Below are positions 1-64,000 of a DNA stretch of 64,000 nt, one piece after another. The notes under the pieces were generated by a model. It saw only the letters and a program-made list of their open reading frames with translations. It ran no database searches and was not told the DNA's origin. The stretch's first letter is position 1. Each line of letters starts with the position of its first letter. The stretch comes from Aquabacterium sp. OR-4 (GTDB lineage Bacteria; Pseudomonadota; Gammaproteobacteria; Burkholderiales; Burkholderiaceae_C). The stretch is taken from positions 1,984,001 through 2,048,000 of the forward strand of contig NZ_JAOCQD020000001.1 of assembly GCF_025290835.2 (NCBI RefSeq), given 5' to 3'. Both the position numbers and the translations under genes were made by a program.

Positions 1-2
1 CG

Positions 3-764
3 AAGAAAGAAGGTCAGACGCCCGCGATCCAGGTGATCGAGCGCATGTTCTCGCTGCTCGACGTGCTGGCTGCACACCAGGATCCGGTGTCGCTGAAAGA
101 ACTGAGCGAGCGCACCGGCCTGCACCCGTCCACCGCGCACCGCATCCTCAACGACCTGGCCATCGGCCGCTATGTCGACCGCCCCGAGGCCGGCAGCTAC
201 CGCCTGGGCATGCGCCTGCTCGAGATGGGCAACCTGGTGAAGGCGCGGCTCGACGTGCGCGACGCCGCGCTGGCGCCGATGCGCGAGCTGCACAAGCTCA
301 CCCACCAGCCGGTGAATCTGTCGGTGCGCCAGGGCGACGAGATCGTCTACATCGAGCGCACCTACAGCGAACGCTCGGGCATGCAGGTGGTGCGCGCGGT
401 GGGCGGGCGCGCGCCGCTGCACCTCACATCGGTGGGCAAGCTGTTCCTGGCGCACGACGACCCGCAGCGCGTGCGCGGCTATGCCACCCGCACCGGCCTG
501 GCCGGCCACACCCGCAACAGCATCACCGAGATCGGCCGGCTCGAGCGCGAGCTGGCGCAGCTGCGCCAGACCGGCGTCTCGCGCGACGATGAAGAGCTCG
601 AGCTGGGCGTGCGCTGCATCGCCGCCGGCATTTTCGATGACCAGGGCCGGCTGGTGGCCGGGCTGTCGGTGTCGGCCCCGGCCGACCGCATCGAGGAGGG
701 CTGGGCCGAGCGGGTCAAGGCCACGGCCGCGCAGATCTCGTCGGCCCTGGGCTTTCGCGGCTGA
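3..764 (+). CDS. IclR-family transcriptional regulator (5' end outside window)
   Basis: The reading frame is open back to base 3 with codons that continue the protein, so the true start lies left of the window; 253 residues are visible. The N-terminal part (about residues 10-70) is the IclR winged helix-turn-helix: it has the SLKELSERTGLHPSTAHR recognition region, followed by the GSYRLGMRLLEMG wing and linker. The rest is the IclR effector-binding domain, with the typical YIERTYSE, SVGKLFLAH and SRDDEELELGVRCIAAGIFD stretches. Family members bind small aromatic or carboxylic acids and control nearby catabolic genes. No target or ligand can be read from the window because the upstream neighbour is missing. 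A GTG at 33 could be mistaken for the start, but the preceding codons are in frame and family-like. Confidence 0.9.
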   Translation, partial: KKEGQTPAIQVIERMFSLLDVLAAHQDPVSLKELSERTGLHPSTAHRILNDLAIGRYVDRPEAGSYRLGMRLLEMGNLVKARLDVRDAALAPMRELHKLTHQPVNLSVRQGDEIVYIERTYSERSGMQVVRAVGGRAPLHLTSVGKLFLAHDDPQRVRGYATRTGLAGHTRNSITEIGRLERELAQLRQTGVSRDDEELELGVRCIAAGIFDDQGRLVAGLSVSAPADRIEEGWAERVKATAAQISSALGFRG

Positions 765-787
765 GAGAACGGGCCAGCCCGACAGCA

Positions 788-812
788 CAACGGCCGCACA
801 AGGCGGCCGTCG
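788..812. terminator. GC-rich hairpin between convergent genes
   Basis: An 8-bp perfect inverted repeat (acggccgc at 790-797, gcggccgt at 803-810) lies between the convergent IclR and pbpG genes. There is no clear T tract on either side, so termination is inferred from position and stem only. Confidence 0.35.
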
Positions 813-860
813 GTCGAATGGGCCAAGCGGCCATCGGGCCTTGGCCGCCCGGGCGCTGAA

Positions 861-1949
861 TCAGGACACCGGCCGGCGCGCGCCACCCACCGCAATGGGC
901 GCGTTGTCGAGCCAGCGGCGCAGGCGCTCGGCATCGCCGATGCGCGAGTACTTGCCGGCCGAATCCAGCAGCACCATGATCAGCTTGCGCCCGGCCAGCT
1001 GGGCCTGCATCACCAGGCAGCGGCCGGCCTCGGAGATGTAGCCGGTCTTCTGCAGGCCGATGTCCCAGTTGGGGCTGCGCACCAGGCCGTTGGTGGTGTG
1101 GAACTGCATCACGCGCTTGCCCACGGCCACCTGGGTTTCCTGCGAGGTGGAGAACTCGCGCAGCAGCGGCACGTGGTGGGCTTCGCGCACCAGCTTGGCC
1201 AGATCCTGTGCGCTCGACTGGTTGCGGCTGGACAGCCCGGTGGGCTCGGCAAACTGGGTGTCGCGCATGCCCAGGCTGTCGGCACGGCGGTTCATGGCGG
1301 CCACGGCCGCCACCAGGCCACCCGGGTAATGGCGGCCCAGCGTGTTGGCGGCGCGGTTCTCGGACGACATCAGCGCCAGGTGCAGCATCTCGCGGCGGGT
1401 GAGCTGGGTGCCCACGGCCAGGCGCGAGCGGCTGCCCTTCTCGGTGTCGATGTCGTCCTGGGTGACGGTGAGCACCTCGTCGAGCGACTGCCGCGCTTCC
1501 ACCACCACCAGGGCGGTCATCAGCTTGGTGATCGAGGCGATCGGCAGCACCGCGTCGGGGTTCTTGCTGAACAGCACCTCGTTGGTGTCCTGGTCGATCA
1601 CCAGGGCCACGCTGGACTTCAGCTCGAGCGGGTCGTTGTTGGCATGCAGGCCCTGCATCTGGCCGAACGACGCGCGCAGCGGCTCGGCCGCAGCCACCGC
1701 CGCAACGCCCGCCGCGCCCAGCACCGCGGCCCGGCGCAGGCCCTTGCCGCCGGCCAGCTTGCCAGCGGCCTTGGCGCGCAACCGGGGCTCGGGCTTGACC
1801 TCGGCCTTGAACGAGCGCTTGGCCTTGGCCGCTGCGCTGCTGGCCGGCTTGGCGGCAGGCTTGCGCGACGACTCACGCGCACTGGCCGGCGCAGCCACTG
1901 AAACGGCCACCAGAAGGGCGAGCAGCAACGACGGCAGGGGAAGCTTCAT
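861..1949 (-). CDS. pbpG: Periplasmic D-alanyl-D-alanine endopeptidase (S11 family)
   Basis: Serine D,D-peptidase of peptidase family S11 (PBP7/PbpG type), acting on peptidoglycan cross-links in the periplasm. All three catalytic motifs are present in the 362-residue protein: SxxK as SITK (about 139-142), SxN as SEN (about 196-198) and KTG (about 301-303). The chosen ATG at 1949 opens directly onto a signal peptide (MKLPLPSLLLALLVAV, cleavage after an AxA); an in-frame ATG at 1970 would add seven residues ahead of it. Residues 30-90 are a Lys/Ala/Pro-rich linker before the catalytic domain, longer than in E. coli PbpG. The gene is the last in a run of minus-strand genes, but 130 bases separate it from leuA, so it probably has its own promoter. 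Confidence 0.9.
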   Translation of the reverse strand: MKLPLPSLLLALLVAVSVAAPASARESSRKPAAKPASSAAAKAKRSFKAEVKPEPRLRAKAAGKLAGGKGLRRAAVLGAAGVAAVAAAEPLRASFGQMQGLHANNDPLELKSSVALVIDQDTNEVLFSKNPDAVLPIASITKLMTALVVVEARQSLDEVLTVTQDDIDTEKGSRSRLAVGTQLTRREMLHLALMSSENRAANTLGRHYPGGLVAAVAAMNRRADSLGMRDTQFAEPTGLSSRNQSSAQDLAKLVREAHHVPLLREFSTSQETQVAVGKRVMQFHTTNGLVRSPNWDIGLQKTGYISEAGRCLVMQAQLAGRKLIMVLLDSAGKYSRIGDAERLRRWLDNAPIAVGGARRPVS

Positions 1950-2078
1950 GTTCAAGGGGGTGGAGCCCAACGGAATAATCGGTATTGGTCGTGCGTGGCG
2001 AGTGTAGGTTAGGCCGGAAACACACGCAAGATCAAAAGCTTGCGTGCGTTTCTTAAAGAGCGTTCAGCTGTGCCGCAT

Positions 2079-3620
2079 TCAACCTTGCGCGGCCACCCGG
2101 TCGGTGTTGGCATGCAGCTTGTTCAGGGCCGCCAGATAGGCCTTGGCCGACGCGACCACGATGTCGGGATCGGCCCCCACGCCGTTGACCACGCGACCAC
2201 CCAGTTGCAGGCGCACGGTCACTTCGCCCTGCGATTCTGTCGAGCCGCTGGTGATCGCATTGACCGAATAGAGCAGCATTTCGGCGCCACTCTGCACGCG
2301 GCTTTCAATCGCCTTCAGGCTGGCGTCCACCGGGCCGTTGCCGTCGCTGCTGGCGCGCTGCTCCACCTCACCGGCCGCAAACACCACGCTGGCCTGCGGC
2401 CGCTCGCCGGTCTCGGAGCTTTGCTGCAGCGACACCAGGCGGTAGTGCTCCTGCTCGCGGGTGACGCTTTCGTCGCCCACCAGCGCCAGGATGTCCTCGT
2501 CAAAGATCTCGGCCTTGCGGTCGGCCAGATCCTTGAATCGGGCGAAGGCGGCATTGGTCTCGCTCTCGCTTTCGAGCTCGATGCCCAGCTCCTGCAAGCG
2601 CTGCTTGAACGCGTTGCGGCCGCTCAGCTTGCCCAGCACGATCTTGTTGGCGCTCCAGCCCACGTCTTCGGCGCGCATGATCTCGTAGGTGTCGCGCGCC
2701 TTCAGCACGCCGTCCTGGTGGATGCCCGAGGCATGGGCAAAGGCATTGGCGCCCACCACGGCCTTGTTGGGCTGCACCACGAAGCCCGTGGTCTGGCTCA
2801 CCATGCGGCTGGCCGGCACGATCTGCGCGGTGTCGATGCCCACGCTCAGGCCGAAGTAGTCGCGCCGGGTCTTCACCGCCATCACCACTTCTTCGAGGCT
2901 GGTGTTGCCGGCCCGCTCGCCCAGGCCGTTGATGGTGCATTCAATCTGGCGTGCGCCGCCGATCTTCACCCCGGCCAGCGAGTTGGCCACCGCCATGCCC
3001 AGGTCGTTGTGGCAGTGCACGCTCCAGATCGCCTTGTCGCTGTTGGGCACGCGCTCGCGCAGCGTCTTGATGAAGTTGCCGTACAGCTCGGGCACCGCGT
3101 AGCCCACGGTGTCGGGCACGTTGATGGTGGTGGCGCCCTCGGCAATCACCGCCTCGAGCACCCGGCACAGAAAGTCGGGGTCGCTGCGGTAGCCGTCTTC
3201 GGGGCTGAACTCGACATCGCCGCACAGGTTGCGGGCAAAGCGCACCGCCAGCCTGGCCTGCTCGAAGACCTGGTCGCGCGTCATGCGCAGCTTTTTCTCC
3301 ATGTGCAGTTCACTGGTGGCGATGAAGGTGTGGATGCGCGAGCGCGCGGCCCCCTGCAGCGCCTCGGCGGCGCGGCCGATGTCGCGGTCATTGGCGCGCG
3401 CCAGCGAGCACACGGTGCTGTCCTTGATGTGGCTGGCAATCGCCTTGACGGCCTCGAAGTCGCCGTTGCTCGAGGCGGCAAAGCCAGCCTCGATCACATC
3501 GACGCGCAGGCGCTCGAGCTGGCGCGCGATGCGCAGCTTCTCGTCCTTGGTCATCGAGGCGCCGGGCGACTGCTCGCCATCGCGCAAGGTGGTGTCGAAG
3601 ATGATGAGTTGGTCGGACAT
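2079..3620 (-). CDS. leuA: 2-isopropylmalate synthase (canonical LeuA)
   Basis: Condenses 2-oxoisovalerate with acetyl-CoA, the first committed step of leucine synthesis. At 513 residues it is the usual length for bacterial LeuA. The DRE-TIM metallolyase signature [11 protein letters not shown] lies at the N-terminus, [14 protein letters not shown] carries the metal-binding HxH, and the last ~130 residues match the regulatory LeuA-dimer domain that binds leucine. A good ribosome site (aaggagccaccacc) precedes the ATG. It begins 30 bases after the stop of a second, longer 2-isopropylmalate synthase gene on the same strand, so the two are probably co-transcribed and both would lie behind the leader attenuator at 5431-5570. 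Confidence 0.95.
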
Positions 3621-3650
3621 GGTGGTGGCTCCTTGTCGTTGTATCGGTGT

Positions 3651-5372
3651 TCAGTCGTTGAAAGCCGCTTCGCGGCGCGGCGCGATGGCAATGTCTGCGC
3701 GCAGCAGGCCGCTGAGCACGGCCTTCATCGACGCGGTGACGATGCTGGCATCGAGCCCCACGCCGAACAGCGTGCGAGTATCGGCGATGCGCAATTCCAG
3801 GTAGGCCGCGGCCTGCGCCTGCGCGCCCTGCCCGGCGGCCAGCGGCCCGCCGGTGACGGCGTGCTCGTGCAGGTCGAGCACCTCGATGGCCACGCCGGTG
3901 ACGGCGCGCAAGGCCTGCACCAGCGCGTCCACCGGGCCGCGGCCCTCGCCCTGCAGTGCCACAACCCGGCCCTGCAGGCGCAGGCGCAGGCTCAGCCGGC
4001 AATGGCCGTCGGGCCGGTCGTCGATGTGCAGATGGTCGATGCCGATCTCTTGCTCGCCCAGGCGGTAGGTCTGGGCCAGCAGCTGCCAGAGATCGGCCGC
4101 GCTGAGCTCGCGGCCCTGGTCGTCCATCACCGCCTGCACCGCCGACGCAAACTCGATCTGCAGGCGCCGCGGCAGCGCCAGGCCGTACTCGGCGTCCATC
4201 AGGTAGGCGATGCCGCCCTTGCCCGACTGGCTGTTGACCCGGATCACCGCCTCGTAGCTGCGGCCCAGGTCCTTCGGGTCGATCGGCAGATAGGGCATGT
4301 CCCAGACATCGCCCTCGCGCCGCGCGGCGAAGGCCTTCTTGATGGCGTCCTGGTGCGAGCCCGAGAACGAGGTGTAGACCAGGTCGCCGGCATAGGGGTG
4401 ACGCGGATGCACCGGCAGCTGGTTGCAATGCTCTACCGTGCGGCGGATGGCATCGATGTCGCTGAAGTCGAGGCCCGGATGCACGCCCTGGGTGTAGAGG
4501 TTCAGCGCCAGGTTCACCAGATCGACATTGCCGGTGCGCTCGCCGTTGCCGAACAGGCAGCCTTCCATGCGGTCGGCCCCGGCCATCAGCGCGAACTCGG
4601 CCGTGGCCACGCCGGTGCCGCGGTCGTTGTGCGGATGAACCGACAGGATCACCGCCTCGCGCCGCGCGATGTGGCGGTGCATCCACTCCACCATGTCGGC
4701 AAAGATGTTGGGCGTGCTGTGCTCGATGGTGGTGGGCAGGTTGATGATGCAGGGCCGCTCGGGCGTGGGCTGCCACACGGCGGTGACCGCGTCGACCACC
4801 CGCCTGGCAAACGGCAGCTCGGCATCCGAGAAGGTCTCGGGCGAGTACTGGAAGGTCCAGTCGGTGTCGGGCTGGGCGGCGGCCAGCTCCTTCACCCGCT
4901 GCGCATGCTGCACGGCCAGATCGACCACGCCGTCCTCGCTGAGCCCGAAGACCACGCGGCGCATCACCGGCGCGATGGCGTTGTAGAGGTGAAGAATCGC
5001 CCGCGGCGCGCCCTGCAGCGCCTCGAAGCTGCGCCGGATCAGCTCGTCGCGCGCGGGGGTCAGCACCTGGATCGTCACATCGTCAGGGATGCGGTGCTCG
5101 TCGATCAGGCGGCGCACGAAATCGAACTCGGTCTGCGAGGCCGACGGAAAGCCCACCTCGATCTGCTTGAAGCCGATCTTCACCAGCATCTCGAACATGC
5201 GCAGCTTGCGCTCGCCGTCCATCGGCTCGATCAGCGCCTGGTTGCCGTCGCGCAGGTCGGTCGACAGCCACAGCGGCGCGCGGCTCAGCACGGCATCGGG
5301 CCAGGTGCGGTCACGCAGGTGCACCGGTGCGAAAGCGCGGTACTTGGCGGCGGGGTTGGCGAGCAGGGTCAT
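3651..5372 (-). CDS. leuA: 2-isopropylmalate synthase, second divergent type
   Basis: A 573-residue protein of the longer LeuA type (the class also found in actinobacteria and many Burkholderiales): [17 protein letters not shown] is its version of the catalytic start, [13 protein letters not shown] carries the metal-binding histidines, [12 protein letters not shown] is typical, and a C-terminal regulatory domain follows (about residues 430-570). The frame is open to 5438, but the ATG at 5372 ([12 protein letters not shown]) is chosen because the extra upstream residues run into the attenuator hairpin. It shares only the fold and short motifs with the canonical leuA next to it, so this is not a recent duplication. 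Feedback sensitivity may differ between the two; that is inference. Confidence 0.93.
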
Positions 5373-5434
5373 CGGAATCGCTCCATCGGGGGTGGTGATG
5401 TCACCGCAGCGGTGGGCGGGATGAACCCAGAAAA

Positions 5435-5473
5435 ACAAACGGCCCGCTGCAGCGTTGCTGGCGGGCCGTTTGT
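5435..5473 (-). terminator. Attenuator terminator of the leuA leader
   Basis: On the minus strand a perfect 13-bp stem (ACAAACGGCCCGC with its complement) closes a 13-nt loop and runs straight into a run of five T (5435-5431). It sits between the leader peptide and the leuA start. The 5' arm can pair instead with leader bases 5512-5522 (10 of 11 positions, including one G-U pair), making a competing antiterminator. Confidence 0.85.
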
Positions 5474-5510
5474 CCGGGAAAGGGGTAGTGTGAAACCGGG
5501 TCGTGGACGA

Positions 5511-5570
5511 TCAGCGCGCCAGAGGCACGCCTAGTAGCTGCAGCGCAATGCGCTTGGGGTTCGTCGACAT
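5511..5570 (-). CDS. leuL: Leucine leader peptide (19 aa)
   Basis: A 19-codon frame reading MSTNPKRIALQLLGVPLAR, ending 38 bases before the attenuator stem. Four of its 19 codons are Leu; two are adjacent CTA codons, which are very rare in a genome this rich in G and C. CTA-containing Leu runs are the sensing device of known leu operon leader peptides. The last codons (CTG GCG CGC, then the stop) form the upstream partner of the antiterminator. Scarce Leu-tRNA would stall the ribosome on the CTA pair and favour the antiterminator; plentiful Leu-tRNA would let the ribosome reach the stop, mask that segment and allow termination. The ATG lies only eight bases past a putative -10, so the leader may be translated from an almost leaderless mRNA. 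Confidence 0.75.
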   Translation of the reverse strand: MSTNPKRIALQLLGVPLAR

Positions 5571-5578
5571 GGGGGCTG

Positions 5579-5587
5579 AATGTAGCA
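5579..5587 (-). promoter_or_regulatory. Putative extended -10 promoter of the leu leader transcript
   Basis: The minus strand reads TGCTACATT, an extended -10 (TG-n-TACATT), eight bases before the leader-peptide ATG. No convincing -35 box is visible at the usual spacing. Position and motif only. Confidence 0.4.
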
Positions 5588-5635
5588 CGGGCCTGGCGCC
5601 GCCGGCCTGGCCAGAAACCCTGGCCAGCGGCACGC

Positions 5636-6505
5636 TCAGTGGTGCAGGCCCTTCTCGTCGGGCTCGTCGGTGGAGGTGGCGATCACGCTCACATGCTTGC
5701 CCTTCATGCGGCGGTACACGTACATCGCATAGCCCGACAGGCCATACAGCATGAACAGGCCGAACAGCATGCCCGGCACGTGCTGGCTGATCAGCGCCAT
5801 GCCCAGCGCGATGGCCACCAGGGTGACGAAGGGCACCGACTTCTTCAACCCGAAATCCTTGAAGCTGTAGAAGGGCACGTTGGTGACCATGGTCAGGCCG
5901 GCGTAGATGGTGAGCGTCCAGGTGCACCACACCAGCCAGGGGATGTCCTTCACGCCCTCGCGAAAGCCGGCGTCGTCCATGATCCAGATGAAGCCGATCA
6001 CCAGCGCGGCCGCAGCCGGGCTGGGCAGCCCCTGGAAGAAGCGCTTGTCGACCACGCCGATGTTGGTGTTGAAGCGGGCCAGGCGCAGTGCCGCGCAGGA
6101 GCAGTAGACGAAGGCCGCCGCCCAGCCGGCCTTGCCCAGGCCCTTGAGCGCCCATTCGTAGACGATCAGCGCCGGCGCGGCGCCGAAGCTGACCATGTCC
6201 GACAGGCTGTCCATCTGCTCGCCGAAGGCGCTCTGCGTGTTGGTCATGCGCGCCACGCGGCCGTCCAGGCTGTCGAGCACCATGGCGCAGAAGATGCCGA
6301 TGGCCGCATCGGAGAAGCGGCCGTTCATCGCCATCACCACGGCATAGAAGCCACCAAACAGGGCGGCCAGCGTGAACAGATTGGGCAGCACATAGATGCC
6401 CTTGCGGCGCGGGCGCGGCGGCGCCTCGGGCGGGTTGTCAGCGGCGTCGGCGCCATCGTGCGGCTCGAGCGCGCTGTCCTGGGGATCGGTCATGGTCGGG
6501 AGCAT
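5636..6505 (-). CDS. pssA: CDP-diacylglycerol-serine O-phosphatidyltransferase
   Basis: Makes phosphatidylserine from CDP-diacylglycerol and serine in the inner membrane, the route to phosphatidylethanolamine. The CDP-alcohol phosphatidyltransferase signature DG-x2-AR-x8-G-x3-D-x3-D is complete (from DGRVARMTN to MDSLSD, about residues 80-102). About seven hydrophobic segments follow a polar N-terminus rich in Asp and Pro. A second in-frame ATG at 6493 (MTDPQDSALE) may be the real start; neither has a strong ribosome site. A terminator after ilvC lies just upstream, so expression may depend on read-through or a promoter of its own. pssA between ilvC and leuA is a common Burkholderiales arrangement. 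Confidence 0.93.
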   Translation of the reverse strand: MLPTMTDPQDSALEPHDGADAADNPPEAPPRPRRKGIYVLPNLFTLAALFGGFYAVVMAMNGRFSDAAIGIFCAMVLDSLDGRVARMTNTQSAFGEQMDSLSDMVSFGAAPALIVYEWALKGLGKAGWAAAFVYCSCAALRLARFNTNIGVVDKRFFQGLPSPAAAALVIGFIWIMDDAGFREGVKDIPWLVWCTWTLTIYAGLTMVTNVPFYSFKDFGLKKSVPFVTLVAIALGMALISQHVPGMLFGLFMLYGLSGYAMYVYRRMKGKHVSVIATSTDEPDEKGLHH

Positions 6506-6524
6506 AACGCAGGGGTCGGCATGA

Positions 6525-6551
6525 AAAAGGGCCGCACGAGGCGGCCCTTTT
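6525..6551 (-). terminator. Terminator after ilvC
   Basis: An 11-bp stem (aaaagggccgc / gcggccctttt) with a 5-nt loop between the ilvC stop and the pssA start; T-rich on both strands at the stem base. Confidence 0.7.
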
Positions 6552-6569
6552 CGATGGCACGAGGCGCGA

Positions 6570-8112
<1,543 letters not shown>

Positions 8113-8279
8113 GGTTCGTCCTTGCAGCGCGGTTCTTCAAGACGGCGCCGGTAAGCGCCGGCCCTTGGCCGCACCGTCAAAAAGCGTTGGAGAAATCGGC
8201 TGCGAAAGCCGTGCCCGCCGTGCGGGCCGCCTGCCGCGCCGGCCGCGGTAACGGCAGGCGCCCGGCGGCCCTCAGGCGG

Positions 8280-10109
8280 TCACAGGTCTTCCGAGCCCAG
8301 CAGCATCTCGGTGATGCCCTTGCCCGCCTGCACCATCGGCCAGACGTTCTCGGTCGGATCGGTGCGCACATCGAGGAACACCGTGCGATCCTTCAGGCGG
8401 ATCATCTCCTTGAGCGCCGGCTCCACATCCGACGGCTTCTCGATCTTCAGGCCCACGTGGCCATAGGCCTCGGCGAGCTTGACGAAGTCGGGCAGCGCGT
8501 CCATGTAGCTGTGCGAGTAGCGGCCCCCGTAGTCGAGCTCCTGCCACTGGCGCACCATGCCGAGGTAGCGGTTGTTCAGCGCGATCACCTTGACCGGCGT
8601 CTTGTACTGCTGGCAGGTGCTGAGTTCCTGGATGCACATCTGGATCGAGCCTTCGCCGGTGATGCAGAACACATCACTGTCGGGCTTGGCCAGCTTGATG
8701 CCCATGGCATAGGGCAGGCCCACGCCCATGGTGCCCAGGCCACCGCTGTTGATCCAGCGCCGCGGCTCCTCGAACGGGAAGAACTGCGCCGCCCACATCT
8801 GGTGCTGGCCCACGTCGCTGGTGACGTAGACATCGCTGCCCTTGGTCAGGCGCGCCAGGGTCTCCACCACGTACTGCGGCTTGATGACCTCGTCGCTCTT
8901 CTTGTAGGCCAGGCACTCGCGCTTGCGCCAGTCGTTGATCTGCTTCCACCACGCGGCCAGCGCCTGGTTGTCGGGCTTGGCCTGGGTCTCGCGGATGTGC
9001 GCGATCATCTCCTGCAGCACATCCTTGGTGTCGCCCACGATCGGGATGTCGACCTTGACGCGCTTGGAGATCGACGACGGGTCGATGTCCACGTGGATGA
9101 TCTTGCGCTCGACCGAGGCAAAGTGCTTCGGGTTGCCGATCACGCGGTCGTCGAAGCGCGCGCCCACGGCCAGCAGCACATCGCAGTGCTGCATGGTCAT
9201 GTTGGCTTCGTAGGTGCCGTGCATGCCCAGCATGCCCAGAAACTTGGGGTCGCTGGCCGGCGTGGCGCCCAGGCCCATCAGCGTGTTGGTGCAGGGGAAG
9301 CCCAGCAGATCGGCCAGCTCGCGCAGCTCGGCCGCCGCATTGCCCAGGATCACGCCGCCACCGGTGTAGATGTAGGGCCGCTTGGCCGCCAGCAGCAGCT
9401 GCATGGCCTTGCGGATCTGGCCGCCATGGCCCTTCTTCACCGGGTTGTACGAGCGCATTTCCACGCGCTCGGGGTAGTGGAAGGGCGTGGTCTTGAGCGA
9501 CACGTCCTTCGGGATGTCGACCACCACCGGGCCCGGACGACCGGTGCGCGCGATGTGGAAGGCCTTCTTCATCGTGCTGGCCAGGTCGCGCACGTCCTTG
9601 ACCAGGAAGTTGTGCTTGACGATCGGGCGCGTGATGCCCACCGTATCGCACTCCTGGAAGGCATCCAGCCCGATCGCCGGCGTCGGCACCTGGCCGGTGA
9701 TCACCACCATCGGGATCGAGTCCATGTACGCGGTGGCAATGCCGGTCACGGCATTCGTCACGCCCGGGCCGCTGGTGACCAGGGCCACACCCACTTCACC
9801 GGTGGCGCGCGCATAGCCATCGGCGGCATGCACGGCGGCCTGCTCATGGCGTACCAGCACGTGCTGGATGGTGTCCTGCTTGTACAGCGCGTCGTAGATG
9901 TAGAGCACCGACCCGCCAGGGTAGCCCCACATGAACTTGACGTTTTCTGCCTGCAGGCAGCGCACCAGGATTTCCGAGCCATTGATCTCGGGGTGCTGGG
10001 AGGAGGAGGGAGAATTTTGCGGTTGCGCCGACAACGAGGTGGCGCGCTTGACTTCCGCGGCAGACATGTCCATTTCGAACCTTTGTGAATTTCTCTGACG
10101 AAAAACCAT
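8280..10109 (-). CDS. ilvB: Acetolactate synthase large (catalytic) subunit
   Basis: ThDP-dependent enzyme joining two pyruvates, or pyruvate and 2-oxobutyrate, at the head of the branched-chain pathway. All three ThDP-enzyme domains are visible: the N-terminal pyrimidine-binding domain (WGYPGGSVLYIYDAL, HEQAAVHAADGYARATG), the central domain (about 205-340), and the C-terminal diphosphate domain with GEGSIQMCIQEL and NNRYLGMVRQWQ. The start is uncertain: the ATG at 10109 has a good ribosome site (gaagggg) and gives 609 residues, while the ATG at 10073 (MDMSAAEVK) is nearer the usual family length. A hairpin with a T-rich tail lies in the 5' region. Confidence 0.95.
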   Translation of the reverse strand: MVFRQRNSQRFEMDMSAAEVKRATSLSAQPQNSPSSSQHPEINGSEILVRCLQAENVKFMWGYPGGSVLYIYDALYKQDTIQHVLVRHEQAAVHAADGYARATGEVGVALVTSGPGVTNAVTGIATAYMDSIPMVVITGQVPTPAIGLDAFQECDTVGITRPIVKHNFLVKDVRDLASTMKKAFHIARTGRPGPVVVDIPKDVSLKTTPFHYPERVEMRSYNPVKKGHGGQIRKAMQLLLAAKRPYIYTGGGVILGNAAAELRELADLLGFPCTNTLMGLGATPASDPKFLGMLGMHGTYEANMTMQHCDVLLAVGARFDDRVIGNPKHFASVERKIIHVDIDPSSISKRVKVDIPIVGDTKDVLQEMIAHIRETQAKPDNQALAAWWKQINDWRKRECLAYKKSDEVIKPQYVVETLARLTKGSDVYVTSDVGQHQMWAAQFFPFEEPRRWINSGGLGTMGVGLPYAMGIKLAKPDSDVFCITGEGSIQMCIQELSTCQQYKTPVKVIALNNRYLGMVRQWQELDYGGRYSHSYMDALPDFVKLAEAYGHVGLKIEKPSDVEPALKEMIRLKDRTVFLDVRTDPTENVWPMVQAGKGITEMLLGSEDL

Positions 10110-10160
10110 CGGTGCCCCTTCTCGCGCCCTCGTGAGGCGGACTCGGAACCTGCGCGATCA

Positions 10161-10190
10161 AAAACAACTCGCCCGCCGGGGTCGGCGGGC
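10161..10190 (-). promoter_or_regulatory. Hairpin with T-rich tail in the ilvB 5' region
   Basis: On the minus strand an 8-bp stem (gcccgccg / cggcgggc, 4-nt loop, 10171-10190) is followed by gagttgttttt, between a possible extended -10 (TGCAATAAT near 10235) and ilvB. It resembles a weak attenuator, but I find no stop-terminated leader peptide upstream of it. Confidence 0.35.
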
Positions 10191-10334
10191 CGGCTTGAGA
10201 CCCAGATCGCTTTGTGCGAAGCAGCATTATTGCATCAGCGCCCGCCCCCACCGCGGCCTGCCCGGGTGCAGCGATCTGCGGGTGACATAATCCGCGCCGT
10301 TTTGGCCGCCTCCGCACCGGGGGCCGGGTGAACC

Positions 10335-10901
10335 TTGGCGAGCGACAAAGAACTCTCGGATTTCCTCAAGAGCGTCGAGAAACGGGCCTTCAAGCGCACG
10401 GTGTACACCGTGCGTGACGAAGACGCCGCGCTCGACATCGTGCAGGACGCGATGATCCGCCTGGCCGAGAAGTACGCCGACCGGCCGCTGGCCGAGTTGC
10501 CGCTGCTGTTCCAGCGCATCCTGTCGAACGCCACGATGGACTGGTTCCGCCGCCTGCGCGTGCGCAATGCGGTGATGCAGAACATGTCCGACTTCGAAGG
10601 CGACGGCGATTCCGACGACTTCGACCTGCTCGAAAGCCTGGAAACCGCCGACGGCATGCTCGGCGCCGAGAGCGCCGCCGATTCGGTGTCACGGGCCCAG
10701 ATCCTGCTTGCCATCGAACACGAAGTGGCCGAGCTTCCGGCGCGTCAACGAGAAGCCTTCCTGCTGCGTTACTGGGAGGAGCTCGACACCGCCGAGACGG
10801 CGGCCGTCATGGGCTGTTCCGAAGGCAGCGTCAAGACACACTGCTCCAGAGCCGTGCATGCCTTGGCGAAAGCACTTCGGACAAAGGGAATCGCGCCGTG
10901 A
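10335..10901 (+). CDS. RNA polymerase sigma factor (ECF-like, sigma-70 family)
   Basis: A 188-residue protein with sigma region 2 (about residues 15-75: DEDAALDIVQDAMIRLAEKY, then NATMDWFRRLRVRNAV, the -10 recognition and melting helix) and region 4 (about 125-180: LPARQREAFLLRYWEEL and SVKTHCSRAVHALAK, the helix-turn-helix contacting -35 elements). An acidic linker (about 88-105) joins them. Region 3 is absent, as in ECF sigma factors. It starts at a TTG (10335); no in-frame ATG precedes it. The stop overlaps the start of a DUF3619 gene (GTGA), so the two are translationally coupled. The set of sigma factor, DUF3619, DUF3106 and RDD is found together in many Burkholderiales. The target promoters are unknown. 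Confidence 0.88.
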   Translation: MASDKELSDFLKSVEKRAFKRTVYTVRDEDAALDIVQDAMIRLAEKYADRPLAELPLLFQRILSNATMDWFRRLRVRNAVMQNMSDFEGDGDSDDFDLLESLETADGMLGAESAADSVSRAQILLAIEHEVAELPARQREAFLLRYWEELDTAETAAVMGCSEGSVKTHCSRAVHALAKALRTKGIAP

Positions 10902-11359
10902 ACGACATCAACCAGACTTTTTCTCCGCCGGCGCCGCGGCCCGCCGCCGAAGGCCTGCAGGGCCAGGTGGCCCTGCGCCTGACGTCGCACCTCAGCCGGG
11001 GCGCCGAAGAGCTGCCGCACGACGTGTCCGAGCGCTTGCGCTTCGCGCGTGAACGCGCCATCGCGACCGCGCGGCAGCACCGGGCCACGGTCGCCGCGGC
11101 GGTGGCTGCGCCGCTGGTGGTGGCATCCGGCCGCAGCGCTGCGCTGGGCAGCCCGACGCCGGTGTGGTTGCGCATGGCCTCGGTGCTGCCCTTGATGTTG
11201 CTGCTGGTGGGCCTGGTGTTCATCGAGCACCACCACGACACCGAGCAGATCCACGCCGCGGCCGAGATCGACAGCGCGCTGCTGGCCGACGAACTGCCGC
11301 CCGGCGCGTATGGCGACCCCGGTTTCGTCGAGTTCCTGCGCGGCGCCGAGCTGCCCTGA
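10898..11359 (+). CDS. DUF3619 single-pass membrane protein, possible anti-sigma factor
   Basis: A 153-residue protein with a cytoplasmic N-terminal part carrying the family-like HLSRGAEELPHDVSERLRFARERA stretch in its first 60 residues, one transmembrane segment (about 90-108, ASVLPLMLLLVGLVFI) and a short acidic tail. It matches DUF3619 by overall layout. It starts with GTG overlapping the sigma-factor stop. Translational coupling to a sigma factor and a one-helix topology suggest an anti-sigma or sigma-tethering role, but no ZAS zinc motif is present, so this is inference from context. Confidence 0.75.
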   Translation: MNDINQTFSPPAPRPAAEGLQGQVALRLTSHLSRGAEELPHDVSERLRFARERAIATARQHRATVAAAVAAPLVVASGRSAALGSPTPVWLRMASVLPLMLLLVGLVFIEHHHDTEQIHAAAEIDSALLADELPPGAYGDPGFVEFLRGAELP

Positions 11360-11428
11360 GGCCCCGGCCTCACCGCCCCACGGCCCCGCCTTGAGCCCCC
11401 GCCTTCCCCCTTCCCGCGCCAAGCGCTG

Positions 11429-12226
11429 TTGCGCAGCGTGTGCGCCGGCCTGATGGGTCTGGCCGCACTGCAGGTGCAGGCCCAGGCACCGGCTCCGGTG
11501 GCCCCTGCGGCCCCGGTGACTTCGATCGCCCCGGCGACCCAGCCGGCCGCAACGGCCAGGCCGGGCACGGCAGCGCCGGTGGCCGAGGGCCCGTCCTGGG
11601 CCAGCCTCAGTGCGCAGCAGCGCGCCGCGCTGGCGCCTTTGGCCCGCGACTGGGCCGGCATCGGCCCGGCGCACAAGGCCAAGTGGCTCGAGGTGGCGGC
11701 GCGCTTCCCGAAGATCCCGGCCGACGAGCAGCAGCGCGTGCAGGCCCGCATGGCCGACTGGACCCGGCTGTCGCCAGCCGAACGCACCCAGGCGCGCCTG
11801 AGCTTCCAGGAAACCAAGCAGATTCCGCGCGAGGAAAAGCAGGCGCGCTGGGAGGCCTACCAGGCCCTGCCGCCCGAGCAGCGCAAGGCCCTGGCCGACC
11901 GCTCCAGCCCCGCCGCCACCGAGCGTGCCCGCCCGGTGCCCGCTGCGGCACAGGCGCTTGACGTAGCGCAACCCAAGCAGAACCTGGTGCCGCCGCGCGC
12001 GCCGGCCTCGGCGCCGCTGGTCAAGCCGGTGGCCCCGACCGTCGTGCAGGCCAAGCCCGGCGCCACGACCACGCTGATGACCAAGACGCCCACGCCGCCT
12101 GCGCATCAGCAACCCGGTCAACCCAAGATCGCCGCGCGGGCCAGCCAGGTGGATCGCAGCACCCTGCTGCCCAAGACCGGGCCGCAGGCGGCGGCCTCGG
12201 TGCCGGGCAGCACCGGCCAACCCTGA
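11429..12226 (+). CDS. DUF3106 secreted protein
   Basis: A 265-residue exported protein. A short signal peptide (VCAGLMGLAALQVQAQA) is followed by a Pro/Ala linker and two copies of a helical unit typical of DUF3106: WASLSAQQRAALAPLARDW with IGPAHKAKWLEVAARFPKIP, then MADWTRLSPAERTQARLSF with EKQARWEAYQALPPEQRKAL. The C-terminal 100 residues are low-complexity Pro/Ala/Lys. The start is a TTG; no ATG is available in frame. The molecular role is unknown. It lies in the sigma factor-DUF3619-RDD cluster. Confidence 0.75.
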   Translation: MRSVCAGLMGLAALQVQAQAPAPVAPAAPVTSIAPATQPAATARPGTAAPVAEGPSWASLSAQQRAALAPLARDWAGIGPAHKAKWLEVAARFPKIPADEQQRVQARMADWTRLSPAERTQARLSFQETKQIPREEKQARWEAYQALPPEQRKALADRSSPAATERARPVPAAAQALDVAQPKQNLVPPRAPASAPLVKPVAPTVVQAKPGATTTLMTKTPTPPAHQQPGQPKIAARASQVDRSTLLPKTGPQAAASVPGSTGQP

Positions 12227-12237
12227 GCCGCCAGCCG

Positions 12238-12819
12238 GTGAGCGCCACTGCACCGCCCGATGCGGCCGGCCCGGCCGTGCCTCTGCCCGGCTTGCGCGCG
12301 CCCGCGCTGCGGCGCCGTCTGGCGGCCTTCGTCTACGAGGGCGTGCTGCTGTTTGGCGTGCTGATGATGGCCGGGCTGGTCTACGGCAGCCTGACCCAGC
12401 AACGCCATGCGCTGCAGGGCCGCGTGGGCCTGCAGCTGTTCGTGTTTGCCGTGCTGGGCCTGTACTTCGTCTGGTTCTGGACGCATGGCGGCCAGACGGT
12501 GGCCATGAAGGCCTGGCACCTGCGCCTGGTAGATGCCCAGGGCGCGCCACTGGGCCTGCTGCGCGCGCTGACCCGCTACCTGCTGAGCTGGCTGTGGTTC
12601 GTGCCTGCGTTGCTGGCGCTGTGGCTGTCGGGCCTGCACGGCGGCGGGGTGAGCTTTGGCATGCTGCTGGCCGGCGTGCTGGGCTACGCCGCACTGGCCT
12701 TCTTGCGGCCCGACGGCCAGTACTGGCACGACGCGGTGTGCGGCACCCGGGTGATCGACTGGCGCCCGGCCCGGCCAGGCGCTGTCAGCCCGTCCACCGG
12801 CTCGCAGCCAGTCGCGTGA
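12238..12819 (+). CDS. RDD-family membrane protein
   Basis: A 193-residue inner-membrane protein of the RDD family: LRRRLAAFVYEGVLLFGVLMM opens the first helix with the family Arg, and QTVAMKAWHLRLVDAQGAPLG follows the second helix. At least four hydrophobic segments are visible (about 33-52, 60-80, 115-135, 140-158). Some relatives are linked to Na+/H+ or compatible-solute exchange, but the function here is not established. It starts with GTG 11 bases after the DUF3106 gene, and its stop overlaps the GTG start of dgkA. Confidence 0.82.
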   Translation: MSATAPPDAAGPAVPLPGLRAPALRRRLAAFVYEGVLLFGVLMMAGLVYGSLTQQRHALQGRVGLQLFVFAVLGLYFVWFWTHGGQTVAMKAWHLRLVDAQGAPLGLLRALTRYLLSWLWFVPALLALWLSGLHGGGVSFGMLLAGVLGYAALAFLRPDGQYWHDAVCGTRVIDWRPARPGAVSPSTGSQPVA

Positions 12820-13256
12820 CCCCGGTCAAGGATTCGCCGGCTCCGGCGCCCGCCGCGCCGGCCGCACCCGGCACCAACCCGCACAAGCAGCGCACCGGGC
12901 TGTCGCGCGTGGCCCATGCGTTTGTGTACTCGATGCAGGGTTTCGGCAGCGCGCTGCGCCATGAAAGCGCGTTCCGTCAGGAGGCCCTGCTGGGCCTGCT
13001 GCTGCTGCCGGCGGCCTTCTGGCTGGGCACCGACTGGATCGAGCGTGCGCTGCTGCTGGGCTCGGTCTTGATGGTGCTGATCGTCGAGCTGCTGAACTCG
13101 GCCATCGAGGCCACGGTGGATCGCATCTCGTTCGAGCTGCATCCGCTGAGCAAGCGCGCCAAGGACTACGGCAGCGCGGCGGTGTTCCTGTCGCTGCTGT
13201 GGTGCGGTGGCGTGTGGCTGGCGGCGCTGACGCACCGGCTGTTGCTGGCCGGCTGA
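12816..13256 (+). CDS. dgkA: Diacylglycerol kinase
   Basis: A 146-residue inner-membrane kinase that recycles diacylglycerol to phosphatidic acid. The catalytic ELLNSAIEATVDRI signature (E-x2-N-x3-E) lies between the second and third transmembrane helices, preceded by AFRQEALLGLLLLPAAFWL. The N-terminus carries an extra ~25-residue Pro/Ala segment, so the protein is longer than the ~120-residue E. coli enzyme. The GTG start (12816) overlaps the RDD stop by four bases, indicating coupling. Confidence 0.92.
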   Translation: MTPVKDSPAPAPAAPAAPGTNPHKQRTGLSRVAHAFVYSMQGFGSALRHESAFRQEALLGLLLLPAAFWLGTDWIERALLLGSVLMVLIVELLNSAIEATVDRISFELHPLSKRAKDYGSAAVFLSLLWCGGVWLAALTHRLLLAG

Positions 13257-13348
13257 GCCACACTCCGGGGTTCGATCCCTCCCCCGCGTGGCGGGCGCCT
13301 GGCCTGATGGCGCGCTCGTCACGCTGCACCTTGCTTGCGCCTGCTGCC

Positions 13349-13945
13349 ATGTCCACACCCTCGCCCGCCCCGTTCAGCGTCTGCGTCTACTGCGGCTCGC
13401 GCCCCGGCGCCCACCCGGCCTACCTGGCGCTGGCACAGGCGCTGGGCCAAGCCATCGGCCAGCGCGGCTGGCAGCTGGTGTACGGCGGAGGTCGTGCCGG
13501 GCTGATGGGTGCGGTGGCCGACGCCACACTGGCCGCCGGCGGCCGCGTGGTGGGCGTGATCCCGGAGTCGCTGATGCGGCTGGAGGTGGGCCATGCCGGC
13601 CTGCACGAGCTGCATGTGGTGCAGACCATGCACCAGCGCAAGCAGCTGATGGCCGAGCGCGCCGATGCCTTCATCGCCATGCCCGGCGGCATCGGCACCT
13701 TCGAGGAGTTGTTCGAGGTGTGGACCTGGCGCAACCTGCGCTACCACGACTGCCCCATCGGCCTGCTGGGCGCCGAGGACTACTGGAACCCGCTGCTGGC
13801 CTTCTTGCGGCACGCGGTGACCGAGGGCTTCATGGACGACGGGCAGATGGCGATGCTGAGCCAGGCGGGCGACATCGACAGCCTGCTTGACAGGCTGCTG
13901 GCGCAGCGCAGCCACCGCGGCGACGACACGCTCGAACGCATCTGA
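13349..13945 (+). CDS. LOG-family nucleotide 5'-monophosphate phosphoribohydrolase
   Basis: A 198-residue Rossmann-like protein of the lysine-decarboxylase-like/LOG family (TIGR00730 type). The signature PGGIGTFEELFEVWTW is present (about residues 112-127), along with VCVYCGSRPG at the N-terminus, YGGGRAGLMGAVAD, and HQRKQLMAERADAF. Characterised members release free base from cytokinin riboside monophosphates or AMP. The annotation 'lysine decarboxylase' used for older entries is misleading. The ATG at 13349 is chosen from family length; the frame is open further upstream. Confidence 0.88.
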   Translation: MSTPSPAPFSVCVYCGSRPGAHPAYLALAQALGQAIGQRGWQLVYGGGRAGLMGAVADATLAAGGRVVGVIPESLMRLEVGHAGLHELHVVQTMHQRKQLMAERADAFIAMPGGIGTFEELFEVWTWRNLRYHDCPIGLLGAEDYWNPLLAFLRHAVTEGFMDDGQMAMLSQAGDIDSLLDRLLAQRSHRGDDTLERI

Positions 13946-13967
13946 GCGCCGCCGCGCAGCCATGAAA

Positions 13968-13989
13968 AACGGGCCCCGCGGGGCCCGTT
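13968..13989 (-). terminator. Terminator between the LOG gene and glnB
   Basis: A 10-bp GC stem (aacgggcccc / ggggcccgtt) followed on the minus strand by a run of five T. It serves glnB and may also act on the convergent LOG gene. Confidence 0.75.
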
Positions 13990-14021
13990 GGTCGGTGGCG
14001 GCCGGCCAGGCGGCTGCCGGA

Positions 14022-14399
<378 letters not shown>

Positions 14400-14415
14400 T
14401 TAAACGTGCCCGCGA

Positions 14416-16125
14416 TCAAGCGCGGAACTTCGACGTGATGGGATAGCGCCAGTCTCGGCCGAAGGCGCGGTGGGTGATGCGGATGCCCACCGGCGCCTGG
14501 CGGCGCTTGTACTCATTGATCTTGATGAGCCGGGTGACACGCTCGACATCGGCCGGCGCAAAGCCCGCGGCCACGATCTGCTCGATCGACTGGTCTTCTT
14601 CCATGTAGCGCGCCAGGATGGCGTCGAGCACCTCGTAGGGCGGCAGGCTGTCCTGGTCGGTCTGGTCGGGGCGCAGTTCGGCCGAGGGCGCGCGGGTAAG
14701 GATGCGCTCGGGGATCACCGGGCCGGTGCTGCCGTCGGCACGCACGGTGGGCTGGGCGTTCTTCCAGGCGCAGATGCGGTAGACCAGGGTCTTGGCCACG
14801 TCCTTGATCACCGCAAAGCCGCCGGCCATGTCGCCGTACAGCGTGCAGTAGCCGGTGGCCATCTCGCTCTTGTTGCCGGTGGTGAGCACGATCGACCCGA
14901 ACTTGTTGCTCAGCGCCATCAGCAGCGTGCCGCGGATGCGGGCCTGGATGTTCTCTTCGGTGGCGTCTTCGGGCCGGCCGGCAAACTCGGCCGCGAGGCT
15001 GGCGCGGAAGGCGTCGAACATCGGCGCGATGGCGATTTCGTCGTAGCGCACGCCCAGGCGCGCGGCCATGTCGCGCGCGTCGATCCACGAAATGTCGGCC
15101 GTGTAGGGCGAAGGCATCATCACCGTGCGCACCCGCTCGGCACCCAGCGCCTCGACGGCCACGGCCAGCACCAGGGCCGAATCGACGCCGCCCGACAGGC
15201 CGATGAGGGCGCCCGGAAAACCGTTCTTGCCGATGTAGTCGCGCACGCCGGTGACCAGCGCAGCCCAGGCCTGGGCCTCGATCTCGGGCACCGGCGCCAG
15301 CGTGCCGCTGGCACTGCCGTCGGCGGCCAGGTCAACCAGCAGCAGGTCCTCGGCAAAAAAGGCCGCACGCGCCGCCACCTGGCCCTGGGCATCGAGTGCG
15401 AACGAGGCGCCGTCGAACACCACCTCGTCCTGGCCGCCCACCAGGTGGGCGTACAGCAGCGGCAGGCCGGTGTCGCGCACACGCTGGGCCATGCGCTGCT
15501 CGCGCTCGTCGGGTTTGTCGAGGTGGAAGGGCGAGGCGTTGAGCACGCACAGCACCTCGGCACCGGCCGCACGGGCGCTGGCCGCGGGTTCGTCGAACCA
15601 GGCGTCTTCGCAGATCAGCAGGCCGAAGCGCCGGCCGCCGGACTCGAATACCACCGCGCCCTGCCCTGCGTCGCGTCCTGAGGCAAAGTAGCGCCGTTCG
15701 TCGAACACTTGGTAGTTGGGCAGTTCGCGCTTGCAATAGGTGGCCTGCACGCGGCCATCGGCCAATACGCTGGCGGCATTGAAGCGCCGCTGCACGGCAT
15801 GCGAGCGCGAGCGCTCGTCACCTTGCTCGCCGGACTGGTGCGGGTGGCCCACCACCACGCTGAGGCCTTTGAGCGGCGCCAGTTCAGCGGCCAGTGCCGC
15901 CAGTTCACGCGCACAGGCCTGCATGAAGGCCGGACGCAGCAGCAGGTCTTCAGGGGGATATCCAGTGAGCGACAGTTCAGGCGCCAGCAGCAACGCGGCA
16001 CCGGCCGCATGGGCCTGGCGGGCGGCCTCGGCAAGGCGGCGGGCGTTGCCCGGCAGGTCGCCCACGGTGGCATTGATCTGGGCCAGCGCCACACGAACGG
16101 CGGGCACGGCAGAAGGAGTGGACAT
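14416..16125 (-). CDS. nadE: Glutamine-dependent NAD+ synthetase
   Basis: A 569-residue two-domain enzyme making NAD+ from deamido-NAD+, ATP and glutamine. The N-terminal nitrilase-like glutaminase domain shows its catalytic Glu (APELSLTGYPPED), Lys (YCKRELPNYQ) and Cys (LLICEDAWF, near residue 170). The C-terminal synthetase domain has the PP-loop SGGVDSA near residue 310, with TTGNKSEMATGYCTLYGDMAGG further on. The frame is open far upstream, but the ATG at 16125 (MSTPSAVPAVRVALAQ) is the family start. It is transcribed away from the DUF482 gene and toward glnB. Confidence 0.95.
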   Translation of the reverse strand: MSTPSAVPAVRVALAQINATVGDLPGNARRLAEAARQAHAAGAALLLAPELSLTGYPPEDLLLRPAFMQACARELAALAAELAPLKGLSVVVGHPHQSGEQGDERSRSHAVQRRFNAASVLADGRVQATYCKRELPNYQVFDERRYFASGRDAGQGAVVFESGGRRFGLLICEDAWFDEPAASARAAGAEVLCVLNASPFHLDKPDEREQRMAQRVRDTGLPLLYAHLVGGQDEVVFDGASFALDAQGQVAARAAFFAEDLLLVDLAADGSASGTLAPVPEIEAQAWAALVTGVRDYIGKNGFPGALIGLSGGVDSALVLAVAVEALGAERVRTVMMPSPYTADISWIDARDMAARLGVRYDEIAIAPMFDAFRASLAAEFAGRPEDATEENIQARIRGTLLMALSNKFGSIVLTTGNKSEMATGYCTLYGDMAGGFAVIKDVAKTLVYRICAWKNAQPTVRADGSTGPVIPERILTRAPSAELRPDQTDQDSLPPYEVLDAILARYMEEDQSIEQIVAAGFAPADVERVTRLIKINEYKRRQAPVGIRITHRAFGRDWRYPITSKFRA

Positions 16126-16209
16126 TTGTTGACCGAAGGCAGTGGCAGCCCCCATCCGAGCAGCGCCGCACAGGGCGCCATCGCGGGGCAGGACGACCAT
16201 GTTATCCGC

Positions 16210-17358
16210 GTGCATGACGATCCGTCGGCGCTCGACGCCATGGCCTGGGACACGCTGCTGGCGGCCCAGGCCCAGCCCACGCCCTTCATGCGCCACGCCT
16301 ACCTGGCGGCGCTGCATGCCAGCGGCTGCGCGGTGGCCAGCACCGGCTGGGCGCCGCGCTTTGTCACCGTCACGCGCCACGGCGCGCTGGTGGCCGCCGC
16401 GCCGGCCTATCTGAAGACCCACTCGTACGGCGAGTACGTGTTCGACTGGGCCTGGGCCGATGCCTACCATCGCCACGGCCTGCGCTACTACCCCAAGCTG
16501 CTGGTGGCCGTGCCCTTCACTCCGGTGCCTGGCAGCCGGCTGCTGGCCACCGACGCAGCCGCGCGCGGCGCCCTGCTGCAAGGCCTGCAGGCCGTGGCCG
16601 CGCACGAGAAGGCCTCGGGCCTGCATGTGCTGTTTCACCCCGAGGCTGAATCAGGCGCGGTGGCCGACGCCGCGGGCCTGGTGCGCCAGGGCGTGCAGTT
16701 CCACTGGCAGCAGCAGGCCGTTGCGCCATGGCCCGACTTCGAGGCCTTCCTGGCCAGCCTGGCGCGCGAGAAGCGCAAGAAGATCCAGCAAGAGCGCCGG
16801 CGCGTGGCCGAGGCCGGTGTCACGTTCACGGCCCACCGCGGCCACGAGATCAGCGACGAGCTGTGGCGCTTCTTTCACGGCTGCTATACCGGCACCTACC
16901 GGCTGCACCACTCCAAGCCCTACCTGAACCTTGAGTTCTTTCGTGCCATGGGCCGTGCCATGCCAGCCCACTGGCTGCTGTTTGTGGCGCGGCGCGGTGG
17001 TGATGGCGGCACGCCGATCGCCGCCTCGCTGGTGGCGCTGGACGAGGCCCGCGGCGCGGCCTTCGGCCGCTACTGGGGCGCCACCGAGTACATCCCCTGC
17101 CTGCACTTCGAGGCCTGTTACTACCAGCCGCTGGCCTGGTGCCTGGCCAACGGCTACACGCGCTTCGAGGGCGGCGCGCAGGGCGAGCACAAGATGGCGC
17201 GCGGCCTGATGCCGGCGCCCACGCGCTCGGCGCACTGGCTGGCGCACCCCGAGTTCAACCGTGCGGTGGCCGACTACCTGGCGCAGGAGGGCGAAGGCAT
17301 CGCCGCCTACATCGACGAACTGCACGAACACAGCCCGTTCCGCCACCCTGGCGCTTGA
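16210..17358 (+). CDS. DUF482 / GNAT-fold acyltransferase-like protein
   Basis: A protein of about 382 residues resembling the DUF482 (COG3146) family, which has the FemAB/GNAT fold. Recognisable pieces are WDTLLAAQAQPTPFMRHAYL near the start, PAYLKTHSYGEYVFDWAWADAY, KLLVAVPFTPVPGSRLL, and near the end ATEYIPCLHFEACYYQPLAW with FEGGAQGEHKMARGLMP. The substrate is unknown. The start is uncertain: GTG at 16210 leaves room for a promoter between this gene and divergent nadE, while TTG codons at 16126 and 16129 would add about 28 residues but leave no intergenic space. Confidence 0.78.
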   Translation: MHDDPSALDAMAWDTLLAAQAQPTPFMRHAYLAALHASGCAVASTGWAPRFVTVTRHGALVAAAPAYLKTHSYGEYVFDWAWADAYHRHGLRYYPKLLVAVPFTPVPGSRLLATDAAARGALLQGLQAVAAHEKASGLHVLFHPEAESGAVADAAGLVRQGVQFHWQQQAVAPWPDFEAFLASLAREKRKKIQQERRRVAEAGVTFTAHRGHEISDELWRFFHGCYTGTYRLHHSKPYLNLEFFRAMGRAMPAHWLLFVARRGGDGGTPIAASLVALDEARGAAFGRYWGATEYIPCLHFEACYYQPLAWCLANGYTRFEGGAQGEHKMARGLMPAPTRSAHWLAHPEFNRAVADYLAQEGEGIAAYIDELHEHSPFRHPGA

Positions 17359-17458
17359 TGCAGGGCAAGCACCGAGGCCTTGGGCGCCGGGGCGGCCGCT
17401 GGCCGGGCCTATGCTCGGACAAACCCTGATCAGGCGCCCCGCGCGCCTTGCCGCGTTC

Positions 17459-20137
17459 ATGGACAAGCATTACCTCACCCCGCTGTTCTCGCCCGAATCC
17501 ATCGTGGTGTTTGCCGGCGATCCCGACCAGCCGGCACAGCAGACCGCCCACGCCCGTGCCCTGCTGGCTGAACTGCAAAGCCACGGCTTCAGCGGGCCGA
17601 TCACCTTTCTCGACATCTCGATGACCGGCACGCTGGCCGATCTGGCGCACTCGCGTGCCGATCTGGCGCTGATCGCGCTGCCGGCCGATCAGGTGGCCGC
17701 CGCGCTGGAGGTGACCGGCCGCATCCGCTGCCGCGCGGCCCTGGTGCTGGGCGCCGGCATGTCGGCCACGCAGTGCAGCGACCTGCTGGCCATTGCCAAG
17801 CGCCATGGCGTGCACCTGCTGGGGCCCAACAGCCTGGGCTTTCAGCGCCCGCACCTGAAGCTCAACGCCGCGGCGGCCGGGCCGCTGGCCACGCCGGGGC
17901 CGCTGGCGCTGGTGTCGCAGTCGGGCGCGCTCACCTCGTCGATCATCGACTGGGCCGGCCGCAACGGCGTGGGCTTCTCGGCCGTGGTGTCGCTGGGCCC
18001 GAACACCGCGGTCGACCTGCCGCAGGTGCTCGACTTTCTGGCCAACGACGCCAGCACGCAGAGCATCCTGGTCTACATGGAAGGCATCCGCCACGCGCGG
18101 CGCTTCATGAGCGCGCTGCGCGCCGCGGCCTTCGTCAAGCCGGTGGTGGTGATGAAGGCCGGGCGCAAGCCGGCCGGCTCGCATGCCGCGCTGACCCACT
18201 CGGCGGCCATCGTCGGCTCGGACGACGTGTTCGAGTCGGCGCTGCGGCGTGCCGGTGCGGTGCGGGTGCGGGTGTTCACGCAGCTGTTCTCGGCCGCCAA
18301 GTGCCTGGCCTCGCGCTACCGCCCGGTAGGCAAGCGCATGGCCATCATCACCAATGGCGGCGGCCCCGGCGTGCTGGCCGCCGACTGGGCCAACGAGATC
18401 GGCATCGAGGTGGCGGCCTTCAGCGACGCCACGCGCGTGGGTCTGGCGCCGCTGCTGCCCGACGGGGCCACGCTGCAGTCGCTGGTCGACCTGGGTGAAG
18501 ACGCCCGCCCCGAGCATTTCAAGGCCGCCGTGCAGGCCTGCGGCAAGGACCGCGGCATCGACGGCGTGCTGGTGATCCTGAGCCCCAAACCCGACAGCGA
18601 TGCGGCCGCGGTGGCACGGGCCATCGTCGAGGTGTTTCGCCCGGTGGCCAAGCCGGTCCTGGCCTGCTGGATGGGCGACGAGTCGGTGCGCGAGGCACGC
18701 GAGGTGCTCAACGCCGCCGCCATCCCCAACTTCCGCACCCCCGAGGCGGCGGTGGACGCCTTCGGCAACATCGCCAGCTTCTACCAGAACCAGCAGCTGC
18801 TGCAGCAGACGCCGCCGCCGCTGTCGGCGCTGAACCAGCCCGACACCGAAGGCGCGCGCCTGCTGATCGAGGGCGTGCTGGCCGAGCGCCGCAAGGTGCT
18901 CACCGAAATGGAAAGCAAGGCGTTGCTGGCCGCCTTCCACATCCCGGTCACGCGCACGATGCTGGCGCGCAGCGCCAACGAGGCCATGCTGATCGCCAGC
19001 CAGCTGGGCTACCCGGTGGCGCTGAAGATCGATTCGCCCGACATCAGCCACAAGAGCGATGTGCAGGGCGTGGCGCTGAACGTGAGCACCGCCACCCAGG
19101 TGCGCGACACCTACAACGACATGCTGGCCGCGGTGAAGCGTGCACTGCCCGCGGCCCGCATCAACGGCGTGACCATCCAGCCCATGGCCGCCAAGCGCCG
19201 TGGCCGCGAGATCTACATCGGCCTGACCACCGACGACCCCTTCGGCCCGGTGATCACCTTCGGCGCCGGCGGCACCATGATCGAGCTGATCGCCGACCGC
19301 GCGATGGAGCTGCCGCCGCTGAACCAGTTTCTGGCGCGGCGGCTGATCGAGCGCTCGCGCGTGGCGGCCATGCTGGGCGAGTGGCGCGGCCACCCGGCGG
19401 CCGATCTGGACGCCATCGAGCAGGTGCTGCTGCGGGTGTCGGAGATGGTCTGCCAGCTGCCGCAGCTGCGCGAGATGGACATCAACCCGATCATCGTCGA
19501 CGAGAGCGGTGCGGTGGCCGTGGATGCCCGCGTGGTGATCGACCATGCCCAGCCCAGCGTGGGCGAGTACACCCACCTGGCCATCCTGCCCTACCCCAGC
19601 GCCTACGAGCGCGAGTGGCCGATGAAGGGCGGCGGCCTGTACACCATCCGCCCGGTGCGGCCCGACGACGCCGACATGCTGCAGGCCTTTGTGCGCAGCC
19701 TGTCGGAAGAAAGCCGCTACTTCCGCTTTGCCAGCGCCATCCAGGAGCTGCCGGCGCGCATGCTGGCCCGCTACACGCTGATCGACTACGACCGCGAGAT
19801 GGCCCTGGTGGCCGTGCACCGCAGCCGCGAGGCCGGCGCAGACGGCGAGTTTGTCGAGCGCGAGCAGATCATCGGCGTGTCACGCTACATCACCAACCCC
19901 GACCAGACGAGTTGCGAGTTCTCGCTGGTGGTGAGCGACGCCTACAAGGGCCAGGGCCTGGGCTCGCGGCTGATGCTCAGCATCATGGACTTTGCCCGCG
20001 CCAAGGGCCTGGCCGAGATCGACGGCCTGGTGCTGGCCAACAACCCCAACATGCTGCGCCTGATGACCAGCCTGGGCTTTGCCACGCGCAGCTTCCCGGA
20101 AGACCCGGACTTCAAGCTGGTGAGCAAGGCGCTGTAG
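17459..20137 (+). CDS. Pat-type protein lysine acetyltransferase (acyl-CoA synthetase-like domains fused to GNAT)
   Basis: An 892-residue protein with the order CoA-binding/succinyl-CoA-ligase-like domain (about 1-290, LLGPNSLGFQRP, VSQSGALTSSIIDW), second ligase-like domain (about 290-460), ATP-grasp domain (about 480-710, SQLGYPVALKIDSPDISHKSD) and C-terminal GNAT domain (about 725-885, SRYITNPDQTSCEFSLVV, YKGQGLGSRLM). This is the architecture of Pat/PatZ enzymes, which acetylate and so inactivate acetyl-CoA synthetase and other proteins. The C-terminal acetyl-CoA-binding RGxGxG/A loop reads KGQGLG. The start ATG lies 100 bases after the DUF482 gene. An ADP-forming acetate-CoA ligase activity is the main alternative. 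Confidence 0.88.
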   Translation: MDKHYLTPLFSPESIVVFAGDPDQPAQQTAHARALLAELQSHGFSGPITFLDISMTGTLADLAHSRADLALIALPADQVAAALEVTGRIRCRAALVLGAGMSATQCSDLLAIAKRHGVHLLGPNSLGFQRPHLKLNAAAAGPLATPGPLALVSQSGALTSSIIDWAGRNGVGFSAVVSLGPNTAVDLPQVLDFLANDASTQSILVYMEGIRHARRFMSALRAAAFVKPVVVMKAGRKPAGSHAALTHSAAIVGSDDVFESALRRAGAVRVRVFTQLFSAAKCLASRYRPVGKRMAIITNGGGPGVLAADWANEIGIEVAAFSDATRVGLAPLLPDGATLQSLVDLGEDARPEHFKAAVQACGKDRGIDGVLVILSPKPDSDAAAVARAIVEVFRPVAKPVLACWMGDESVREAREVLNAAAIPNFRTPEAAVDAFGNIASFYQNQQLLQQTPPPLSALNQPDTEGARLLIEGVLAERRKVLTEMESKALLAAFHIPVTRTMLARSANEAMLIASQLGYPVALKIDSPDISHKSDVQGVALNVSTATQVRDTYNDMLAAVKRALPAARINGVTIQPMAAKRRGREIYIGLTTDDPFGPVITFGAGGTMIELIADRAMELPPLNQFLARRLIERSRVAAMLGEWRGHPAADLDAIEQVLLRVSEMVCQLPQLREMDINPIIVDESGAVAVDARVVIDHAQPSVGEYTHLAILPYPSAYEREWPMKGGGLYTIRPVRPDDADMLQAFVRSLSEESRYFRFASAIQELPARMLARYTLIDYDREMALVAVHRSREAGADGEFVEREQIIGVSRYITNPDQTSCEFSLVVSDAYKGQGLGSRLMLSIMDFARAKGLAEIDGLVLANNPNMLRLMTSLGFATRSFPEDPDFKLVSKAL

Positions 20138-20171
20138 CCCAGGCCCCAGCCCGGTGCGCTGCGCCAATGAC

Positions 20172-20193
20172 AACGGGCCCCGCAGGGCCCGTT
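20172..20193. terminator. Bidirectional terminator between pat-like gene and ppa
   Basis: A 9-bp stem (aacgggccc / gggcccgtt) with loop cgca lies between convergent genes. Its core is almost identical to the glnB terminator at 13968. Confidence 0.65.
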
Positions 20194-20241
20194 GATCCTT
20201 GTGCCTGGCCGCGCCGCAGCGCGGCACCGGGCAGGCCGTGC

Positions 20242-20781
20242 TTACTTCTTGCCTTCGACGGCCCAGCGCTTCATGCCTTCGGACACCTCGGCCTTGGCGG
20301 CGTCGGTGCCTTCCCAGCCCACCACCTTGACCCACTTGCCCACTTCGAGATCCTTGTAGTGCTCGAAGAAGTGCTGGATGGTCTTCAGGCGCAGCGGGTT
20401 CAGGTCTTCAGGCTTCTTCCACTGGCTGTAGACCGACAGGATCTTGTCGATGGGCACGGCCAGCAGCTTGTTGTCGCCGCCCGCCTCGTCGTCCATCTTC
20501 AGCATGCCCAGCGGACGGCAGGTGACCACCACGCCCGGGATCAGCGGCACCGGCGTGATCACCAGCACATCGACCGGATCGCCATCGTCGGCCAGCGTGT
20601 TGGGGATGTAGCCGTAGTTGCACGGGTAGTGCATCGAGGTGCTCATGAAACGATCGACGAACAGGGCGCCGGATTCATGGTCGACCTCGTACTTGATCGG
20701 GTCGCCGTTCATCGGGATCTCGATGATCACGTTGAACTCGTCGGGCGCCTTGGCGCCGGGGGTCACGTTGTGCAGGCTCAT
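20242..20781 (-). CDS. ppa: Soluble inorganic pyrophosphatase (family I)
   Basis: A 179-residue family I pyrophosphatase that hydrolyses cytoplasmic PPi. The metal-binding signature [10 protein letters not shown] is present (about 65-74), along with [23 protein letters not shown] and [13 protein letters not shown]. The C-terminal [12 protein letters not shown] stretch is also typical. It is transcribed divergently from a proton-pumping pyrophosphatase gene, with 256 bases between the two starts. Confidence 0.96.
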
Positions 20782-21037
20782 GGTGGTGCTCGTTGCGGCA
20801 GTGCCGGTGCGGTTTTCGGGGAAACCCCGATTCTACGGATGCCGCATGACCCCGCCCTGACGCCCGCACCACACACCCCGCAACACCCGCCTTGCGTTAC
20901 CGCAGGAAAACACGGGGTCGGATGGATGACGCTTCCCTTACATTGAATTGGCGACCGCTGCCATGGCCGGTTGAACCGGTGCCAAACAAATCCGCGGCGC
21001 AAATCACAGGGCCTGAATCAACGAGGAAGGAGAAACC

Positions 21038-23215
21038 TTGATTTCCACCATGCAGGCGCTCTACATCGCGCTCTTGTTCGGCGTCATCGCCGTGGCTTAT
21101 GGCTTCATCCAGCGGGGCTGGATCCTGAAACAGGACGCGGGCAACGCCCGCATGCAGGAAATCGCCGAGGCGATCCAGCAAGGTGCGGCCGCGTACCTTG
21201 CGCGGCAGTACCGCACCATCGGCATCGTGGGCCTGGTGCTCGCAGTGCTGATCGGCTGGTTCCTTGACGGCACCACGGCGGCCGGCTTCGTGCTCGGTGC
21301 AGTGCTGTCGGGCGCCTGCGGCTTCATCGGCATGAACGTGTCGGTCAAGGCCAATGTGCGCACCGCGCAGGCCGCCACCCGCGGCATCGGCCCGGCGCTG
21401 AATGTCGCGTTCAAGGGCGGCGCCATCACCGGCATGCTGGTGGTGGGCCTGGGCCTGCTGGGTGTGGGCGCCTTCTTCCTCTACATCACCGGCAACGGCA
21501 CGGCGGCCAACGACAAGAGCCTGTCCACCGTGCTCAAGCCGCTGCTGGGCCTGGCCTTCGGCTCGAGCCTGATCTCGATCTTTGCCCGCCTGGGTGGCGG
21601 CATCTTCACCAAGGGCGCCGACGTGGGCGCCGATCTGGTGGGCAAGGTCGAGGCCGGCATCCCCGAGGACGACCCGCGCAACCCGGCGGTGATTGCAGAC
21701 AATGTGGGCGACAACGTGGGCGACTGCGCCGGCATGGCCGCCGACCTGTTCGAGACCTATGCCGTGACCCTGATCGCCACCATGGCGCTCGGCGCGCTGA
21801 TGGTCACCGCGGCGCCGATGGCCGCGGTGGTCTACCCGCTGCTGCTGGGCGGTGTGTCGATCATCGCCAGCATCGTCGGCTGCAGCGTGGTGAAGGCCAG
21901 CCCCGGCATGAAGAACGTGATGCCGGCGCTCTACAAGGGCCTCATCGTCGCCGGCGTGCTGTCGTTCATCGCCTTCATCGGCGTCACCTACCTGGTGATG
22001 CCGCCCGACGCCCTGGGCGCCGGCACGCAGATGCGCATGATCGGCTCCTGCGCCGTGGGTCTACTGCTCACCGCCGGCCTGGTGTGGGTGACCGAGTACT
22101 ACACCGGCACCCAGTACAAGCCGGTGCAGCATGTGGCGCAGGCCAGCACCACCGGCCACGGCACCAACGTGATCGCCGGCCTGGGCGTGAGCATGAAGTC
22201 CACCGCCTGGCCGGTGATCATGGTCTGCATGGCCATCGTCGCGTCCTTCCAGCTGGCCGGCCTGTACGGCATCGCCATCGCCGCCACCGCCATGCTCAGC
22301 ATGGCCGGCATCGTGGTGGCGCTCGACGCCTACGGCCCGATCACCGACAACGCCGGCGGCATTGCCGAGATGGCCGAGCTGCCGGCCAGCGTGCGCGACA
22401 TCACCGACCCGCTGGACGCCGTGGGCAACACCACCAAGGCAGTCACCAAGGGCTATGCCATCGGCTCGGCCGGCCTGGCCGCCCTGGTGCTGTTTGCCGA
22501 CTACACCCATGCACTCGAGGCGCGCGGCATGCACGTGTCGTTCGACTTGAGCGACCACATGGTGATCATCGGCCTGTTCATCGGCGGCCTGATCCCCTAC
22601 CTGTTCGGCGCCATGGCGATGGAGGCGGTGGGCCGCGCCGCCGGCGCCGTGGTGGTGGAGGTGCGCAAGCAGTTCCAGGACGGACAGATCATGGCCGGCA
22701 AGCGCAAGCCCAACTACGGCGCGGCGGTCGACATGCTCACCACCGCCGCCATCAAGGAGATGGTGGTGCCCTCGCTGCTGCCGGTGGCAGTGCCCATCCT
22801 GGTGGGCATGCTGCTGGGCCCGGCCGCGCTGGGTGGCCTGCTGATGGGCACCATCGTCACCGGCCTGTTCGTGGCCATCTCGATGTGCACCGGCGGCGGC
22901 GCCTGGGACAACGCCAAGAAGCTGATCGAAGAAGGCTTCAAGGACGAAGCCGGCGTGCTGCACAAGAAGGGCGGCGATGCGCACAAGTCGGCCGTCACCG
23001 GCGACACCGTGGGCGATCCCTACAAGGACACCGCCGGACCGGCCGTCAACCCGCTGATCAAGATCATCAACATCGTGGCCCTGCTGATCGTGCCGCTGCT
23101 GCCGATGTCGGCCAGCACCAAGGCCGCCGACAACCACGCCACGGCACCCGCGGCCGTCACCGCACCGGCCGCGGCGTCTGCGGCGTCGGTGCCAGCCTCG
23201 GCGGCCTCGCAGTGA
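21038..23215 (+). CDS. hppA: Membrane-bound H+-translocating pyrophosphatase, K+-independent type
   Basis: A 725-residue integral membrane enzyme (about 16 hydrophobic segments) coupling PPi hydrolysis to proton export. The substrate-binding block [20 protein letters not shown] and [19 protein letters not shown] are intact, as is the C-terminal [19 protein letters not shown]. The motif around residue 467 reads [10 protein letters not shown]: Lys at this position is the mark of K+-independent H+-pumps, where K+-dependent ones have Ala. The TTG start is supported by a strong ribosome site (gaggaaggag) six bases upstream; the ATG at 21050 is too far from it. An Ala-rich tail of about 35 residues ends the protein. 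Confidence 0.94.
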
Positions 23216-23260
23216 GCGCCTGAGCACCGGCGCCATCGCGCATGGCGTGGTGCCCCAGCC

Positions 23261-23286
23261 AAGCCAGCCCCCGGGCTGGCTTTTTT
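23261..23286 (+). terminator. Terminator after hppA
   Basis: A 9-bp stem (agccagccc / gggctggct) followed by a T run on the plus strand. Confidence 0.85.
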
Positions 23287-23394
23287 CATGCCTCGTCCGG
23301 GCTGAGAGGATGTCCCCGAAATGAGAGGCTGGCACAGACCGGCGACAACACGGCGCAAAGCCCAAAGCCGCGCCACAGCCGCTGAAAAGCAAAA

Positions 23395-23421
23395 AGCCTG
23401 GTGTCTTGTGGACACCAGGCT
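23395..23421 (-). terminator. Terminator after tRNA-Pro
   Basis: On the minus strand an 11-bp stem (AGCCTGGTGTC / GACACCAGGCT) with a 5-nt loop is followed by TTTTGCTTTT, just downstream of the tRNA gene. Confidence 0.85.
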
Positions 23422-23432
23422 CTGCCGTTCTT

Positions 23433-23509
23433 TGGTCGGGGTGGCGGGATTCGAACTCGCGACCCCTTGCACCCCATGCAAGTGCGCTACCAGGCTGCGC
23501 TACACCCCG
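23433..23509 (-). tRNA. tRNA-Pro (GGG)
   Basis: A 77-base cloverleaf with encoded CCA. The acceptor CGGGGTG pairs with CACCCCG; the anticodon stem CTTGC/GCAAG encloses loop ATGGGGT, anticodon GGG; the T loop is TTCGAAT. It follows merR on the same strand, as in many proteobacteria. Confidence 0.97.
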
Positions 23510-23544
23510 ACGAAGCCTCGCATTATAGACAGAAAATCAGCCGT

Positions 23545-24018
23545 TCAGACGGCCAGCAACGCACGAATCGACATCAGCTCAGCGCGCAGCTGCGACGGCG
23601 CGAGTTCACGCACCTCGGGCAGCGGCATGGCCTCGTCGGCAAACGCATGCACATCGGCGCCGGCGGGCAGGCCGTCAACGCCCAGCACGGCGCCGTCGTC
23701 CGGGCCATCGATGTCGTCGAGGCTGGGCGGCAGACCGGTCACACCCACGGCACGCGCGGCCGCGGCCAGTTCGCCGAGCTGGTTGCGCGCGCCGCTTATC
23801 GTGAAACCCTGGTCGTAGAGCAGGTCGCGGATGCGGCGGATCAGCAGCACCTCGTGATGCTGGTAGTAGCGCCGGTTGCCGCGCCGCTTCATCGGCTTGA
23901 GCTGGGTGAACTCCTGCTCCCAGTAGCGCAGCACATATGGCTTGACGCCGCACAACTCACTGACCTCACCAATGGTGAAGTAGCGCTTGGCGGGAATCGC
24001 GGGGAGCGAATTCTCCAT
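23545..24018 (-). CDS. MerR-family transcriptional regulator
   Basis: A 157-residue protein with an N-terminal MerR winged helix (about residues 12-80: YFTIGEVSELCGVKPYVLRY, then RRGNRRYYQHHEVLLIRRI and LLYDQGFTISGARNQL). The C-terminal half is acidic, Pro/Gly/Asp-rich and has no metal-binding Cys cluster. This is the small MerR protein conserved directly after ihfA in proteobacteria; its ligand and targets are not known. The ATG at 24018 (MENSLPAIPAKR) is preferred over an in-frame TTG nine bases upstream. Confidence 0.9.
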   Translation of the reverse strand: MENSLPAIPAKRYFTIGEVSELCGVKPYVLRYWEQEFTQLKPMKRRGNRRYYQHHEVLLIRRIRDLLYDQGFTISGARNQLGELAAAARAVGVTGLPPSLDDIDGPDDGAVLGVDGLPAGADVHAFADEAMPLPEVRELAPSQLRAELMSIRALLAV

Positions 24019-24052
24019 ATGAATCAAGGCGGTGAGCGAGCGAGCTCAGACT

Positions 24053-24415
24053 CTACTCGAACTCTTCACCCAGCGGGGTGTCGCCTTGCACGATCGCCTT
24101 GAGCTTGTGGCTGGCATGGAACGTCACCACGTTGCGCGCCTTGATCGGGATCGCCTCGCCGGTGCGCGGATTGCGCCCCGGGCGCGGCGCCTTGCGCCGG
24201 ATGTTGAAGTTGCCAAAGCCGGAGAGCTTGACGTCGCTGCCGTCCACCAGGGTCTGGTGCACGATTTCGAAGAAGGCCTCGACCATGTCCTTCGATTCGC
24301 GCTTGTTCAGGCCCAGGCGCTCGAACAGCAGCTCGGCCAGTTCGGCCTTGGTCAGCGTGGGCGTCTCCAACGACGGCAGGATCACGCGGTCGGGCTTCGT
24401 GTCCTCGGTATTCAT
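24053..24415 (-). CDS. ihfA: Integration host factor alpha subunit
   Basis: A 120-residue DNA-bending protein that pairs with IHF-beta. The HU/IHF signature [20 protein letters not shown] forms the beta-arm that inserts Pro into the minor groove, and [21 protein letters not shown] is the N-terminal helical body. It carries about 20 extra N-terminal and 10 extra C-terminal residues compared with E. coli IhfA. It follows pheT, as in many proteobacteria. Confidence 0.95.
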
Positions 24416-24459
24416 ATGGTGTTGTCCTCGGTACGACAGGCGTGTTTTCTGATCGGGCT

Positions 24460-26886
24460 TCAGGCCCGCAGGCGGGCGCCCACGGCCTGGGTGGCGCGTT
24501 CCACCGCTGCGGCCACGGCGGCATCGATGCGCTCATCGGTCAGCGTGGCCTCGGCATCCAGCAGTTCGATGCGCACGGCCATGCTGCGCTCGCCGGCCGC
24601 GATGTCGGTCACCGGTTTGGCCGGGCGGTAGACGTCAAACAGCGTGACCGTCTGCACCAGGCCCGACGGATCGGCGCGCAAGGCGCCCAGCAGCGCGTCG
24701 TGGCTGGCCTGCTCGCCCACCACCAGGGCCAGGTCGCGCAGCGCCGCCTGATGCCGTGCAATCGGCTGGCCCACCGGCACCACACGCTGCTGCACGGCGT
24801 CCAGGCTCAGCTCGAACAGCAGCGGCGCCTGCGGCAGCTCGTAGGCCTGGCGCCACTTGGGATGCAGCTCGCCGATCACGCCGATGGCCTGGCCATCGAG
24901 CAGCACGCGCGCGCTGCGGCCCGGGTGCAGCGCCGGATGGCTCGCCGGCTCGAAGCGCACCGGGCCGGGCGCCAGCAAGGCCTCGACATCCCCCTTCAGA
25001 TCGAAGAAGTCGGCCGCACGCTCGGCCACGCCCCATTGGGTGATCTCGGCCGGCCCGTAGGCCAGGCCCGCCACATGCATCGGCTGGTGCACACCGGCCA
25101 CCGTGGTGTCGCTGTCGGCCACGCCGGCATCGCGCAGGGCCACACGACCCAGCTCGAACACGCGCACCCGCGGCGCCTTGCGCGCCAGGTTGTGGCGCAA
25201 TACCTGCACCAGGCTGCCGATCAGGCTGGAGCGCATCACCGCCAGCGGTGCGGCAATCGGGTTGAGCACGCGGATCGGGTCGGCATTGCCGGCCAGCTCA
25301 TGCTCCCAGCGCGCTTCCACGAAGCTGAAGTTGATCGTCTCCTGGTAGCCCAGCGCGGCCAGACTGTGGCGCACGGCATGGCGGCTGCGCTGCGCCTCGG
25401 TGCGCAGGTGCGCTGTCACCGGCGCCAGCGGCGGCGTGGCCGGCAGCGCGTTGTAGCCGATGACGCGGATCACCTCCTCGATCAGGTCTTCCTCGATCGC
25501 CAGGTCGAAGCGCCAGCTCGGCGGCGTGACCACCAGGCTGCCCGGCGCCTCGGAAAATTCGAGCCCCAGGCGGCGGAACACGTCGGCGCACTGCGCCTGC
25601 GTGACCGGCATGCCGATGACCTTGGCCGCGCGCTCGACGCGCAGCGTGACCGGGGCGCGCGCAGGCAGGCTCAGTGTCTGGTCGTCCATCGGGCCGGCAT
25701 CGCCGCCGCACACCTGCTGCACCAGGCGCGTGATGTGCTCGATGTGGGCCACCGTCTGCGCCGGATCGACACCCCGCTCGAAGCGGTGACCGGCATCGGT
25801 CGAGAAGTTGTAGCGGCGCGAGCGCCCCGCCACCGCCTGCGGCCACCAGAACGCGGCCTCGATGTAGATGTTCTTCGTCTCGTCGCTCACGGCAGTGGCG
25901 TCGCCACCCATGATGCCGGCCAGTGACTCGACCGCCTGCGCATCGGCAATCACGCCCACCGTCGTGTCCAGCGTCACGGTGTTGCCGTTCAGCAGCTTCA
26001 GCGTCTCGCCCTCGACACCCCAGCGCACCACCAGTTTCTGGTGGATTTTGTCGAGGTCAAAAATATGCGAGGGCCGGCCGTACTCGAACATCACGTAGTT
26101 CGAGATGTCGACCAGCGGGCTCACCGGCCGCTGGCCGCAGCGCGCCAGGCGCTCGATCATCCAGGCCGGCGTCTTGGCCTGGGTGTTGACGCCGCGCACG
26201 ATGCGGCCCGAGAAGCGGCCACACAGATCGGGCGCCTGCACCTGCACCGGCAGCACGTCGGCGTGGGCCACTGCCGCTGGCGCAAATTCGGGTGTGCGCA
26301 GCGGCGCGCCGGTGAGGGCCGCCAACTCGCGCGCGATGCCATACACCGACAGGCCGTGCGCCAGATTGGGCGTGAGCTTGAGCGTGAACACCGTGTCGTC
26401 GAGCTTCAGGTGGCCGCGGATGTCGGCGCCCAGCGGCGCATCGGCGGCCAGCTCCAGCAGGCCGCCGTGGTCGTCGCTCAGCTTGAGTTCACGCGCCGAG
26501 CACAGCATGCCGGCGCTTTCCACGCCGCGCAGCTTGCCCAGCTTGATGGCGAACGGCGCGCCGCCGTCCTCGGTGGGCGGCAGCTCGGCACCCACCAGCG
26601 CCAGTGGCACCTTGATGCCCACGCGGGCGTTCGGCGCGCCGCAGACGATCTGCAGCGGCCCGTCCTTGCTGTGCACACCGGCATCCACCCGGCACACGCG
26701 CAGGCGGTCGGCATTGGGGTGCTGATCGGCCTCGACGATCTCGGCCACCACCACGCCCGTGAACGGTGGCGCCACCGGGCGCATGTCTTCCACTTCCATG
26801 CCCGACATGGTGAGCAGCTCGGCCAGCTGCGCGGTATCGAGCGGGGGGTTGCAGAACTCGCGCAACCAGGATTCAGGAAACTGCAT
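24460..26886 (-). CDS. pheT: Phenylalanine-tRNA ligase beta subunit
   Basis: An 808-residue beta subunit of the (alpha-beta)2 phenylalanyl-tRNA synthetase. In order: an N-terminal OB-fold tRNA-binding domain (about 40-150, [20 protein letters not shown]), the B3/B4 editing domain (about 210-380, [20 protein letters not shown]), B5 (about 400-475), the catalytic-like core (about 480-700), and a C-terminal ferredoxin-like anticodon-binding domain (about 715-808, [10 protein letters not shown]). It starts 48 bases after the pheS stop. Confidence 0.97.
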
Positions 26887-26934
26887 CGTGCAACTCGCGA
26901 AAATTCGTTCGGTTCAAGGCGACGGCGGGGCCGT

Positions 26935-27990
26935 TCAGCGGAACTGGCTCAGAAAGCGCAGGTCGCCGTCGTAGAACTGGCGCAGGTCGTTCACGCCGTA
27001 ACGCAGCATGGTCAGCCGGTCAGGGCCCAGACCGAAGGCGAAGCCGATCCACTGCTCGGCATCCAGGCCGAAGTTGCGCACCACGTTCGGATGCACCTGG
27101 CCGCAACCGCCCACCTCGAGCCACTTGCCCTTGAGCGGCCCGGACTCGAAGGCGATGTCGACCTCGGCCGAAGGCTCGGTGAACGGAAAGAACGACGGCC
27201 GAAAGCGCAGCACCAGGTCGTCGCTCTCGAAGAAGCGGCGGAAAAAGTCGGTCAACACCGACTTCAGATCCTTGAAGCTCACGTTGGCGCCGATCCACAG
27301 GCCTTCGCATTGGTGGAACATCGGCGAGTGCGTGGCGTCGCTGTCGACCCGGTAGGTGCGGCCCGGTGCGATGACGCGGATCTCGGGCATGGCCTGGCCG
27401 GCCGCCAGCTCGGCCGCGTACTTTGCGGCATGGGCCCGCGCATAGCGCACCTGCATCGGGCTGGTGTGCGGGCGCAGGTTGTACCAGCGGCCTTCAGCGT
27501 CCTTCATGTCGACGTAGAAGGTGTCCTGCATCGACCGCGCCGGATGGTTCTCCGGGTTGTTCAAGGCCGTGAAGCTCATCCAGTCGGTCTCGATTTCGGG
27601 GCCGTCGGCCACCTCGAAACCCATCGAGCCGAAGATGCCCTCCATGCGCTCGAGCGTGCGCGACACCGGGTGCAGACCGCCGGCGCCCCGCTGGCGGCCG
27701 GGCAGGGTCACATCCAGCGCCTCGGCTTTCAGCTGCGCCTCGAGTTCGGCATCGGCCAGCGCCTGGCGGCGTGCGGCCAGCGCCGCCTCGATGGCCTGCT
27801 TGGCCTGGTTGATCTCGGCGCCGCGGGTCTTCTTCTCTTCGTGCGGCAGCGCGGCCATGCCCTTGAGTAGCTCGGTCAGCTGGCCAGACTTGCCGAGGAA
27901 GCGGGCCTTGGCATCTTCCAGCGCAGCGGGCGCGGCCGCGGCGGCGAAATCGCGGCCGGCCTGCGCCACCAGTTCGTCGAGATCGTTCAT
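26935..27990 (-). CDS. pheS: Phenylalanine-tRNA ligase alpha subunit
   Basis: The 351-residue catalytic subunit of phenylalanyl-tRNA synthetase. The N-terminal coiled-coil (about 1-95) precedes the class II core: motif 1 region [18 protein letters not shown], motif 2 HQCEGLWIG and [13 protein letters not shown], and motif 3 [13 protein letters not shown]. It begins just after a strong terminator that closes the infC-rpmI-rplT unit, so a promoter of its own, or read-through, is needed. Confidence 0.97.
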
Positions 27991-28012
27991 GGAGAAACTT
28001 CAGAAAACAAAA

Positions 28013-28037
28013 AAGGCCGTCGCTAGGTGACGGCCTT
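28013..28037 (-). terminator. Terminator between rplT and pheS
   Basis: On the minus strand a 9-bp stem (AAGGCCGTC / GACGGCCTT) with a 7-nt loop is followed by a run of T. A 20-codon frame just before it has no Phe codons, so this looks like a plain terminator and not a phe attenuator. Confidence 0.8.
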
Positions 28038-28095
28038 CGAAGCTGATGTCGGCGACGCCCCACACGCGAGCCGCGCACGGGGCATGCAACCGTGA

Positions 28096-28452
28096 TCAGG
28101 CGAGCTGGGCCTTCACCTTGGCAACGATGCTGCCAAAGGCAGCCGGGTCGTTGACAGCCATGTCGGCGAGAACCTTGCGGTCGATCTCGATCGACGCCTT
28201 TTTCAGGCCGGCCATGAACTTGCTGTAGGTGATGCCCAGACCACGCGCGGCGGCGTTGATACGGGCAATCCACAGACGGCGGAAGACGCGCTTGCGGGTG
28301 CGGCGGTCACGGTAGGCATATTGGCCCGCCTTCATCACCGCCTGCTTGGCGATGCGGAAGACGTTCTTGCGGCGACCACGGAAACCCTTGGCAAGAGCCA
28401 GGATCTTCTTGTGGCGGGCGCGTGCGGTTACACCACGTTTGACGCGAGGCAT
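28096..28452 (-). CDS. rplT: 50S ribosomal protein L20
   Basis: A 118-residue ribosomal protein with the basic N-terminal extension [20 protein letters not shown] and the [20 protein letters not shown] signature. It lies 29 bases after rpmI. L20 binds early 23S rRNA assembly intermediates and in other bacteria represses its own operon. Confidence 0.98.
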
Positions 28453-28481
28453 GAGTAGCTCCTTTTCAGTCCGTCAGAAGA

Positions 28482-28685
28482 TCAGAGGCCGGCAAAGGGC
28501 AGCATTTGTGCCATGTGCCCCATGTTGGTCTCGTGCACGTTCACGGCACCGCGCAGCTGACGCTTGCGGGTCGTGCTCTTCTTCGTGAGGATGTGGCGCT
28601 TGAACGCCTGACCGCGCTTGACGGTGCCACCCGGACGGACGCGAAAACGCTTCTTCGCGCTGCTCTTGGTCTTCATTTTGGGCAT
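28482..28685 (-). CDS. rpmI: 50S ribosomal protein L35
   Basis: A 67-residue basic protein starting [20 protein letters not shown], the L35 signature. The frame is open upstream, but the ATG at 28685 has a strong ribosome site (agaaggagcagtc). The order infC, rpmI, rplT is the conserved one. Confidence 0.98.
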
Positions 28686-28848
28686 GACTGCTCCTTCTAA
28701 GTTGCTCCTGCAGGCGGCCGCCCGTTGTGGCGCGACGCTTGTACTGCCTGCAGCAGCTGTTCCCCAAGGGTGCGCTGGTGACCAAACCAGCGCGGGGAAT
28801 TCGTGAAACCTGTTCTCTCGCCAAACGCGCGGCACACCGCCGCGGCGC

Positions 28849-29400
28849 TCACTGCTTCTTGCGGGGCGCCAGCACCATGATCATCTGGCGACCTTCGAGC
28901 TTGGGCATGTGCTCAACCACGGCCACATCGGCCAGTTCTTCGCGAATGCGCTCGAGCATCTTCATGCCCAGGTCCTGGTGCGTGATCTCGCGGCCGCGAA
29001 AGCGCAAGGTGACCTTGCCCTTGTCGCCGTCCTCGGCGATGAATCGACGCAGATTGCGCATCTTGATGTTGTAGTCGCCGTCGTCGGTACCGGGCCGGAA
29101 CTTGACTTCCTTGACCTCGATGACCTTCTGCTTCGACTTGGCCTCGGCCGCCTTCTTCTGCTCCTGGTACTTGAACTTGCCGTAGTCCATCAACCGGCAC
29201 ACCGGGGGATCGGCGGTGGCAGCGATCTCGACCAGGTCGACATCGGCCTCGCCGGCCAGGCGCAGCGCATCCATGATCGGGACGATGCCAAGCGGCTCGT
29301 TGTTGACCCCGTTCAGACGGACCATGGGCGCCATGATTTCGCGGTTGAGTCGATGCTTGCGCTCGACATTGGGCATCCGGCGATCAAGAAACGTAGCGAT
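28849..29400 (-). CDS. infC: Translation initiation factor IF-3, ATC start codon
   Basis: A 183-residue factor that keeps ribosomal subunits apart and checks start codons. The N-terminal domain ([33 protein letters not shown]) and C-terminal domain ([44 protein letters not shown]) are both complete. An ATG at 29376 ([11 protein letters not shown]) lacks any ribosome site. Eight codons earlier an ATC at 29400 is preceded by aagggg at proper spacing and would give an N-terminus [13 protein letters not shown] non-canonical ATY start on infC is the basis of IF-3 autoregulation in other bacteria, so the ATC is preferred. Confidence 0.9.
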
Positions 29401-29493
29401 GGTGCAAACCCCTTCGGATCAACGTGGATCCATGCCCCAAGGCAAGCAACGGGCGGAAATCAACGCAAAAAGTGCGCGCCTGTAGGCTGGACG

Positions 29494-31401
29494 TCAAACC
29501 TTGGCGGCGATGTCGGCGGCGAGCTTCGCAGCGAAGTCGGCCACCGACATGACGCCGAGGTCTTGGTTGCCCCGGGCGCGCACAGCAACGGCCCCACTTG
29601 CCTTCTCCTTGTCACCTGCGACGAGGATGTACGGGGCCTTTTGCAACGAATGCTCGCGGATTTTATACGTGATCTTCTCGTTGCGCAAATCGGCCTGAAC
29701 TCTAACTCCTTGTTTTTGCAGCGTTTTCACGACGTCTGCAACGTATTCGGCTTGCGCGTCGGTGATGCTGGCCACCACCACCTGCACTGGAGCCAGCCAG
29801 GCAGGCAATGCGCCAGCATGCTGCTCGATCAGAATACCGATGAAACGCTCGAGGCTGCCCACGATGGCGCGGTGCAGCATGATGGGTCGATGGCGGGCTC
29901 CATCCTCGCCCACGAACTCTGCGTCCAGCCGTTCGGGCAGGTTCGGATCGACCTGGATCGTGCCGCATTGCCAGGGGCGGCCCAGCGCATCTTTCAACGT
30001 GTATTCAATCTTCGGGCCGTAGAAGGCACCCTCGCCCGGCAGGTACTCGAAGTCGCAGCCCGAAGCCTTGAGGCCCTCGGCCAGCGCGGCCTCGGCGCGG
30101 TCCCAGCTTTCCTCGGTGCCGATGCGCTTGTCGGGCCGGGTGGACAGCTTGTAGATGATGTCGCTGAAGCCGAAGTCCTTGTACACGCGCTGCAACAGCG
30201 TGGTGAAGGCCACCACCTCGGCCTGGATCTGGTCTTCGGTGCAGAAGATGTGGCCGTCGTCCTGGGTGAAGGCGCGCACGCGCATGATGCCGTGCAGGCC
30301 ACCGGTGGGCTCGTTGCGGTGGCACTGGCCAAACTCGCCAAAGCGCAGCGGCAGGTCGCGGTAGCTCTTGATGCCCTGCTTGTAGATCAGGATGTGGCCC
30401 GGGCAGTTCATCGGCTTGAGCGCGTAGTCGCGCTTCTCGCTCTCGGTGACGAACATGTTCTCGCGGTACTTGTCCCAGTGGCCGGTCTTCTCCCACAAGC
30501 CCTGGTCGAGGATCTGCGGGCCCTTGACCTCCAGGTAGCCGTTGTCGCGGTAGACCTGGCGCATGTACTGCTCGACGCCCTGCCACACCGTCCAGCCCTT
30601 GGGGTGCCAGAACACCGTGCCGGGGCTGTGCTCGTCGATGTGGAACAGGTCGAGCTCGCGGCCGAGACGGCGGTGGTCGCGCTTCTCGGCCTCTTCCAGC
30701 ATCGTGAGGTACTTCTGCAGGTCGTCCTTGGTGGCCCAGGCGGTGCCGTAGACGCGCTGCAGCATCTCGTTGCGATGGTCGCCGCGCCAGTAGGCGCCGG
30801 CCACCTTCATCAGCTTGAAGTGCTTGAGCTTGCCGGTGCTGGGCACGTGCGGGCCGCGGCAGAGGTCTTCAAAGCTGCCCTCGCGGTACAGGCTCACGTC
30901 CTCGCCGGCCGGGATGCTGCCGATGATCTCGGCCTTGTAGTGCTCGTTGAGCGACTTGAAATACGCCACGGCCTCGTCGCGCGGCAGCACGCGGCGCTGC
31001 ACCGGCTCGTCCTTCTTGGCCAGGTCGGCCATCTTCTTCTCGATGGCGGCCAGGTCGTCGGGCGTGAACGGGCGCTTGTACGAGAAGTCGTAGTAGAAGC
31101 CGTGCTCGATGACCGGGCCGATGGTGACCTGGGCTTCGGGGAACAGCTCCTTGACCGCATAGGCCAGCAGGTGGGCGGTGGAGTGGCGGATCAGCTCCAG
31201 GCCGTCGGCGTCGCGCTCGGTGACGATGGCCAGCGCGGCGTCGGCGTCGATGCGGTGGCTGGTGTCGACCAGCCGGCCGTCGATCTTGCCGCCGAGCGCC
31301 GCCTTGGCCAGCCCGGCGCCGATGGACGCGGCCACCTCGGCCACGGTGACCGGCTGCGGGTACTCGCGTTTCGAACCGTCGGGAAGCGTGATCGTGACCA
31401 T
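29494..31401 (-). CDS. thrS: Threonine-tRNA ligase
   Basis: A 635-residue class II synthetase charging tRNA-Thr. In order: N-terminal TGS domain (about 1-62, [20 protein letters not shown]), editing domain (about 70-230, with the [16 protein letters not shown] zinc-like histidines), catalytic core (about 245-530, [10 protein letters not shown] holding the zinc Cys, and [14 protein letters not shown]), and the anticodon-binding domain (about 535-635, [14 protein letters not shown]). Its 5' region holds a Thr-rich leader peptide and an attenuator. It lies just upstream of infC, the usual order. Confidence 0.97.
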
Positions 31402-31443
31402 GGCAAAAGGCTCCGGAAATGGGCAGGCGTGCGGGCAACAAAA

Positions 31444-31466
31444 AAGCGCGGTGGTGAGCCGCGCTT
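31444..31466 (-). terminator. Attenuator terminator in the thrS leader
   Basis: On the minus strand an 8-bp stem (AAGCGCGG / CCGCGCTT) with a 7-nt loop is followed by TTTTGTT, 43 bases before the thrS ATG. Its 5' arm and loop (31456-31464) can instead pair with 31507-31517 (9 bp with a 2-nt bulge), which overlaps the stop codon of the leader peptide. Confidence 0.75.
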
Positions 31467-31515
31467 GTCGTTGTTCAGGGAGAAAGGGTCGAACAGGCGT
31501 GACGGCGCGGCCGGC

Positions 31516-31557
31516 TCAGGGGCCGGTGACGGTGGCGATTTGAGTTCGCGGTGTCAC
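31516..31557 (-). CDS. Threonine-rich leader peptide (13 aa)
   Basis: A 13-codon frame with a GTG start reading VTPRTQIATVTGP (initiator valine shown as encoded). Four codons are Thr, including ACA and ACT, which are uncommon in this GC-rich sequence. A plausible ribosome site (aaagg) lies nine bases upstream. The stop codon overlaps the upstream segment of an antiterminator that competes with the terminator at 31444-31466. A ribosome stalled at Thr codons leaves that segment free; one at the stop covers it. This is the layout of a Thr-tRNA-responsive attenuator of thrS. I know of no prior description of this particular peptide. Confidence 0.6.
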   Translation of the reverse strand: MTPRTQIATVTGP

Positions 31558-31751
31558 AACCAGGTGCCTTTCTCGCTCTTGTTCAGGGTGTTTCGGGGGT
31601 GGTTCGGATGAACTGCGCGCGATTGTACGGCGCAACGCCGTGGCGGCGGCCATGCGGCAGGCGCCGAACTGCGGCCGCCGATCGGGCCATTTCGCCGCGC
31701 CGCGCCGCGCCGGCACGCAGCCGGCGCCGGCTGCGCCGGGCGCATGCCGCC
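31558..31751 (-). promoter_or_regulatory. Presumed thrS promoter region
   Basis: The 194 bases between the hupE-like stop and the Thr leader must hold the thrS promoter. The minus strand reads GTACAAT near 31622-31628, a fair -10, about 65 bases before the leader start; no clear -35 is seen. The rest is low-complexity GC with no coding sign. Confidence 0.35.
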
Positions 31752-33149
31752 TCACACCAGGGCCGCTGCGCCCAGGCAGCGCTCGACGAACCAGAACGCG
31801 GCCACCGCGGCCGCCACGCCCGAGCCGCCACGCAGCACGGCGGGCACGTACATCGCGCGCACGCGCCAGGTCATCAGCAAGGGCAGCAGCAGTGCCACCA
31901 CGGCCAGCTGGCCGGCCTCGAGCCCCAGGTTGAACTGCAGCAGCGCCCAGCCGAAGGTGGCGCCGGGCAGGTCGAGCTCGGCCAGCACGCCGGCAAATCC
32001 GAAGCCATGCACCAGGCCGAAGCCGAAGGTCAGCGCATCGCGCCAGCGCCACAGGCGCGGGCGCAGGTTGTCCACCGCCGCCACCAGGATGGTGAGTGCG
32101 ATGGCCGGCTCGATCAGCCAGGGCAGCGGCTGCCAGCGCCCCAGCGCCGACAAGGCCAGCGTGATCGAGTGGGCCAGCGTGAACAGCGTGATGGTGCGCA
32201 GCACCGGCCCCACGGCACCGCGCAGATCGGCCACCGGACGCCAGCCGTGGCTGGCGCTGCTGGCGGCCGCGCTGGCAGCAGCTGAACGATCTGCACCGCC
32301 GGCACCACCAGAACGATCTGCACCGCCACGCTGCAGCACTGCGGGCAGCAACAAGCACACCAGAAACAGCAGGTGATCCCAGCCGTTGAGCAGGTGCACC
32401 GCGCCTTCGACGATGAAGGACGCATGCTCGGCGGCCGGCGGCTGCGTCGGCACGGCGGCGCTGGCCGGGCCGGCGACGACGGTGGCGGGCACGACGGGGT
32501 TGACCAAGGATGCCGATGCCGATGCCACGCCCGACACCAACGAGGAGCCAGTGGCGCCAACGGCCGCCTGGCTGGCGCGCGTGGCCGGATCGGATGGACC
32601 GGCCGCATCCGCCGCCTGGCCCGGGCCGGTTGACAGCGCTTCGCCCGGGCGCGGTGCCGGGCTGGGCACCAGCACGCGCAGGTGCGGCGCGCCGGCCTCG
32701 GCCAGGTTCAGGCGCAGCAGCGCGCGGTGGGTGTCGTCGATGCCGGCCAGCAGGTGCCAGCGCGCCGGGGTGCCGGCCGCCACCCGGCAGGCGGCATCGG
32801 CGCGCACGACGGCATACACGCCATCGGCCCGGCGCTCCAGCGCCTGCTCGCCGGCCAGCGGTTGAAAGCGGCAGTCACCGAGCTGCAGCGCGCCCAGCAC
32901 GGTGGCGGCGATCAGCGGCTGGGCGCGGCGCACCTCGGCCCAGGTGAGCTGGCGGTCGCCGTCGGCGTCCAGCGTGGGCAGCAGCAGGTCCAGATCGCGC
33001 AGCGCCACATCGGCGCGCAGGCTGCTGCGCTCGGCGCCGGCCTGCACCTGCAGATAGGCGTCGCTGGCCTGGTGGGCCGGCGCGGCCAGCGGGCACAGCA
33101 GGCCGAGCAGGCCCAGCCAGCGCCAGAACATGGCGACAGCGTGTGTCAC
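31752..33149 (-). CDS. HupE/UreJ-family membrane protein with EF-hand-like motif
   Basis: A protein of about 460 residues. An N-terminal signal peptide (MFWRWLGLLGLLCPLAAPAH) is followed by a periplasmic domain with a near-perfect EF-hand loop DADGDRQLTWAE (about residues 61-72). A Pro/Ala/Ser linker (about 170-250) leads to the HupE/UreJ_2 membrane domain (about 255-465) with the family HLLNGWDHLLFL motif, LAHSITLALSALG and VHGFGFAGVLAEL. The family is associated with nickel or cobalt handling in hydrogenase and urease clusters, but neither enzyme is nearby. GTG at 33149 overlaps the TPR gene stop (GTGA); an ATG at 33131 is the other candidate start. It is the last gene of the DUF4331-lipoprotein-TPR-HupE unit. 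Confidence 0.82.
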   Translation of the reverse strand: MTHAVAMFWRWLGLLGLLCPLAAPAHQASDAYLQVQAGAERSSLRADVALRDLDLLLPTLDADGDRQLTWAEVRRAQPLIAATVLGALQLGDCRFQPLAGEQALERRADGVYAVVRADAACRVAAGTPARWHLLAGIDDTHRALLRLNLAEAGAPHLRVLVPSPAPRPGEALSTGPGQAADAAGPSDPATRASQAAVGATGSSLVSGVASASASLVNPVVPATVVAGPASAAVPTQPPAAEHASFIVEGAVHLLNGWDHLLFLVCLLLPAVLQRGGADRSGGAGGADRSAAASAAASSASHGWRPVADLRGAVGPVLRTITLFTLAHSITLALSALGRWQPLPWLIEPAIALTILVAAVDNLRPRLWRWRDALTFGFGLVHGFGFAGVLAELDLPGATFGWALLQFNLGLEAGQLAVVALLLPLLMTWRVRAMYVPAVLRGGSGVAAAVAAFWFVERCLGAAALV

Positions 33150-34318
33150 AGCGCCTCGCGCCGCAGATCGACCAGGCCGGTGCGCTGCGCGGTGGCGCGC
33201 GCCTCGGCCAGGGCCTCGGCCCGGCCGCAGGCCTGGGCGGCACGGTGCAGCAGCAGCAGGTCGATGGCTTCGCGCTGCAGTGCCACGTTGCGCTGTGCCG
33301 CCTGCCAGGCCGCACAGGGCTGGCGCTCGAGCGCCAGCAACTGCAGGCTGCGTTCACGCTCGTGGCCGTTGCCGCCGGGGCGTTGATCGGCCTGCGCCTG
33401 GCGCTCGCGCACCGTGCGCGCCAGCCGCGCGGCCTCGGGCCGGCCGCTGCGCTGGGCGGCGATGGCGCGGCGCAGCAGCACGCCGTCGGCATCGGGCGCA
33501 TCGCGCAGCAGATCCCAGGCCTCGGCGGCGCGGCCCTGATCCAGCAGGAAGTCGGCTCGGCCGATGCGGGCGTACAGCGCTCCATCGGTCGCCACGGCCT
33601 GCTGCCAGGCAGAGTCGGCAGCCTCGGGGCGGGCGGCGCGCTGCTCCAGCTCGGCCAGCGAGGTGTAGAGCCAGCCGCGGGTGCCGGCATCACTGCTGCG
33701 CTGCAACAGGCCGTTGAAGCGCTCGCGCGCGGCGTCGAACTCGCCGCGCAGGCCCTGCCCTTCGGCAGCGCAAGCCGCCGCCCAGGGTTGGGCGCGCAAG
33801 GCCTGCAGCGCCTGGCAGGCACGCTCGGCGTCGGCCAGCCGGCCTTGCACGCGGTGCAGGGCGGCCAACATCAGCCAGGCCTGCGGCTGCGCCGGATCGC
33901 GCTGCAGCACGCCGTCGAGCCGGCGCACGGCGTCGTCAAAGCGGTGCAGGTACTGCTCCACCTCGGCCAGCGTGACCAGCAGGGCCGGTGGCGCGCCGGC
34001 GTCGTGGCGCCAGGGCGCCAGCCTGGCCAGCGCCTGACCGGCCGGGCGGGGATCGCCCAGCGCCCGGGCCTGCTCCAGGAGTTGGCGGGCGTCGGCGCGG
34101 GCGGCCTGCGCATCACGGCTGGCGCCCAGCGCCATGCGCGCCGGCAGGCGCTCGAGCACCTGGCCGTCGTGGCTGGGCAGCACCGGCTGGCCAGCCTGGG
34201 CCACAGGCAGCCCCGCGCAGGCACCCGCCAGGGCCAGCCGGCCCAGCCAGGCGGCCAGCCTGGCGGCCCGCCGCGCCGGACTGGCGCCGCGGCGCCAGGG
34301 CGCGCTGCGCGGCCGCAT
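33146..34318 (-). CDS. Exported tetratricopeptide-repeat protein
   Basis: A 390-residue protein with a basic N-terminus and hydrophobic signal segment (WLGRLALAGACAGLPVAQAG), then helical repeats of TPR type spread over about 60-330 (RRLDGVLQRDPAQPQAWLML, ALHRVQGRLADAERA, TSLAELEQRAARPEAADSAW, GRADFLLDQGRAAEAWDLL). No enzyme motif is visible, so a scaffold role is likely. The ATG at 34318 overlaps the stop of the small lipoprotein gene (ATGA), and its own stop overlaps the HupE-like start, so the three are translationally coupled. Confidence 0.75.
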   Translation of the reverse strand: MRPRSAPWRRGASPARRAARLAAWLGRLALAGACAGLPVAQAGQPVLPSHDGQVLERLPARMALGASRDAQAARADARQLLEQARALGDPRPAGQALARLAPWRHDAGAPPALLVTLAEVEQYLHRFDDAVRRLDGVLQRDPAQPQAWLMLAALHRVQGRLADAERACQALQALRAQPWAAACAAEGQGLRGEFDAARERFNGLLQRSSDAGTRGWLYTSLAELEQRAARPEAADSAWQQAVATDGALYARIGRADFLLDQGRAAEAWDLLRDAPDADGVLLRRAIAAQRSGRPEAARLARTVRERQAQADQRPGGNGHERERSLQLLALERQPCAAWQAAQRNVALQREAIDLLLLHRAAQACGRAEALAEARATAQRTGLVDLRREAL

Positions 34319-34623
34319 CAATCCACCGACTTGGGTTCGTCGGTGTCCGAGCTGGCCAGCGTGACGGTGCTGACGTCCAGTGGCTCGCGCGTGTCGCTGC
34401 TGGCCTGGGCCAGTGCGAGCTGGTAGTCCACCGCGCCCTGGGTGGTCTGGCTGGCGCTGCCGGGCACGGCGGCCAGCGGGTCGGCCTTGGGCGCTTCGGC
34501 GCTGCTGCCACTGTCGCCGCCGCCGCAGCCGGCCAGCAGGGCGGCGCCCAGCAGCAGGGCCGGCCACAGGGCCGCCTGGGGGCGCGCCAGCGGCGCGGCC
34601 ATCGAGCTTGCTTGTCTCATCAT
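34318..34623 (-). CDS. Small lipoprotein of unknown function
   Basis: A 101-residue protein with a lipoprotein signal peptide: LWPALLLGAALLAGC ends in the lipobox LAGC, followed by a Gly/Ser/Asp-rich linker, so outer-membrane anchoring is likely. The mature part (YQLALAQASSDTREPLDVSTV) has no recognised domain. Two adjacent ATG codons (34623, 34620) could serve as start. It starts 14 bases after the DUF4331 stop and overlaps the TPR gene. Confidence 0.7.
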   Translation of the reverse strand: MMRQASSMAAPLARPQAALWPALLLGAALLAGCGGGDSGSSAEAPKADPLAAVPGSASQTTQGAVDYQLALAQASSDTREPLDVSTVTLASSDTDEPKSVD

Positions 34624-34637
34624 CGGCTCCGGCGGGT

Positions 34638-36215
34638 TCAGCGCGTGCCGCCCAGGGGGGTGGCGAGGTAGGGGAAGCTGCTCATCAGCGGCACCACCGC
34701 CTGGTCGACCGCGTCGTGCAGGCTGAACGCGGTGGCGCCCAGCGGCACGGCCGATGGCTTGCAGGCGGCGCCGAACTTGAGCGCATCGCCATCGCCATTG
34801 GCCACGCACAGGCCGCCCATCACCGCCACCAGCGCGATGTCGACCACGTCGTCCTTGGGCCGGCGGCCATTGGGAAATCCGGCCAGATCGACGGCCTGGG
34901 CCAGGTTGGCCGGCCCGCCGACGCGCAGGATCTCGCCCACCACGCCCAGGCGGTTCTGCTGCGCAAAGGGCACGGCGGCGATCGCGGTGTTCAGGCGCAG
35001 CATCTCGGAGGGCACCACGCCCTTGGGCTGGTTGACGCCGGGAATGCCGGTGAGGAAGGTGGTGACCAGGTCGTTGCGCGGAAAGTTGGTGGGCGAGGTG
35101 CCGTCGATGCCCAGCGCAATCTCCAGCAGCTTGGGCAGCGTGGGGTGGGTCACGTAGTCGAGAAACTGCGCGTCGTCCTTGGGCTTGCTGGCGTTGAAGC
35201 GGTTCTTGTCGGGCAGGCCGATCACCACCTCGTTGACCAGGGGCATGCCCAGGCGCGACACCTGCACCCAGGCGCCGCCCACCACGGCCTGGGTCTGGTG
35301 GCCGGCCTTGGGCAGGGGGTTGAGCAGCTGCGACTGGCGCAGGCTGGCGCTGGTCCAGCCGCCGATCACCGTCTCGGTGCCGGCCAGCAGGCAGGCCTTG
35401 GGCACCTCGAGCGCCAGCGTGGTGACGTTCTTGTCGTCGATGGTGTTGGGCGCGGCATTGATCAGCGCCGGGTTGGTGATCACCGACAGCGGTGCGTTGA
35501 CCAGATCGAACACCGTGCCCAGGTTCACCGCGAACGGGTCCTTGCGCTGGCCCACGAAGACCTTGCCCGCCACGCTGCAGCCCGGGATGTTGATGCTGTG
35601 CACATGCTGCGCGGCGTAGGCCGCGTAGTCGGGCAGGGTCTTGCTGCCGATGTTGTCGACCGGCTTGGCGAAGCTGGTGCCGCCACCGCTGGCGGTGACG
35701 GCCGCGCGCGTGCCGCTGCGGCGGTCGCCGCGCACCACGTCGATGCTGAAGCTTTCCTGCAGGTTCAGCGTGGCAGCGCCGGGGGCCGTCACGGCACCGG
35801 CCTGCACCAGCGGGATGGCCACGTTCTTGCCGCCGATGGCCAGCGTGGTGCCCTTGAGCGTGTTCTTGAAGCGGAACTGGAAGCTGATGTCTTCCTTGCC
35901 GTCGCCGTTGTTGTCGACGTGGATCTCATACAGCGCATTGGCGTCGAGCGAGAAGTAGTTCGGGCCGCCATACGGGTCCTGCAGCGGCAGGTAGTTGGCG
36001 ATCAGCGTGACGAACTCGCTGCGGCCGCTTTCGTAGCTGTTGAACAGGTAGAAGTCGGCGGCATCGACCTTGGGCGTGGCGGTGATGCCCGGCGCCTCGC
36101 GGTGGCTGGACGACCAGCTGGGCACGGCGGCCAGCAGCGCCACCGCGGCGGCGCAGGCTGACAGGACGGGACGCGTGGCATGCCGCAGGCGGCTGGAGGC
36201 GAGGAACGAATTCAC
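34638..36215 (-). CDS. DUF4331 secreted protein
   Basis: A 525-residue exported protein. The GTG at 36215 is chosen because a ribosome site (caggagcc) lies nine bases upstream and it opens onto a signal sequence (PVLSACAAAVALLAAVPSWS). The mature start SSHREAPGITATPKVDAADF is the hallmark of DUF4331, followed by FNSYESGRSEFVTLIANYLP and an EIHVDNNGDGKEDISFQFRF stretch with a DxDxDG-like, possibly Ca2+-binding loop. Later pieces are GMPLVNEVVIGLPDKNRFN and FPNGRRPKDDVVDIAL. The function is unknown. The co-transcribed lipoprotein, TPR and HupE-like genes suggest a cell-envelope complex. Confidence 0.82.
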   Translation of the reverse strand: MNSFLASSRLRHATRPVLSACAAAVALLAAVPSWSSSHREAPGITATPKVDAADFYLFNSYESGRSEFVTLIANYLPLQDPYGGPNYFSLDANALYEIHVDNNGDGKEDISFQFRFKNTLKGTTLAIGGKNVAIPLVQAGAVTAPGAATLNLQESFSIDVVRGDRRSGTRAAVTASGGGTSFAKPVDNIGSKTLPDYAAYAAQHVHSINIPGCSVAGKVFVGQRKDPFAVNLGTVFDLVNAPLSVITNPALINAAPNTIDDKNVTTLALEVPKACLLAGTETVIGGWTSASLRQSQLLNPLPKAGHQTQAVVGGAWVQVSRLGMPLVNEVVIGLPDKNRFNASKPKDDAQFLDYVTHPTLPKLLEIALGIDGTSPTNFPRNDLVTTFLTGIPGVNQPKGVVPSEMLRLNTAIAAVPFAQQNRLGVVGEILRVGGPANLAQAVDLAGFPNGRRPKDDVVDIALVAVMGGLCVANGDGDALKFGAACKPSAVPLGATAFSLHDAVDQAVVPLMSSFPYLATPLGGTR

Positions 36216-36484
36216 GGATTGGGCTCCTGGGTCGTTGGACGGGGGACTCGCGAGACCACCACAACAAACAACACGGCCGGCGTATGCCGATATCGGCCCC
36301 GCCACGCCGCCGAGCATGCGGACAAACCCTTTAAGTGCTAAAAATGAAATCCGCTGCTCAGGTCTCCCCCAGGCTTACGCAAGCCTGGCGCCGCTGGATG
36401 CAGGCGCGGTTGAAACGATGAGGGTGCCGGTGCCCAACGCGTCGGCGCGGCGCCGGGCTCAGGCCGGCCGGCGGCCAGGGCCGG
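36216..36484. promoter_or_regulatory. Intergenic region upstream of the DUF4331 gene
   Basis: 269 bases without a supported gene. It holds an 8-bp inverted repeat (ccaggctt / aagcctgg, loop acgc, 36369-36388) downstream of the patatin gene, without a T tract, and a locally AT-rich patch around 36330-36352 that may be the DUF4331 promoter. Confidence 0.35.
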
Positions 36485-37579
36485 CTACAGCGGCAGCGCG
36501 TCGCGCGCCGGGTCGGCGGCCCACAGTGCGGCCTCGTCGGCCAGCTGCTGTGCGGCGGCCACGGCCTGGCGCCAGCGCCGCATGCGCTCGGGCTCGTCGG
36601 AGGCAAAGCGCTTGAAGTCGCCGCGGTCGGGCAGCTTGCCGCCCGGCAAGCGGGCGATCCAGGCCGGATCGGGCGCCAGCACGATCACGTTGTCCAGCCA
36701 CGGGCTGGCGCGGTGGCGGTGGCGGAGCGATTTGTCCAGCCAGCCGGGCACCAGCGTGCGCTGGAAGTGCGGGTACAGCACCAGGCCCTCGGCCATCGAG
36801 GCGTAGTCGAGGTGCAGGTGGTAGTCGGTGATGCCGCCGTCCCAGTAGGCGCCGGGCGGGCCGCCGGGCACGTCTTGCACGGCCTCGAGCCAGAACGGGA
36901 TCGAGCAGCTGGCTTGGATGGCCGTGGCCAGGTTGTCGGGCCGCAGCGCCACCTGGTGCGCCGGGTAGTCGTGCAGCGCAAAGGGCAAGGCATCGCGCGG
37001 ATCGGCAAACACCACACGCTCCAGCCAGCGCCCCATGGCGCGGCGGCTGACCAGGTTGGCGGCATAGGCGGCCAGATAGCCTGCCGGCGTGCACCAGCGC
37101 CCCTCGCGGTGCAGCAGGCCCTTGCCTCGGCTGGTGAACACATGCAGCCGCCGCGTGGGATGCTCGAGCGGCCCCGGCCCGCCGGCCGCAAAGCGCGCCG
37201 CCAGGTTGGCGCCGAACACGCGGCTGACCACCGCCGCCGAGGGCAGCTGGCCGGGGGCGTGCTCGTAGGTCTGGCCGATGTAGTCCTCGCTCAGCTGGGC
37301 CAGCGCGGCATCGGCGTCGGGCTGGGCCGCCGCGGCCATGCGCCAGGCACCGATCGAGGCCCCCAGCAGGTGCAGCGTGTGCGTGCTGCCGGCCAGCCAG
37401 TGGCCGAACAGCCAACGGTCGAGCGGGCCCAGGATCAGGCCCTTGGGGCCGCCGGCCGCGGCCGGGATCACGCGCACATCGTGCGGCCGCAGGCCCTGCG
37501 CGCGCAAATGCTGCAGGGCGCGCGGGCCGGCAAACACGCGCAGCGCGCGCGGCCCGGGGCTGACGCTCAGAACCGCCAC
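36485..37579 (-). CDS. Patatin-like phospholipase
   Basis: A protein of about 364 residues with the patatin catalytic dyad: the nucleophile elbow GASIG (in HLLGASIGAWRMA, about residues 55-60) and the DGG motif in YWDGGITDYHLHL (about 245). The oxyanion-hole-like glycine run is AAAGGPKGLILGPLDRW near residue 38. It hydrolyses lipid acyl esters; the substrate is unknown and no signal peptide is evident. The start is uncertain: the GTG at 37579 overlaps the receptor gene by 13 bases, and a GTG at 37537 would also keep the whole domain. Confidence 0.8.
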   Translation of the reverse strand: MAVLSVSPGPRALRVFAGPRALQHLRAQGLRPHDVRVIPAAAGGPKGLILGPLDRWLFGHWLAGSTHTLHLLGASIGAWRMAAAAQPDADAALAQLSEDYIGQTYEHAPGQLPSAAVVSRVFGANLAARFAAGGPGPLEHPTRRLHVFTSRGKGLLHREGRWCTPAGYLAAYAANLVSRRAMGRWLERVVFADPRDALPFALHDYPAHQVALRPDNLATAIQASCSIPFWLEAVQDVPGGPPGAYWDGGITDYHLHLDYASMAEGLVLYPHFQRTLVPGWLDKSLRHRHRASPWLDNVIVLAPDPAWIARLPGGKLPDRGDFKRFASDEPERMRRWRQAVAAAQQLADEAALWAADPARDALPL

Positions 37580-39876
37580 TGAAAGCTCGCGTTGAACTGC
37601 GCCGGCATGCTGCGTCGCGTTTCGGCGCCGGCCGCAAAACCGTCCAGGTCGGTGACGCTGTTGCGCGCCAGGCTGTCGGGCGCCAGCAGGTTGTGGACCG
37701 CCAGGCGCAGGCTGGTGCCGCGCTCGATGCGCCACAGCAGGTAGGCATCCAGGCGCTGCGCCTGGCCGCGCCAGACATGCTGGCGATCGGTTTGCGCGGT
37801 GCCATAGGCCGGCGTGTGGGCCAGGCTGGCGCCAAGGCTCCAGCCTGGCCACAGCTCGCGCCAGTCCAGGCCCAGCGTGGCCTGCCAGGGCGGCTGGCCC
37901 TCGAGCCGCGCATCGGGATCGTCGATCTGCTCCACGCTGGAGCGGTACACCGACAGCGCCGCGCGCAGCTGCAAGGTCTTGGGCGCCTGAGGCCACCAGA
38001 CCCCGAACCACGGCGCGGCCTGGCCCTTGAGCTCGAGCTCCAGGCCCGAGCTGCGCGCCGCGCCCAGGTTGATCGGCCGCGACACCCAGCGCGGCACGCT
38101 GGCCTCGGCCACCGTCTCCAGCCCGATGCGGCGGCGAATGAGGTTCTGCACCTGGCGATGGAAGCCACTGACGCTGAACACGCCGTCGCCGGGCAGGTAA
38201 TGCTCCAGGCTCAGGTCGAGCGCCCACACCCGCTCGGGCTGCAGCTGCGGGTTGCCGGCCGAGTCGGCGGCGATCGGGGTGTTGGCGGTGTCGCGGTCGT
38301 AGGCGCCGTTCAGGCTGTAGCGCGGCAGCAGCAGGCCCAAATCGGGCGCGCGCACGGTGCGGGCCAGGCCGGCGCGCAGCACATCGCGGCCCTTGGGGTC
38401 GAGCGCCAGACGCCATTGCAGCGTGGGCGCCAGCGTGCTGTGGCGGTTGTGCTCGCGGCGGCTGGGGCTGGACAGCTGCTGCGACAGCGATTCGGCACGC
38501 AGGCCGGCGTTGAGCGACGAGTCGTCGCCGATGGCCCACTCATCCTGCGCAAACAGCACCTGCTTGCGGATCTGCGCCTCGAAGGGCACGCCGATCGCGC
38601 CGGTGAGCTGCTCGGCACCGTTGTCGAAGCGGCGGTTCAGCTCGTGGCGCTGGCGCTCGTCGTGATCGGCGCCCAGCGCCAGCGTGTGGCTCTCGGCCCA
38701 GGGCTTGCGCCAGCGCAGGCCCAGCGTGTGGCTGCGCTCGCGGTGGTTGCCGTCCCAGCTGCGCAGCGTGCCCTCGGCGCCGGCCGGCGTGTGGCCCTGG
38801 GCGCGGCCGGTGCCGGTCCAGCGGCTGCCCTGCAGGCTGGCCTTGAGTTCCAGGCGTTCGCCATCAACCTGCTTGCGCACCCACTGCACCTGGCTGCGTG
38901 CCATGCGCCAGCCGCCCCAGCTGGCCGAGCGGTCGTCGGCCAGGCCGGGCGCCGGCCCTTCCAGGCTGCGCGTTTGCCGCTCACCCTGGTTGTCATGCCA
39001 GTTGCGCTGCACGAAGGCCTGCCACTGCAGGGTGTCGGTGTCGCTGAGCTTCCAGTCCACACGCGGGCCGAGGTTCAGGCCGCGGCCCAGCCAGTGGTCC
39101 CAGCCCTGCACCTGCTGGCGCGCCACCGTGCCATCGCTGGCGCGCGAGACTCGCGCCTGCCAGACCTCGGCGCCATTGGCCCAGCTGTACACATTGACCG
39201 GCAAGAACACGCCCAGCGCACCGAAGCGGTCGCCCCAGTGAAACCCGCTCGAGCCCTGCGGCTGCGCCATGCGGTAGCCGAGCGCACCGCGCCACTCGCG
39301 CTGCTGCTGGCGCGGCGGGCTGCGCAGGATCACGTTGATGGTGCCGGCCGCGCCGCCGAACTCGGCCGTGGGGCCCTTGACGATCTCGATGCGCTCGATC
39401 TCGCTGGGCGCCAGCGTGTCCAGCGAGAAGCCGGGCGGCGCCGGCTCGCCGTTCAGCAGGATCTGCGTGTAGCCCGCGCCCAGGCCGCGCAGGCGCGGCG
39501 TGTCGCCGTCCATGCTCACGCCGGCGGCGCGCTGCAGCACATCAACCACCGAGCTGTCGCCAAAGGCCTCGAGCTCCTCGCGGCCGATCACCGAGCCGGC
39601 CACGGTGGCCTGGCGGCGGCGCAGCGCGGCATCGTCGGTGCGGCCCTCGATCACCACCTGCTGGCCGCTGGGCACCGAGGCCGCCTTGGCCGCGGTGGCG
39701 GTGGCGGTGGCGGTGGCGGTGGCGGTGGCGGTGGCGGTCGGGGCCGAAGCTGCCCTGCCCGGGGCCGAGGCCGGGGCCGCAGCCGGCGCCGCTGCGCTGC
39801 CCGGCAGCACCGCCTGGGCCCACAGCGGCCCGGCAGCGGCCAGCCAGGCCCAGCACAGCGGCCGGCGCAGCGTCAC
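37567..39876 (-). CDS. TonB-dependent outer-membrane receptor
   Basis: A 769-residue receptor. The GTG start at 39876, seven bases past the tex stop, opens onto a signal peptide (LCWAWLAAAGPLWAQA). A low-complexity Ala/Pro/Thr linker encoded partly by a hexanucleotide repeat follows, then the plug domain (about 70-190, VVDVLQRAAGVSMDGDTPRL, YTQILLNGEPAPPGF, IERIEIVKGPTAEFGGAAGT) and a beta-barrel ending in the usual aromatic NASFQWRF. Such receptors import siderophores, cobalamin, metals or sugars; no ligand can be assigned. The large barrel and catecholate-like plug resemble siderophore receptors. It lies between tex and the patatin gene. Confidence 0.88.
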   Translation of the reverse strand: MTLRRPLCWAWLAAAGPLWAQAVLPGSAAAPAAAPASAPGRAASAPTATATATATATATATAAKAASVPSGQQVVIEGRTDDAALRRRQATVAGSVIGREELEAFGDSSVVDVLQRAAGVSMDGDTPRLRGLGAGYTQILLNGEPAPPGFSLDTLAPSEIERIEIVKGPTAEFGGAAGTINVILRSPPRQQQREWRGALGYRMAQPQGSSGFHWGDRFGALGVFLPVNVYSWANGAEVWQARVSRASDGTVARQQVQGWDHWLGRGLNLGPRVDWKLSDTDTLQWQAFVQRNWHDNQGERQTRSLEGPAPGLADDRSASWGGWRMARSQVQWVRKQVDGERLELKASLQGSRWTGTGRAQGHTPAGAEGTLRSWDGNHRERSHTLGLRWRKPWAESHTLALGADHDERQRHELNRRFDNGAEQLTGAIGVPFEAQIRKQVLFAQDEWAIGDDSSLNAGLRAESLSQQLSSPSRREHNRHSTLAPTLQWRLALDPKGRDVLRAGLARTVRAPDLGLLLPRYSLNGAYDRDTANTPIAADSAGNPQLQPERVWALDLSLEHYLPGDGVFSVSGFHRQVQNLIRRRIGLETVAEASVPRWVSRPINLGAARSSGLELELKGQAAPWFGVWWPQAPKTLQLRAALSVYRSSVEQIDDPDARLEGQPPWQATLGLDWRELWPGWSLGASLAHTPAYGTAQTDRQHVWRGQAQRLDAYLLWRIERGTSLRLAVHNLLAPDSLARNSVTDLDGFAAGAETRRSMPAQFNASFQWRF
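39692..39739. repeat. Hexanucleotide tandem repeat (GCGGTG)7 plus one imperfect copy
   Basis: Seven perfect GCGGTG units (39692-39733) and an eighth ending in C. On the coding strand they encode alternating Thr-Ala in the linker between signal peptide and plug of the TonB-dependent receptor. The unit length is a multiple of three, so copy-number change would alter linker length without breaking the frame. Confidence 0.95.
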
Positions 39877-39883
39877 GGCGGGC

Positions 39884-42256
<2,373 letters not shown>

Positions 42257-42471
42257 GATGGGGGCGGGCCCCGGCTGCGGGGCCGACGTCGACGCGAAAG
42301 CGCGCGAGTGTGCCACAGGGCCTGAGGCCGCCTGCCCGGCGTTGCCGCGGCCCGGGTACACGCGCCCGGGCGGGCCGCCCAGGCCACCGGAGGGCGCCAA
42401 GGCCCACCGTCAAATCAGCGCCCGAAACCCGGGCCAGGCACCGAACTCAGGCTATACTCGCGGGCTGTCGT

Positions 42472-42547
42472 GCCGGTGTAGCTCAGTTGGTAGAGCAGCG
42501 CATTCGTAATGCGAAGGTCGGGAGTTCGACTCTCTTCACCGGCACCA
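42472..42547 (+). tRNA. tRNA-Thr (CGT)
   Basis: A 76-base cloverleaf with encoded CCA. The acceptor GCCGGTG pairs with CACCGGC, the D loop is AGTTGGTAGA, the anticodon loop TTCGTAA gives CGT, and the T loop is TTCGACT. A good -10 (TATACT, 42453-42458) precedes it by 13 bases. Confidence 0.97.
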
Positions 42548-42557
42548 CTTTTTTCTT

Positions 42558-42585
42558 GAAGGGCCCTGCACTTGCAGGGCCCTTC
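42558..42585 (+). terminator. Terminator after tRNA-Thr
   Basis: A 13-bp stem (GAAGGGCCCTGCA / TGCAGGGCCCTTC, 2-nt spacer) followed by GTCTTT. Its core GGCCCTGCACTTGCA recurs in the hairpin at 50838-50865 near tRNA-Ser. Confidence 0.8.
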
Positions 42586-42690
42586 GTCTTTGTGCCGCCG
42601 GCCGTTATCCCCTGTTTTCCGCCGGCCGCTGCGGCGCACCTGCCCCCTTCCCTGCATCTGCCCATCGCCACGCCGGCCGGATCGCCCCGC

Positions 42691-43083
42691 ATGTTTGTGC
42701 CCCCGCTGCTCAGGCTCTGGAACGCCACGCCGCTCTGGCGCAGCCTGCTGTGCGCGCTGCTGCTGCTGGTGTCGTGGCTGGCACTGAACCCGATGCCGCC
42801 GCCCAGCGCCAACCTGGGCTGGGACAAGCTCAACCATGCCGCCGCCTTTGCCGCCCTCGCCTTTTGCACCAGCCGTTCGCGGTGCGGCGGCATGGCGCCG
42901 GGGCTGGGCGCGCTGCTGGCCTATGGCGCGTTGATCGAGCTCGTCCAGAGCGTCGTGCCCGGGCGTCAGGGCGAACTGGCCGATCTGGTGGCCGACGGCC
43001 TCGGCGCGCTGGCCGGCTGGCTGATCGCGCTGCTGCTGGGCCGCGGCCTGGCCGCCGCAGCCGGCCGGGCCCAGCATCCTTAG
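42691..43083 (+). CDS. VanZ-like small membrane protein
   Basis: A 130-residue protein with four predicted hydrophobic segments (about 15-33, 46-60, 70-88, 100-120). The features GWDKLNHAAAFAALAF and GALIELVQSVVPGRQGELADLVADGLGAL match the VanZ-like family (D-K-x2-H and E-x2-Q with a following D). The family is named from teicoplanin resistance, but most members are of unknown function. The ATG at 42691 gives the family length; the frame is open further upstream. Confidence 0.8.
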   Translation: MFVPPLLRLWNATPLWRSLLCALLLLVSWLALNPMPPPSANLGWDKLNHAAAFAALAFCTSRSRCGGMAPGLGALLAYGALIELVQSVVPGRQGELADLVADGLGALAGWLIALLLGRGLAAAAGRAQHP

Positions 43084-43218
43084 CGGCTTGCCGGCTTTAA
43101 AACCGCTGCACGCTGGGGCGTCGCGCAGGTGAACAGCGGCCCGGCGGGCGATCACCGACAATCGCCACCTGTTCCTGATCACCGCGACCGTGCCGCAGGC
43201 CCGGTGCCCGCGGTGCCG

Positions 43219-43935
43219 ATGCCCCTGTCGATGACTGCCAAGCTCGCCCCCGCCGCCCTGCAACCCCTGCCTGGCCATCTGTTCGAACCGCTGCGTGCCC
43301 AGGGCCCGCTGCCGGCCGGTGAACTGGTGAGCTGCCGCCTGCCCACGGCCTGGGGCGAGTTCGAGCTGCATGGCCTGGTGGATGCCGCCACCGGCCACGA
43401 ACATGCCGCCCTGTCGATGGGCAGCATCGCCGACGGCGCGCCGGTGCTCACCCGCGTGCACAGCGAATGCCTGACCGGCGACGCGCTGTTCAGCCTGAAG
43501 TGCGATTGCGGCCCGCAGCTGCAAGGCGGCCTGCGCGCCATCGCCACCGAGGGCCGCGGCGTGCTGCTGTACCTGCGGCAGGAGGGTCGCGGCATCGGCC
43601 TGGTCAACAAGATCCGCGCCTATGCGCTGCAGCAGGCCGGCGCCGACACGGTGGAAGCCAACCGCCTGCTGGGCCTGCCCGATGACGCGCGCGACTACGC
43701 GGTGGCCGCCACGCTGCTGGGCAAGCTGGGCGTGCAGCGGGTAAAGCTGCTCACCAACAACCCGGCCAAGGTGACGGCACTGCAGGCGCTGGGCATCGAG
43801 GTGAGCGAGCGTGTGCCGCTGCGCACGCCCTCCAACCGCCACAACCGCGCCTACCTGCAGACCAAGGCCGAGCGCATGGGCCACTGGCATCCCGACGCCG
43901 AACCGCCGGCCGACGACGAGCAGCAAGAGACCTGA
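43219..43935 (+). CDS. ribA: GTP cyclohydrolase II
   Basis: First enzyme of riboflavin synthesis, opening and removing formate and PPi from GTP. The zinc-binding CLTGDALFSLKCDCG triad of Cys is intact, followed by LLYLRQEGRGIGLVNKIRAY and LLTNNPAKVTALQALGIEV. This is a stand-alone RibA of 238 residues without the RibB domain. Two in-frame ATGs (43219, 43231) lie close together. It is convergent with pqqE; its stop is 33 bases from the pqqE stop. Confidence 0.94.
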   Translation: MPLSMTAKLAPAALQPLPGHLFEPLRAQGPLPAGELVSCRLPTAWGEFELHGLVDAATGHEHAALSMGSIADGAPVLTRVHSECLTGDALFSLKCDCGPQLQGGLRAIATEGRGVLLYLRQEGRGIGLVNKIRAYALQQAGADTVEANRLLGLPDDARDYAVAATLLGKLGVQRVKLLTNNPAKVTALQALGIEVSERVPLRTPSNRHNRAYLQTKAERMGHWHPDAEPPADDEQQET

Positions 43936-43968
43936 GCCGCGCGCGCGGCGGCCGCCTCAAGGCCCGAT

Positions 43969-45168
43969 TCAAGGCCCGATGGGCAAGGCAGCAGCCTGCA
44001 GGCGCAGCGATTCTTCGCGACTGCGAAACACCAGTAGCTGCTCGCCTGGCGGCCGCACGGCGCGTGCCTCGGCCTGCGCCACGGCCGCGCGCACCACCTC
44101 GTGCTGCGGGCTGTGCACGCACACCGGATCGGCCGCAGCCGCATCCTGCGCCAGCAGCCAGGCCTGGCAGCGGCAGCCGCCCAGGTCTTGTTCCTTGTGC
44201 TCGCAGCTGCGGCAGGGCTCCTTCATCCAGGCCGTGCCGCGGTAGCGGTTGAAGCCCTCGGATTGCAGCCAGATCTCGCCCATCGAGTGGCTGCGCACAT
44301 TCGGAAAATCCGCGCCCGGCAGCATGCGCGCGGTGTGGCAGGGCAAGGCCGTGCCATCGGGCGTGACGGTGAGCAAGGTGCTGCCCCAGCCGTTGACGCA
44401 GCGCTTGGCGCGGCCCTCGTGGTAATCAGGCGCCACGAAGAAGATGCGCATGCGCTCGCCCAGCCGGGCGCGCCACTCGTTGGTGATGGCTTCGGCCCGC
44501 GTTAGCTGGGCCTGGGTGGGCAGCAGCTGGTCGCGGTTGAGCAGGGCCCAGCTGTAGTACTGGGTGTTGGCCAGTTCCAGGTACTCGGCACCGCAGTCGG
44601 CGGCCATCGCGATGATGCGGTCGATGTGGTCGATGTTGAGCCGGTGGATGACCACGTTCATCACCATCGGCCAGCCCTGCGCGCGCAGCAGGCCGGCCAC
44701 CTTCTGCTTCAGGGCAAAGGTCTTGGTGTGCGAGAGAAAGTCGTTCATCTCGCGCGTGCTGTCCTGGAACGACAGCTGCACATGATCGAGCCCGGCCGCC
44801 TTCAGCGCGGCGGCGCGGGCCTCGGTCAGGCCCACGCCGCTGGTCAGCAGGTTGGTGTAGTAGCCCAGGCGCCGCGCTTCGGCGATCAGCAGCTCCAGAT
44901 CGTCGCGCAGCAAGGGCTCGCCGCCCGAGAAGCCGCACTGCACCGCGCCCAGCTCACGGCCTTCGCGCAGCACGCGCAGCCAGTCGTCGGTGCCCAGCTC
45001 GTCGGCATGGGCGGCATAGTCGACCGGGTTGTAGCAAAACACGCAGTGCAGCGGGCAGCGGTAGGTCAGCTCGGCCAGCAGCCACAGCGGCGGGCCGGGG
45101 GCATGGACCGTGGCCGTGCCTGCGGACACCGCCGCACTGGCCGGGCCGGGGCCGGGAGGGCAGCTCAT
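43969..45168 (-). CDS. pqqE: PQQ biosynthesis radical SAM enzyme
   Basis: A 399-residue radical SAM enzyme that forms the Glu-Tyr C-C bond in PqqA. The CxxxCxxC cluster motif reads CPLHCVFC (about residues 38-45). The C-terminal SPASM domain has its auxiliary-cluster cysteines in KRCVNGWG, ALPCHTARML and CRSCEHKEQDLGGCRCQA. It is the last gene of pqqABCDE, 12 bases after pqqD. Confidence 0.96.
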   Translation of the reverse strand: MSCPPGPGPASAAVSAGTATVHAPGPPLWLLAELTYRCPLHCVFCYNPVDYAAHADELGTDDWLRVLREGRELGAVQCGFSGGEPLLRDDLELLIAEARRLGYYTNLLTSGVGLTEARAAALKAAGLDHVQLSFQDSTREMNDFLSHTKTFALKQKVAGLLRAQGWPMVMNVVIHRLNIDHIDRIIAMAADCGAEYLELANTQYYSWALLNRDQLLPTQAQLTRAEAITNEWRARLGERMRIFFVAPDYHEGRAKRCVNGWGSTLLTVTPDGTALPCHTARMLPGADFPNVRSHSMGEIWLQSEGFNRYRGTAWMKEPCRSCEHKEQDLGGCRCQAWLLAQDAAAADPVCVHSPQHEVVRAAVAQAEARAVRPPGEQLLVFRSREESLRLQAAALPIGP

Positions 45169-45180
45169 GGCCGCGCCGCC

Positions 45181-45474
45181 TCAGGCCCGCGCCAGGCTGA
45201 TCCAGCCCTGGGCGCGCGCCATGTCCAGAAAGGCCAGCACGTCGGGCGCCAGGCCCTGGGCGCTGAAGGCGGCTTCCAGCAGCGCCACCAACTCGGCCAC
45301 GCTGCGCGCACCGTCGCATCGGGTGAGGATCTCGCCGGCGCTGCCGTTGAGCTTCACCAGGCCTTCGGGATAGAGCAGCACATGGGCGTTCTGCGCCGGC
45401 TCCCACTGCAGGCGAAAGCCCGCGCCGATGCGCGGCACGCACGACAACGTGGCGGCTTGCTGCACCGGGTTCAT
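45181..45474 (-). CDS. pqqD: PqqA-binding chaperone
   Basis: A 97-residue RiPP-recognition-element protein that presents PqqA to PqqE. The recognisable core is [20 protein letters not shown] followed by [19 protein letters not shown]. The ATG at 45474 overlaps the pqqC stop (ATGA), indicating coupling. Confidence 0.94.
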
Positions 45475-46256
45475 GCCATGGCCCCCTGCACGCCGTTGGT
45501 GCCGTAGCGCAGGGCCATGGCGTCGTTCATGGCCCACAGGATGTCGAGCTTCATCTGCAGCACCTGCAGTGCCCGCTCCTGCTGCGCGCGGGTGACAAAG
45601 AAGTCCAGCGTCACCTGCAGGCCCTGCTCCACGTCGCGCCGGGCCTGGCTGATGCGGTTGCGAAAGTAGCCCAGCCCCTCGGGTGCGATCCAGGGGTAGT
45701 GCTCGGGCCAGGTGGCCAGGCGCTGCTTGTGGATCTCGGGCGCAAACAGCTCGGTGAGCGACGAGCACACCGCCTCCTGCCACGGCGCGCTGCGCGCGAA
45801 GTGCACGTAGTGGTCGACCGCAAAGCGCACGCCGGGCAGCACATGGCGGCCGTCCAGCACTTCGTCGCGGCTCAGCCCCACTGCTTCGGCCAGGCGCAGC
45901 CAGGCTTCGATGCCGCCGGGGTCGCGAACGCCGCCGATCTCGAAGCCGTCGTGGTCGAGGATGCGCTGCACCCACTCGCGGCGCACCGCCTGCACCGGGC
46001 AGTTGCTGAGGATGGCCGCGTCCTTGAGCGGAATCGCCGCCTGGTAGGCAAAGCGGTTGGCCACCCAGCCGCGCACCTGCTCGGGCGTGGCCCGGCCGGT
46101 GTTGAGCATCACGTTGAACGCGTGGTGGATGTGATAGGCGCGGCCACGTTCGCGCAGCTGCTGCTCGAACTCGGCGCGGTTCCAGGCCGGTTGCGCCAGG
46201 GTGTGGCTGGCGGTGTGGTTGGCGGTGTGGTTGGGGGTCTGGCTGGGGCTGGTCAC
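45471..46256 (-). CDS. pqqC: Pyrroloquinoline-quinone synthase
   Basis: A 261-residue cofactor-independent oxidase performing the final ring closure and oxidation to PQQ. Family stretches include [59 protein letters not shown] and [19 protein letters not shown]. The GTG at 46256 lies 13 bases after the pqqB stop. The first ~20 residues are a repeated Asn-His-Thr-Ala segment not typical of the family, encoded by imperfect 12-base repeats. Confidence 0.95.
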
Positions 46257-46269
46257 AATGCGTGGCCTC

Positions 46270-47229
46270 TCACAGGCTGAACTGCATGCCGTCCTCGCCC
46301 ACGGTGACGCCGTGGGCCGCCAGCGTGGCACGCTGCGGCGAGTCTTCGTCGAGGATGGGGTTGGTGTTGTTGATGTGCAGCAGCAGCCGGGTGCTGGCTG
46401 CCGGCAGCGTGCCCAGCCAGCGCAGCATGCCGGGCGTGCCGTCGGCTGCATCCATCTGCGGCAGGTGGCCGATCTCGCGTGCGGTCTTGCGGCTGATGCC
46501 AAGCGCCGGCATCTCGTCGTCGGTCCAGAAGGTGCCGTCCACCATCACCAGCTGCGCGCTGCCGGCGGCGTCGGCCACGGCCGGCGAAATCTGGCCCAGA
46601 CCAGGCGCATAAAAGGCGCTGCGCTGGCTGCGGGTGTCGGTGAACAGCAGGCCGATGTTGTCGCCGGGCACCGGTGCGTCACGGTGCGGTGAATAGGGTG
46701 CGGCCTTGCTGTCGAGCGCCAGCGCGCGGATGCGCAGGCCGTCAAGCCGGTCGATGGCGAAGCTGCGCCCGTCCAGCGGGATGGCGTGGCGCTGGACGCC
46801 ACAGTAGTGGCCCAGCACGCCAAACAGCGGAAAGCCCTGGCTCAGATCCTCGGCCACCGGGTCGGTGCACCACAGCGGCAGCGGCCGGCCGCGCTCGCGC
46901 AGCATCAGCAGGCCGGTGGTGTGATCCACCTGGCCATCGCACAACAGCACGCCGGCGATCGGCGTGTCGCGCAGCCCGGCCACCAGGGCCTCGGGCCGCT
47001 GGCCCGACTTGGGCCACAGCACCGGCTGGCGCTGGATCTGCGTGAGGATGTCGGGCGAGGCATTGACCAGCAGGCCGGGCCCGCCGGCATCGGCCTGCAC
47101 AAAGATGGACGACTGCGTGCGCGGCGTGGCCCGCAGCGTGCCGGCGCGCAGGCCGGCGCAGTTGCGGCAGGCGCAGTTCCACTGCGGAAAGCCGCCGCCG
47201 GCGGCGGTGCCCAGAAGAGTGATCTGCAT
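46270..47229 (-). CDS. pqqB: PQQ biosynthesis metallo-hydrolase
   Basis: A 319-residue protein of the metallo-beta-lactamase fold, reported to act as a hydroxylase on the PqqE product. The N-terminal [19 protein letters not shown] with its Cys pair is diagnostic; [15 protein letters not shown] and [14 protein letters not shown] follow. The usual HxHxDH is altered to DGQVDH as in other PqqB proteins. It follows pqqA by 98 bases. Confidence 0.95.
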
Positions 47230-47327
47230 CGGTAGACAGCGCGGCGATGCGTCGCGACAGCGAAAGAACCAGGTTCAGGCCAATGCCGCTGCACTGCCAT
47301 GGCGGTGCAGCGGCAACCGCGCAGCGC

Positions 47328-47402
47328 TCAGCGCGCGGCGATGTACATCGTGATTTCGAAGCCGAAACGGATGTCGGTGGCGGTCGGGGTGGTCCAGGTC
47401 AT
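47328..47402 (-). CDS. pqqA: PQQ precursor peptide
   Basis: A 24-residue peptide MTWTTPTATDIRFGFEITMY followed by IAAR, too short for routine gene finders. Glu16 and Tyr20, the residues cross-linked to build PQQ, are in the conserved E-x3-Y spacing. A strong ribosome site (aaggagacctctg) precedes the ATG. It is the first gene of a complete pqqABCDE operon. Confidence 0.97.
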   Translation of the reverse strand: MTWTTPTATDIRFGFEITMYIAAR

Positions 47403-47522
47403 CAGAGGTCTCCTTCCAGGGTTGCGCGGCCACCCGGTGGCGGCTGCGGAGGCAGGTGCTGCCTCGGGAATCCATGGTCGCGCGGCACGGCCGGGCCGGC
47501 CAGCCCCGGGGCCATGATTTGC

Positions 47523-47543
47523 GGCTCATGAAAATCATGAGCC
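47523..47543. promoter_or_regulatory. Palindrome between divergent pqqA and the peptidase gene
   Basis: A perfect 9-bp inverted repeat GGCTCATGA-aaa-TCATGAGCC (21 bases) lies 120 bases upstream of pqqA and about 95 upstream of the peptidase gene. It overlaps a second inverted repeat (atgattt at 47514-47520, aaatcat at 47532-47538). The arrangement looks like an operator for a dimeric regulator; the protein is unknown. Confidence 0.5.
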
Positions 47544-47636
47544 TGGCTGCGGGTGTTTGCCGGGGGGCGCACCAGACCCAGCCGATACCATGCCGCCGTG
47601 CCCGCGCCGCCGTCCCTTTCCCAAGCGCCCCTGCCC

Positions 47637-48665
47637 ATGCCGCCGGCCGGCGAGCCGCCGCTGTTCCACACCGAGTGGCTGGCCCTGGCCGATGGCCAGC
47701 GCATGCACATCGCCCATGCCGGCACGCCCGGTGGCCTGCCGGTGCTGCTGCTGCACGGCGGCCCGGGCACGGGGCAGTCGCCGGCGCTGCGGCGGCCGTT
47801 CGATGGGCGGCACTTCCACATCATTGCGCCTGACCAGCGCGGCTGCGGCCTCAGCACGCCACCGGGCGACACGGCCCGCAACACCCTGCCCGAGCTGCTG
47901 GCCGACCTGCGCGCGCTGCACCGCCACCTGGGCCGGCCACGCTGGCTGGTGGTGGGGGGCAGCTGGGGCGCCACGCTGGCGGTGGCGCATGCCGCCGACC
48001 TGCCCGAGGCCGTGGCCGGCCTGCTGCTGCGCGCCAGTTTCCTGGGCCGACCCGACGACATCGCGGCCTTCTTCGATCTCGCCAGCCTGCCGCCTCACCC
48101 CGCGGCCGGCCCTGTTGCCGGCGGCCCGACCGCCCAGGCCGCCTGGCAGGCGCTGGCCGATGCGGCCGGCACGGCCGAACCGCAGCACCTGCCCGCCGCT
48201 TTGAACCGCCTGTTCCAGCACGCCGCGCTGCCCGAGCAAAACCGCGCTGCCCTCGCCTGGCTGCATTGGGAAGCCCTGCGCGCCGGCCAGGGCCCGCAGC
48301 CGCTGCTGGAACCCGCCCAGTTGCCCGCGCTGCGCCAGCGCTACCGCGTCCAGGCCCACCATCTGGCCCGCGGCTGCGACCTGAGCCCCACGTTGCTGCA
48401 GCGCGCCGCCCGGGTGCCCGAGGTGCCCACGCTGCTGCTGCATGCCGACGACGATGCCATCTGCCCGCCGGCCGGCGCCCTGGCCCTGCAGCAAGCGCTG
48501 ACGCGCCCGGGCCGGCCGCCGCCGCCACTGGCCTGGGCGCGTGGCGCGGGCCACGGCCCGCTGCATCCGGCCATGGCCGGGCTGCAGCGCATTGCGCTCG
48601 ACCACTGGGCGCAGCACCAGGCCTGGCCCGACGTCTTGCCCTGCGCCGATGCGGCCGCAACATGA
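47637..48665 (+). CDS. Alpha/beta hydrolase, prolyl aminopeptidase-like (S33)
   Basis: A 342-residue alpha/beta hydrolase of the proline iminopeptidase family. The diagnostic HGGPGTGQS (oxyanion hole), DQRGCGLS, and nucleophile elbow GGSWGATLA are present, as is the C-terminal catalytic His in GAGHGPLHP with Asp in LLHADDDAICPP. It releases N-terminal proline from peptides in characterised relatives. The ATG at 47637 is chosen from family length; an in-frame GTG at 47598 is possible. Its stop overlaps the ATG of the kinase-regulator gene (ATGA), so the two are coupled. Confidence 0.85.
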   Translation: MPPAGEPPLFHTEWLALADGQRMHIAHAGTPGGLPVLLLHGGPGTGQSPALRRPFDGRHFHIIAPDQRGCGLSTPPGDTARNTLPELLADLRALHRHLGRPRWLVVGGSWGATLAVAHAADLPEAVAGLLLRASFLGRPDDIAAFFDLASLPPHPAAGPVAGGPTAQAAWQALADAAGTAEPQHLPAALNRLFQHAALPEQNRAALAWLHWEALRAGQGPQPLLEPAQLPALRQRYRVQAHHLARGCDLSPTLLQRAARVPEVPTLLLHADDDAICPPAGALALQQALTRPGRPPPPLAWARGAGHGPLHPAMAGLQRIALDHWAQHQAWPDVLPCADAAAT

Positions 48666-50746
48666 CCCTGCGCCTGAAGATCAACCTCATCGTCGGCGCC
48701 CTGACCCTGCTGTTCGTGGCCACGATGATCGGGCTGGAGCTGCGCGCGGCACGCGACAGCGTCAACGAGGAAACAGCCGCCGCCACGCGGGTGGCCGCCC
48801 AGCTGCTGGACCGCACCGCCTGGCGTTATGCCGCCCAGGGCACTCCGGCGATGCTGAGCTTTCTGCAGGGCGTGGGCCGCGTGCGCAGCAACGACATCCT
48901 GCTGTACGACGCCGCCAACCGCGAGCTCTACCGCTCGCCGCCCTCGCCCTACAAGCCCGGCCGCGACGCGCCGGCCTGGTTCAGCCGCCTGATCAGCCCG
49001 CCGCCGACGATGCGCGCCTTCCAGTTTCCAGACGGCCGCATGGAAGTGCATGCCAATGCCTCGCGCGCCGTGCTCGATGCCTGGGACGAACTGGCCTGGA
49101 TGGGCGGCGGTGCGCTGGCCCTGCTGGTGGTGGTGAACGGCCTGGTGGCCTGGGGCGTGGCCAGCGCGGTGCGGCCATTCGGGCAGATCGTGCAGGCGCT
49201 CGACAGCCTGCAGGGCGGCCGTCTGGATGTGGTGCTGCCGCCGCTGCCCGGCCAGGAGGCAGCCGCCATCGGCCAGGCCTTCAATCGCATGACGGCCCAG
49301 CTGCACCAGCACATCGAGACCGAGAAGCGCGCCGTGCTGGCCGAGCGCCAGCTGCAGGACCACCGAGCGCTCACCCGCTGGATGGAGCAGCACATCGAGG
49401 CCGAGCGCAAGCACATCGCCCGCGAGCTGCATGACGAGCTGGGCCAGAGCGTCACCGCGATGCGCAGCATGGCCTTGTCGATCGCGCAACGCAGCGCCAC
49501 CGTCGACCCGGGCAGCGCCCAGGCGGCGCAGCTGATTGCCGACGAGGCCTCGCGCCTGTACGACGCCATGCACGGCATGATCCCGCGGCTGACGCCGCTG
49601 GTGCTCGACCGTTTCGGCCTGGCCGAGGCGCTGGCCGATCTGGCCGAACGCACGCGCCGCGCCCATCCCGCGCTGGCCCTGCAGCTCGAGCTGGCGCTGT
49701 CGGACCTGGCCATCGCCCCCGAGCCGGCCCTGGCCCTGTACCGCGCCGCACAAGAAGGCCTGACCAATGCGCTGCGCCATGGCCAGGCCAGCGCGGTGGT
49801 GGTGGCCCTGCAATCGGGCCCGGATGGCCTGACGCTGGAAGTGAGCGACAACGGCCTGGGCCTGCCGGCCGCACACCACGCGACAGGTGCCCAAACCCAT
49901 GGCCATCACGGGCATCACGGTCACCACGGCCTGCACTGGCTGGCCGAGCGCGCGCAGGCGCTCGGCGGCACGCTGCAGTTGCAGCCTGGCGCCGTGCAGG
50001 GTGCGCGCCTGCGCATGCAGCTGCCGCCGCAGGCCAGCGCGGCCGCCCTGCCCGCGCCGGCCGCCGAGCGGCCGCCCACCCACCCGTCCATCCCCCTCCA
50101 CCCAACCGCCCGCCGCATGACCCGCGTGATCCTCGTCGACGACCATGCGCTGGTGCGCATGGGTTTTCGCATGCTGCTGGCCGATGCGCAGATGCAGGTG
50201 CTGGCCGAGCTCGACAACGGCGACGGCCTGGTGCCGGCCTGGCAGAAGCACCAGCCCGACGTGGTGGTGCTCGATCTATCGATGCCGGGCATGGGCGGCC
50301 TCGAGGCCTTGCGCCGCCTGCTGGCGGTGGAGCCGCAGGCCCGCGTGCTGGTGCTGTCGGCGCACGAAGACACGGCCCATCCGCAGCGCGCATTGCGCGC
50401 CGGCGCACTGGGCTACCTGAGCAAGCGCGGTGCGCCCGAGGCTCTGATCGCGGCGGTACGCGCCGTGGCCGCCGGCCAGCCCTATGTGGACGCCGCCACG
50501 GCGCGCGTGCTGGCGCTGGCCCAGATCCGCGGCGACACCAGCCCGGCCCAGGCCCTGAGCGAGCGCGAGTTCTCGGTGTTCATCCAGCTGGCGCGCGGCC
50601 AGAACGTGGCGCAGATCGCCGAGGCGCTGAAGATCTCGGCCAGCACCGTGGGCACCCACCTCTACAAGGTCAAGCAGAAGCTGGGCGTGTCCAACCAGAG
50701 CGAGCTGACCCTGGTGGCGCTGCAGTGGGGCCTGCTGCAGGCCTGA
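48662..50746 (+). CDS. MoxY-like sensor kinase fused in frame to a LuxR-type response regulator
   Basis: One uninterrupted 694-residue frame. Residues 1-485 are a sensor kinase: a transmembrane segment (about 8-26), a periplasmic region resembling the LapD/MoxY N-terminal domain (RAARDSVNEETAAATRVAAQ), a second transmembrane segment (about 145-168), HAMP, and a HisKA_3 domain with phosphoacceptor His257 in HIARELHDELGQSV. An HATPase domain with DNGLGLP follows, interrupted by a His-rich loop (THGHHGHHGHHGLHW). After a Pro/Ala linker, residue 486 (ATG at 50117) begins a complete regulator: receiver with acceptor Asp538 (VVVLDLSMPG) and a LuxR/NarL helix-turn-helix (SEREFSVFIQLARGQNVAQI). In other genomes these are two genes (moxY, moxX). 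The regulator could also be translated separately from its internal ATG. Confidence 0.85.
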   Translation: MTLRLKINLIVGALTLLFVATMIGLELRAARDSVNEETAAATRVAAQLLDRTAWRYAAQGTPAMLSFLQGVGRVRSNDILLYDAANRELYRSPPSPYKPGRDAPAWFSRLISPPPTMRAFQFPDGRMEVHANASRAVLDAWDELAWMGGGALALLVVVNGLVAWGVASAVRPFGQIVQALDSLQGGRLDVVLPPLPGQEAAAIGQAFNRMTAQLHQHIETEKRAVLAERQLQDHRALTRWMEQHIEAERKHIARELHDELGQSVTAMRSMALSIAQRSATVDPGSAQAAQLIADEASRLYDAMHGMIPRLTPLVLDRFGLAEALADLAERTRRAHPALALQLELALSDLAIAPEPALALYRAAQEGLTNALRHGQASAVVVALQSGPDGLTLEVSDNGLGLPAAHHATGAQTHGHHGHHGHHGLHWLAERAQALGGTLQLQPGAVQGARLRMQLPPQASAAALPAPAAERPPTHPSIPLHPTARRMTRVILVDDHALVRMGFRMLLADAQMQVLAELDNGDGLVPAWQKHQPDVVVLDLSMPGMGGLEALRRLLAVEPQARVLVLSAHEDTAHPQRALRAGALGYLSKRGAPEALIAAVRAVAAGQPYVDAATARVLALAQIRGDTSPAQALSEREFSVFIQLARGQNVAQIAEALKISASTVGTHLYKVKQKLGVSNQSELTLVALQWGLLQA

Positions 50747-50837
50747 GCATGGTGCCGGGCCGGGCAAGGTGCCAGGGGCAGACCCAGGCGCAACAAAAGA
50801 GCGCGAAAAAAAGTGCGCAACAACAGGGCACAACAAA

Positions 50838-50865
50838 AAGGCCCTGCACTTGCATGCAGGGCCTT
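50838..50865 (-). terminator. Terminator after tRNA-Ser
   Basis: On the minus strand an 11-bp stem (AAGGCCCTGCA / TGCAGGGCCTT, 6-nt loop) is followed by TTTGTTG. It lies between the convergent kinase-regulator gene and tRNA-Ser and may serve both. Confidence 0.8.
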
Positions 50866-50910
50866 GAATGATTTGCCGGGCCAGCGATCGATCTGAGTCG
50901 ATGTTCTTGC

Positions 50911-51004
50911 TGGCGGAGACGGAGGGATTCGAACCCTCGATGCACGTTTTAGCGCGCATACTCCCTTAGCAGGGGAGCACCTTCGGCCACTCGGTCACGT
51001 CTCC
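50911..51004 (-). tRNA. tRNA-Ser (GCT)
   Basis: A 94-base class II tRNA with encoded CCA. The acceptor GGAGACG pairs with CGTCTCC, anticodon stem CTCCC/GGGAG encloses CTGCTAA (anticodon GCT), a long variable arm follows, and the T loop is TTCGAAT. It follows lysC on the same strand. Confidence 0.96.
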
Positions 51005-51097
51005 GGCGAAGACCGTGACTGTAGCACAGCCATGGGTCGGTTCCCGGGCTGCGCAGCCCTGTCAAAACGCCGACAAGGCCGCGTCCGGCGGTGCAGT

Positions 51098-52375
51098 TCA
51101 GGCCGCCGGCGTCTCGGCCGCGTCCAGGCCGAAGGCACGGTGCAGCGCGCGCACGGCCAGCTCCATGTACTTCTCGGCGATCACCACCGAGGTCTTGATC
51201 TCGCTGGTGGTGATCATCTGGATGTTGATGCCGTCGTCGGACAGCGCCTTGAACATGGTGCTGGCCACGCCCACATGGCTCTTCATGCCGATGCCCACGA
51301 TCGACACCTTGCAGATCTTGGCATCGCCGATCAGGTTCAACGCGCCGGTGGCCGGCTGCACGGTGTTCTTCAGCAGATCCATCGTGCGTGCATAGTCGTT
51401 GCGATGCACGGTGAAGCTGAAGTCGGTGCGGCCGTCGTGCGACACGTTCTGCACGATCACGTCCACATCGATGTTGGCCTCGGCCACGGCACCGAGGATC
51501 TGGTACGCGATGCCCGGCTTGTCGGGCACGCCCACCACGGTGATCTTGGCCTCGTCACGGTTGAACGCGATGCCCGACACGACGGCTTGTTCCATCTTCT
51601 CGTCTTCCTCGAAAGTGATCAGGGTGCCCGACTTCGCCTCTTCGTCGATGGCGATGTCCCAGGGCGTGAAGCTCGACAGCACGCGCAGCGGCACGCGGTA
51701 CTTGCCGGCGAACTCGACCGAACGGATCTGCAGCACCTTGCTGCCCTGGCTGGCCAGTTCGAGCATTTCCTCGAAGCTGATCGTGGTCAGGCGCTGGGCC
51801 TCGGGCACCACGCGTGGATCGGTGGTGTAGACGCCGTCCACATCGGTGTAGATCAGGCATTCGTCGGCCTTCATCGCCGCCGCCACGGCCACCGCCGAGG
51901 TGTCACTGCCGCCACGGCCCAGCGTGGTGACATGGCCTTCGGGGTCCACGCCCTGGAAGCCGGTGATGATGACCACCTTGCCGGCGGCCAGATCGGCGCG
52001 CACGCGGGCGTCGTCGATCGACTCGATGCGCGCCTTGGTGAACACCGAATTGGTCTTGATCGGCACCTGCCAGCCGCCATAGCTCACGGCCGGCTGGCCT
52101 TCGGCCTGCAGCGCCAGCGCCAGCAGGCCCACCGACACCTGCTCGCCGGTGGCCGCAATGGCATCCAGCTCGCGCATCGCGGCGTCGTCCAGCGCGCCGG
52201 GCTGCAAATCCTTGGCCAGGCCGAGCAGGCGGTTGGTTTCACCGCTCATCGCGGACGGAACGACCACCATCTGGTGGCCGGCACGGGCCCATTTGGCCAC
52301 GCGCTTGGCGACGTTGCGGATGCGCTCGGTGGAGCCCATCGATGTGCCGCCGTACTTGTGAACGATCAATGCCAT
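51098..52375 (-). CDS. lysC: Aspartate kinase
   Basis: A 425-residue aspartokinase, the first step toward lysine, threonine and methionine. The N-terminal kinase signature VHKYGGTSMGSTERI is present, with GRGGSDTSAVAVAAA (about 163-180) and YTDVDGVYTTDPR. The C-terminal third holds tandem ACT domains (VVGVPDKPGIAYQILGAVAE and VSIVGIGMKSHVGVAS) for feedback by lysine and/or threonine. The ATG at 52375 is the family start. Confidence 0.96.
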   Translation of the reverse strand: MALIVHKYGGTSMGSTERIRNVAKRVAKWARAGHQMVVVPSAMSGETNRLLGLAKDLQPGALDDAAMRELDAIAATGEQVSVGLLALALQAEGQPAVSYGGWQVPIKTNSVFTKARIESIDDARVRADLAAGKVVIITGFQGVDPEGHVTTLGRGGSDTSAVAVAAAMKADECLIYTDVDGVYTTDPRVVPEAQRLTTISFEEMLELASQGSKVLQIRSVEFAGKYRVPLRVLSSFTPWDIAIDEEAKSGTLITFEEDEKMEQAVVSGIAFNRDEAKITVVGVPDKPGIAYQILGAVAEANIDVDVIVQNVSHDGRTDFSFTVHRNDYARTMDLLKNTVQPATGALNLIGDAKICKVSIVGIGMKSHVGVASTMFKALSDDGINIQMITTSEIKTSVVIAEKYMELAVRALHRAFGLDAAETPAA

Positions 52376-52552
52376 GGTTGCTGCAAAGCCAGAGAGCAGG
52401 TGGGGCGCCATCGGTGCCCGATCCGCGCCACGCGGGCACGGGGCACCGGCGGCATGGCCCGCATGGCCAGCTGGCCCCACAGGCGGCGGATCGGGGCTGC
52501 GCGGCCCCGGTGCGCAACCCGCCATTCTATCTGCTGCGCTGCAACAGCCCGT

Positions 52553-53977
52553 TCAGCACGGGTCGGCGCGCCACTGCACGCGGCAGCGCAGCAGCGCCGG
52601 CCGGGCCAGCGCCCGGGCGTCCATGCCCAGGCCCGGCACATACAAAAGCGCGCCGGCGCCCCACAGCAGCGGCCCCTGCCGCTGGTCGGCCGGCACGCCG
52701 GCCGCCTGGTACTGCTTTTTCAGGCTGCGCGGCAAACCACCCGCGGTGCGCTGGAACTGCTCGCCCCCGGCGCGGGCGCGCAGACAGGCATGGCGCAGTT
52801 CGTCGGCCGGCACGCCCTGGGCATCTTGGCTCACCTCGAAGCGGCCGCGCCAGGCCGGCACCGGCCAGTGCCCCGGCTGCGACAGGTCGATCACCTGATC
52901 CCCGAGCGCCACGGGCTCCACGGCTGCCGTGGCGGCCGCGGCGGCCATCGCATGCCAGTGCAGCAGGCCGCGGTAGAGCCGCAGCTCGGCCCCACCACCA
53001 GCCGGCCAACGGCCAGTGGATCGGGTGGCACGCCCGGATGTGGACGATGCCGCGCCGGGCAGTTCAAGCAGCAGGCGTTGCAGCAGTGCTTCGGCCGCAC
53101 CCTGGCCGGCCTGCCGGCCCAGCCAGACCCGCAGCGCATTGGCCTGCCGGGCGGCTGACAAGCTGCGCCAGGCGGCCACCTGCAGCGCAGTGCCTGCGGC
53201 TGCGTCGCTGGCCAGGGCGCAGGTGGCCAGATCCATCTGCGCCAGTTCGGCCAGCGCCGCATCGGCCTCGTGCGCACGGCGGGCCGACAAGGCCAGCGCC
53301 GCCTCGGCCTCGGGAAAGGCCGCGCTCAAGGCCGGCCAGACCCGGGCCCGCAGGCGATTGCGGGCCAGGTTCAGGTCGTTGTTGGACGGATCGTCCACCG
53401 GCCGCAGCCGGTGGCGCTGCACATAGGCCTCGATGGCCTGGCGCGGCTGGGCCAGCCAGGGCCGGGCCCACACCAGGCCATGGCGCAGCGCCGCCGGCGG
53501 CATGGCCGCCAGCCCGGCCGGGCCACCACCGCGCAAGGCCTGCAACAGCACCGTCTCGGCCTGGTCGCGCCGATGCTGGGCCAGCAGCAGCAAAGTGGCG
53601 CCGGCCTCGCCGGCCAGGCGCTGCAGCGCGGCATGTCGGCCGGCACGCGCCCAGGCCTCGATGCTCTGCCCCGGCGCCGGGGCACCTTGCAGGCGTGCCC
53701 AGCGCAGGCTCAGCGGCCAGCCCAGCGCCTGCCAGCGCCGGCAGCGCTGCTGCGCCTGGCGCAGCCAGGCATCGGCCTGCGGCAGCAAGCCATGGTGGAT
53801 GTGCAGTGCCACCACCTGCAGCCCCAGCGCCGAGGCCACGCGGCAGGCACAGTGCAGCAACGCCAACGAGTCGCGCCCGCCGCTGTAGGCCACGGCCAGC
53901 ACGCCAGGCGGGCTGCCGCGCCGGGTTGCGGGCACGGCACCGGCATCAGGCGGCGAAGTCGCAGGCCGGCGGGCCAT
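52553..53977 (-). CDS. tilS: tRNA(Ile)-lysidine synthetase
   Basis: A 474-residue enzyme that converts C34 of tRNA-Ile(CAU) to lysidine, allowing AUA decoding. The PP-loop reads SGGRDSLALLH (about residues 32-42), followed by ALHIHHGLLPQADAW, LLLAQHRRDQAETVLLQALR and the DDPSNNDLNLARNRLR motif. The C-terminal TilS domain (about 390-470) is present. The ATG at 53977 lies 11 bases after the accA stop. Confidence 0.94.
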   Translation of the reverse strand: MARRPATSPPDAGAVPATRRGSPPGVLAVAYSGGRDSLALLHCACRVASALGLQVVALHIHHGLLPQADAWLRQAQQRCRRWQALGWPLSLRWARLQGAPAPGQSIEAWARAGRHAALQRLAGEAGATLLLLAQHRRDQAETVLLQALRGGGPAGLAAMPPAALRHGLVWARPWLAQPRQAIEAYVQRHRLRPVDDPSNNDLNLARNRLRARVWPALSAAFPEAEAALALSARRAHEADAALAELAQMDLATCALASDAAAGTALQVAAWRSLSAARQANALRVWLGRQAGQGAAEALLQRLLLELPGAASSTSGRATRSTGRWPAGGGAELRLYRGLLHWHAMAAAAATAAVEPVALGDQVIDLSQPGHWPVPAWRGRFEVSQDAQGVPADELRHACLRARAGGEQFQRTAGGLPRSLKKQYQAAGVPADQRQGPLLWGAGALLYVPGLGMDARALARPALLRCRVQWRADPC

Positions 53978-53988
53978 GCGCTGCGCGG

Positions 53989-54960
<972 letters not shown>

Positions 54961-55004
54961 CCGCGGGGTCGGGTGGGTGGATCAAACCGCCGTTGCGGTA
55001 CAGG

Positions 55005-55688
55005 TCAGTAGTCTACCGGCAGCGGGTCGAGGCTGCGCCACAGGTACCAGGTGGCCACCGATCGGTACGGGGCCCAGGCCTCGCCCACCTCGCGCGCCTC
55101 GGCACGCGACACGGGCTCGCCACTGAAGTAGCTCAGCGAGATGCCCTTGATCAGGCCCACGTCGTCGAGCGGCATCACGTTGGGCCGCATCAGGTGGAAG
55201 ATCAGGAACATCTCGGCCGTCCAGCGGCCGATGCCGCGAATGGCCACCAGTTCGTCGATGATGGCCTCGTCATCCATCTGCTGCCACTGCGCCACATGCA
55301 CCTGGCCGGCGTCGAAGTGACGGGCCAGGTCGCACAGGTACTCGGCCTTGCGCGCCGACAGGCCGGCGCCGCGCAGCGCGGGAGTGTCGAGCGCCAGCAC
55401 CGCGGTGGGCGAAAGCTGCGCCACCGGGCCGCCTGCCGCGGCCACGAAACGCTCCCACACCGATTGCGCGGCCTTCACCGAGATCTGCTGGCCGACGATG
55501 GACCGCGCCAGCGTGATGAAGGCATCGCCCCGGCTCTGCAGACGGGCCTCGCCAAACTGCGGGATCAGCTTCTTCATCACCCGGTCGCGCTTGGCCAGGT
55601 GGCGGCAGGCGTCGTCCCAGTAGGCCGGGGTAAAACCTTCGGGCGCGGCGGCCGAGGCCGCCGCTGGCGCGGCAGGGGTCTTGGGCAC
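55005..55688 (-). CDS. DNA-3-methyladenine glycosylase II-like protein
   Basis: A 227-residue helix-hairpin-helix base-excision glycosylase of the AlkA type. IVGQQISVKAAQSVWERF and the HhH-GPD motif LVAIRGIGRWTAEMFLIFHL are present, with the catalytic Asp in MRPNVMPLDDVGLIKGI. It removes alkylated purines from DNA. It lacks the N-terminal domain of E. coli AlkA, as in the shorter family members. Its start is two bases past the cysS stop. Confidence 0.9.
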   Translation of the reverse strand: MPKTPAAPAAASAAAPEGFTPAYWDDACRHLAKRDRVMKKLIPQFGEARLQSRGDAFITLARSIVGQQISVKAAQSVWERFVAAAGGPVAQLSPTAVLALDTPALRGAGLSARKAEYLCDLARHFDAGQVHVAQWQQMDDEAIIDELVAIRGIGRWTAEMFLIFHLMRPNVMPLDDVGLIKGISLSYFSGEPVSRAEAREVGEAWAPYRSVATWYLWRSLDPLPVDY

Positions 55689-55690
55689 GT

Positions 55691-57085
55691 TCAGGTCCGC
55701 ACCCAGGTGGTGCCCTGTGCCGAATCCTTGAGCACGATGCCCTCGGCCAGCAGCGCATCGCGGATGCGGTCGGCCTCGGCAAAGTTTCGGGCCGCCTTGG
55801 CCGCCGCACGCGCGGCGATGGCCGCCTCGATGCGTGCGCCTTGATCTTGCGCCGCCGGCGAGGCCCCGCCCTGCAGGTAGGCCTTGGGCGCCTGCTGCAA
55901 GATGCCCAGCACGCCGCCCAGGGCCCGCAGCAGCGCCGCCGCCTCGGGCGAACGGCTGCGGTTGACTTCACCGGCCAGCTCGAACAGCTGCGCCAGCGCC
56001 TGCGGCGTGTTGAAGTCTTCGTCCATCGCCGCACGAAAGGCCGCGGCCTGCGGCTGGGCCCAGTCGATGGCGATGTTCTCGGCGGGCAGGCTCACCGCAT
56101 CGAGCGCGGTGTAAAGCCGGCGCAGCGCGGTGCGCGCCTCGTCCAGCAGGCCGTCGCTGAAGTTGAACGGGCTGCGGTAATGCGTGCGCAGCATGAAAAA
56201 GCGCAGCGTCTCGCCGTCGTAATTGGCCAGCACATCGCGGATGGTGAAGAAGTTGCCCAGGCTCTTGGACATCTTCTCGTTGTCGACATTCAGGAAGCCG
56301 TTGTGCATCCAGGCGTTGACATGCTGGTGGCCGAACGCGCCCTCGCTTTGCGCGATCTCGTTCTCGTGGTGCGGAAACTGCAGATCCATGCCGCCGCCGT
56401 GGATGTCAAAGCGCTCGCCCAGCAGCGCGCAGCTCATCGCCGAGCACTCGATGTGCCAGCCCGGCCGGCCCGGGCCATAGCCTTCGCCGTCGAACTTGGC
56501 GTCGGCCGGCTCCTCGGCCTTGGCGGCCTTCCACAGCACGAAATCCAGCGGATCGTGCTTGCCATCGTCGACCGCCACGCGCTCGCCGGCGCGCAGGTCG
56601 TCGAGGCTCTTGCCCGAGAGCTTGCCGTAGCCGTCGAAGCTGCGCACGGCGTAGTTCACATCGCCATTGCCGGCCCGGTAGGCCAGGCCCTTGCCCTCCA
56701 GCGTGCGGATCAGCGACAGCATCTGCGGCACGTACTCGGTGGCCCGCGGCTCGTGTGTGGGCGGCAGCACGCCCACCGCAGCGAAATCCTGGTGCATCGC
56801 GGCGGTCATCTCGTCGGTCAGCGCGCGGATGGTGATGCCGCGCTCCAGCGCGCGCCGGATGATCTTGTCGTCGATGTCGGTGATGTTGCGCACATAGGTC
56901 ACCTGCAGGCCGCTGGCGCGCAGCCAGCGGTAGACCACATCAAACGCCATCATCATGCGCAGATGACCCATGTGGCACAGGTCATAGATGGTCATGCCGC
57001 ACACGTACATGCTGGCATGGCCCGGCTGCAGGGGGGCGAAAGGCTCGAGCCGACGGCTCAGGGTGTTGTACAGGCGCAGGGACAT
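55691..57085 (-). CDS. cysS: Cysteine-tRNA ligase
   Basis: A 464-residue class I synthetase. The HIGH-type signature reads HMGH in [24 protein letters not shown] is intact in [12 protein letters not shown], and zinc ligands are seen in MYVCGMT and HIECSAMSC with [12 protein letters not shown]. The C-terminal anticodon-binding DALR domain follows (about 345-464). The ATG at 57085 is the family start; the frame is open upstream. Confidence 0.97.
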
Positions 57086-57345
57086 CGGCCAGCGGGCGCA
57101 GGCGGGCCCTGAAAAAGGCACGCGCTGCGCTGCAAGAAAGGTGGTGGGAGACAGCTGCCGCGGCCTGGTTGCCCCGCCGGCACGCTGCCCGCGGCTGCGG
57201 CACCTGTTGCGCCGCTGGCACCACCCGGCCAGGGCGGTCGATACAATCAAATCAGTATAGCGGCGCTGCCCCGGCCCGCCACTGCTGCTTTGCCCGCGCC
57301 ACCCGGCCGGCGCCCTGCCCCACCCGCATCTCCCCTCCCCCACGC
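57086..57345. promoter_or_regulatory. Divergent promoter region, cysS and TPR gene
   Basis: 260 bases between divergent genes. The patch gatacaatcaaatcagtatagcgg (57239-57262, read here in two pieces TACAAT and TATAGC) is conspicuously AT-rich and may hold -10 elements; no clear -35 boxes are seen and there is no coding sign. Confidence 0.35.
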
Positions 57346-57969
57346 GTGCCGCCTTCCGCCTTGCCCAAGTCAACCACCGCCGACGTCGCCGTGCCCAGCC
57401 GCAGCCGGTGGCCGCACCGTGCATGGTCCGTGGCTTGCGCTGCGCTGGCCATGCCCCTGCTGGCCGCACTGCTCAGCCCGGCCGCCCAGGCCACTGAAGG
57501 CCCGGCCGACGCCCGCGCCATCGAGCAGCAGTACCGCCATGGCGACCCGGCGCAGGCGCTGCAGCGCCTGAACACTGCGCTGGCGGCGCGCCCGGGCGAT
57601 GCGGCGCTGCGCTTTCTGCAAGGCGTGCTGCTGGCCGAAGGCGGGCAGTCGAGCCAGGCCGCAGCCACCTTCGAGCGCCTGACCCAGGAGTTTCCTGACC
57701 TGCCCGAGCCGCACAACAACCTGGCCGTGCTGCACGCCGCAGCCGGCCGGCTGGACGCCGCGCGCGCCGCGCTCGAAACCGCCCTGCAGCTCGACCCCGC
57801 CTACCGCGCGGCCCACGAGAACCTGGGCGACGTGTACGTGCGCCTGGCCGCGCGTGCCTATGCCGCCGCGGCCGATGCCGCCCGCCCCGAACCCGCGCTG
57901 CAGCGCAAGCTGCAACTTGCCCGCGACCTGGCGCGCAGCCTGCCCGCTGCGGCCGGCCAGCCGCGCTGA
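57346..57969 (+). CDS. Exported tetratricopeptide-repeat protein
   Basis: A protein of about 207 residues. A hydrophobic segment ([16 protein letters not shown], then SPAAQA) fits a signal peptide, and TPR units follow ([80 protein letters not shown]). No catalytic motif is present. The start is uncertain: GTG at 57346 is used; a TTG at 57361 or an ATG at 57451 would also keep the repeats. It precedes two peptidyl-prolyl isomerase genes on the same strand. Confidence 0.75.
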
Positions 57970-57996
57970 ACTGCCCCCCGTGACCCACCGCCACCG

Positions 57997-58545
57997 ATGA
58001 AACGACTCACCCTTACCCTGAGCGCCGCCCTGTTGCTGGCCGCACCTGCCTGGGCCCAGAAGGTCCGCCTGAGCACCTCGATGGGCGACATCGTGCTGGA
58101 GCTCGATGCCGCGAAGGCGCCCAAGACCGTGGCCAACTTCGTGCAGTACACCAAGGCCGGCCACTACAGCGGCACCATCTTCCACCGCGTGATCGACGGC
58201 TTCATGGTCCAGGGCGGCGGCATGGCGCCCGACATGGGCGAGAAGTCCACCCGCCCGCCCATCCCGCTGGAGGCCGGCAACGGCCTGTCCAACCTGCGCG
58301 GCACGGTGGCCATGGCACGCACCGGCGTGCCCGATTCGGCCACCGCGCAGTTCTTCATCAACGTGGCCGACAACCAGCGCCTGGACAGCTACGGCGGCGG
58401 CTACGCGGTGTTCGGCAAGGTCGTCGAAGGCATGGATGTCGTCGACCGCATCCGGGCCGTTCCGGTGGGCAACAAGGGCGGCCACCAGAACGTGCCCAGC
58501 ACCCCCATCCTGATCAAGCAAGCCACCATCCTCTCGGAGAAATGA
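57997..58545 (+). CDS. ppiA: Periplasmic peptidyl-prolyl cis-trans isomerase (cyclophilin)
   Basis: A 182-residue cyclophilin with a signal peptide ([18 protein letters not shown]), so it folds proteins in the periplasm. The cyclophilin core is complete: [34 protein letters not shown] and [17 protein letters not shown]. It is followed one base later by the cytoplasmic paralogue. Confidence 0.94.
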
Positions 58546-58546
58546 C

Positions 58547-59053
58547 ATGACCAAGACCGTTGAAATGACCACCAGCGCAGGCACCGTGCGCATCGAACTC
58601 GACGACGTGAAGGCGCCGGCCACCGTGGCCAACTTCCTGGCCTACGTGAACGCCGGCCACTACGACGGCACCATCTTCCACCGCGTCATCAAGGGCTTCA
58701 TGATCCAGGGCGGCGGCTTCGAGCCCGGCCTGAAGCAAAAGCCCACGCAGGAGCCGATCCAGAACGAGGCCAACAACGGCCTGAAGAACGACAAGTACAC
58801 GCTGGCCATGGCGCGCACCAATGCGCCGCATTCGGCCAGCGCGCAGTTCTTCATCAACGCCACCCACAACGACTTCCTCAACTTCAAGAGCGAGTCGCCG
58901 CAGGGCTGGGGCTATGCCGTGTTCGGCAAGGTGGTGGGCGGCATCGAGGTGGTGGACGCCATCGAGAAGGTGGCCACCGGCCGCCAGGGCTTCCACGACG
59001 ACGTGCCGAAGGAAGACGTGCTGATCCTCAAGGCCGTGGAAGTGACGGCCTGA
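58547..59053 (+). CDS. ppiB: Cytoplasmic peptidyl-prolyl cis-trans isomerase (cyclophilin)
   Basis: A 168-residue cyclophilin with no signal peptide. [39 protein letters not shown] and [20 protein letters not shown] carry the active-site Arg, Phe, Gln and His-region residues. It lies one base after ppiA, and the close match between the two suggests an old tandem duplication with loss or gain of the signal peptide. Confidence 0.95.
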
Positions 59054-59061
59054 CATCGCAG

Positions 59062-59856
59062 GTGAGCGGCACCACGCCGGTGGCTCTGCCCGAGACCTGG
59101 CCGGTGTGGGCGGCCGATCCGGCCTGGACGGCCATCGATCTGCTGTCGGACGTGCACCTGCACGCCGACATGCCGCGCACCTTCGCGGCCTGGCGCGATC
59201 ATCTGCTGCACACGCCGGCCCAGGCGGTGCTGATGCTGGGCGACCTGTTCGAGGTGTGGGTGGGCGACGACGCCCGCCACAGCGGCTTCGAGGCGCAATG
59301 CCTGGCCGTGCTGCAGCAGGCCAGCGCCCGGCGCGTGCTGGCTTTTCTGCCCGGCAACCGCGATTTTCTGGTGGGCGACGCCCTGCTGGCCGAAGCCGGC
59401 ATGCAGCGCCTGGCTGACCCCACCGTGTTGCAGGCCTGGGGCCAGCGCTGGCTGCTGAGCCACGGCGACGCCTTGTGCCTGGCCGACACCGAGTACCAGC
59501 GCTTTCGCACCCTGGTGCGCGGCGCCAGCTGGCAGGCCGGCTTTCTGGGCCAGCCACTGGCCGAACGTCAGGCCCAGGCGCGTGCGATGCGCGACGCCAG
59601 TGCGGCGCGTCAGGCCAGCCAGACAGCCGCCGACTGGGGCGAGGTGGACCACCCCGCCGCCGCACAGTGGCTGGCAGCGGCCGATGCGACCGCCCTGATC
59701 CACGGCCACACCCACCGCCCGGGCCGCCATGCGCTGCCTGGCGGTGGCGTGCGCCATGTGCTGGGCGACTGGGACTTCGACCATGGCCCGGCCCCGCGCG
59801 CCCGCATCCTGCGGCTCACGCGCGACGGCCTGCACACCCTCGACCTGGGCGCATGA
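59062..59856 (+). CDS. lpxH: UDP-2,3-diacylglucosamine diphosphatase
   Basis: A 264-residue calcineurin-like phosphoesterase producing lipid X in lipid A synthesis. The metal-ligand motifs are in order: LLSDVHLH (DxH), LGDLFEVWVGDD (GD), PGNRDFLV (GNxD), LSHGDALC and HGHTHRPG (GHTH). The GTG start lies eight bases after ppiB; the stop overlaps the ATG of mtfA. Confidence 0.94.
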   Translation: MSGTTPVALPETWPVWAADPAWTAIDLLSDVHLHADMPRTFAAWRDHLLHTPAQAVLMLGDLFEVWVGDDARHSGFEAQCLAVLQQASARRVLAFLPGNRDFLVGDALLAEAGMQRLADPTVLQAWGQRWLLSHGDALCLADTEYQRFRTLVRGASWQAGFLGQPLAERQAQARAMRDASAARQASQTAADWGEVDHPAAAQWLAAADATALIHGHTHRPGRHALPGGGVRHVLGDWDFDHGPAPRARILRLTRDGLHTLDLGA

Positions 59857-60638
59857 AGGCCTGGCTGGAGCGCTGGCGCGCGCACCGTGAGCAGCGTGCC
59901 CTGAACCGCCGCGCCGTGCCCGATGCGGTGTGGGACCTGACGCTGGCCCGCCTGCCCTTCCTGGCCCGCCGCCCGGCCGCCGACCTGGCCGAACTGCGAC
60001 GGCTCACCAGCCTGTTTCTCGATGCCAAGGAGTTCACCGGCATCGCCGGTCTGGCCATCAGCGACGACATGGCCGTGTGCATTGCCGCCCAGGCCTGCCT
60101 GCCGGTGCTGCGCTTCGGCCTGGCGCCCTACGACAGTTTTGTGGGCATCGTGGTGCATGCCGACGAGGTGGTGGCGCCGCGCAGCCATGTCGACGAGGAC
60201 GGCATCGTGCACGAGTACCACGAGGTGCTCACCGGCGAGGCCATGCAGGGCGGCCCGGTGATGCTGAGCTGGCGCGATGTGGCCGAATCGGGCGAGTCGG
60301 CCGACTGGGGCTACAACGTGGTGATCCACGAGTTCGCCCATGTGCTCGACATGGGCGATGGCGAGGCCGACGGCGTGCCGCCGCTTGGCAGCAGCGCCGA
60401 ACGCGAGGCCTGGATCACCGTGATCGACGCCGCCTACGAGCAGTTCTGCGCGCAGGTGGAGACCGGGCAGGACACCCTGCTCGACCCCTATGGCGCCACG
60501 GGTGTGGACGAGTTCTTCGCCGTGGCGTCCGAGAGCTTTTTCGTCACGCCCAATGACATGCGCGCCGAGCACCCCGACTTGTACGGGCTGCTGGCGCGCT
60601 ACTTCCGGCAAGACCCCGCCGCCTTCGGCGGGGTTTGA
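59853..60638 (+). CDS. mtfA: MtfA-family zinc peptidase
   Basis: A 261-residue M90-family metallopeptidase. The zinc motif is HEFAH (VVIHEFAHVLDMGDG, about residue 155) with the third ligand region VDEFFAVASESFF. In E. coli MtfA binds the Mlc repressor and so influences ptsG; whether that role holds here is unknown. The ATG overlaps the lpxH stop. It is convergent with clpA. Confidence 0.92.
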   Translation: MKAWLERWRAHREQRALNRRAVPDAVWDLTLARLPFLARRPAADLAELRRLTSLFLDAKEFTGIAGLAISDDMAVCIAAQACLPVLRFGLAPYDSFVGIVVHADEVVAPRSHVDEDGIVHEYHEVLTGEAMQGGPVMLSWRDVAESGESADWGYNVVIHEFAHVLDMGDGEADGVPPLGSSAEREAWITVIDAAYEQFCAQVETGQDTLLDPYGATGVDEFFAVASESFFVTPNDMRAEHPDLYGLLARYFRQDPAAFGGV

Positions 60639-60663
60639 CGCACAGGCTGCCGCGGCGCCGGCC

Positions 60664-62979
60664 TCAGACCGGCGCGGCCTCCGACTTGGTCTTGTCGCCC
60701 TTGTCGGTCTTCTTCAGCGGCTGGATGTCCAGCGTCACCTCGCCCTTGTCGTCGAGATCAACCGTCAGGCGGCCACCATCGACCAGGCGGCCGAACAGCA
60801 GTTCGTCGGCCAGGGCACGACGGATCAAGTCCTGGATCAGGCGCTGCATCGGGCGTGCGCCCATCAGCGGATCAAAGCCCTTGGCGCCCAGGTGCTTGCG
60901 CAGCGTGTCGGTGAAGGTGACGTCGACCTTCTTCTCGGCCAGCTGGCTTTCAAGCTGCAGCAGGAACTTGTCGACCACCCGCAGGATGATCTCTTCGTCC
61001 AGCGCGCGGAAGCTGACGATGGCGTCGAGCCGGTTGCGGAACTCGGGCGTGAACAGCCGCTTGATGTCACCCATCTCATCACCCAGCTCGCGCTTGGTGG
61101 TGAAACCGATGGTCGACTTGTTCATGGTCTCGGCGCCCGCGTTGGTGGTCATGATGATGATCACGTTGCGGAAGTCGGACTTGCGGCCGTTGTTGTCGGT
61201 CAGCGTGCCGTGGTCCATCACCTGCAGCAGCACGTTGAAGACGTCCGGGTGCGCCTTCTCGATCTCGTCGAGCAGCAGCACGCAGTGCGGCTTCTTGGTC
61301 ACGGCCTCGGTCAGCAGACCGCCCTGGTCAAAGCCCACATAGCCCGGGGGCGCGCCGATCAGGCGGCTGACCGCATGGCGCTCCATGTACTCGGACATGT
61401 CGAAGCGGATCAGCTCGATGCCCAGGATGTAGGCCAGCTGCTTGGCCACCTCGGTCTTGCCCACGCCGGTGGGGCCGCTGAACAAGAAAGCGCCGATCGG
61501 CTTGTCGGGCTTGCCCAGGCCGGAGCGTGCCATCTTGATCGCGGCCGACAGGGCCTCGATCGACTTGTCCTGGCCGAACACCACGCTCTTGAGATCGCGC
61601 TCCAGGCTCTTGAGCTTGTCGCGGTCGTCACTCGACACGCTGGCCGGCGGGATGCGTGCGATCTTCGCGACGATCTCCTCGACCTCGTTGCGCGTGATGG
61701 TCTTCTTCTGCTTGCTCTTGGGCAGGATGCGCTGTGCGGCACCGGCCTCGTCGATCACGTCGATGGCCTTGTCCGGCAGGTGGCGGTCATTGATGTACTT
61801 GGCCGACAGCTCGGCTGCGGCCTGCAACGCGCCCAGCGCGTACTTGACGCTGTGGTGCTCCTCGAAACGGCTCTTCAGGCCCTTGAGGATCTCGACCGTC
61901 TGCTCGACCGAAGGCTCGACCACGTCCACCTTCTGGAAGCGCCGCGACAGCGCCGCATCCTTTTCGAAGATGCCACGGTACTCGGTGAAAGTGGTGGCGC
62001 CGATGCACTTCATCTGGCCGTTGCTGAGCGCGGGCTTGAGCAGGTTGCTGGCGTCCAGCGTGCCGCCCGAAGCGGCGCCGGCACCGATCAGCGTGTGGAT
62101 CTCGTCGATGAACAGCACCGCGTGCGGGTTGTCCTTCAGCTGCTTGAGCACGCCCTTCAGGCGCTGCTCGAAGTCACCGCGGTACTTGGTGCCGGCCAGC
62201 AAGGCGCCCATGTCCAGCGAGTAAACATTGCTTTGCGCCAGCACGTCGGGCACGTCGCCCTGCGTGATGCGCCAGGCCAGACCCTCGGCAATGGCTGTCT
62301 TGCCCACACCGGCCTCGCCCACCAGCAGCGGGTTGTTCTTGCGCCGGCGGCACAGCACCTGGATCACGCGCTCAACCTCGGACTCGCGACCGATCAGCGG
62401 ATCGATCTTGCCGTCGCGGGCCATCTGGTTCAGGTTCTGCGTGAACTGCTCCAGCGGCGAGCCCTTGCCACCGCCTTCAGCCGCCTCTTCCTTCTCGGCC
62501 TCCTGCCCCGGTTCGCTGGGCTTGGCCGGTTCGGGGGGCTCGCTCTTCTTGATGCCGTGGGCGATGTAGTTCACCACATCGAGGCGCGTCACCCCCTGCT
62601 GGTGCAGGTAGTACACGGCGTGCGAGTCCTTCTCGCCGAAGATCGCCACCAGCACGTTGGCGCCGGTGACTTCCTTCTTGCCCGAGCCGGTGCTCTGCAC
62701 GTGCATGATCGCCCGCTGGATCACACGCTGGAAACCCAGCGTGGGCTGGGTGTCCACCTCTTCGGTGCCACCGACCGTGGGCGTGTTTTCCTTGATGAAG
62801 GTGGTCAGGCTCTTGCGCAGGTCGTCGAGATTGGCCGCGCAGGCCTTGAGCACATCGGCAGCCGACGGGTTGTCCAGCAGGGCGAGCAGCAGGTGCTCGA
62901 CCGTGATGAACTCGTGGCGCTGCTGGCGCGCCTCAACGAACGCCATGTGCAGGCTGACTTCCAGTTCTTGCGCAATCAT
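60664..62979 (-). CDS. clpA: ATP-dependent Clp protease ATP-binding subunit ClpA
   Basis: A 771-residue AAA+ unfoldase feeding ClpP. The N-domain (about 1-145) is followed by two ATPase modules: D1 with Walker [10 protein letters not shown] and Walker [11 protein letters not shown], and D2 with Walker [10 protein letters not shown] and [20 protein letters not shown]. The ATG at 62979 has a strong ribosome site (tatggaggccgc) and overlaps the clpS stop (ATGA), so the pair is coupled. Confidence 0.97.
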
Positions 62980-63332
62980 GCGGCCTCCATAATGCACTGC
63001 AGCGGATGCCCGGCGCGGCGCGCCGCGGCAAGCACGAGTTCAACCTTTGTGGCGGCAACGTCCTTGCTGAAGACGCCGCAGACCCCACGACCCTCGTGGT
63101 GGATCTTCAGCATGATCAGCGTGGCCGCTTCCAGTTCCAGCTTGAAGTATTGCTGCAAGACCATCACGACGAACTCCATCGGCGTGAAATCATCGTTGAG
63201 CAGCACCACCTGATACATCCGCGGCGGCTTGGTGCGCGCGGATTTCCGCTCTGCCACCACGGCGCCAGCATCGTCCCGCCGGGGGGTGATGGGGGGCTGA
63301 AGCGGTGGAATGGGCGGTTCGTCCTGGGGCAT
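62976..63332 (-). CDS. clpS: ClpA adaptor protein
   Basis: A 118-residue N-end rule adaptor. The core [20 protein letters not shown] carries the Asn-Asp-Asp pocket for N-degron residues, and [20 protein letters not shown] follows. The first ~35 residues are a Pro-rich flexible extension. It is directly upstream of clpA. Confidence 0.97.
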
Positions 63333-63636
63333 GAAATCATTCTACTGAGTCGCACGAAAGGCCGTCGTTCTGTCAGCCATGTTGCGCCAGATGGCGCGTT
63401 CGCAAGTCGCGAAAAGCGCCAGCCGGAGCCCGCTCATGCCAGACCGAGCAGATGCCGTGCCCGGCCATCAGCGTGCCCAATCCGGCCAAGCGCAACGGCA
63501 CCGGCCATCGCCTAACCCGCACAGTTTGTGGGGAAAGTGCGATCACGCTTCGCCTAGGGCTCCCGCTAGACGGCTTTTTGCATCAATCCAGACAATCTCT
63601 TCACCCTCATGTTGTGGGTGTATTGAGGAGCGGTTG
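63333..63636 (+). promoter_or_regulatory. Region upstream of cspA, including its leader
   Basis: 304 bases without a supported gene between divergent clpS and the cold-shock gene. The last 120 bases are less GC-rich than their surroundings, ending in tgtattgaggagcggttg before the ATG. A long structured leader, as in other cold-shock mRNAs, could lie here, but I cannot define it by eye. An open frame covers the whole stretch but its residues resemble no protein I know. Confidence 0.35.
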
Positions 63637-63861
63637 ATGGCAACAGGCACGGTCAAGTGGTTCAACGACGCCAAGGGTTTTGGATTCATTGAGCCCGATA
63701 CTGGCGGTTCAGACGTTTTTGCGCATTTTTCGGCCATCGAGATGGACGGGTTTCGCACGCTGAAGCAAGGCAGCAAGGTCAGTTTTGAACTGGTCGAGGG
63801 CCCGAAGGGCAATCTGGCGCGCAACATCCGCACGGTGGTGGCACAGGAAGTCACGGCCTGA
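63637..63861 (+). CDS. cspA: Cold-shock protein (CspA family)
   Basis: A 74-residue single-stranded nucleic-acid chaperone. The RNP1 motif KGFGFIEP and RNP2 motif DVFAHFSAI are intact, and the start [14 protein letters not shown] is typical. A strong ribosome site (gaggag) lies seven bases upstream of the ATG. The paralogue (cold- or non-cold-induced) cannot be told from sequence. Confidence 0.95.
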
Positions 63862-63906
63862 GCGTCGCCGGGCGCACAGCAGCCCGTTTGGCTTGCTTTT
63901 GACACG

Positions 63907-63927
63907 GGCCCGCACGCGCGGGCCTTT
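63907..63927 (+). terminator. Terminator after cspA
   Basis: A 7-bp stem (ggcccgc / gcgggcc) with loop acgc, followed by tttg, 45 bases after the cspA stop. Confidence 0.7.
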
Positions 63928-63968
63928 GTCGCTTCTGGCGCCCACCTCGCTGCATCCGCCAGGCGTGA

Positions 63969-64000
63969 AAAAGCCCCCGTGCGCAGGGCGCTCACGGGGG
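63969..64000 (-). terminator. Terminator of a minus-strand gene beyond the right edge
   Basis: On the minus strand an 8-bp stem (CCCCCGTG / CACGGGGG) is followed by CTTTTTCACG. No gene in the window would use it in this direction. Confidence 0.75.

Follow-up and report, generated by a model that had tools for sequence, protein, structure and literature searches.

A putative threonine leader with competing hairpins ahead of thrS in Aquabacterium sp. OR-4 and related bacteria

The DNA analysed here, which will be referred to as the window, is a 64,000-nucleotide stretch of Aquabacterium sp. OR-4 (contig NZ_JAOCQD020000001.1, positions 1,984,001-2,048,000; GCF_025290835.2). Downstream of thrS, which encodes threonyl-tRNA synthetase (ThrRS), it carries frames that look like infC, rpmI, rplT, pheS and pheT, the names being our own assignment; together with thrS, this cluster probably encodes IF3 and two ribosomal proteins, and its genes may share a transcript. 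No tRNA gene was found ahead of thrS in the window. A GC-rich inverted repeat (GCAGCCGGCGCCGGCTGC, 31717-31734) lies between thrS and the next upstream gene, and a direct repeat (GAACGATCTGCACCGCC) occurs in two copies (32284-32300 and 32311-32327) inside a minus-strand frame (33149-31752) upstream of thrS. The features ahead of thrS are collected in Table 1.

Table 1. Coordinates of thrS and of the candidate regulatory features preceding it in the window.
Feature	Position	Strand	Remarks
thrS, threonyl-tRNA synthetase	29494..31401	-	presumed regulated gene
-10-like box TACAAT	31622..31627	-	candidate leader-transcript promoter
Purine block GAGAAAGG	31567..31574	-	conserved; contains leader ribosome-binding sequence
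Leader reading frame MTPRTQIATVTGP	31516..31557	-	13 codons + TGA; GTG start 31557-31555, TGA stop 31518-31516; Thr codons ACA, ACT, ACC, ACC
Segment 1	31541..31557	-	GTGAC 31557-31553, CGCG 31550-31547, CTCA 31544-31541; within leader codons 1-6
Segment 2	31499..31518	-	TGAG 31518-31515, CGCG 31509-31506, GTCAC 31503-31499 (segment 1 partners)
Segment 2 stretch GGCCGCGC	31512-31505	-	pairs with segment 3
Segment 3	31457..31466	-	terminator 5' arm 31466-31459
Segment 3 stretch GCGCGGCT	31464-31457	-	partner of segment 2
Segment 4	31440..31451	-	terminator 3' arm 31451-31444 and T run 31445-31440

A preliminary description of this DNA had proposed a GTG-initiated frame of 13 codons, four of them Thr codons including ACA and ACT, and both its coordinates and its codons proved right. 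The leader reads V/M-T-P-R-T-Q-I-A-T-V-T-G-P, with Thr encoded by ACA at codon 2, ACT at codon 5 and ACC at codons 9 and 11, and an AAAGG (31571-31567, minus strand) stops 9 nt 5' of the GTG. The terminator and T run placed just ahead of thrS were recovered by a terminator scan, which covered 601 bases on both strands and returned four terminator-like sites where shuffles led one to expect 0.6. The stem of this hairpin (31466-31444, minus strand) ends 42 nt before the thrS ATG.

Segments 1 to 4 can form the helices 1:2, 2:3 and 3:4, which are mutually exclusive; the stretches used by 1:2 and 2:3 share 10 nt in the window. In 1:2, the GTGAC, CGCG and CTCA of segment 1 pair with GTCAC, CGCG and TGAG, respectively. 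A helix competing with the terminator had been proposed between 31507-31517 and 31456-31464. The competing helix itself was found, but in a different and better register, with 8 bp between 31512-31505 and 31464-31457 (GGCCGCGC:GCGCGGCU), a duplex energy of -17.4 kcal/mol and z -2.9 versus a shuffled partner. Folded alone, the whole leader showed only a modest excess of stability over shuffled sequences (z -1.9), 7 of 200 of which matched it, and its minimum-energy fold in the window includes the terminator.

Upstream regions of thrS were sampled from 30 loci of relatives and 80 titled records, many of them metagenome-assembled. A copy of the window (L001) and two regions missing the thrS start (L023, L088) were dropped and the window was added, giving 108 regions. 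The pattern NTGACA(C/G)C(G/A)C was used to select a core, which is present in 64 of them (consensus GGTTATGACACCGCGAACT), and in all 64 the core-bearing frame ends after 11-23 codons. The core occurs, for example, in Acidovorax (L034), Massilia (L096), Rhodoferax (L038), Roseateles (L045) and Leptothrix (L071), the last with the most Thr of all leaders (MTPRTTTTTTSTSTEV). Bases beyond the selection pattern are near-invariant, namely G at -4 (63/64) and G at -3 and T at -2 (64/64 each), and the GAACT after the pattern is kept in 57-64 of the 64 regions. The preliminary description had named a lack of conservation of the peptide and both helices as grounds for refutation; the peptide start proved strongly conserved, and helices 3:4, 2:3 and 1:2 recur across species. 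Leaders from other genera are MIQAPRTTTASERQ in Ralstonia (L072), MISRPTRTTTGNFRPMSR in Bordetella (L103) and MFFPPARTTTRNFRPMSR in Achromobacter (L108). Some families carry MTPLT leaders, with CTG for CGA; as judged by eye, the segment 2 partner follows the CTG change in L131 and L016 and does not do so cleanly in L135. In four regions (L004, L005, L008, L013) an in-frame ATG two codons earlier (ATG GTT GTG/CTG ACA) offers an alternative leader start, and it occurs where the usual start is GTG or CTG. Two further leaders (L010, L064) have apparently decayed: the surroundings of the core are recognisable and the hairpin is retained, with start or Thr codons altered.

One answer to the invariance of the start-codon block is a triple use of the same bases for initiation, as sensing codon and for pairing. 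A rival reading is repression by ThrRS through direct contact with the leader RNA, as known from E. coli, with the GGUUAUGACACCGCGAACU block as putative site. The block is indeed conserved at the nucleotide level including wobble positions, beyond the needs of the peptide, although part of it was the selection pattern. Nevertheless, it contains a start codon followed by in-frame Thr codons, and other families retain the Thr codons without the block. We consider this rival very improbable. An ACCGCG sequence is similar to the T-box consensus, and a T-box-like element would sense uncharged tRNA-Thr directly. We give practically no credence to such an element, as no Rfam family matched at gathering thresholds and the conserved block holds a start codon and a reading frame. 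A permissive Rfam search (to E 5) on 321 bases returned only an opposite-strand sRNA family at E 2.7.

The range of the leader was surveyed with a sequence-only covariance model of the core built from 50 sequences. A single match stands out in the genome of the window (E 2e-11, the next at E 0.5), and an order-wide draw under strict filters gave matches at E<=0.01 in 57 of 399 genomes. Forty of the 57 matched places, mostly weaker ones, were fetched, and 37 lie directly upstream of thrS in nine families; three of these (L121, L122, L132) missed the search motif and were settled by agreement with listed thrS places. Three core-model matches (L143, L144, L145), all within the bottom five of the 57 by strength, are not upstream of thrS. 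A class-wide draw yielded 10 matching genomes out of 369, namely that of the window, two members of its family and seven with weak matches (E 9e-4 to 9e-3); outside the order weak matches only were seen. A plasmid search with the leader region gave no match.

Sixty further regions were chosen by hand among the thrS places listed so as to cover many families, with preference for genomes that had no core match. Other leaders appear there, such as MFRTRTTTQSC, MSFRTTTTGSLNLA, MFKRTTTTRISR, MLFRTRTRTF and the like. These non-core families differ in their leaders, which have an Arg-Thr pair in common and are often Thr-rich; in some of the added regions a hairpin was found without a leader, or neither. 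Many leaders hold two Thr codons only. By our tally of family labels, leaders of some kind occur in 19 of the 51 families drawn.

Leaders of all kinds were collected by a rule demanding a terminator and a short frame that holds an Arg-Thr anchor. The rule fires in 133 of 180 thrS upstream regions that carry a terminator, compared to 136 of 3600 shuffles; 25 of the 205 regions at hand had no terminator and were left out of this count, and 37 of the 205 had been collected using the core model. If more than one frame qualified, that with the highest Thr count was kept, which introduces a slight bias. Two duplicates were removed and L136, in which the wrong frame had been picked, was excluded, leaving 130 distinct leaders for the tests and the folding model below. 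At the six codons after the anchor, in-frame Thr was counted in 73/130, 58/130, 23/130, 29/130, 22/127 and 17/118 leaders. Out of frame, the counts are 0-4 of 130 at the next two codons, 0-6 of 130 at the first four and at most 8 of 118 over all six. As a second line of evidence, the short frames of 80 terminator-bearing regions classed as core-less, two of which (L115, L147) carry MTPRT leaders, were compared with shuffles. Thr was the most enriched of the 20 residues (t 6.8), followed by Phe (5.2), Gln (3.8) and Arg (3.2); 25 of 105 regions without terminator were left out of this test, and L143, L144 and L145 were excluded. At the level of sequence, Thr is selected in the reading frame of the leader. 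Its codons are also unusual: before the anchor 96 of 100 Thr codons are ACA, and the anchor Thr is ACT in 116 of 130 leaders, part of this bias arising because the collecting pattern and model favoured it. For comparison, none of the 28 Thr codons in thrS of the window is ACA or ACT, and in pheT of the window these two account for 4 of 38.

The pairing between segments was compared with swap tests, in which partners are exchanged between species and relatedness is ignored. A terminator-like hairpin lies between leader and thrS in 63 of the 64 core regions; L042, which lacks one, was dropped, leaving 63 core sequences. For 2:3 the mean z was -1.67 and none of 5000 swaps reached the native value; for 1:2 the mean z was -1.05 with a swap p of 0.09, segment 1 barely varying. 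Corrected for composition and extended to the 130 leaders, native 2:3 was reached by 0 of 10,000 permutations and native 1:2 by 1 of 10,000. Alignments comprised 50 of the 63 core sequences (L015 among those left out) and 21 of 62 for the set of close relatives. In the 21 closest sequences 2:3 is kept in 94.6%, 3:4 in 96.4% and the middle of 1:2 in 98.8% of cells; the other two stretches of 1:2, as defined in the window, do not hold generally, with 69% and 52% of cells. Compensatory changes, the check proposed beforehand, are few among these 21 and not above shuffles, because the helices vary too little there. Segment 2 begins a median of 2 nt after the leader stop (quartiles -3 and 6), a descriptive figure by which a terminating ribosome would cover segment 2. 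Pairing of the purine block with a downstream stretch (31574-31567 : 31487-31480) was considered as a fourth helix; it is weak on average (mean z -0.77, 8 of 62 below -2, swap p 0.047) and is retained as a possibility only.

Terminator-like hairpins also precede thrS in the regions without a leader by the rule, 47 of the 180, although at least five regions missed by the rule do carry one (L046, L049, L085, L155, L205). The hairpin is therefore kept without need of a leader, and the terminator may be older than the leader, having perhaps once closed a tRNA-Val transcript. A tRNA-Val(GAC) gene was found just upstream of thrS in 13 of 15 scanned loci, which had been picked for a visible or suspected tRNA. 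It adjoins the thrS leader in L016, L018, L026, L096, L101, L116, L126, L149, L163, L184 and others, and the two are perhaps on one transcript. In five regions (L032, L035, L059, L075, L076) a promoter-like TAAAAT lies 16-28 nt before a strong terminator-like hairpin followed by thrS, and no leader frame was seen by eye between TAAAAT and hairpin.

The hairpin might be a plain terminator of an upstream transcript, often that of tRNA-Val, with thrS expressed by read-through and the short frame incidental. This would suit the frequent tRNA-Val neighbour and three regions (L024, L029, L093) that show only tRNA, hairpin and thrS. However, thrS of the window has no preceding tRNA, and both the frame-specific Thr enrichment and the better within-sequence fit of 2:3 would be left unexplained. 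We consider a plain upstream terminator unlikely; it may well describe an ancestral or leaderless state. The position of promoter-like motifs was also examined, since a transcription start between leader and thrS had been named beforehand as an observation refuting attenuation. A TANAAT box occurs there in 3 of 128 leaders and in the 85 nt upstream of the leader in 59 of 128, these being motif counts and not mapped starts. Within the 300 nt that precede thrS in the window, the TACAAT ahead of the leader is the sole TANAAT-type box; a consensus promoter scan of this region found no full promoter match near the leader.

Taken together, we assign a probability of about 0.86 to the reading that the element is a ribosome-mediated transcription attenuator of thrS, for which we infer that the leader is translated, that transcription terminates in vivo and that the element responds to charged tRNA-Thr. 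RNA polymerase would start slightly downstream of the TACAAT box and then transcribe the leader frame. When Thr-tRNA is scarce, the ribosome would stall early in the frame, at the Thr codon ACA (codon 2) or ACT (codon 5), and mask segment 1, so that segment 2 could pair with segment 3, no terminator would form and thrS would be transcribed. When Thr-tRNA is ample, the ribosome would reach the stop codon, located at one edge of segment 2, and mask this segment, leaving 3:4 to form the terminator.

This scheme was examined in a folding model in which bases covered by the ribosome are blocked and the RNA is folded up to the terminator loop, folding kinetics being ignored. Mean modelled sequestration of segment 3 was 0.66 with codon 2 in the A site, 0.45 at the stop codon and 0.50 without a ribosome, and it flattened to 0.57, 0.53 and 0.55, respectively, when the stretch after the stop was shuffled. 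A stall at the anchor exceeded the stop codon by more than 0.2 in 53 of 130 leaders, with the opposite in 3. On average, the expected switch is thus predicted by the masked-ribosome model. For the window the modelled values were 0.75 (codon 2), 0.38 (stop codon) and 0.70 (ribosome-free); its RNA would already favour 2:3 without a ribosome, which counts against the simple picture. Individual leaders differ as well: in L071 and L017 the model predicts a switch by a stall at codons 2-3 or at codon 2 only and none along the Thr run, and in L184 and L160 almost no switch.

A more specific version, which we put forward tentatively and regard as rather doubtful, would be an order-wide thrS attenuator that senses mainly via the rare, conserved ACA after the start, later Thr codons being lineage-specific amplifiers. 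The first elongation step would then be the one that detects starvation. A ribosome held at ACA codon 2 would have roughly the footprint of the conserved block (about -16 to +16) and would keep both segment 1 and the purine block from pairing with segment 2. The switch would, in many families, be placed between the tRNA-Val gene and thrS, probably on one transcript.

If the attenuator reading is true, a translated leader joins the T-box and synthetase binding as a means of thrS control, and a large part of the order couples threonyl-tRNA supply to the thrS-containing cluster. The natural leader variants represent a broad set for testing which codons are sensed by a starved ribosome.

Gram-positive thrS genes use T-boxes, and E. 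coli ThrRS represses its own mRNA. Both resemble the present element in being feedback control of thrS and differ in that the synthetase binds, or the tRNA binds directly, rather than a leader being translated. Translated-leader attenuation is known for synthetase genes such as E. coli pheST. The pheM-pheST attenuator likewise has a leader that is translated and enriched in the cognate residue, together with alternative hairpins, an intrinsic terminator and a synthetase target, but with a different gene, residue and sequence, the thrS leader described here being betaproteobacterial. In thrL of the E. coli thr operon, Thr codons of a translated leader also sense Thr-tRNA; this leader is longer and Thr/Ile-rich and controls biosynthesis genes, and no Rfam family matched the region ahead of thrS in the window at gathering thresholds. 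The preliminary description was not aware of an account of this element. None for Betaproteobacteria was found in the open-access literature; a weaker thrS leader has been proposed in Streptomyces (PMC8079986). There, thrL of Streptomyces lividans is a short Thr frame (MKRVRPFLETTPGFVPAR) upstream of thrS and a proposed attenuator; it holds two Thr, is leaderless, and termination is unclear according to its authors (PMC8079986). Compared by eye, its peptide shows no evident similarity to the present leaders beyond Thr. As judged from sequence comparison, the mechanism would be classical translated-leader attenuation, placed here before a betaproteobacterial thrS.
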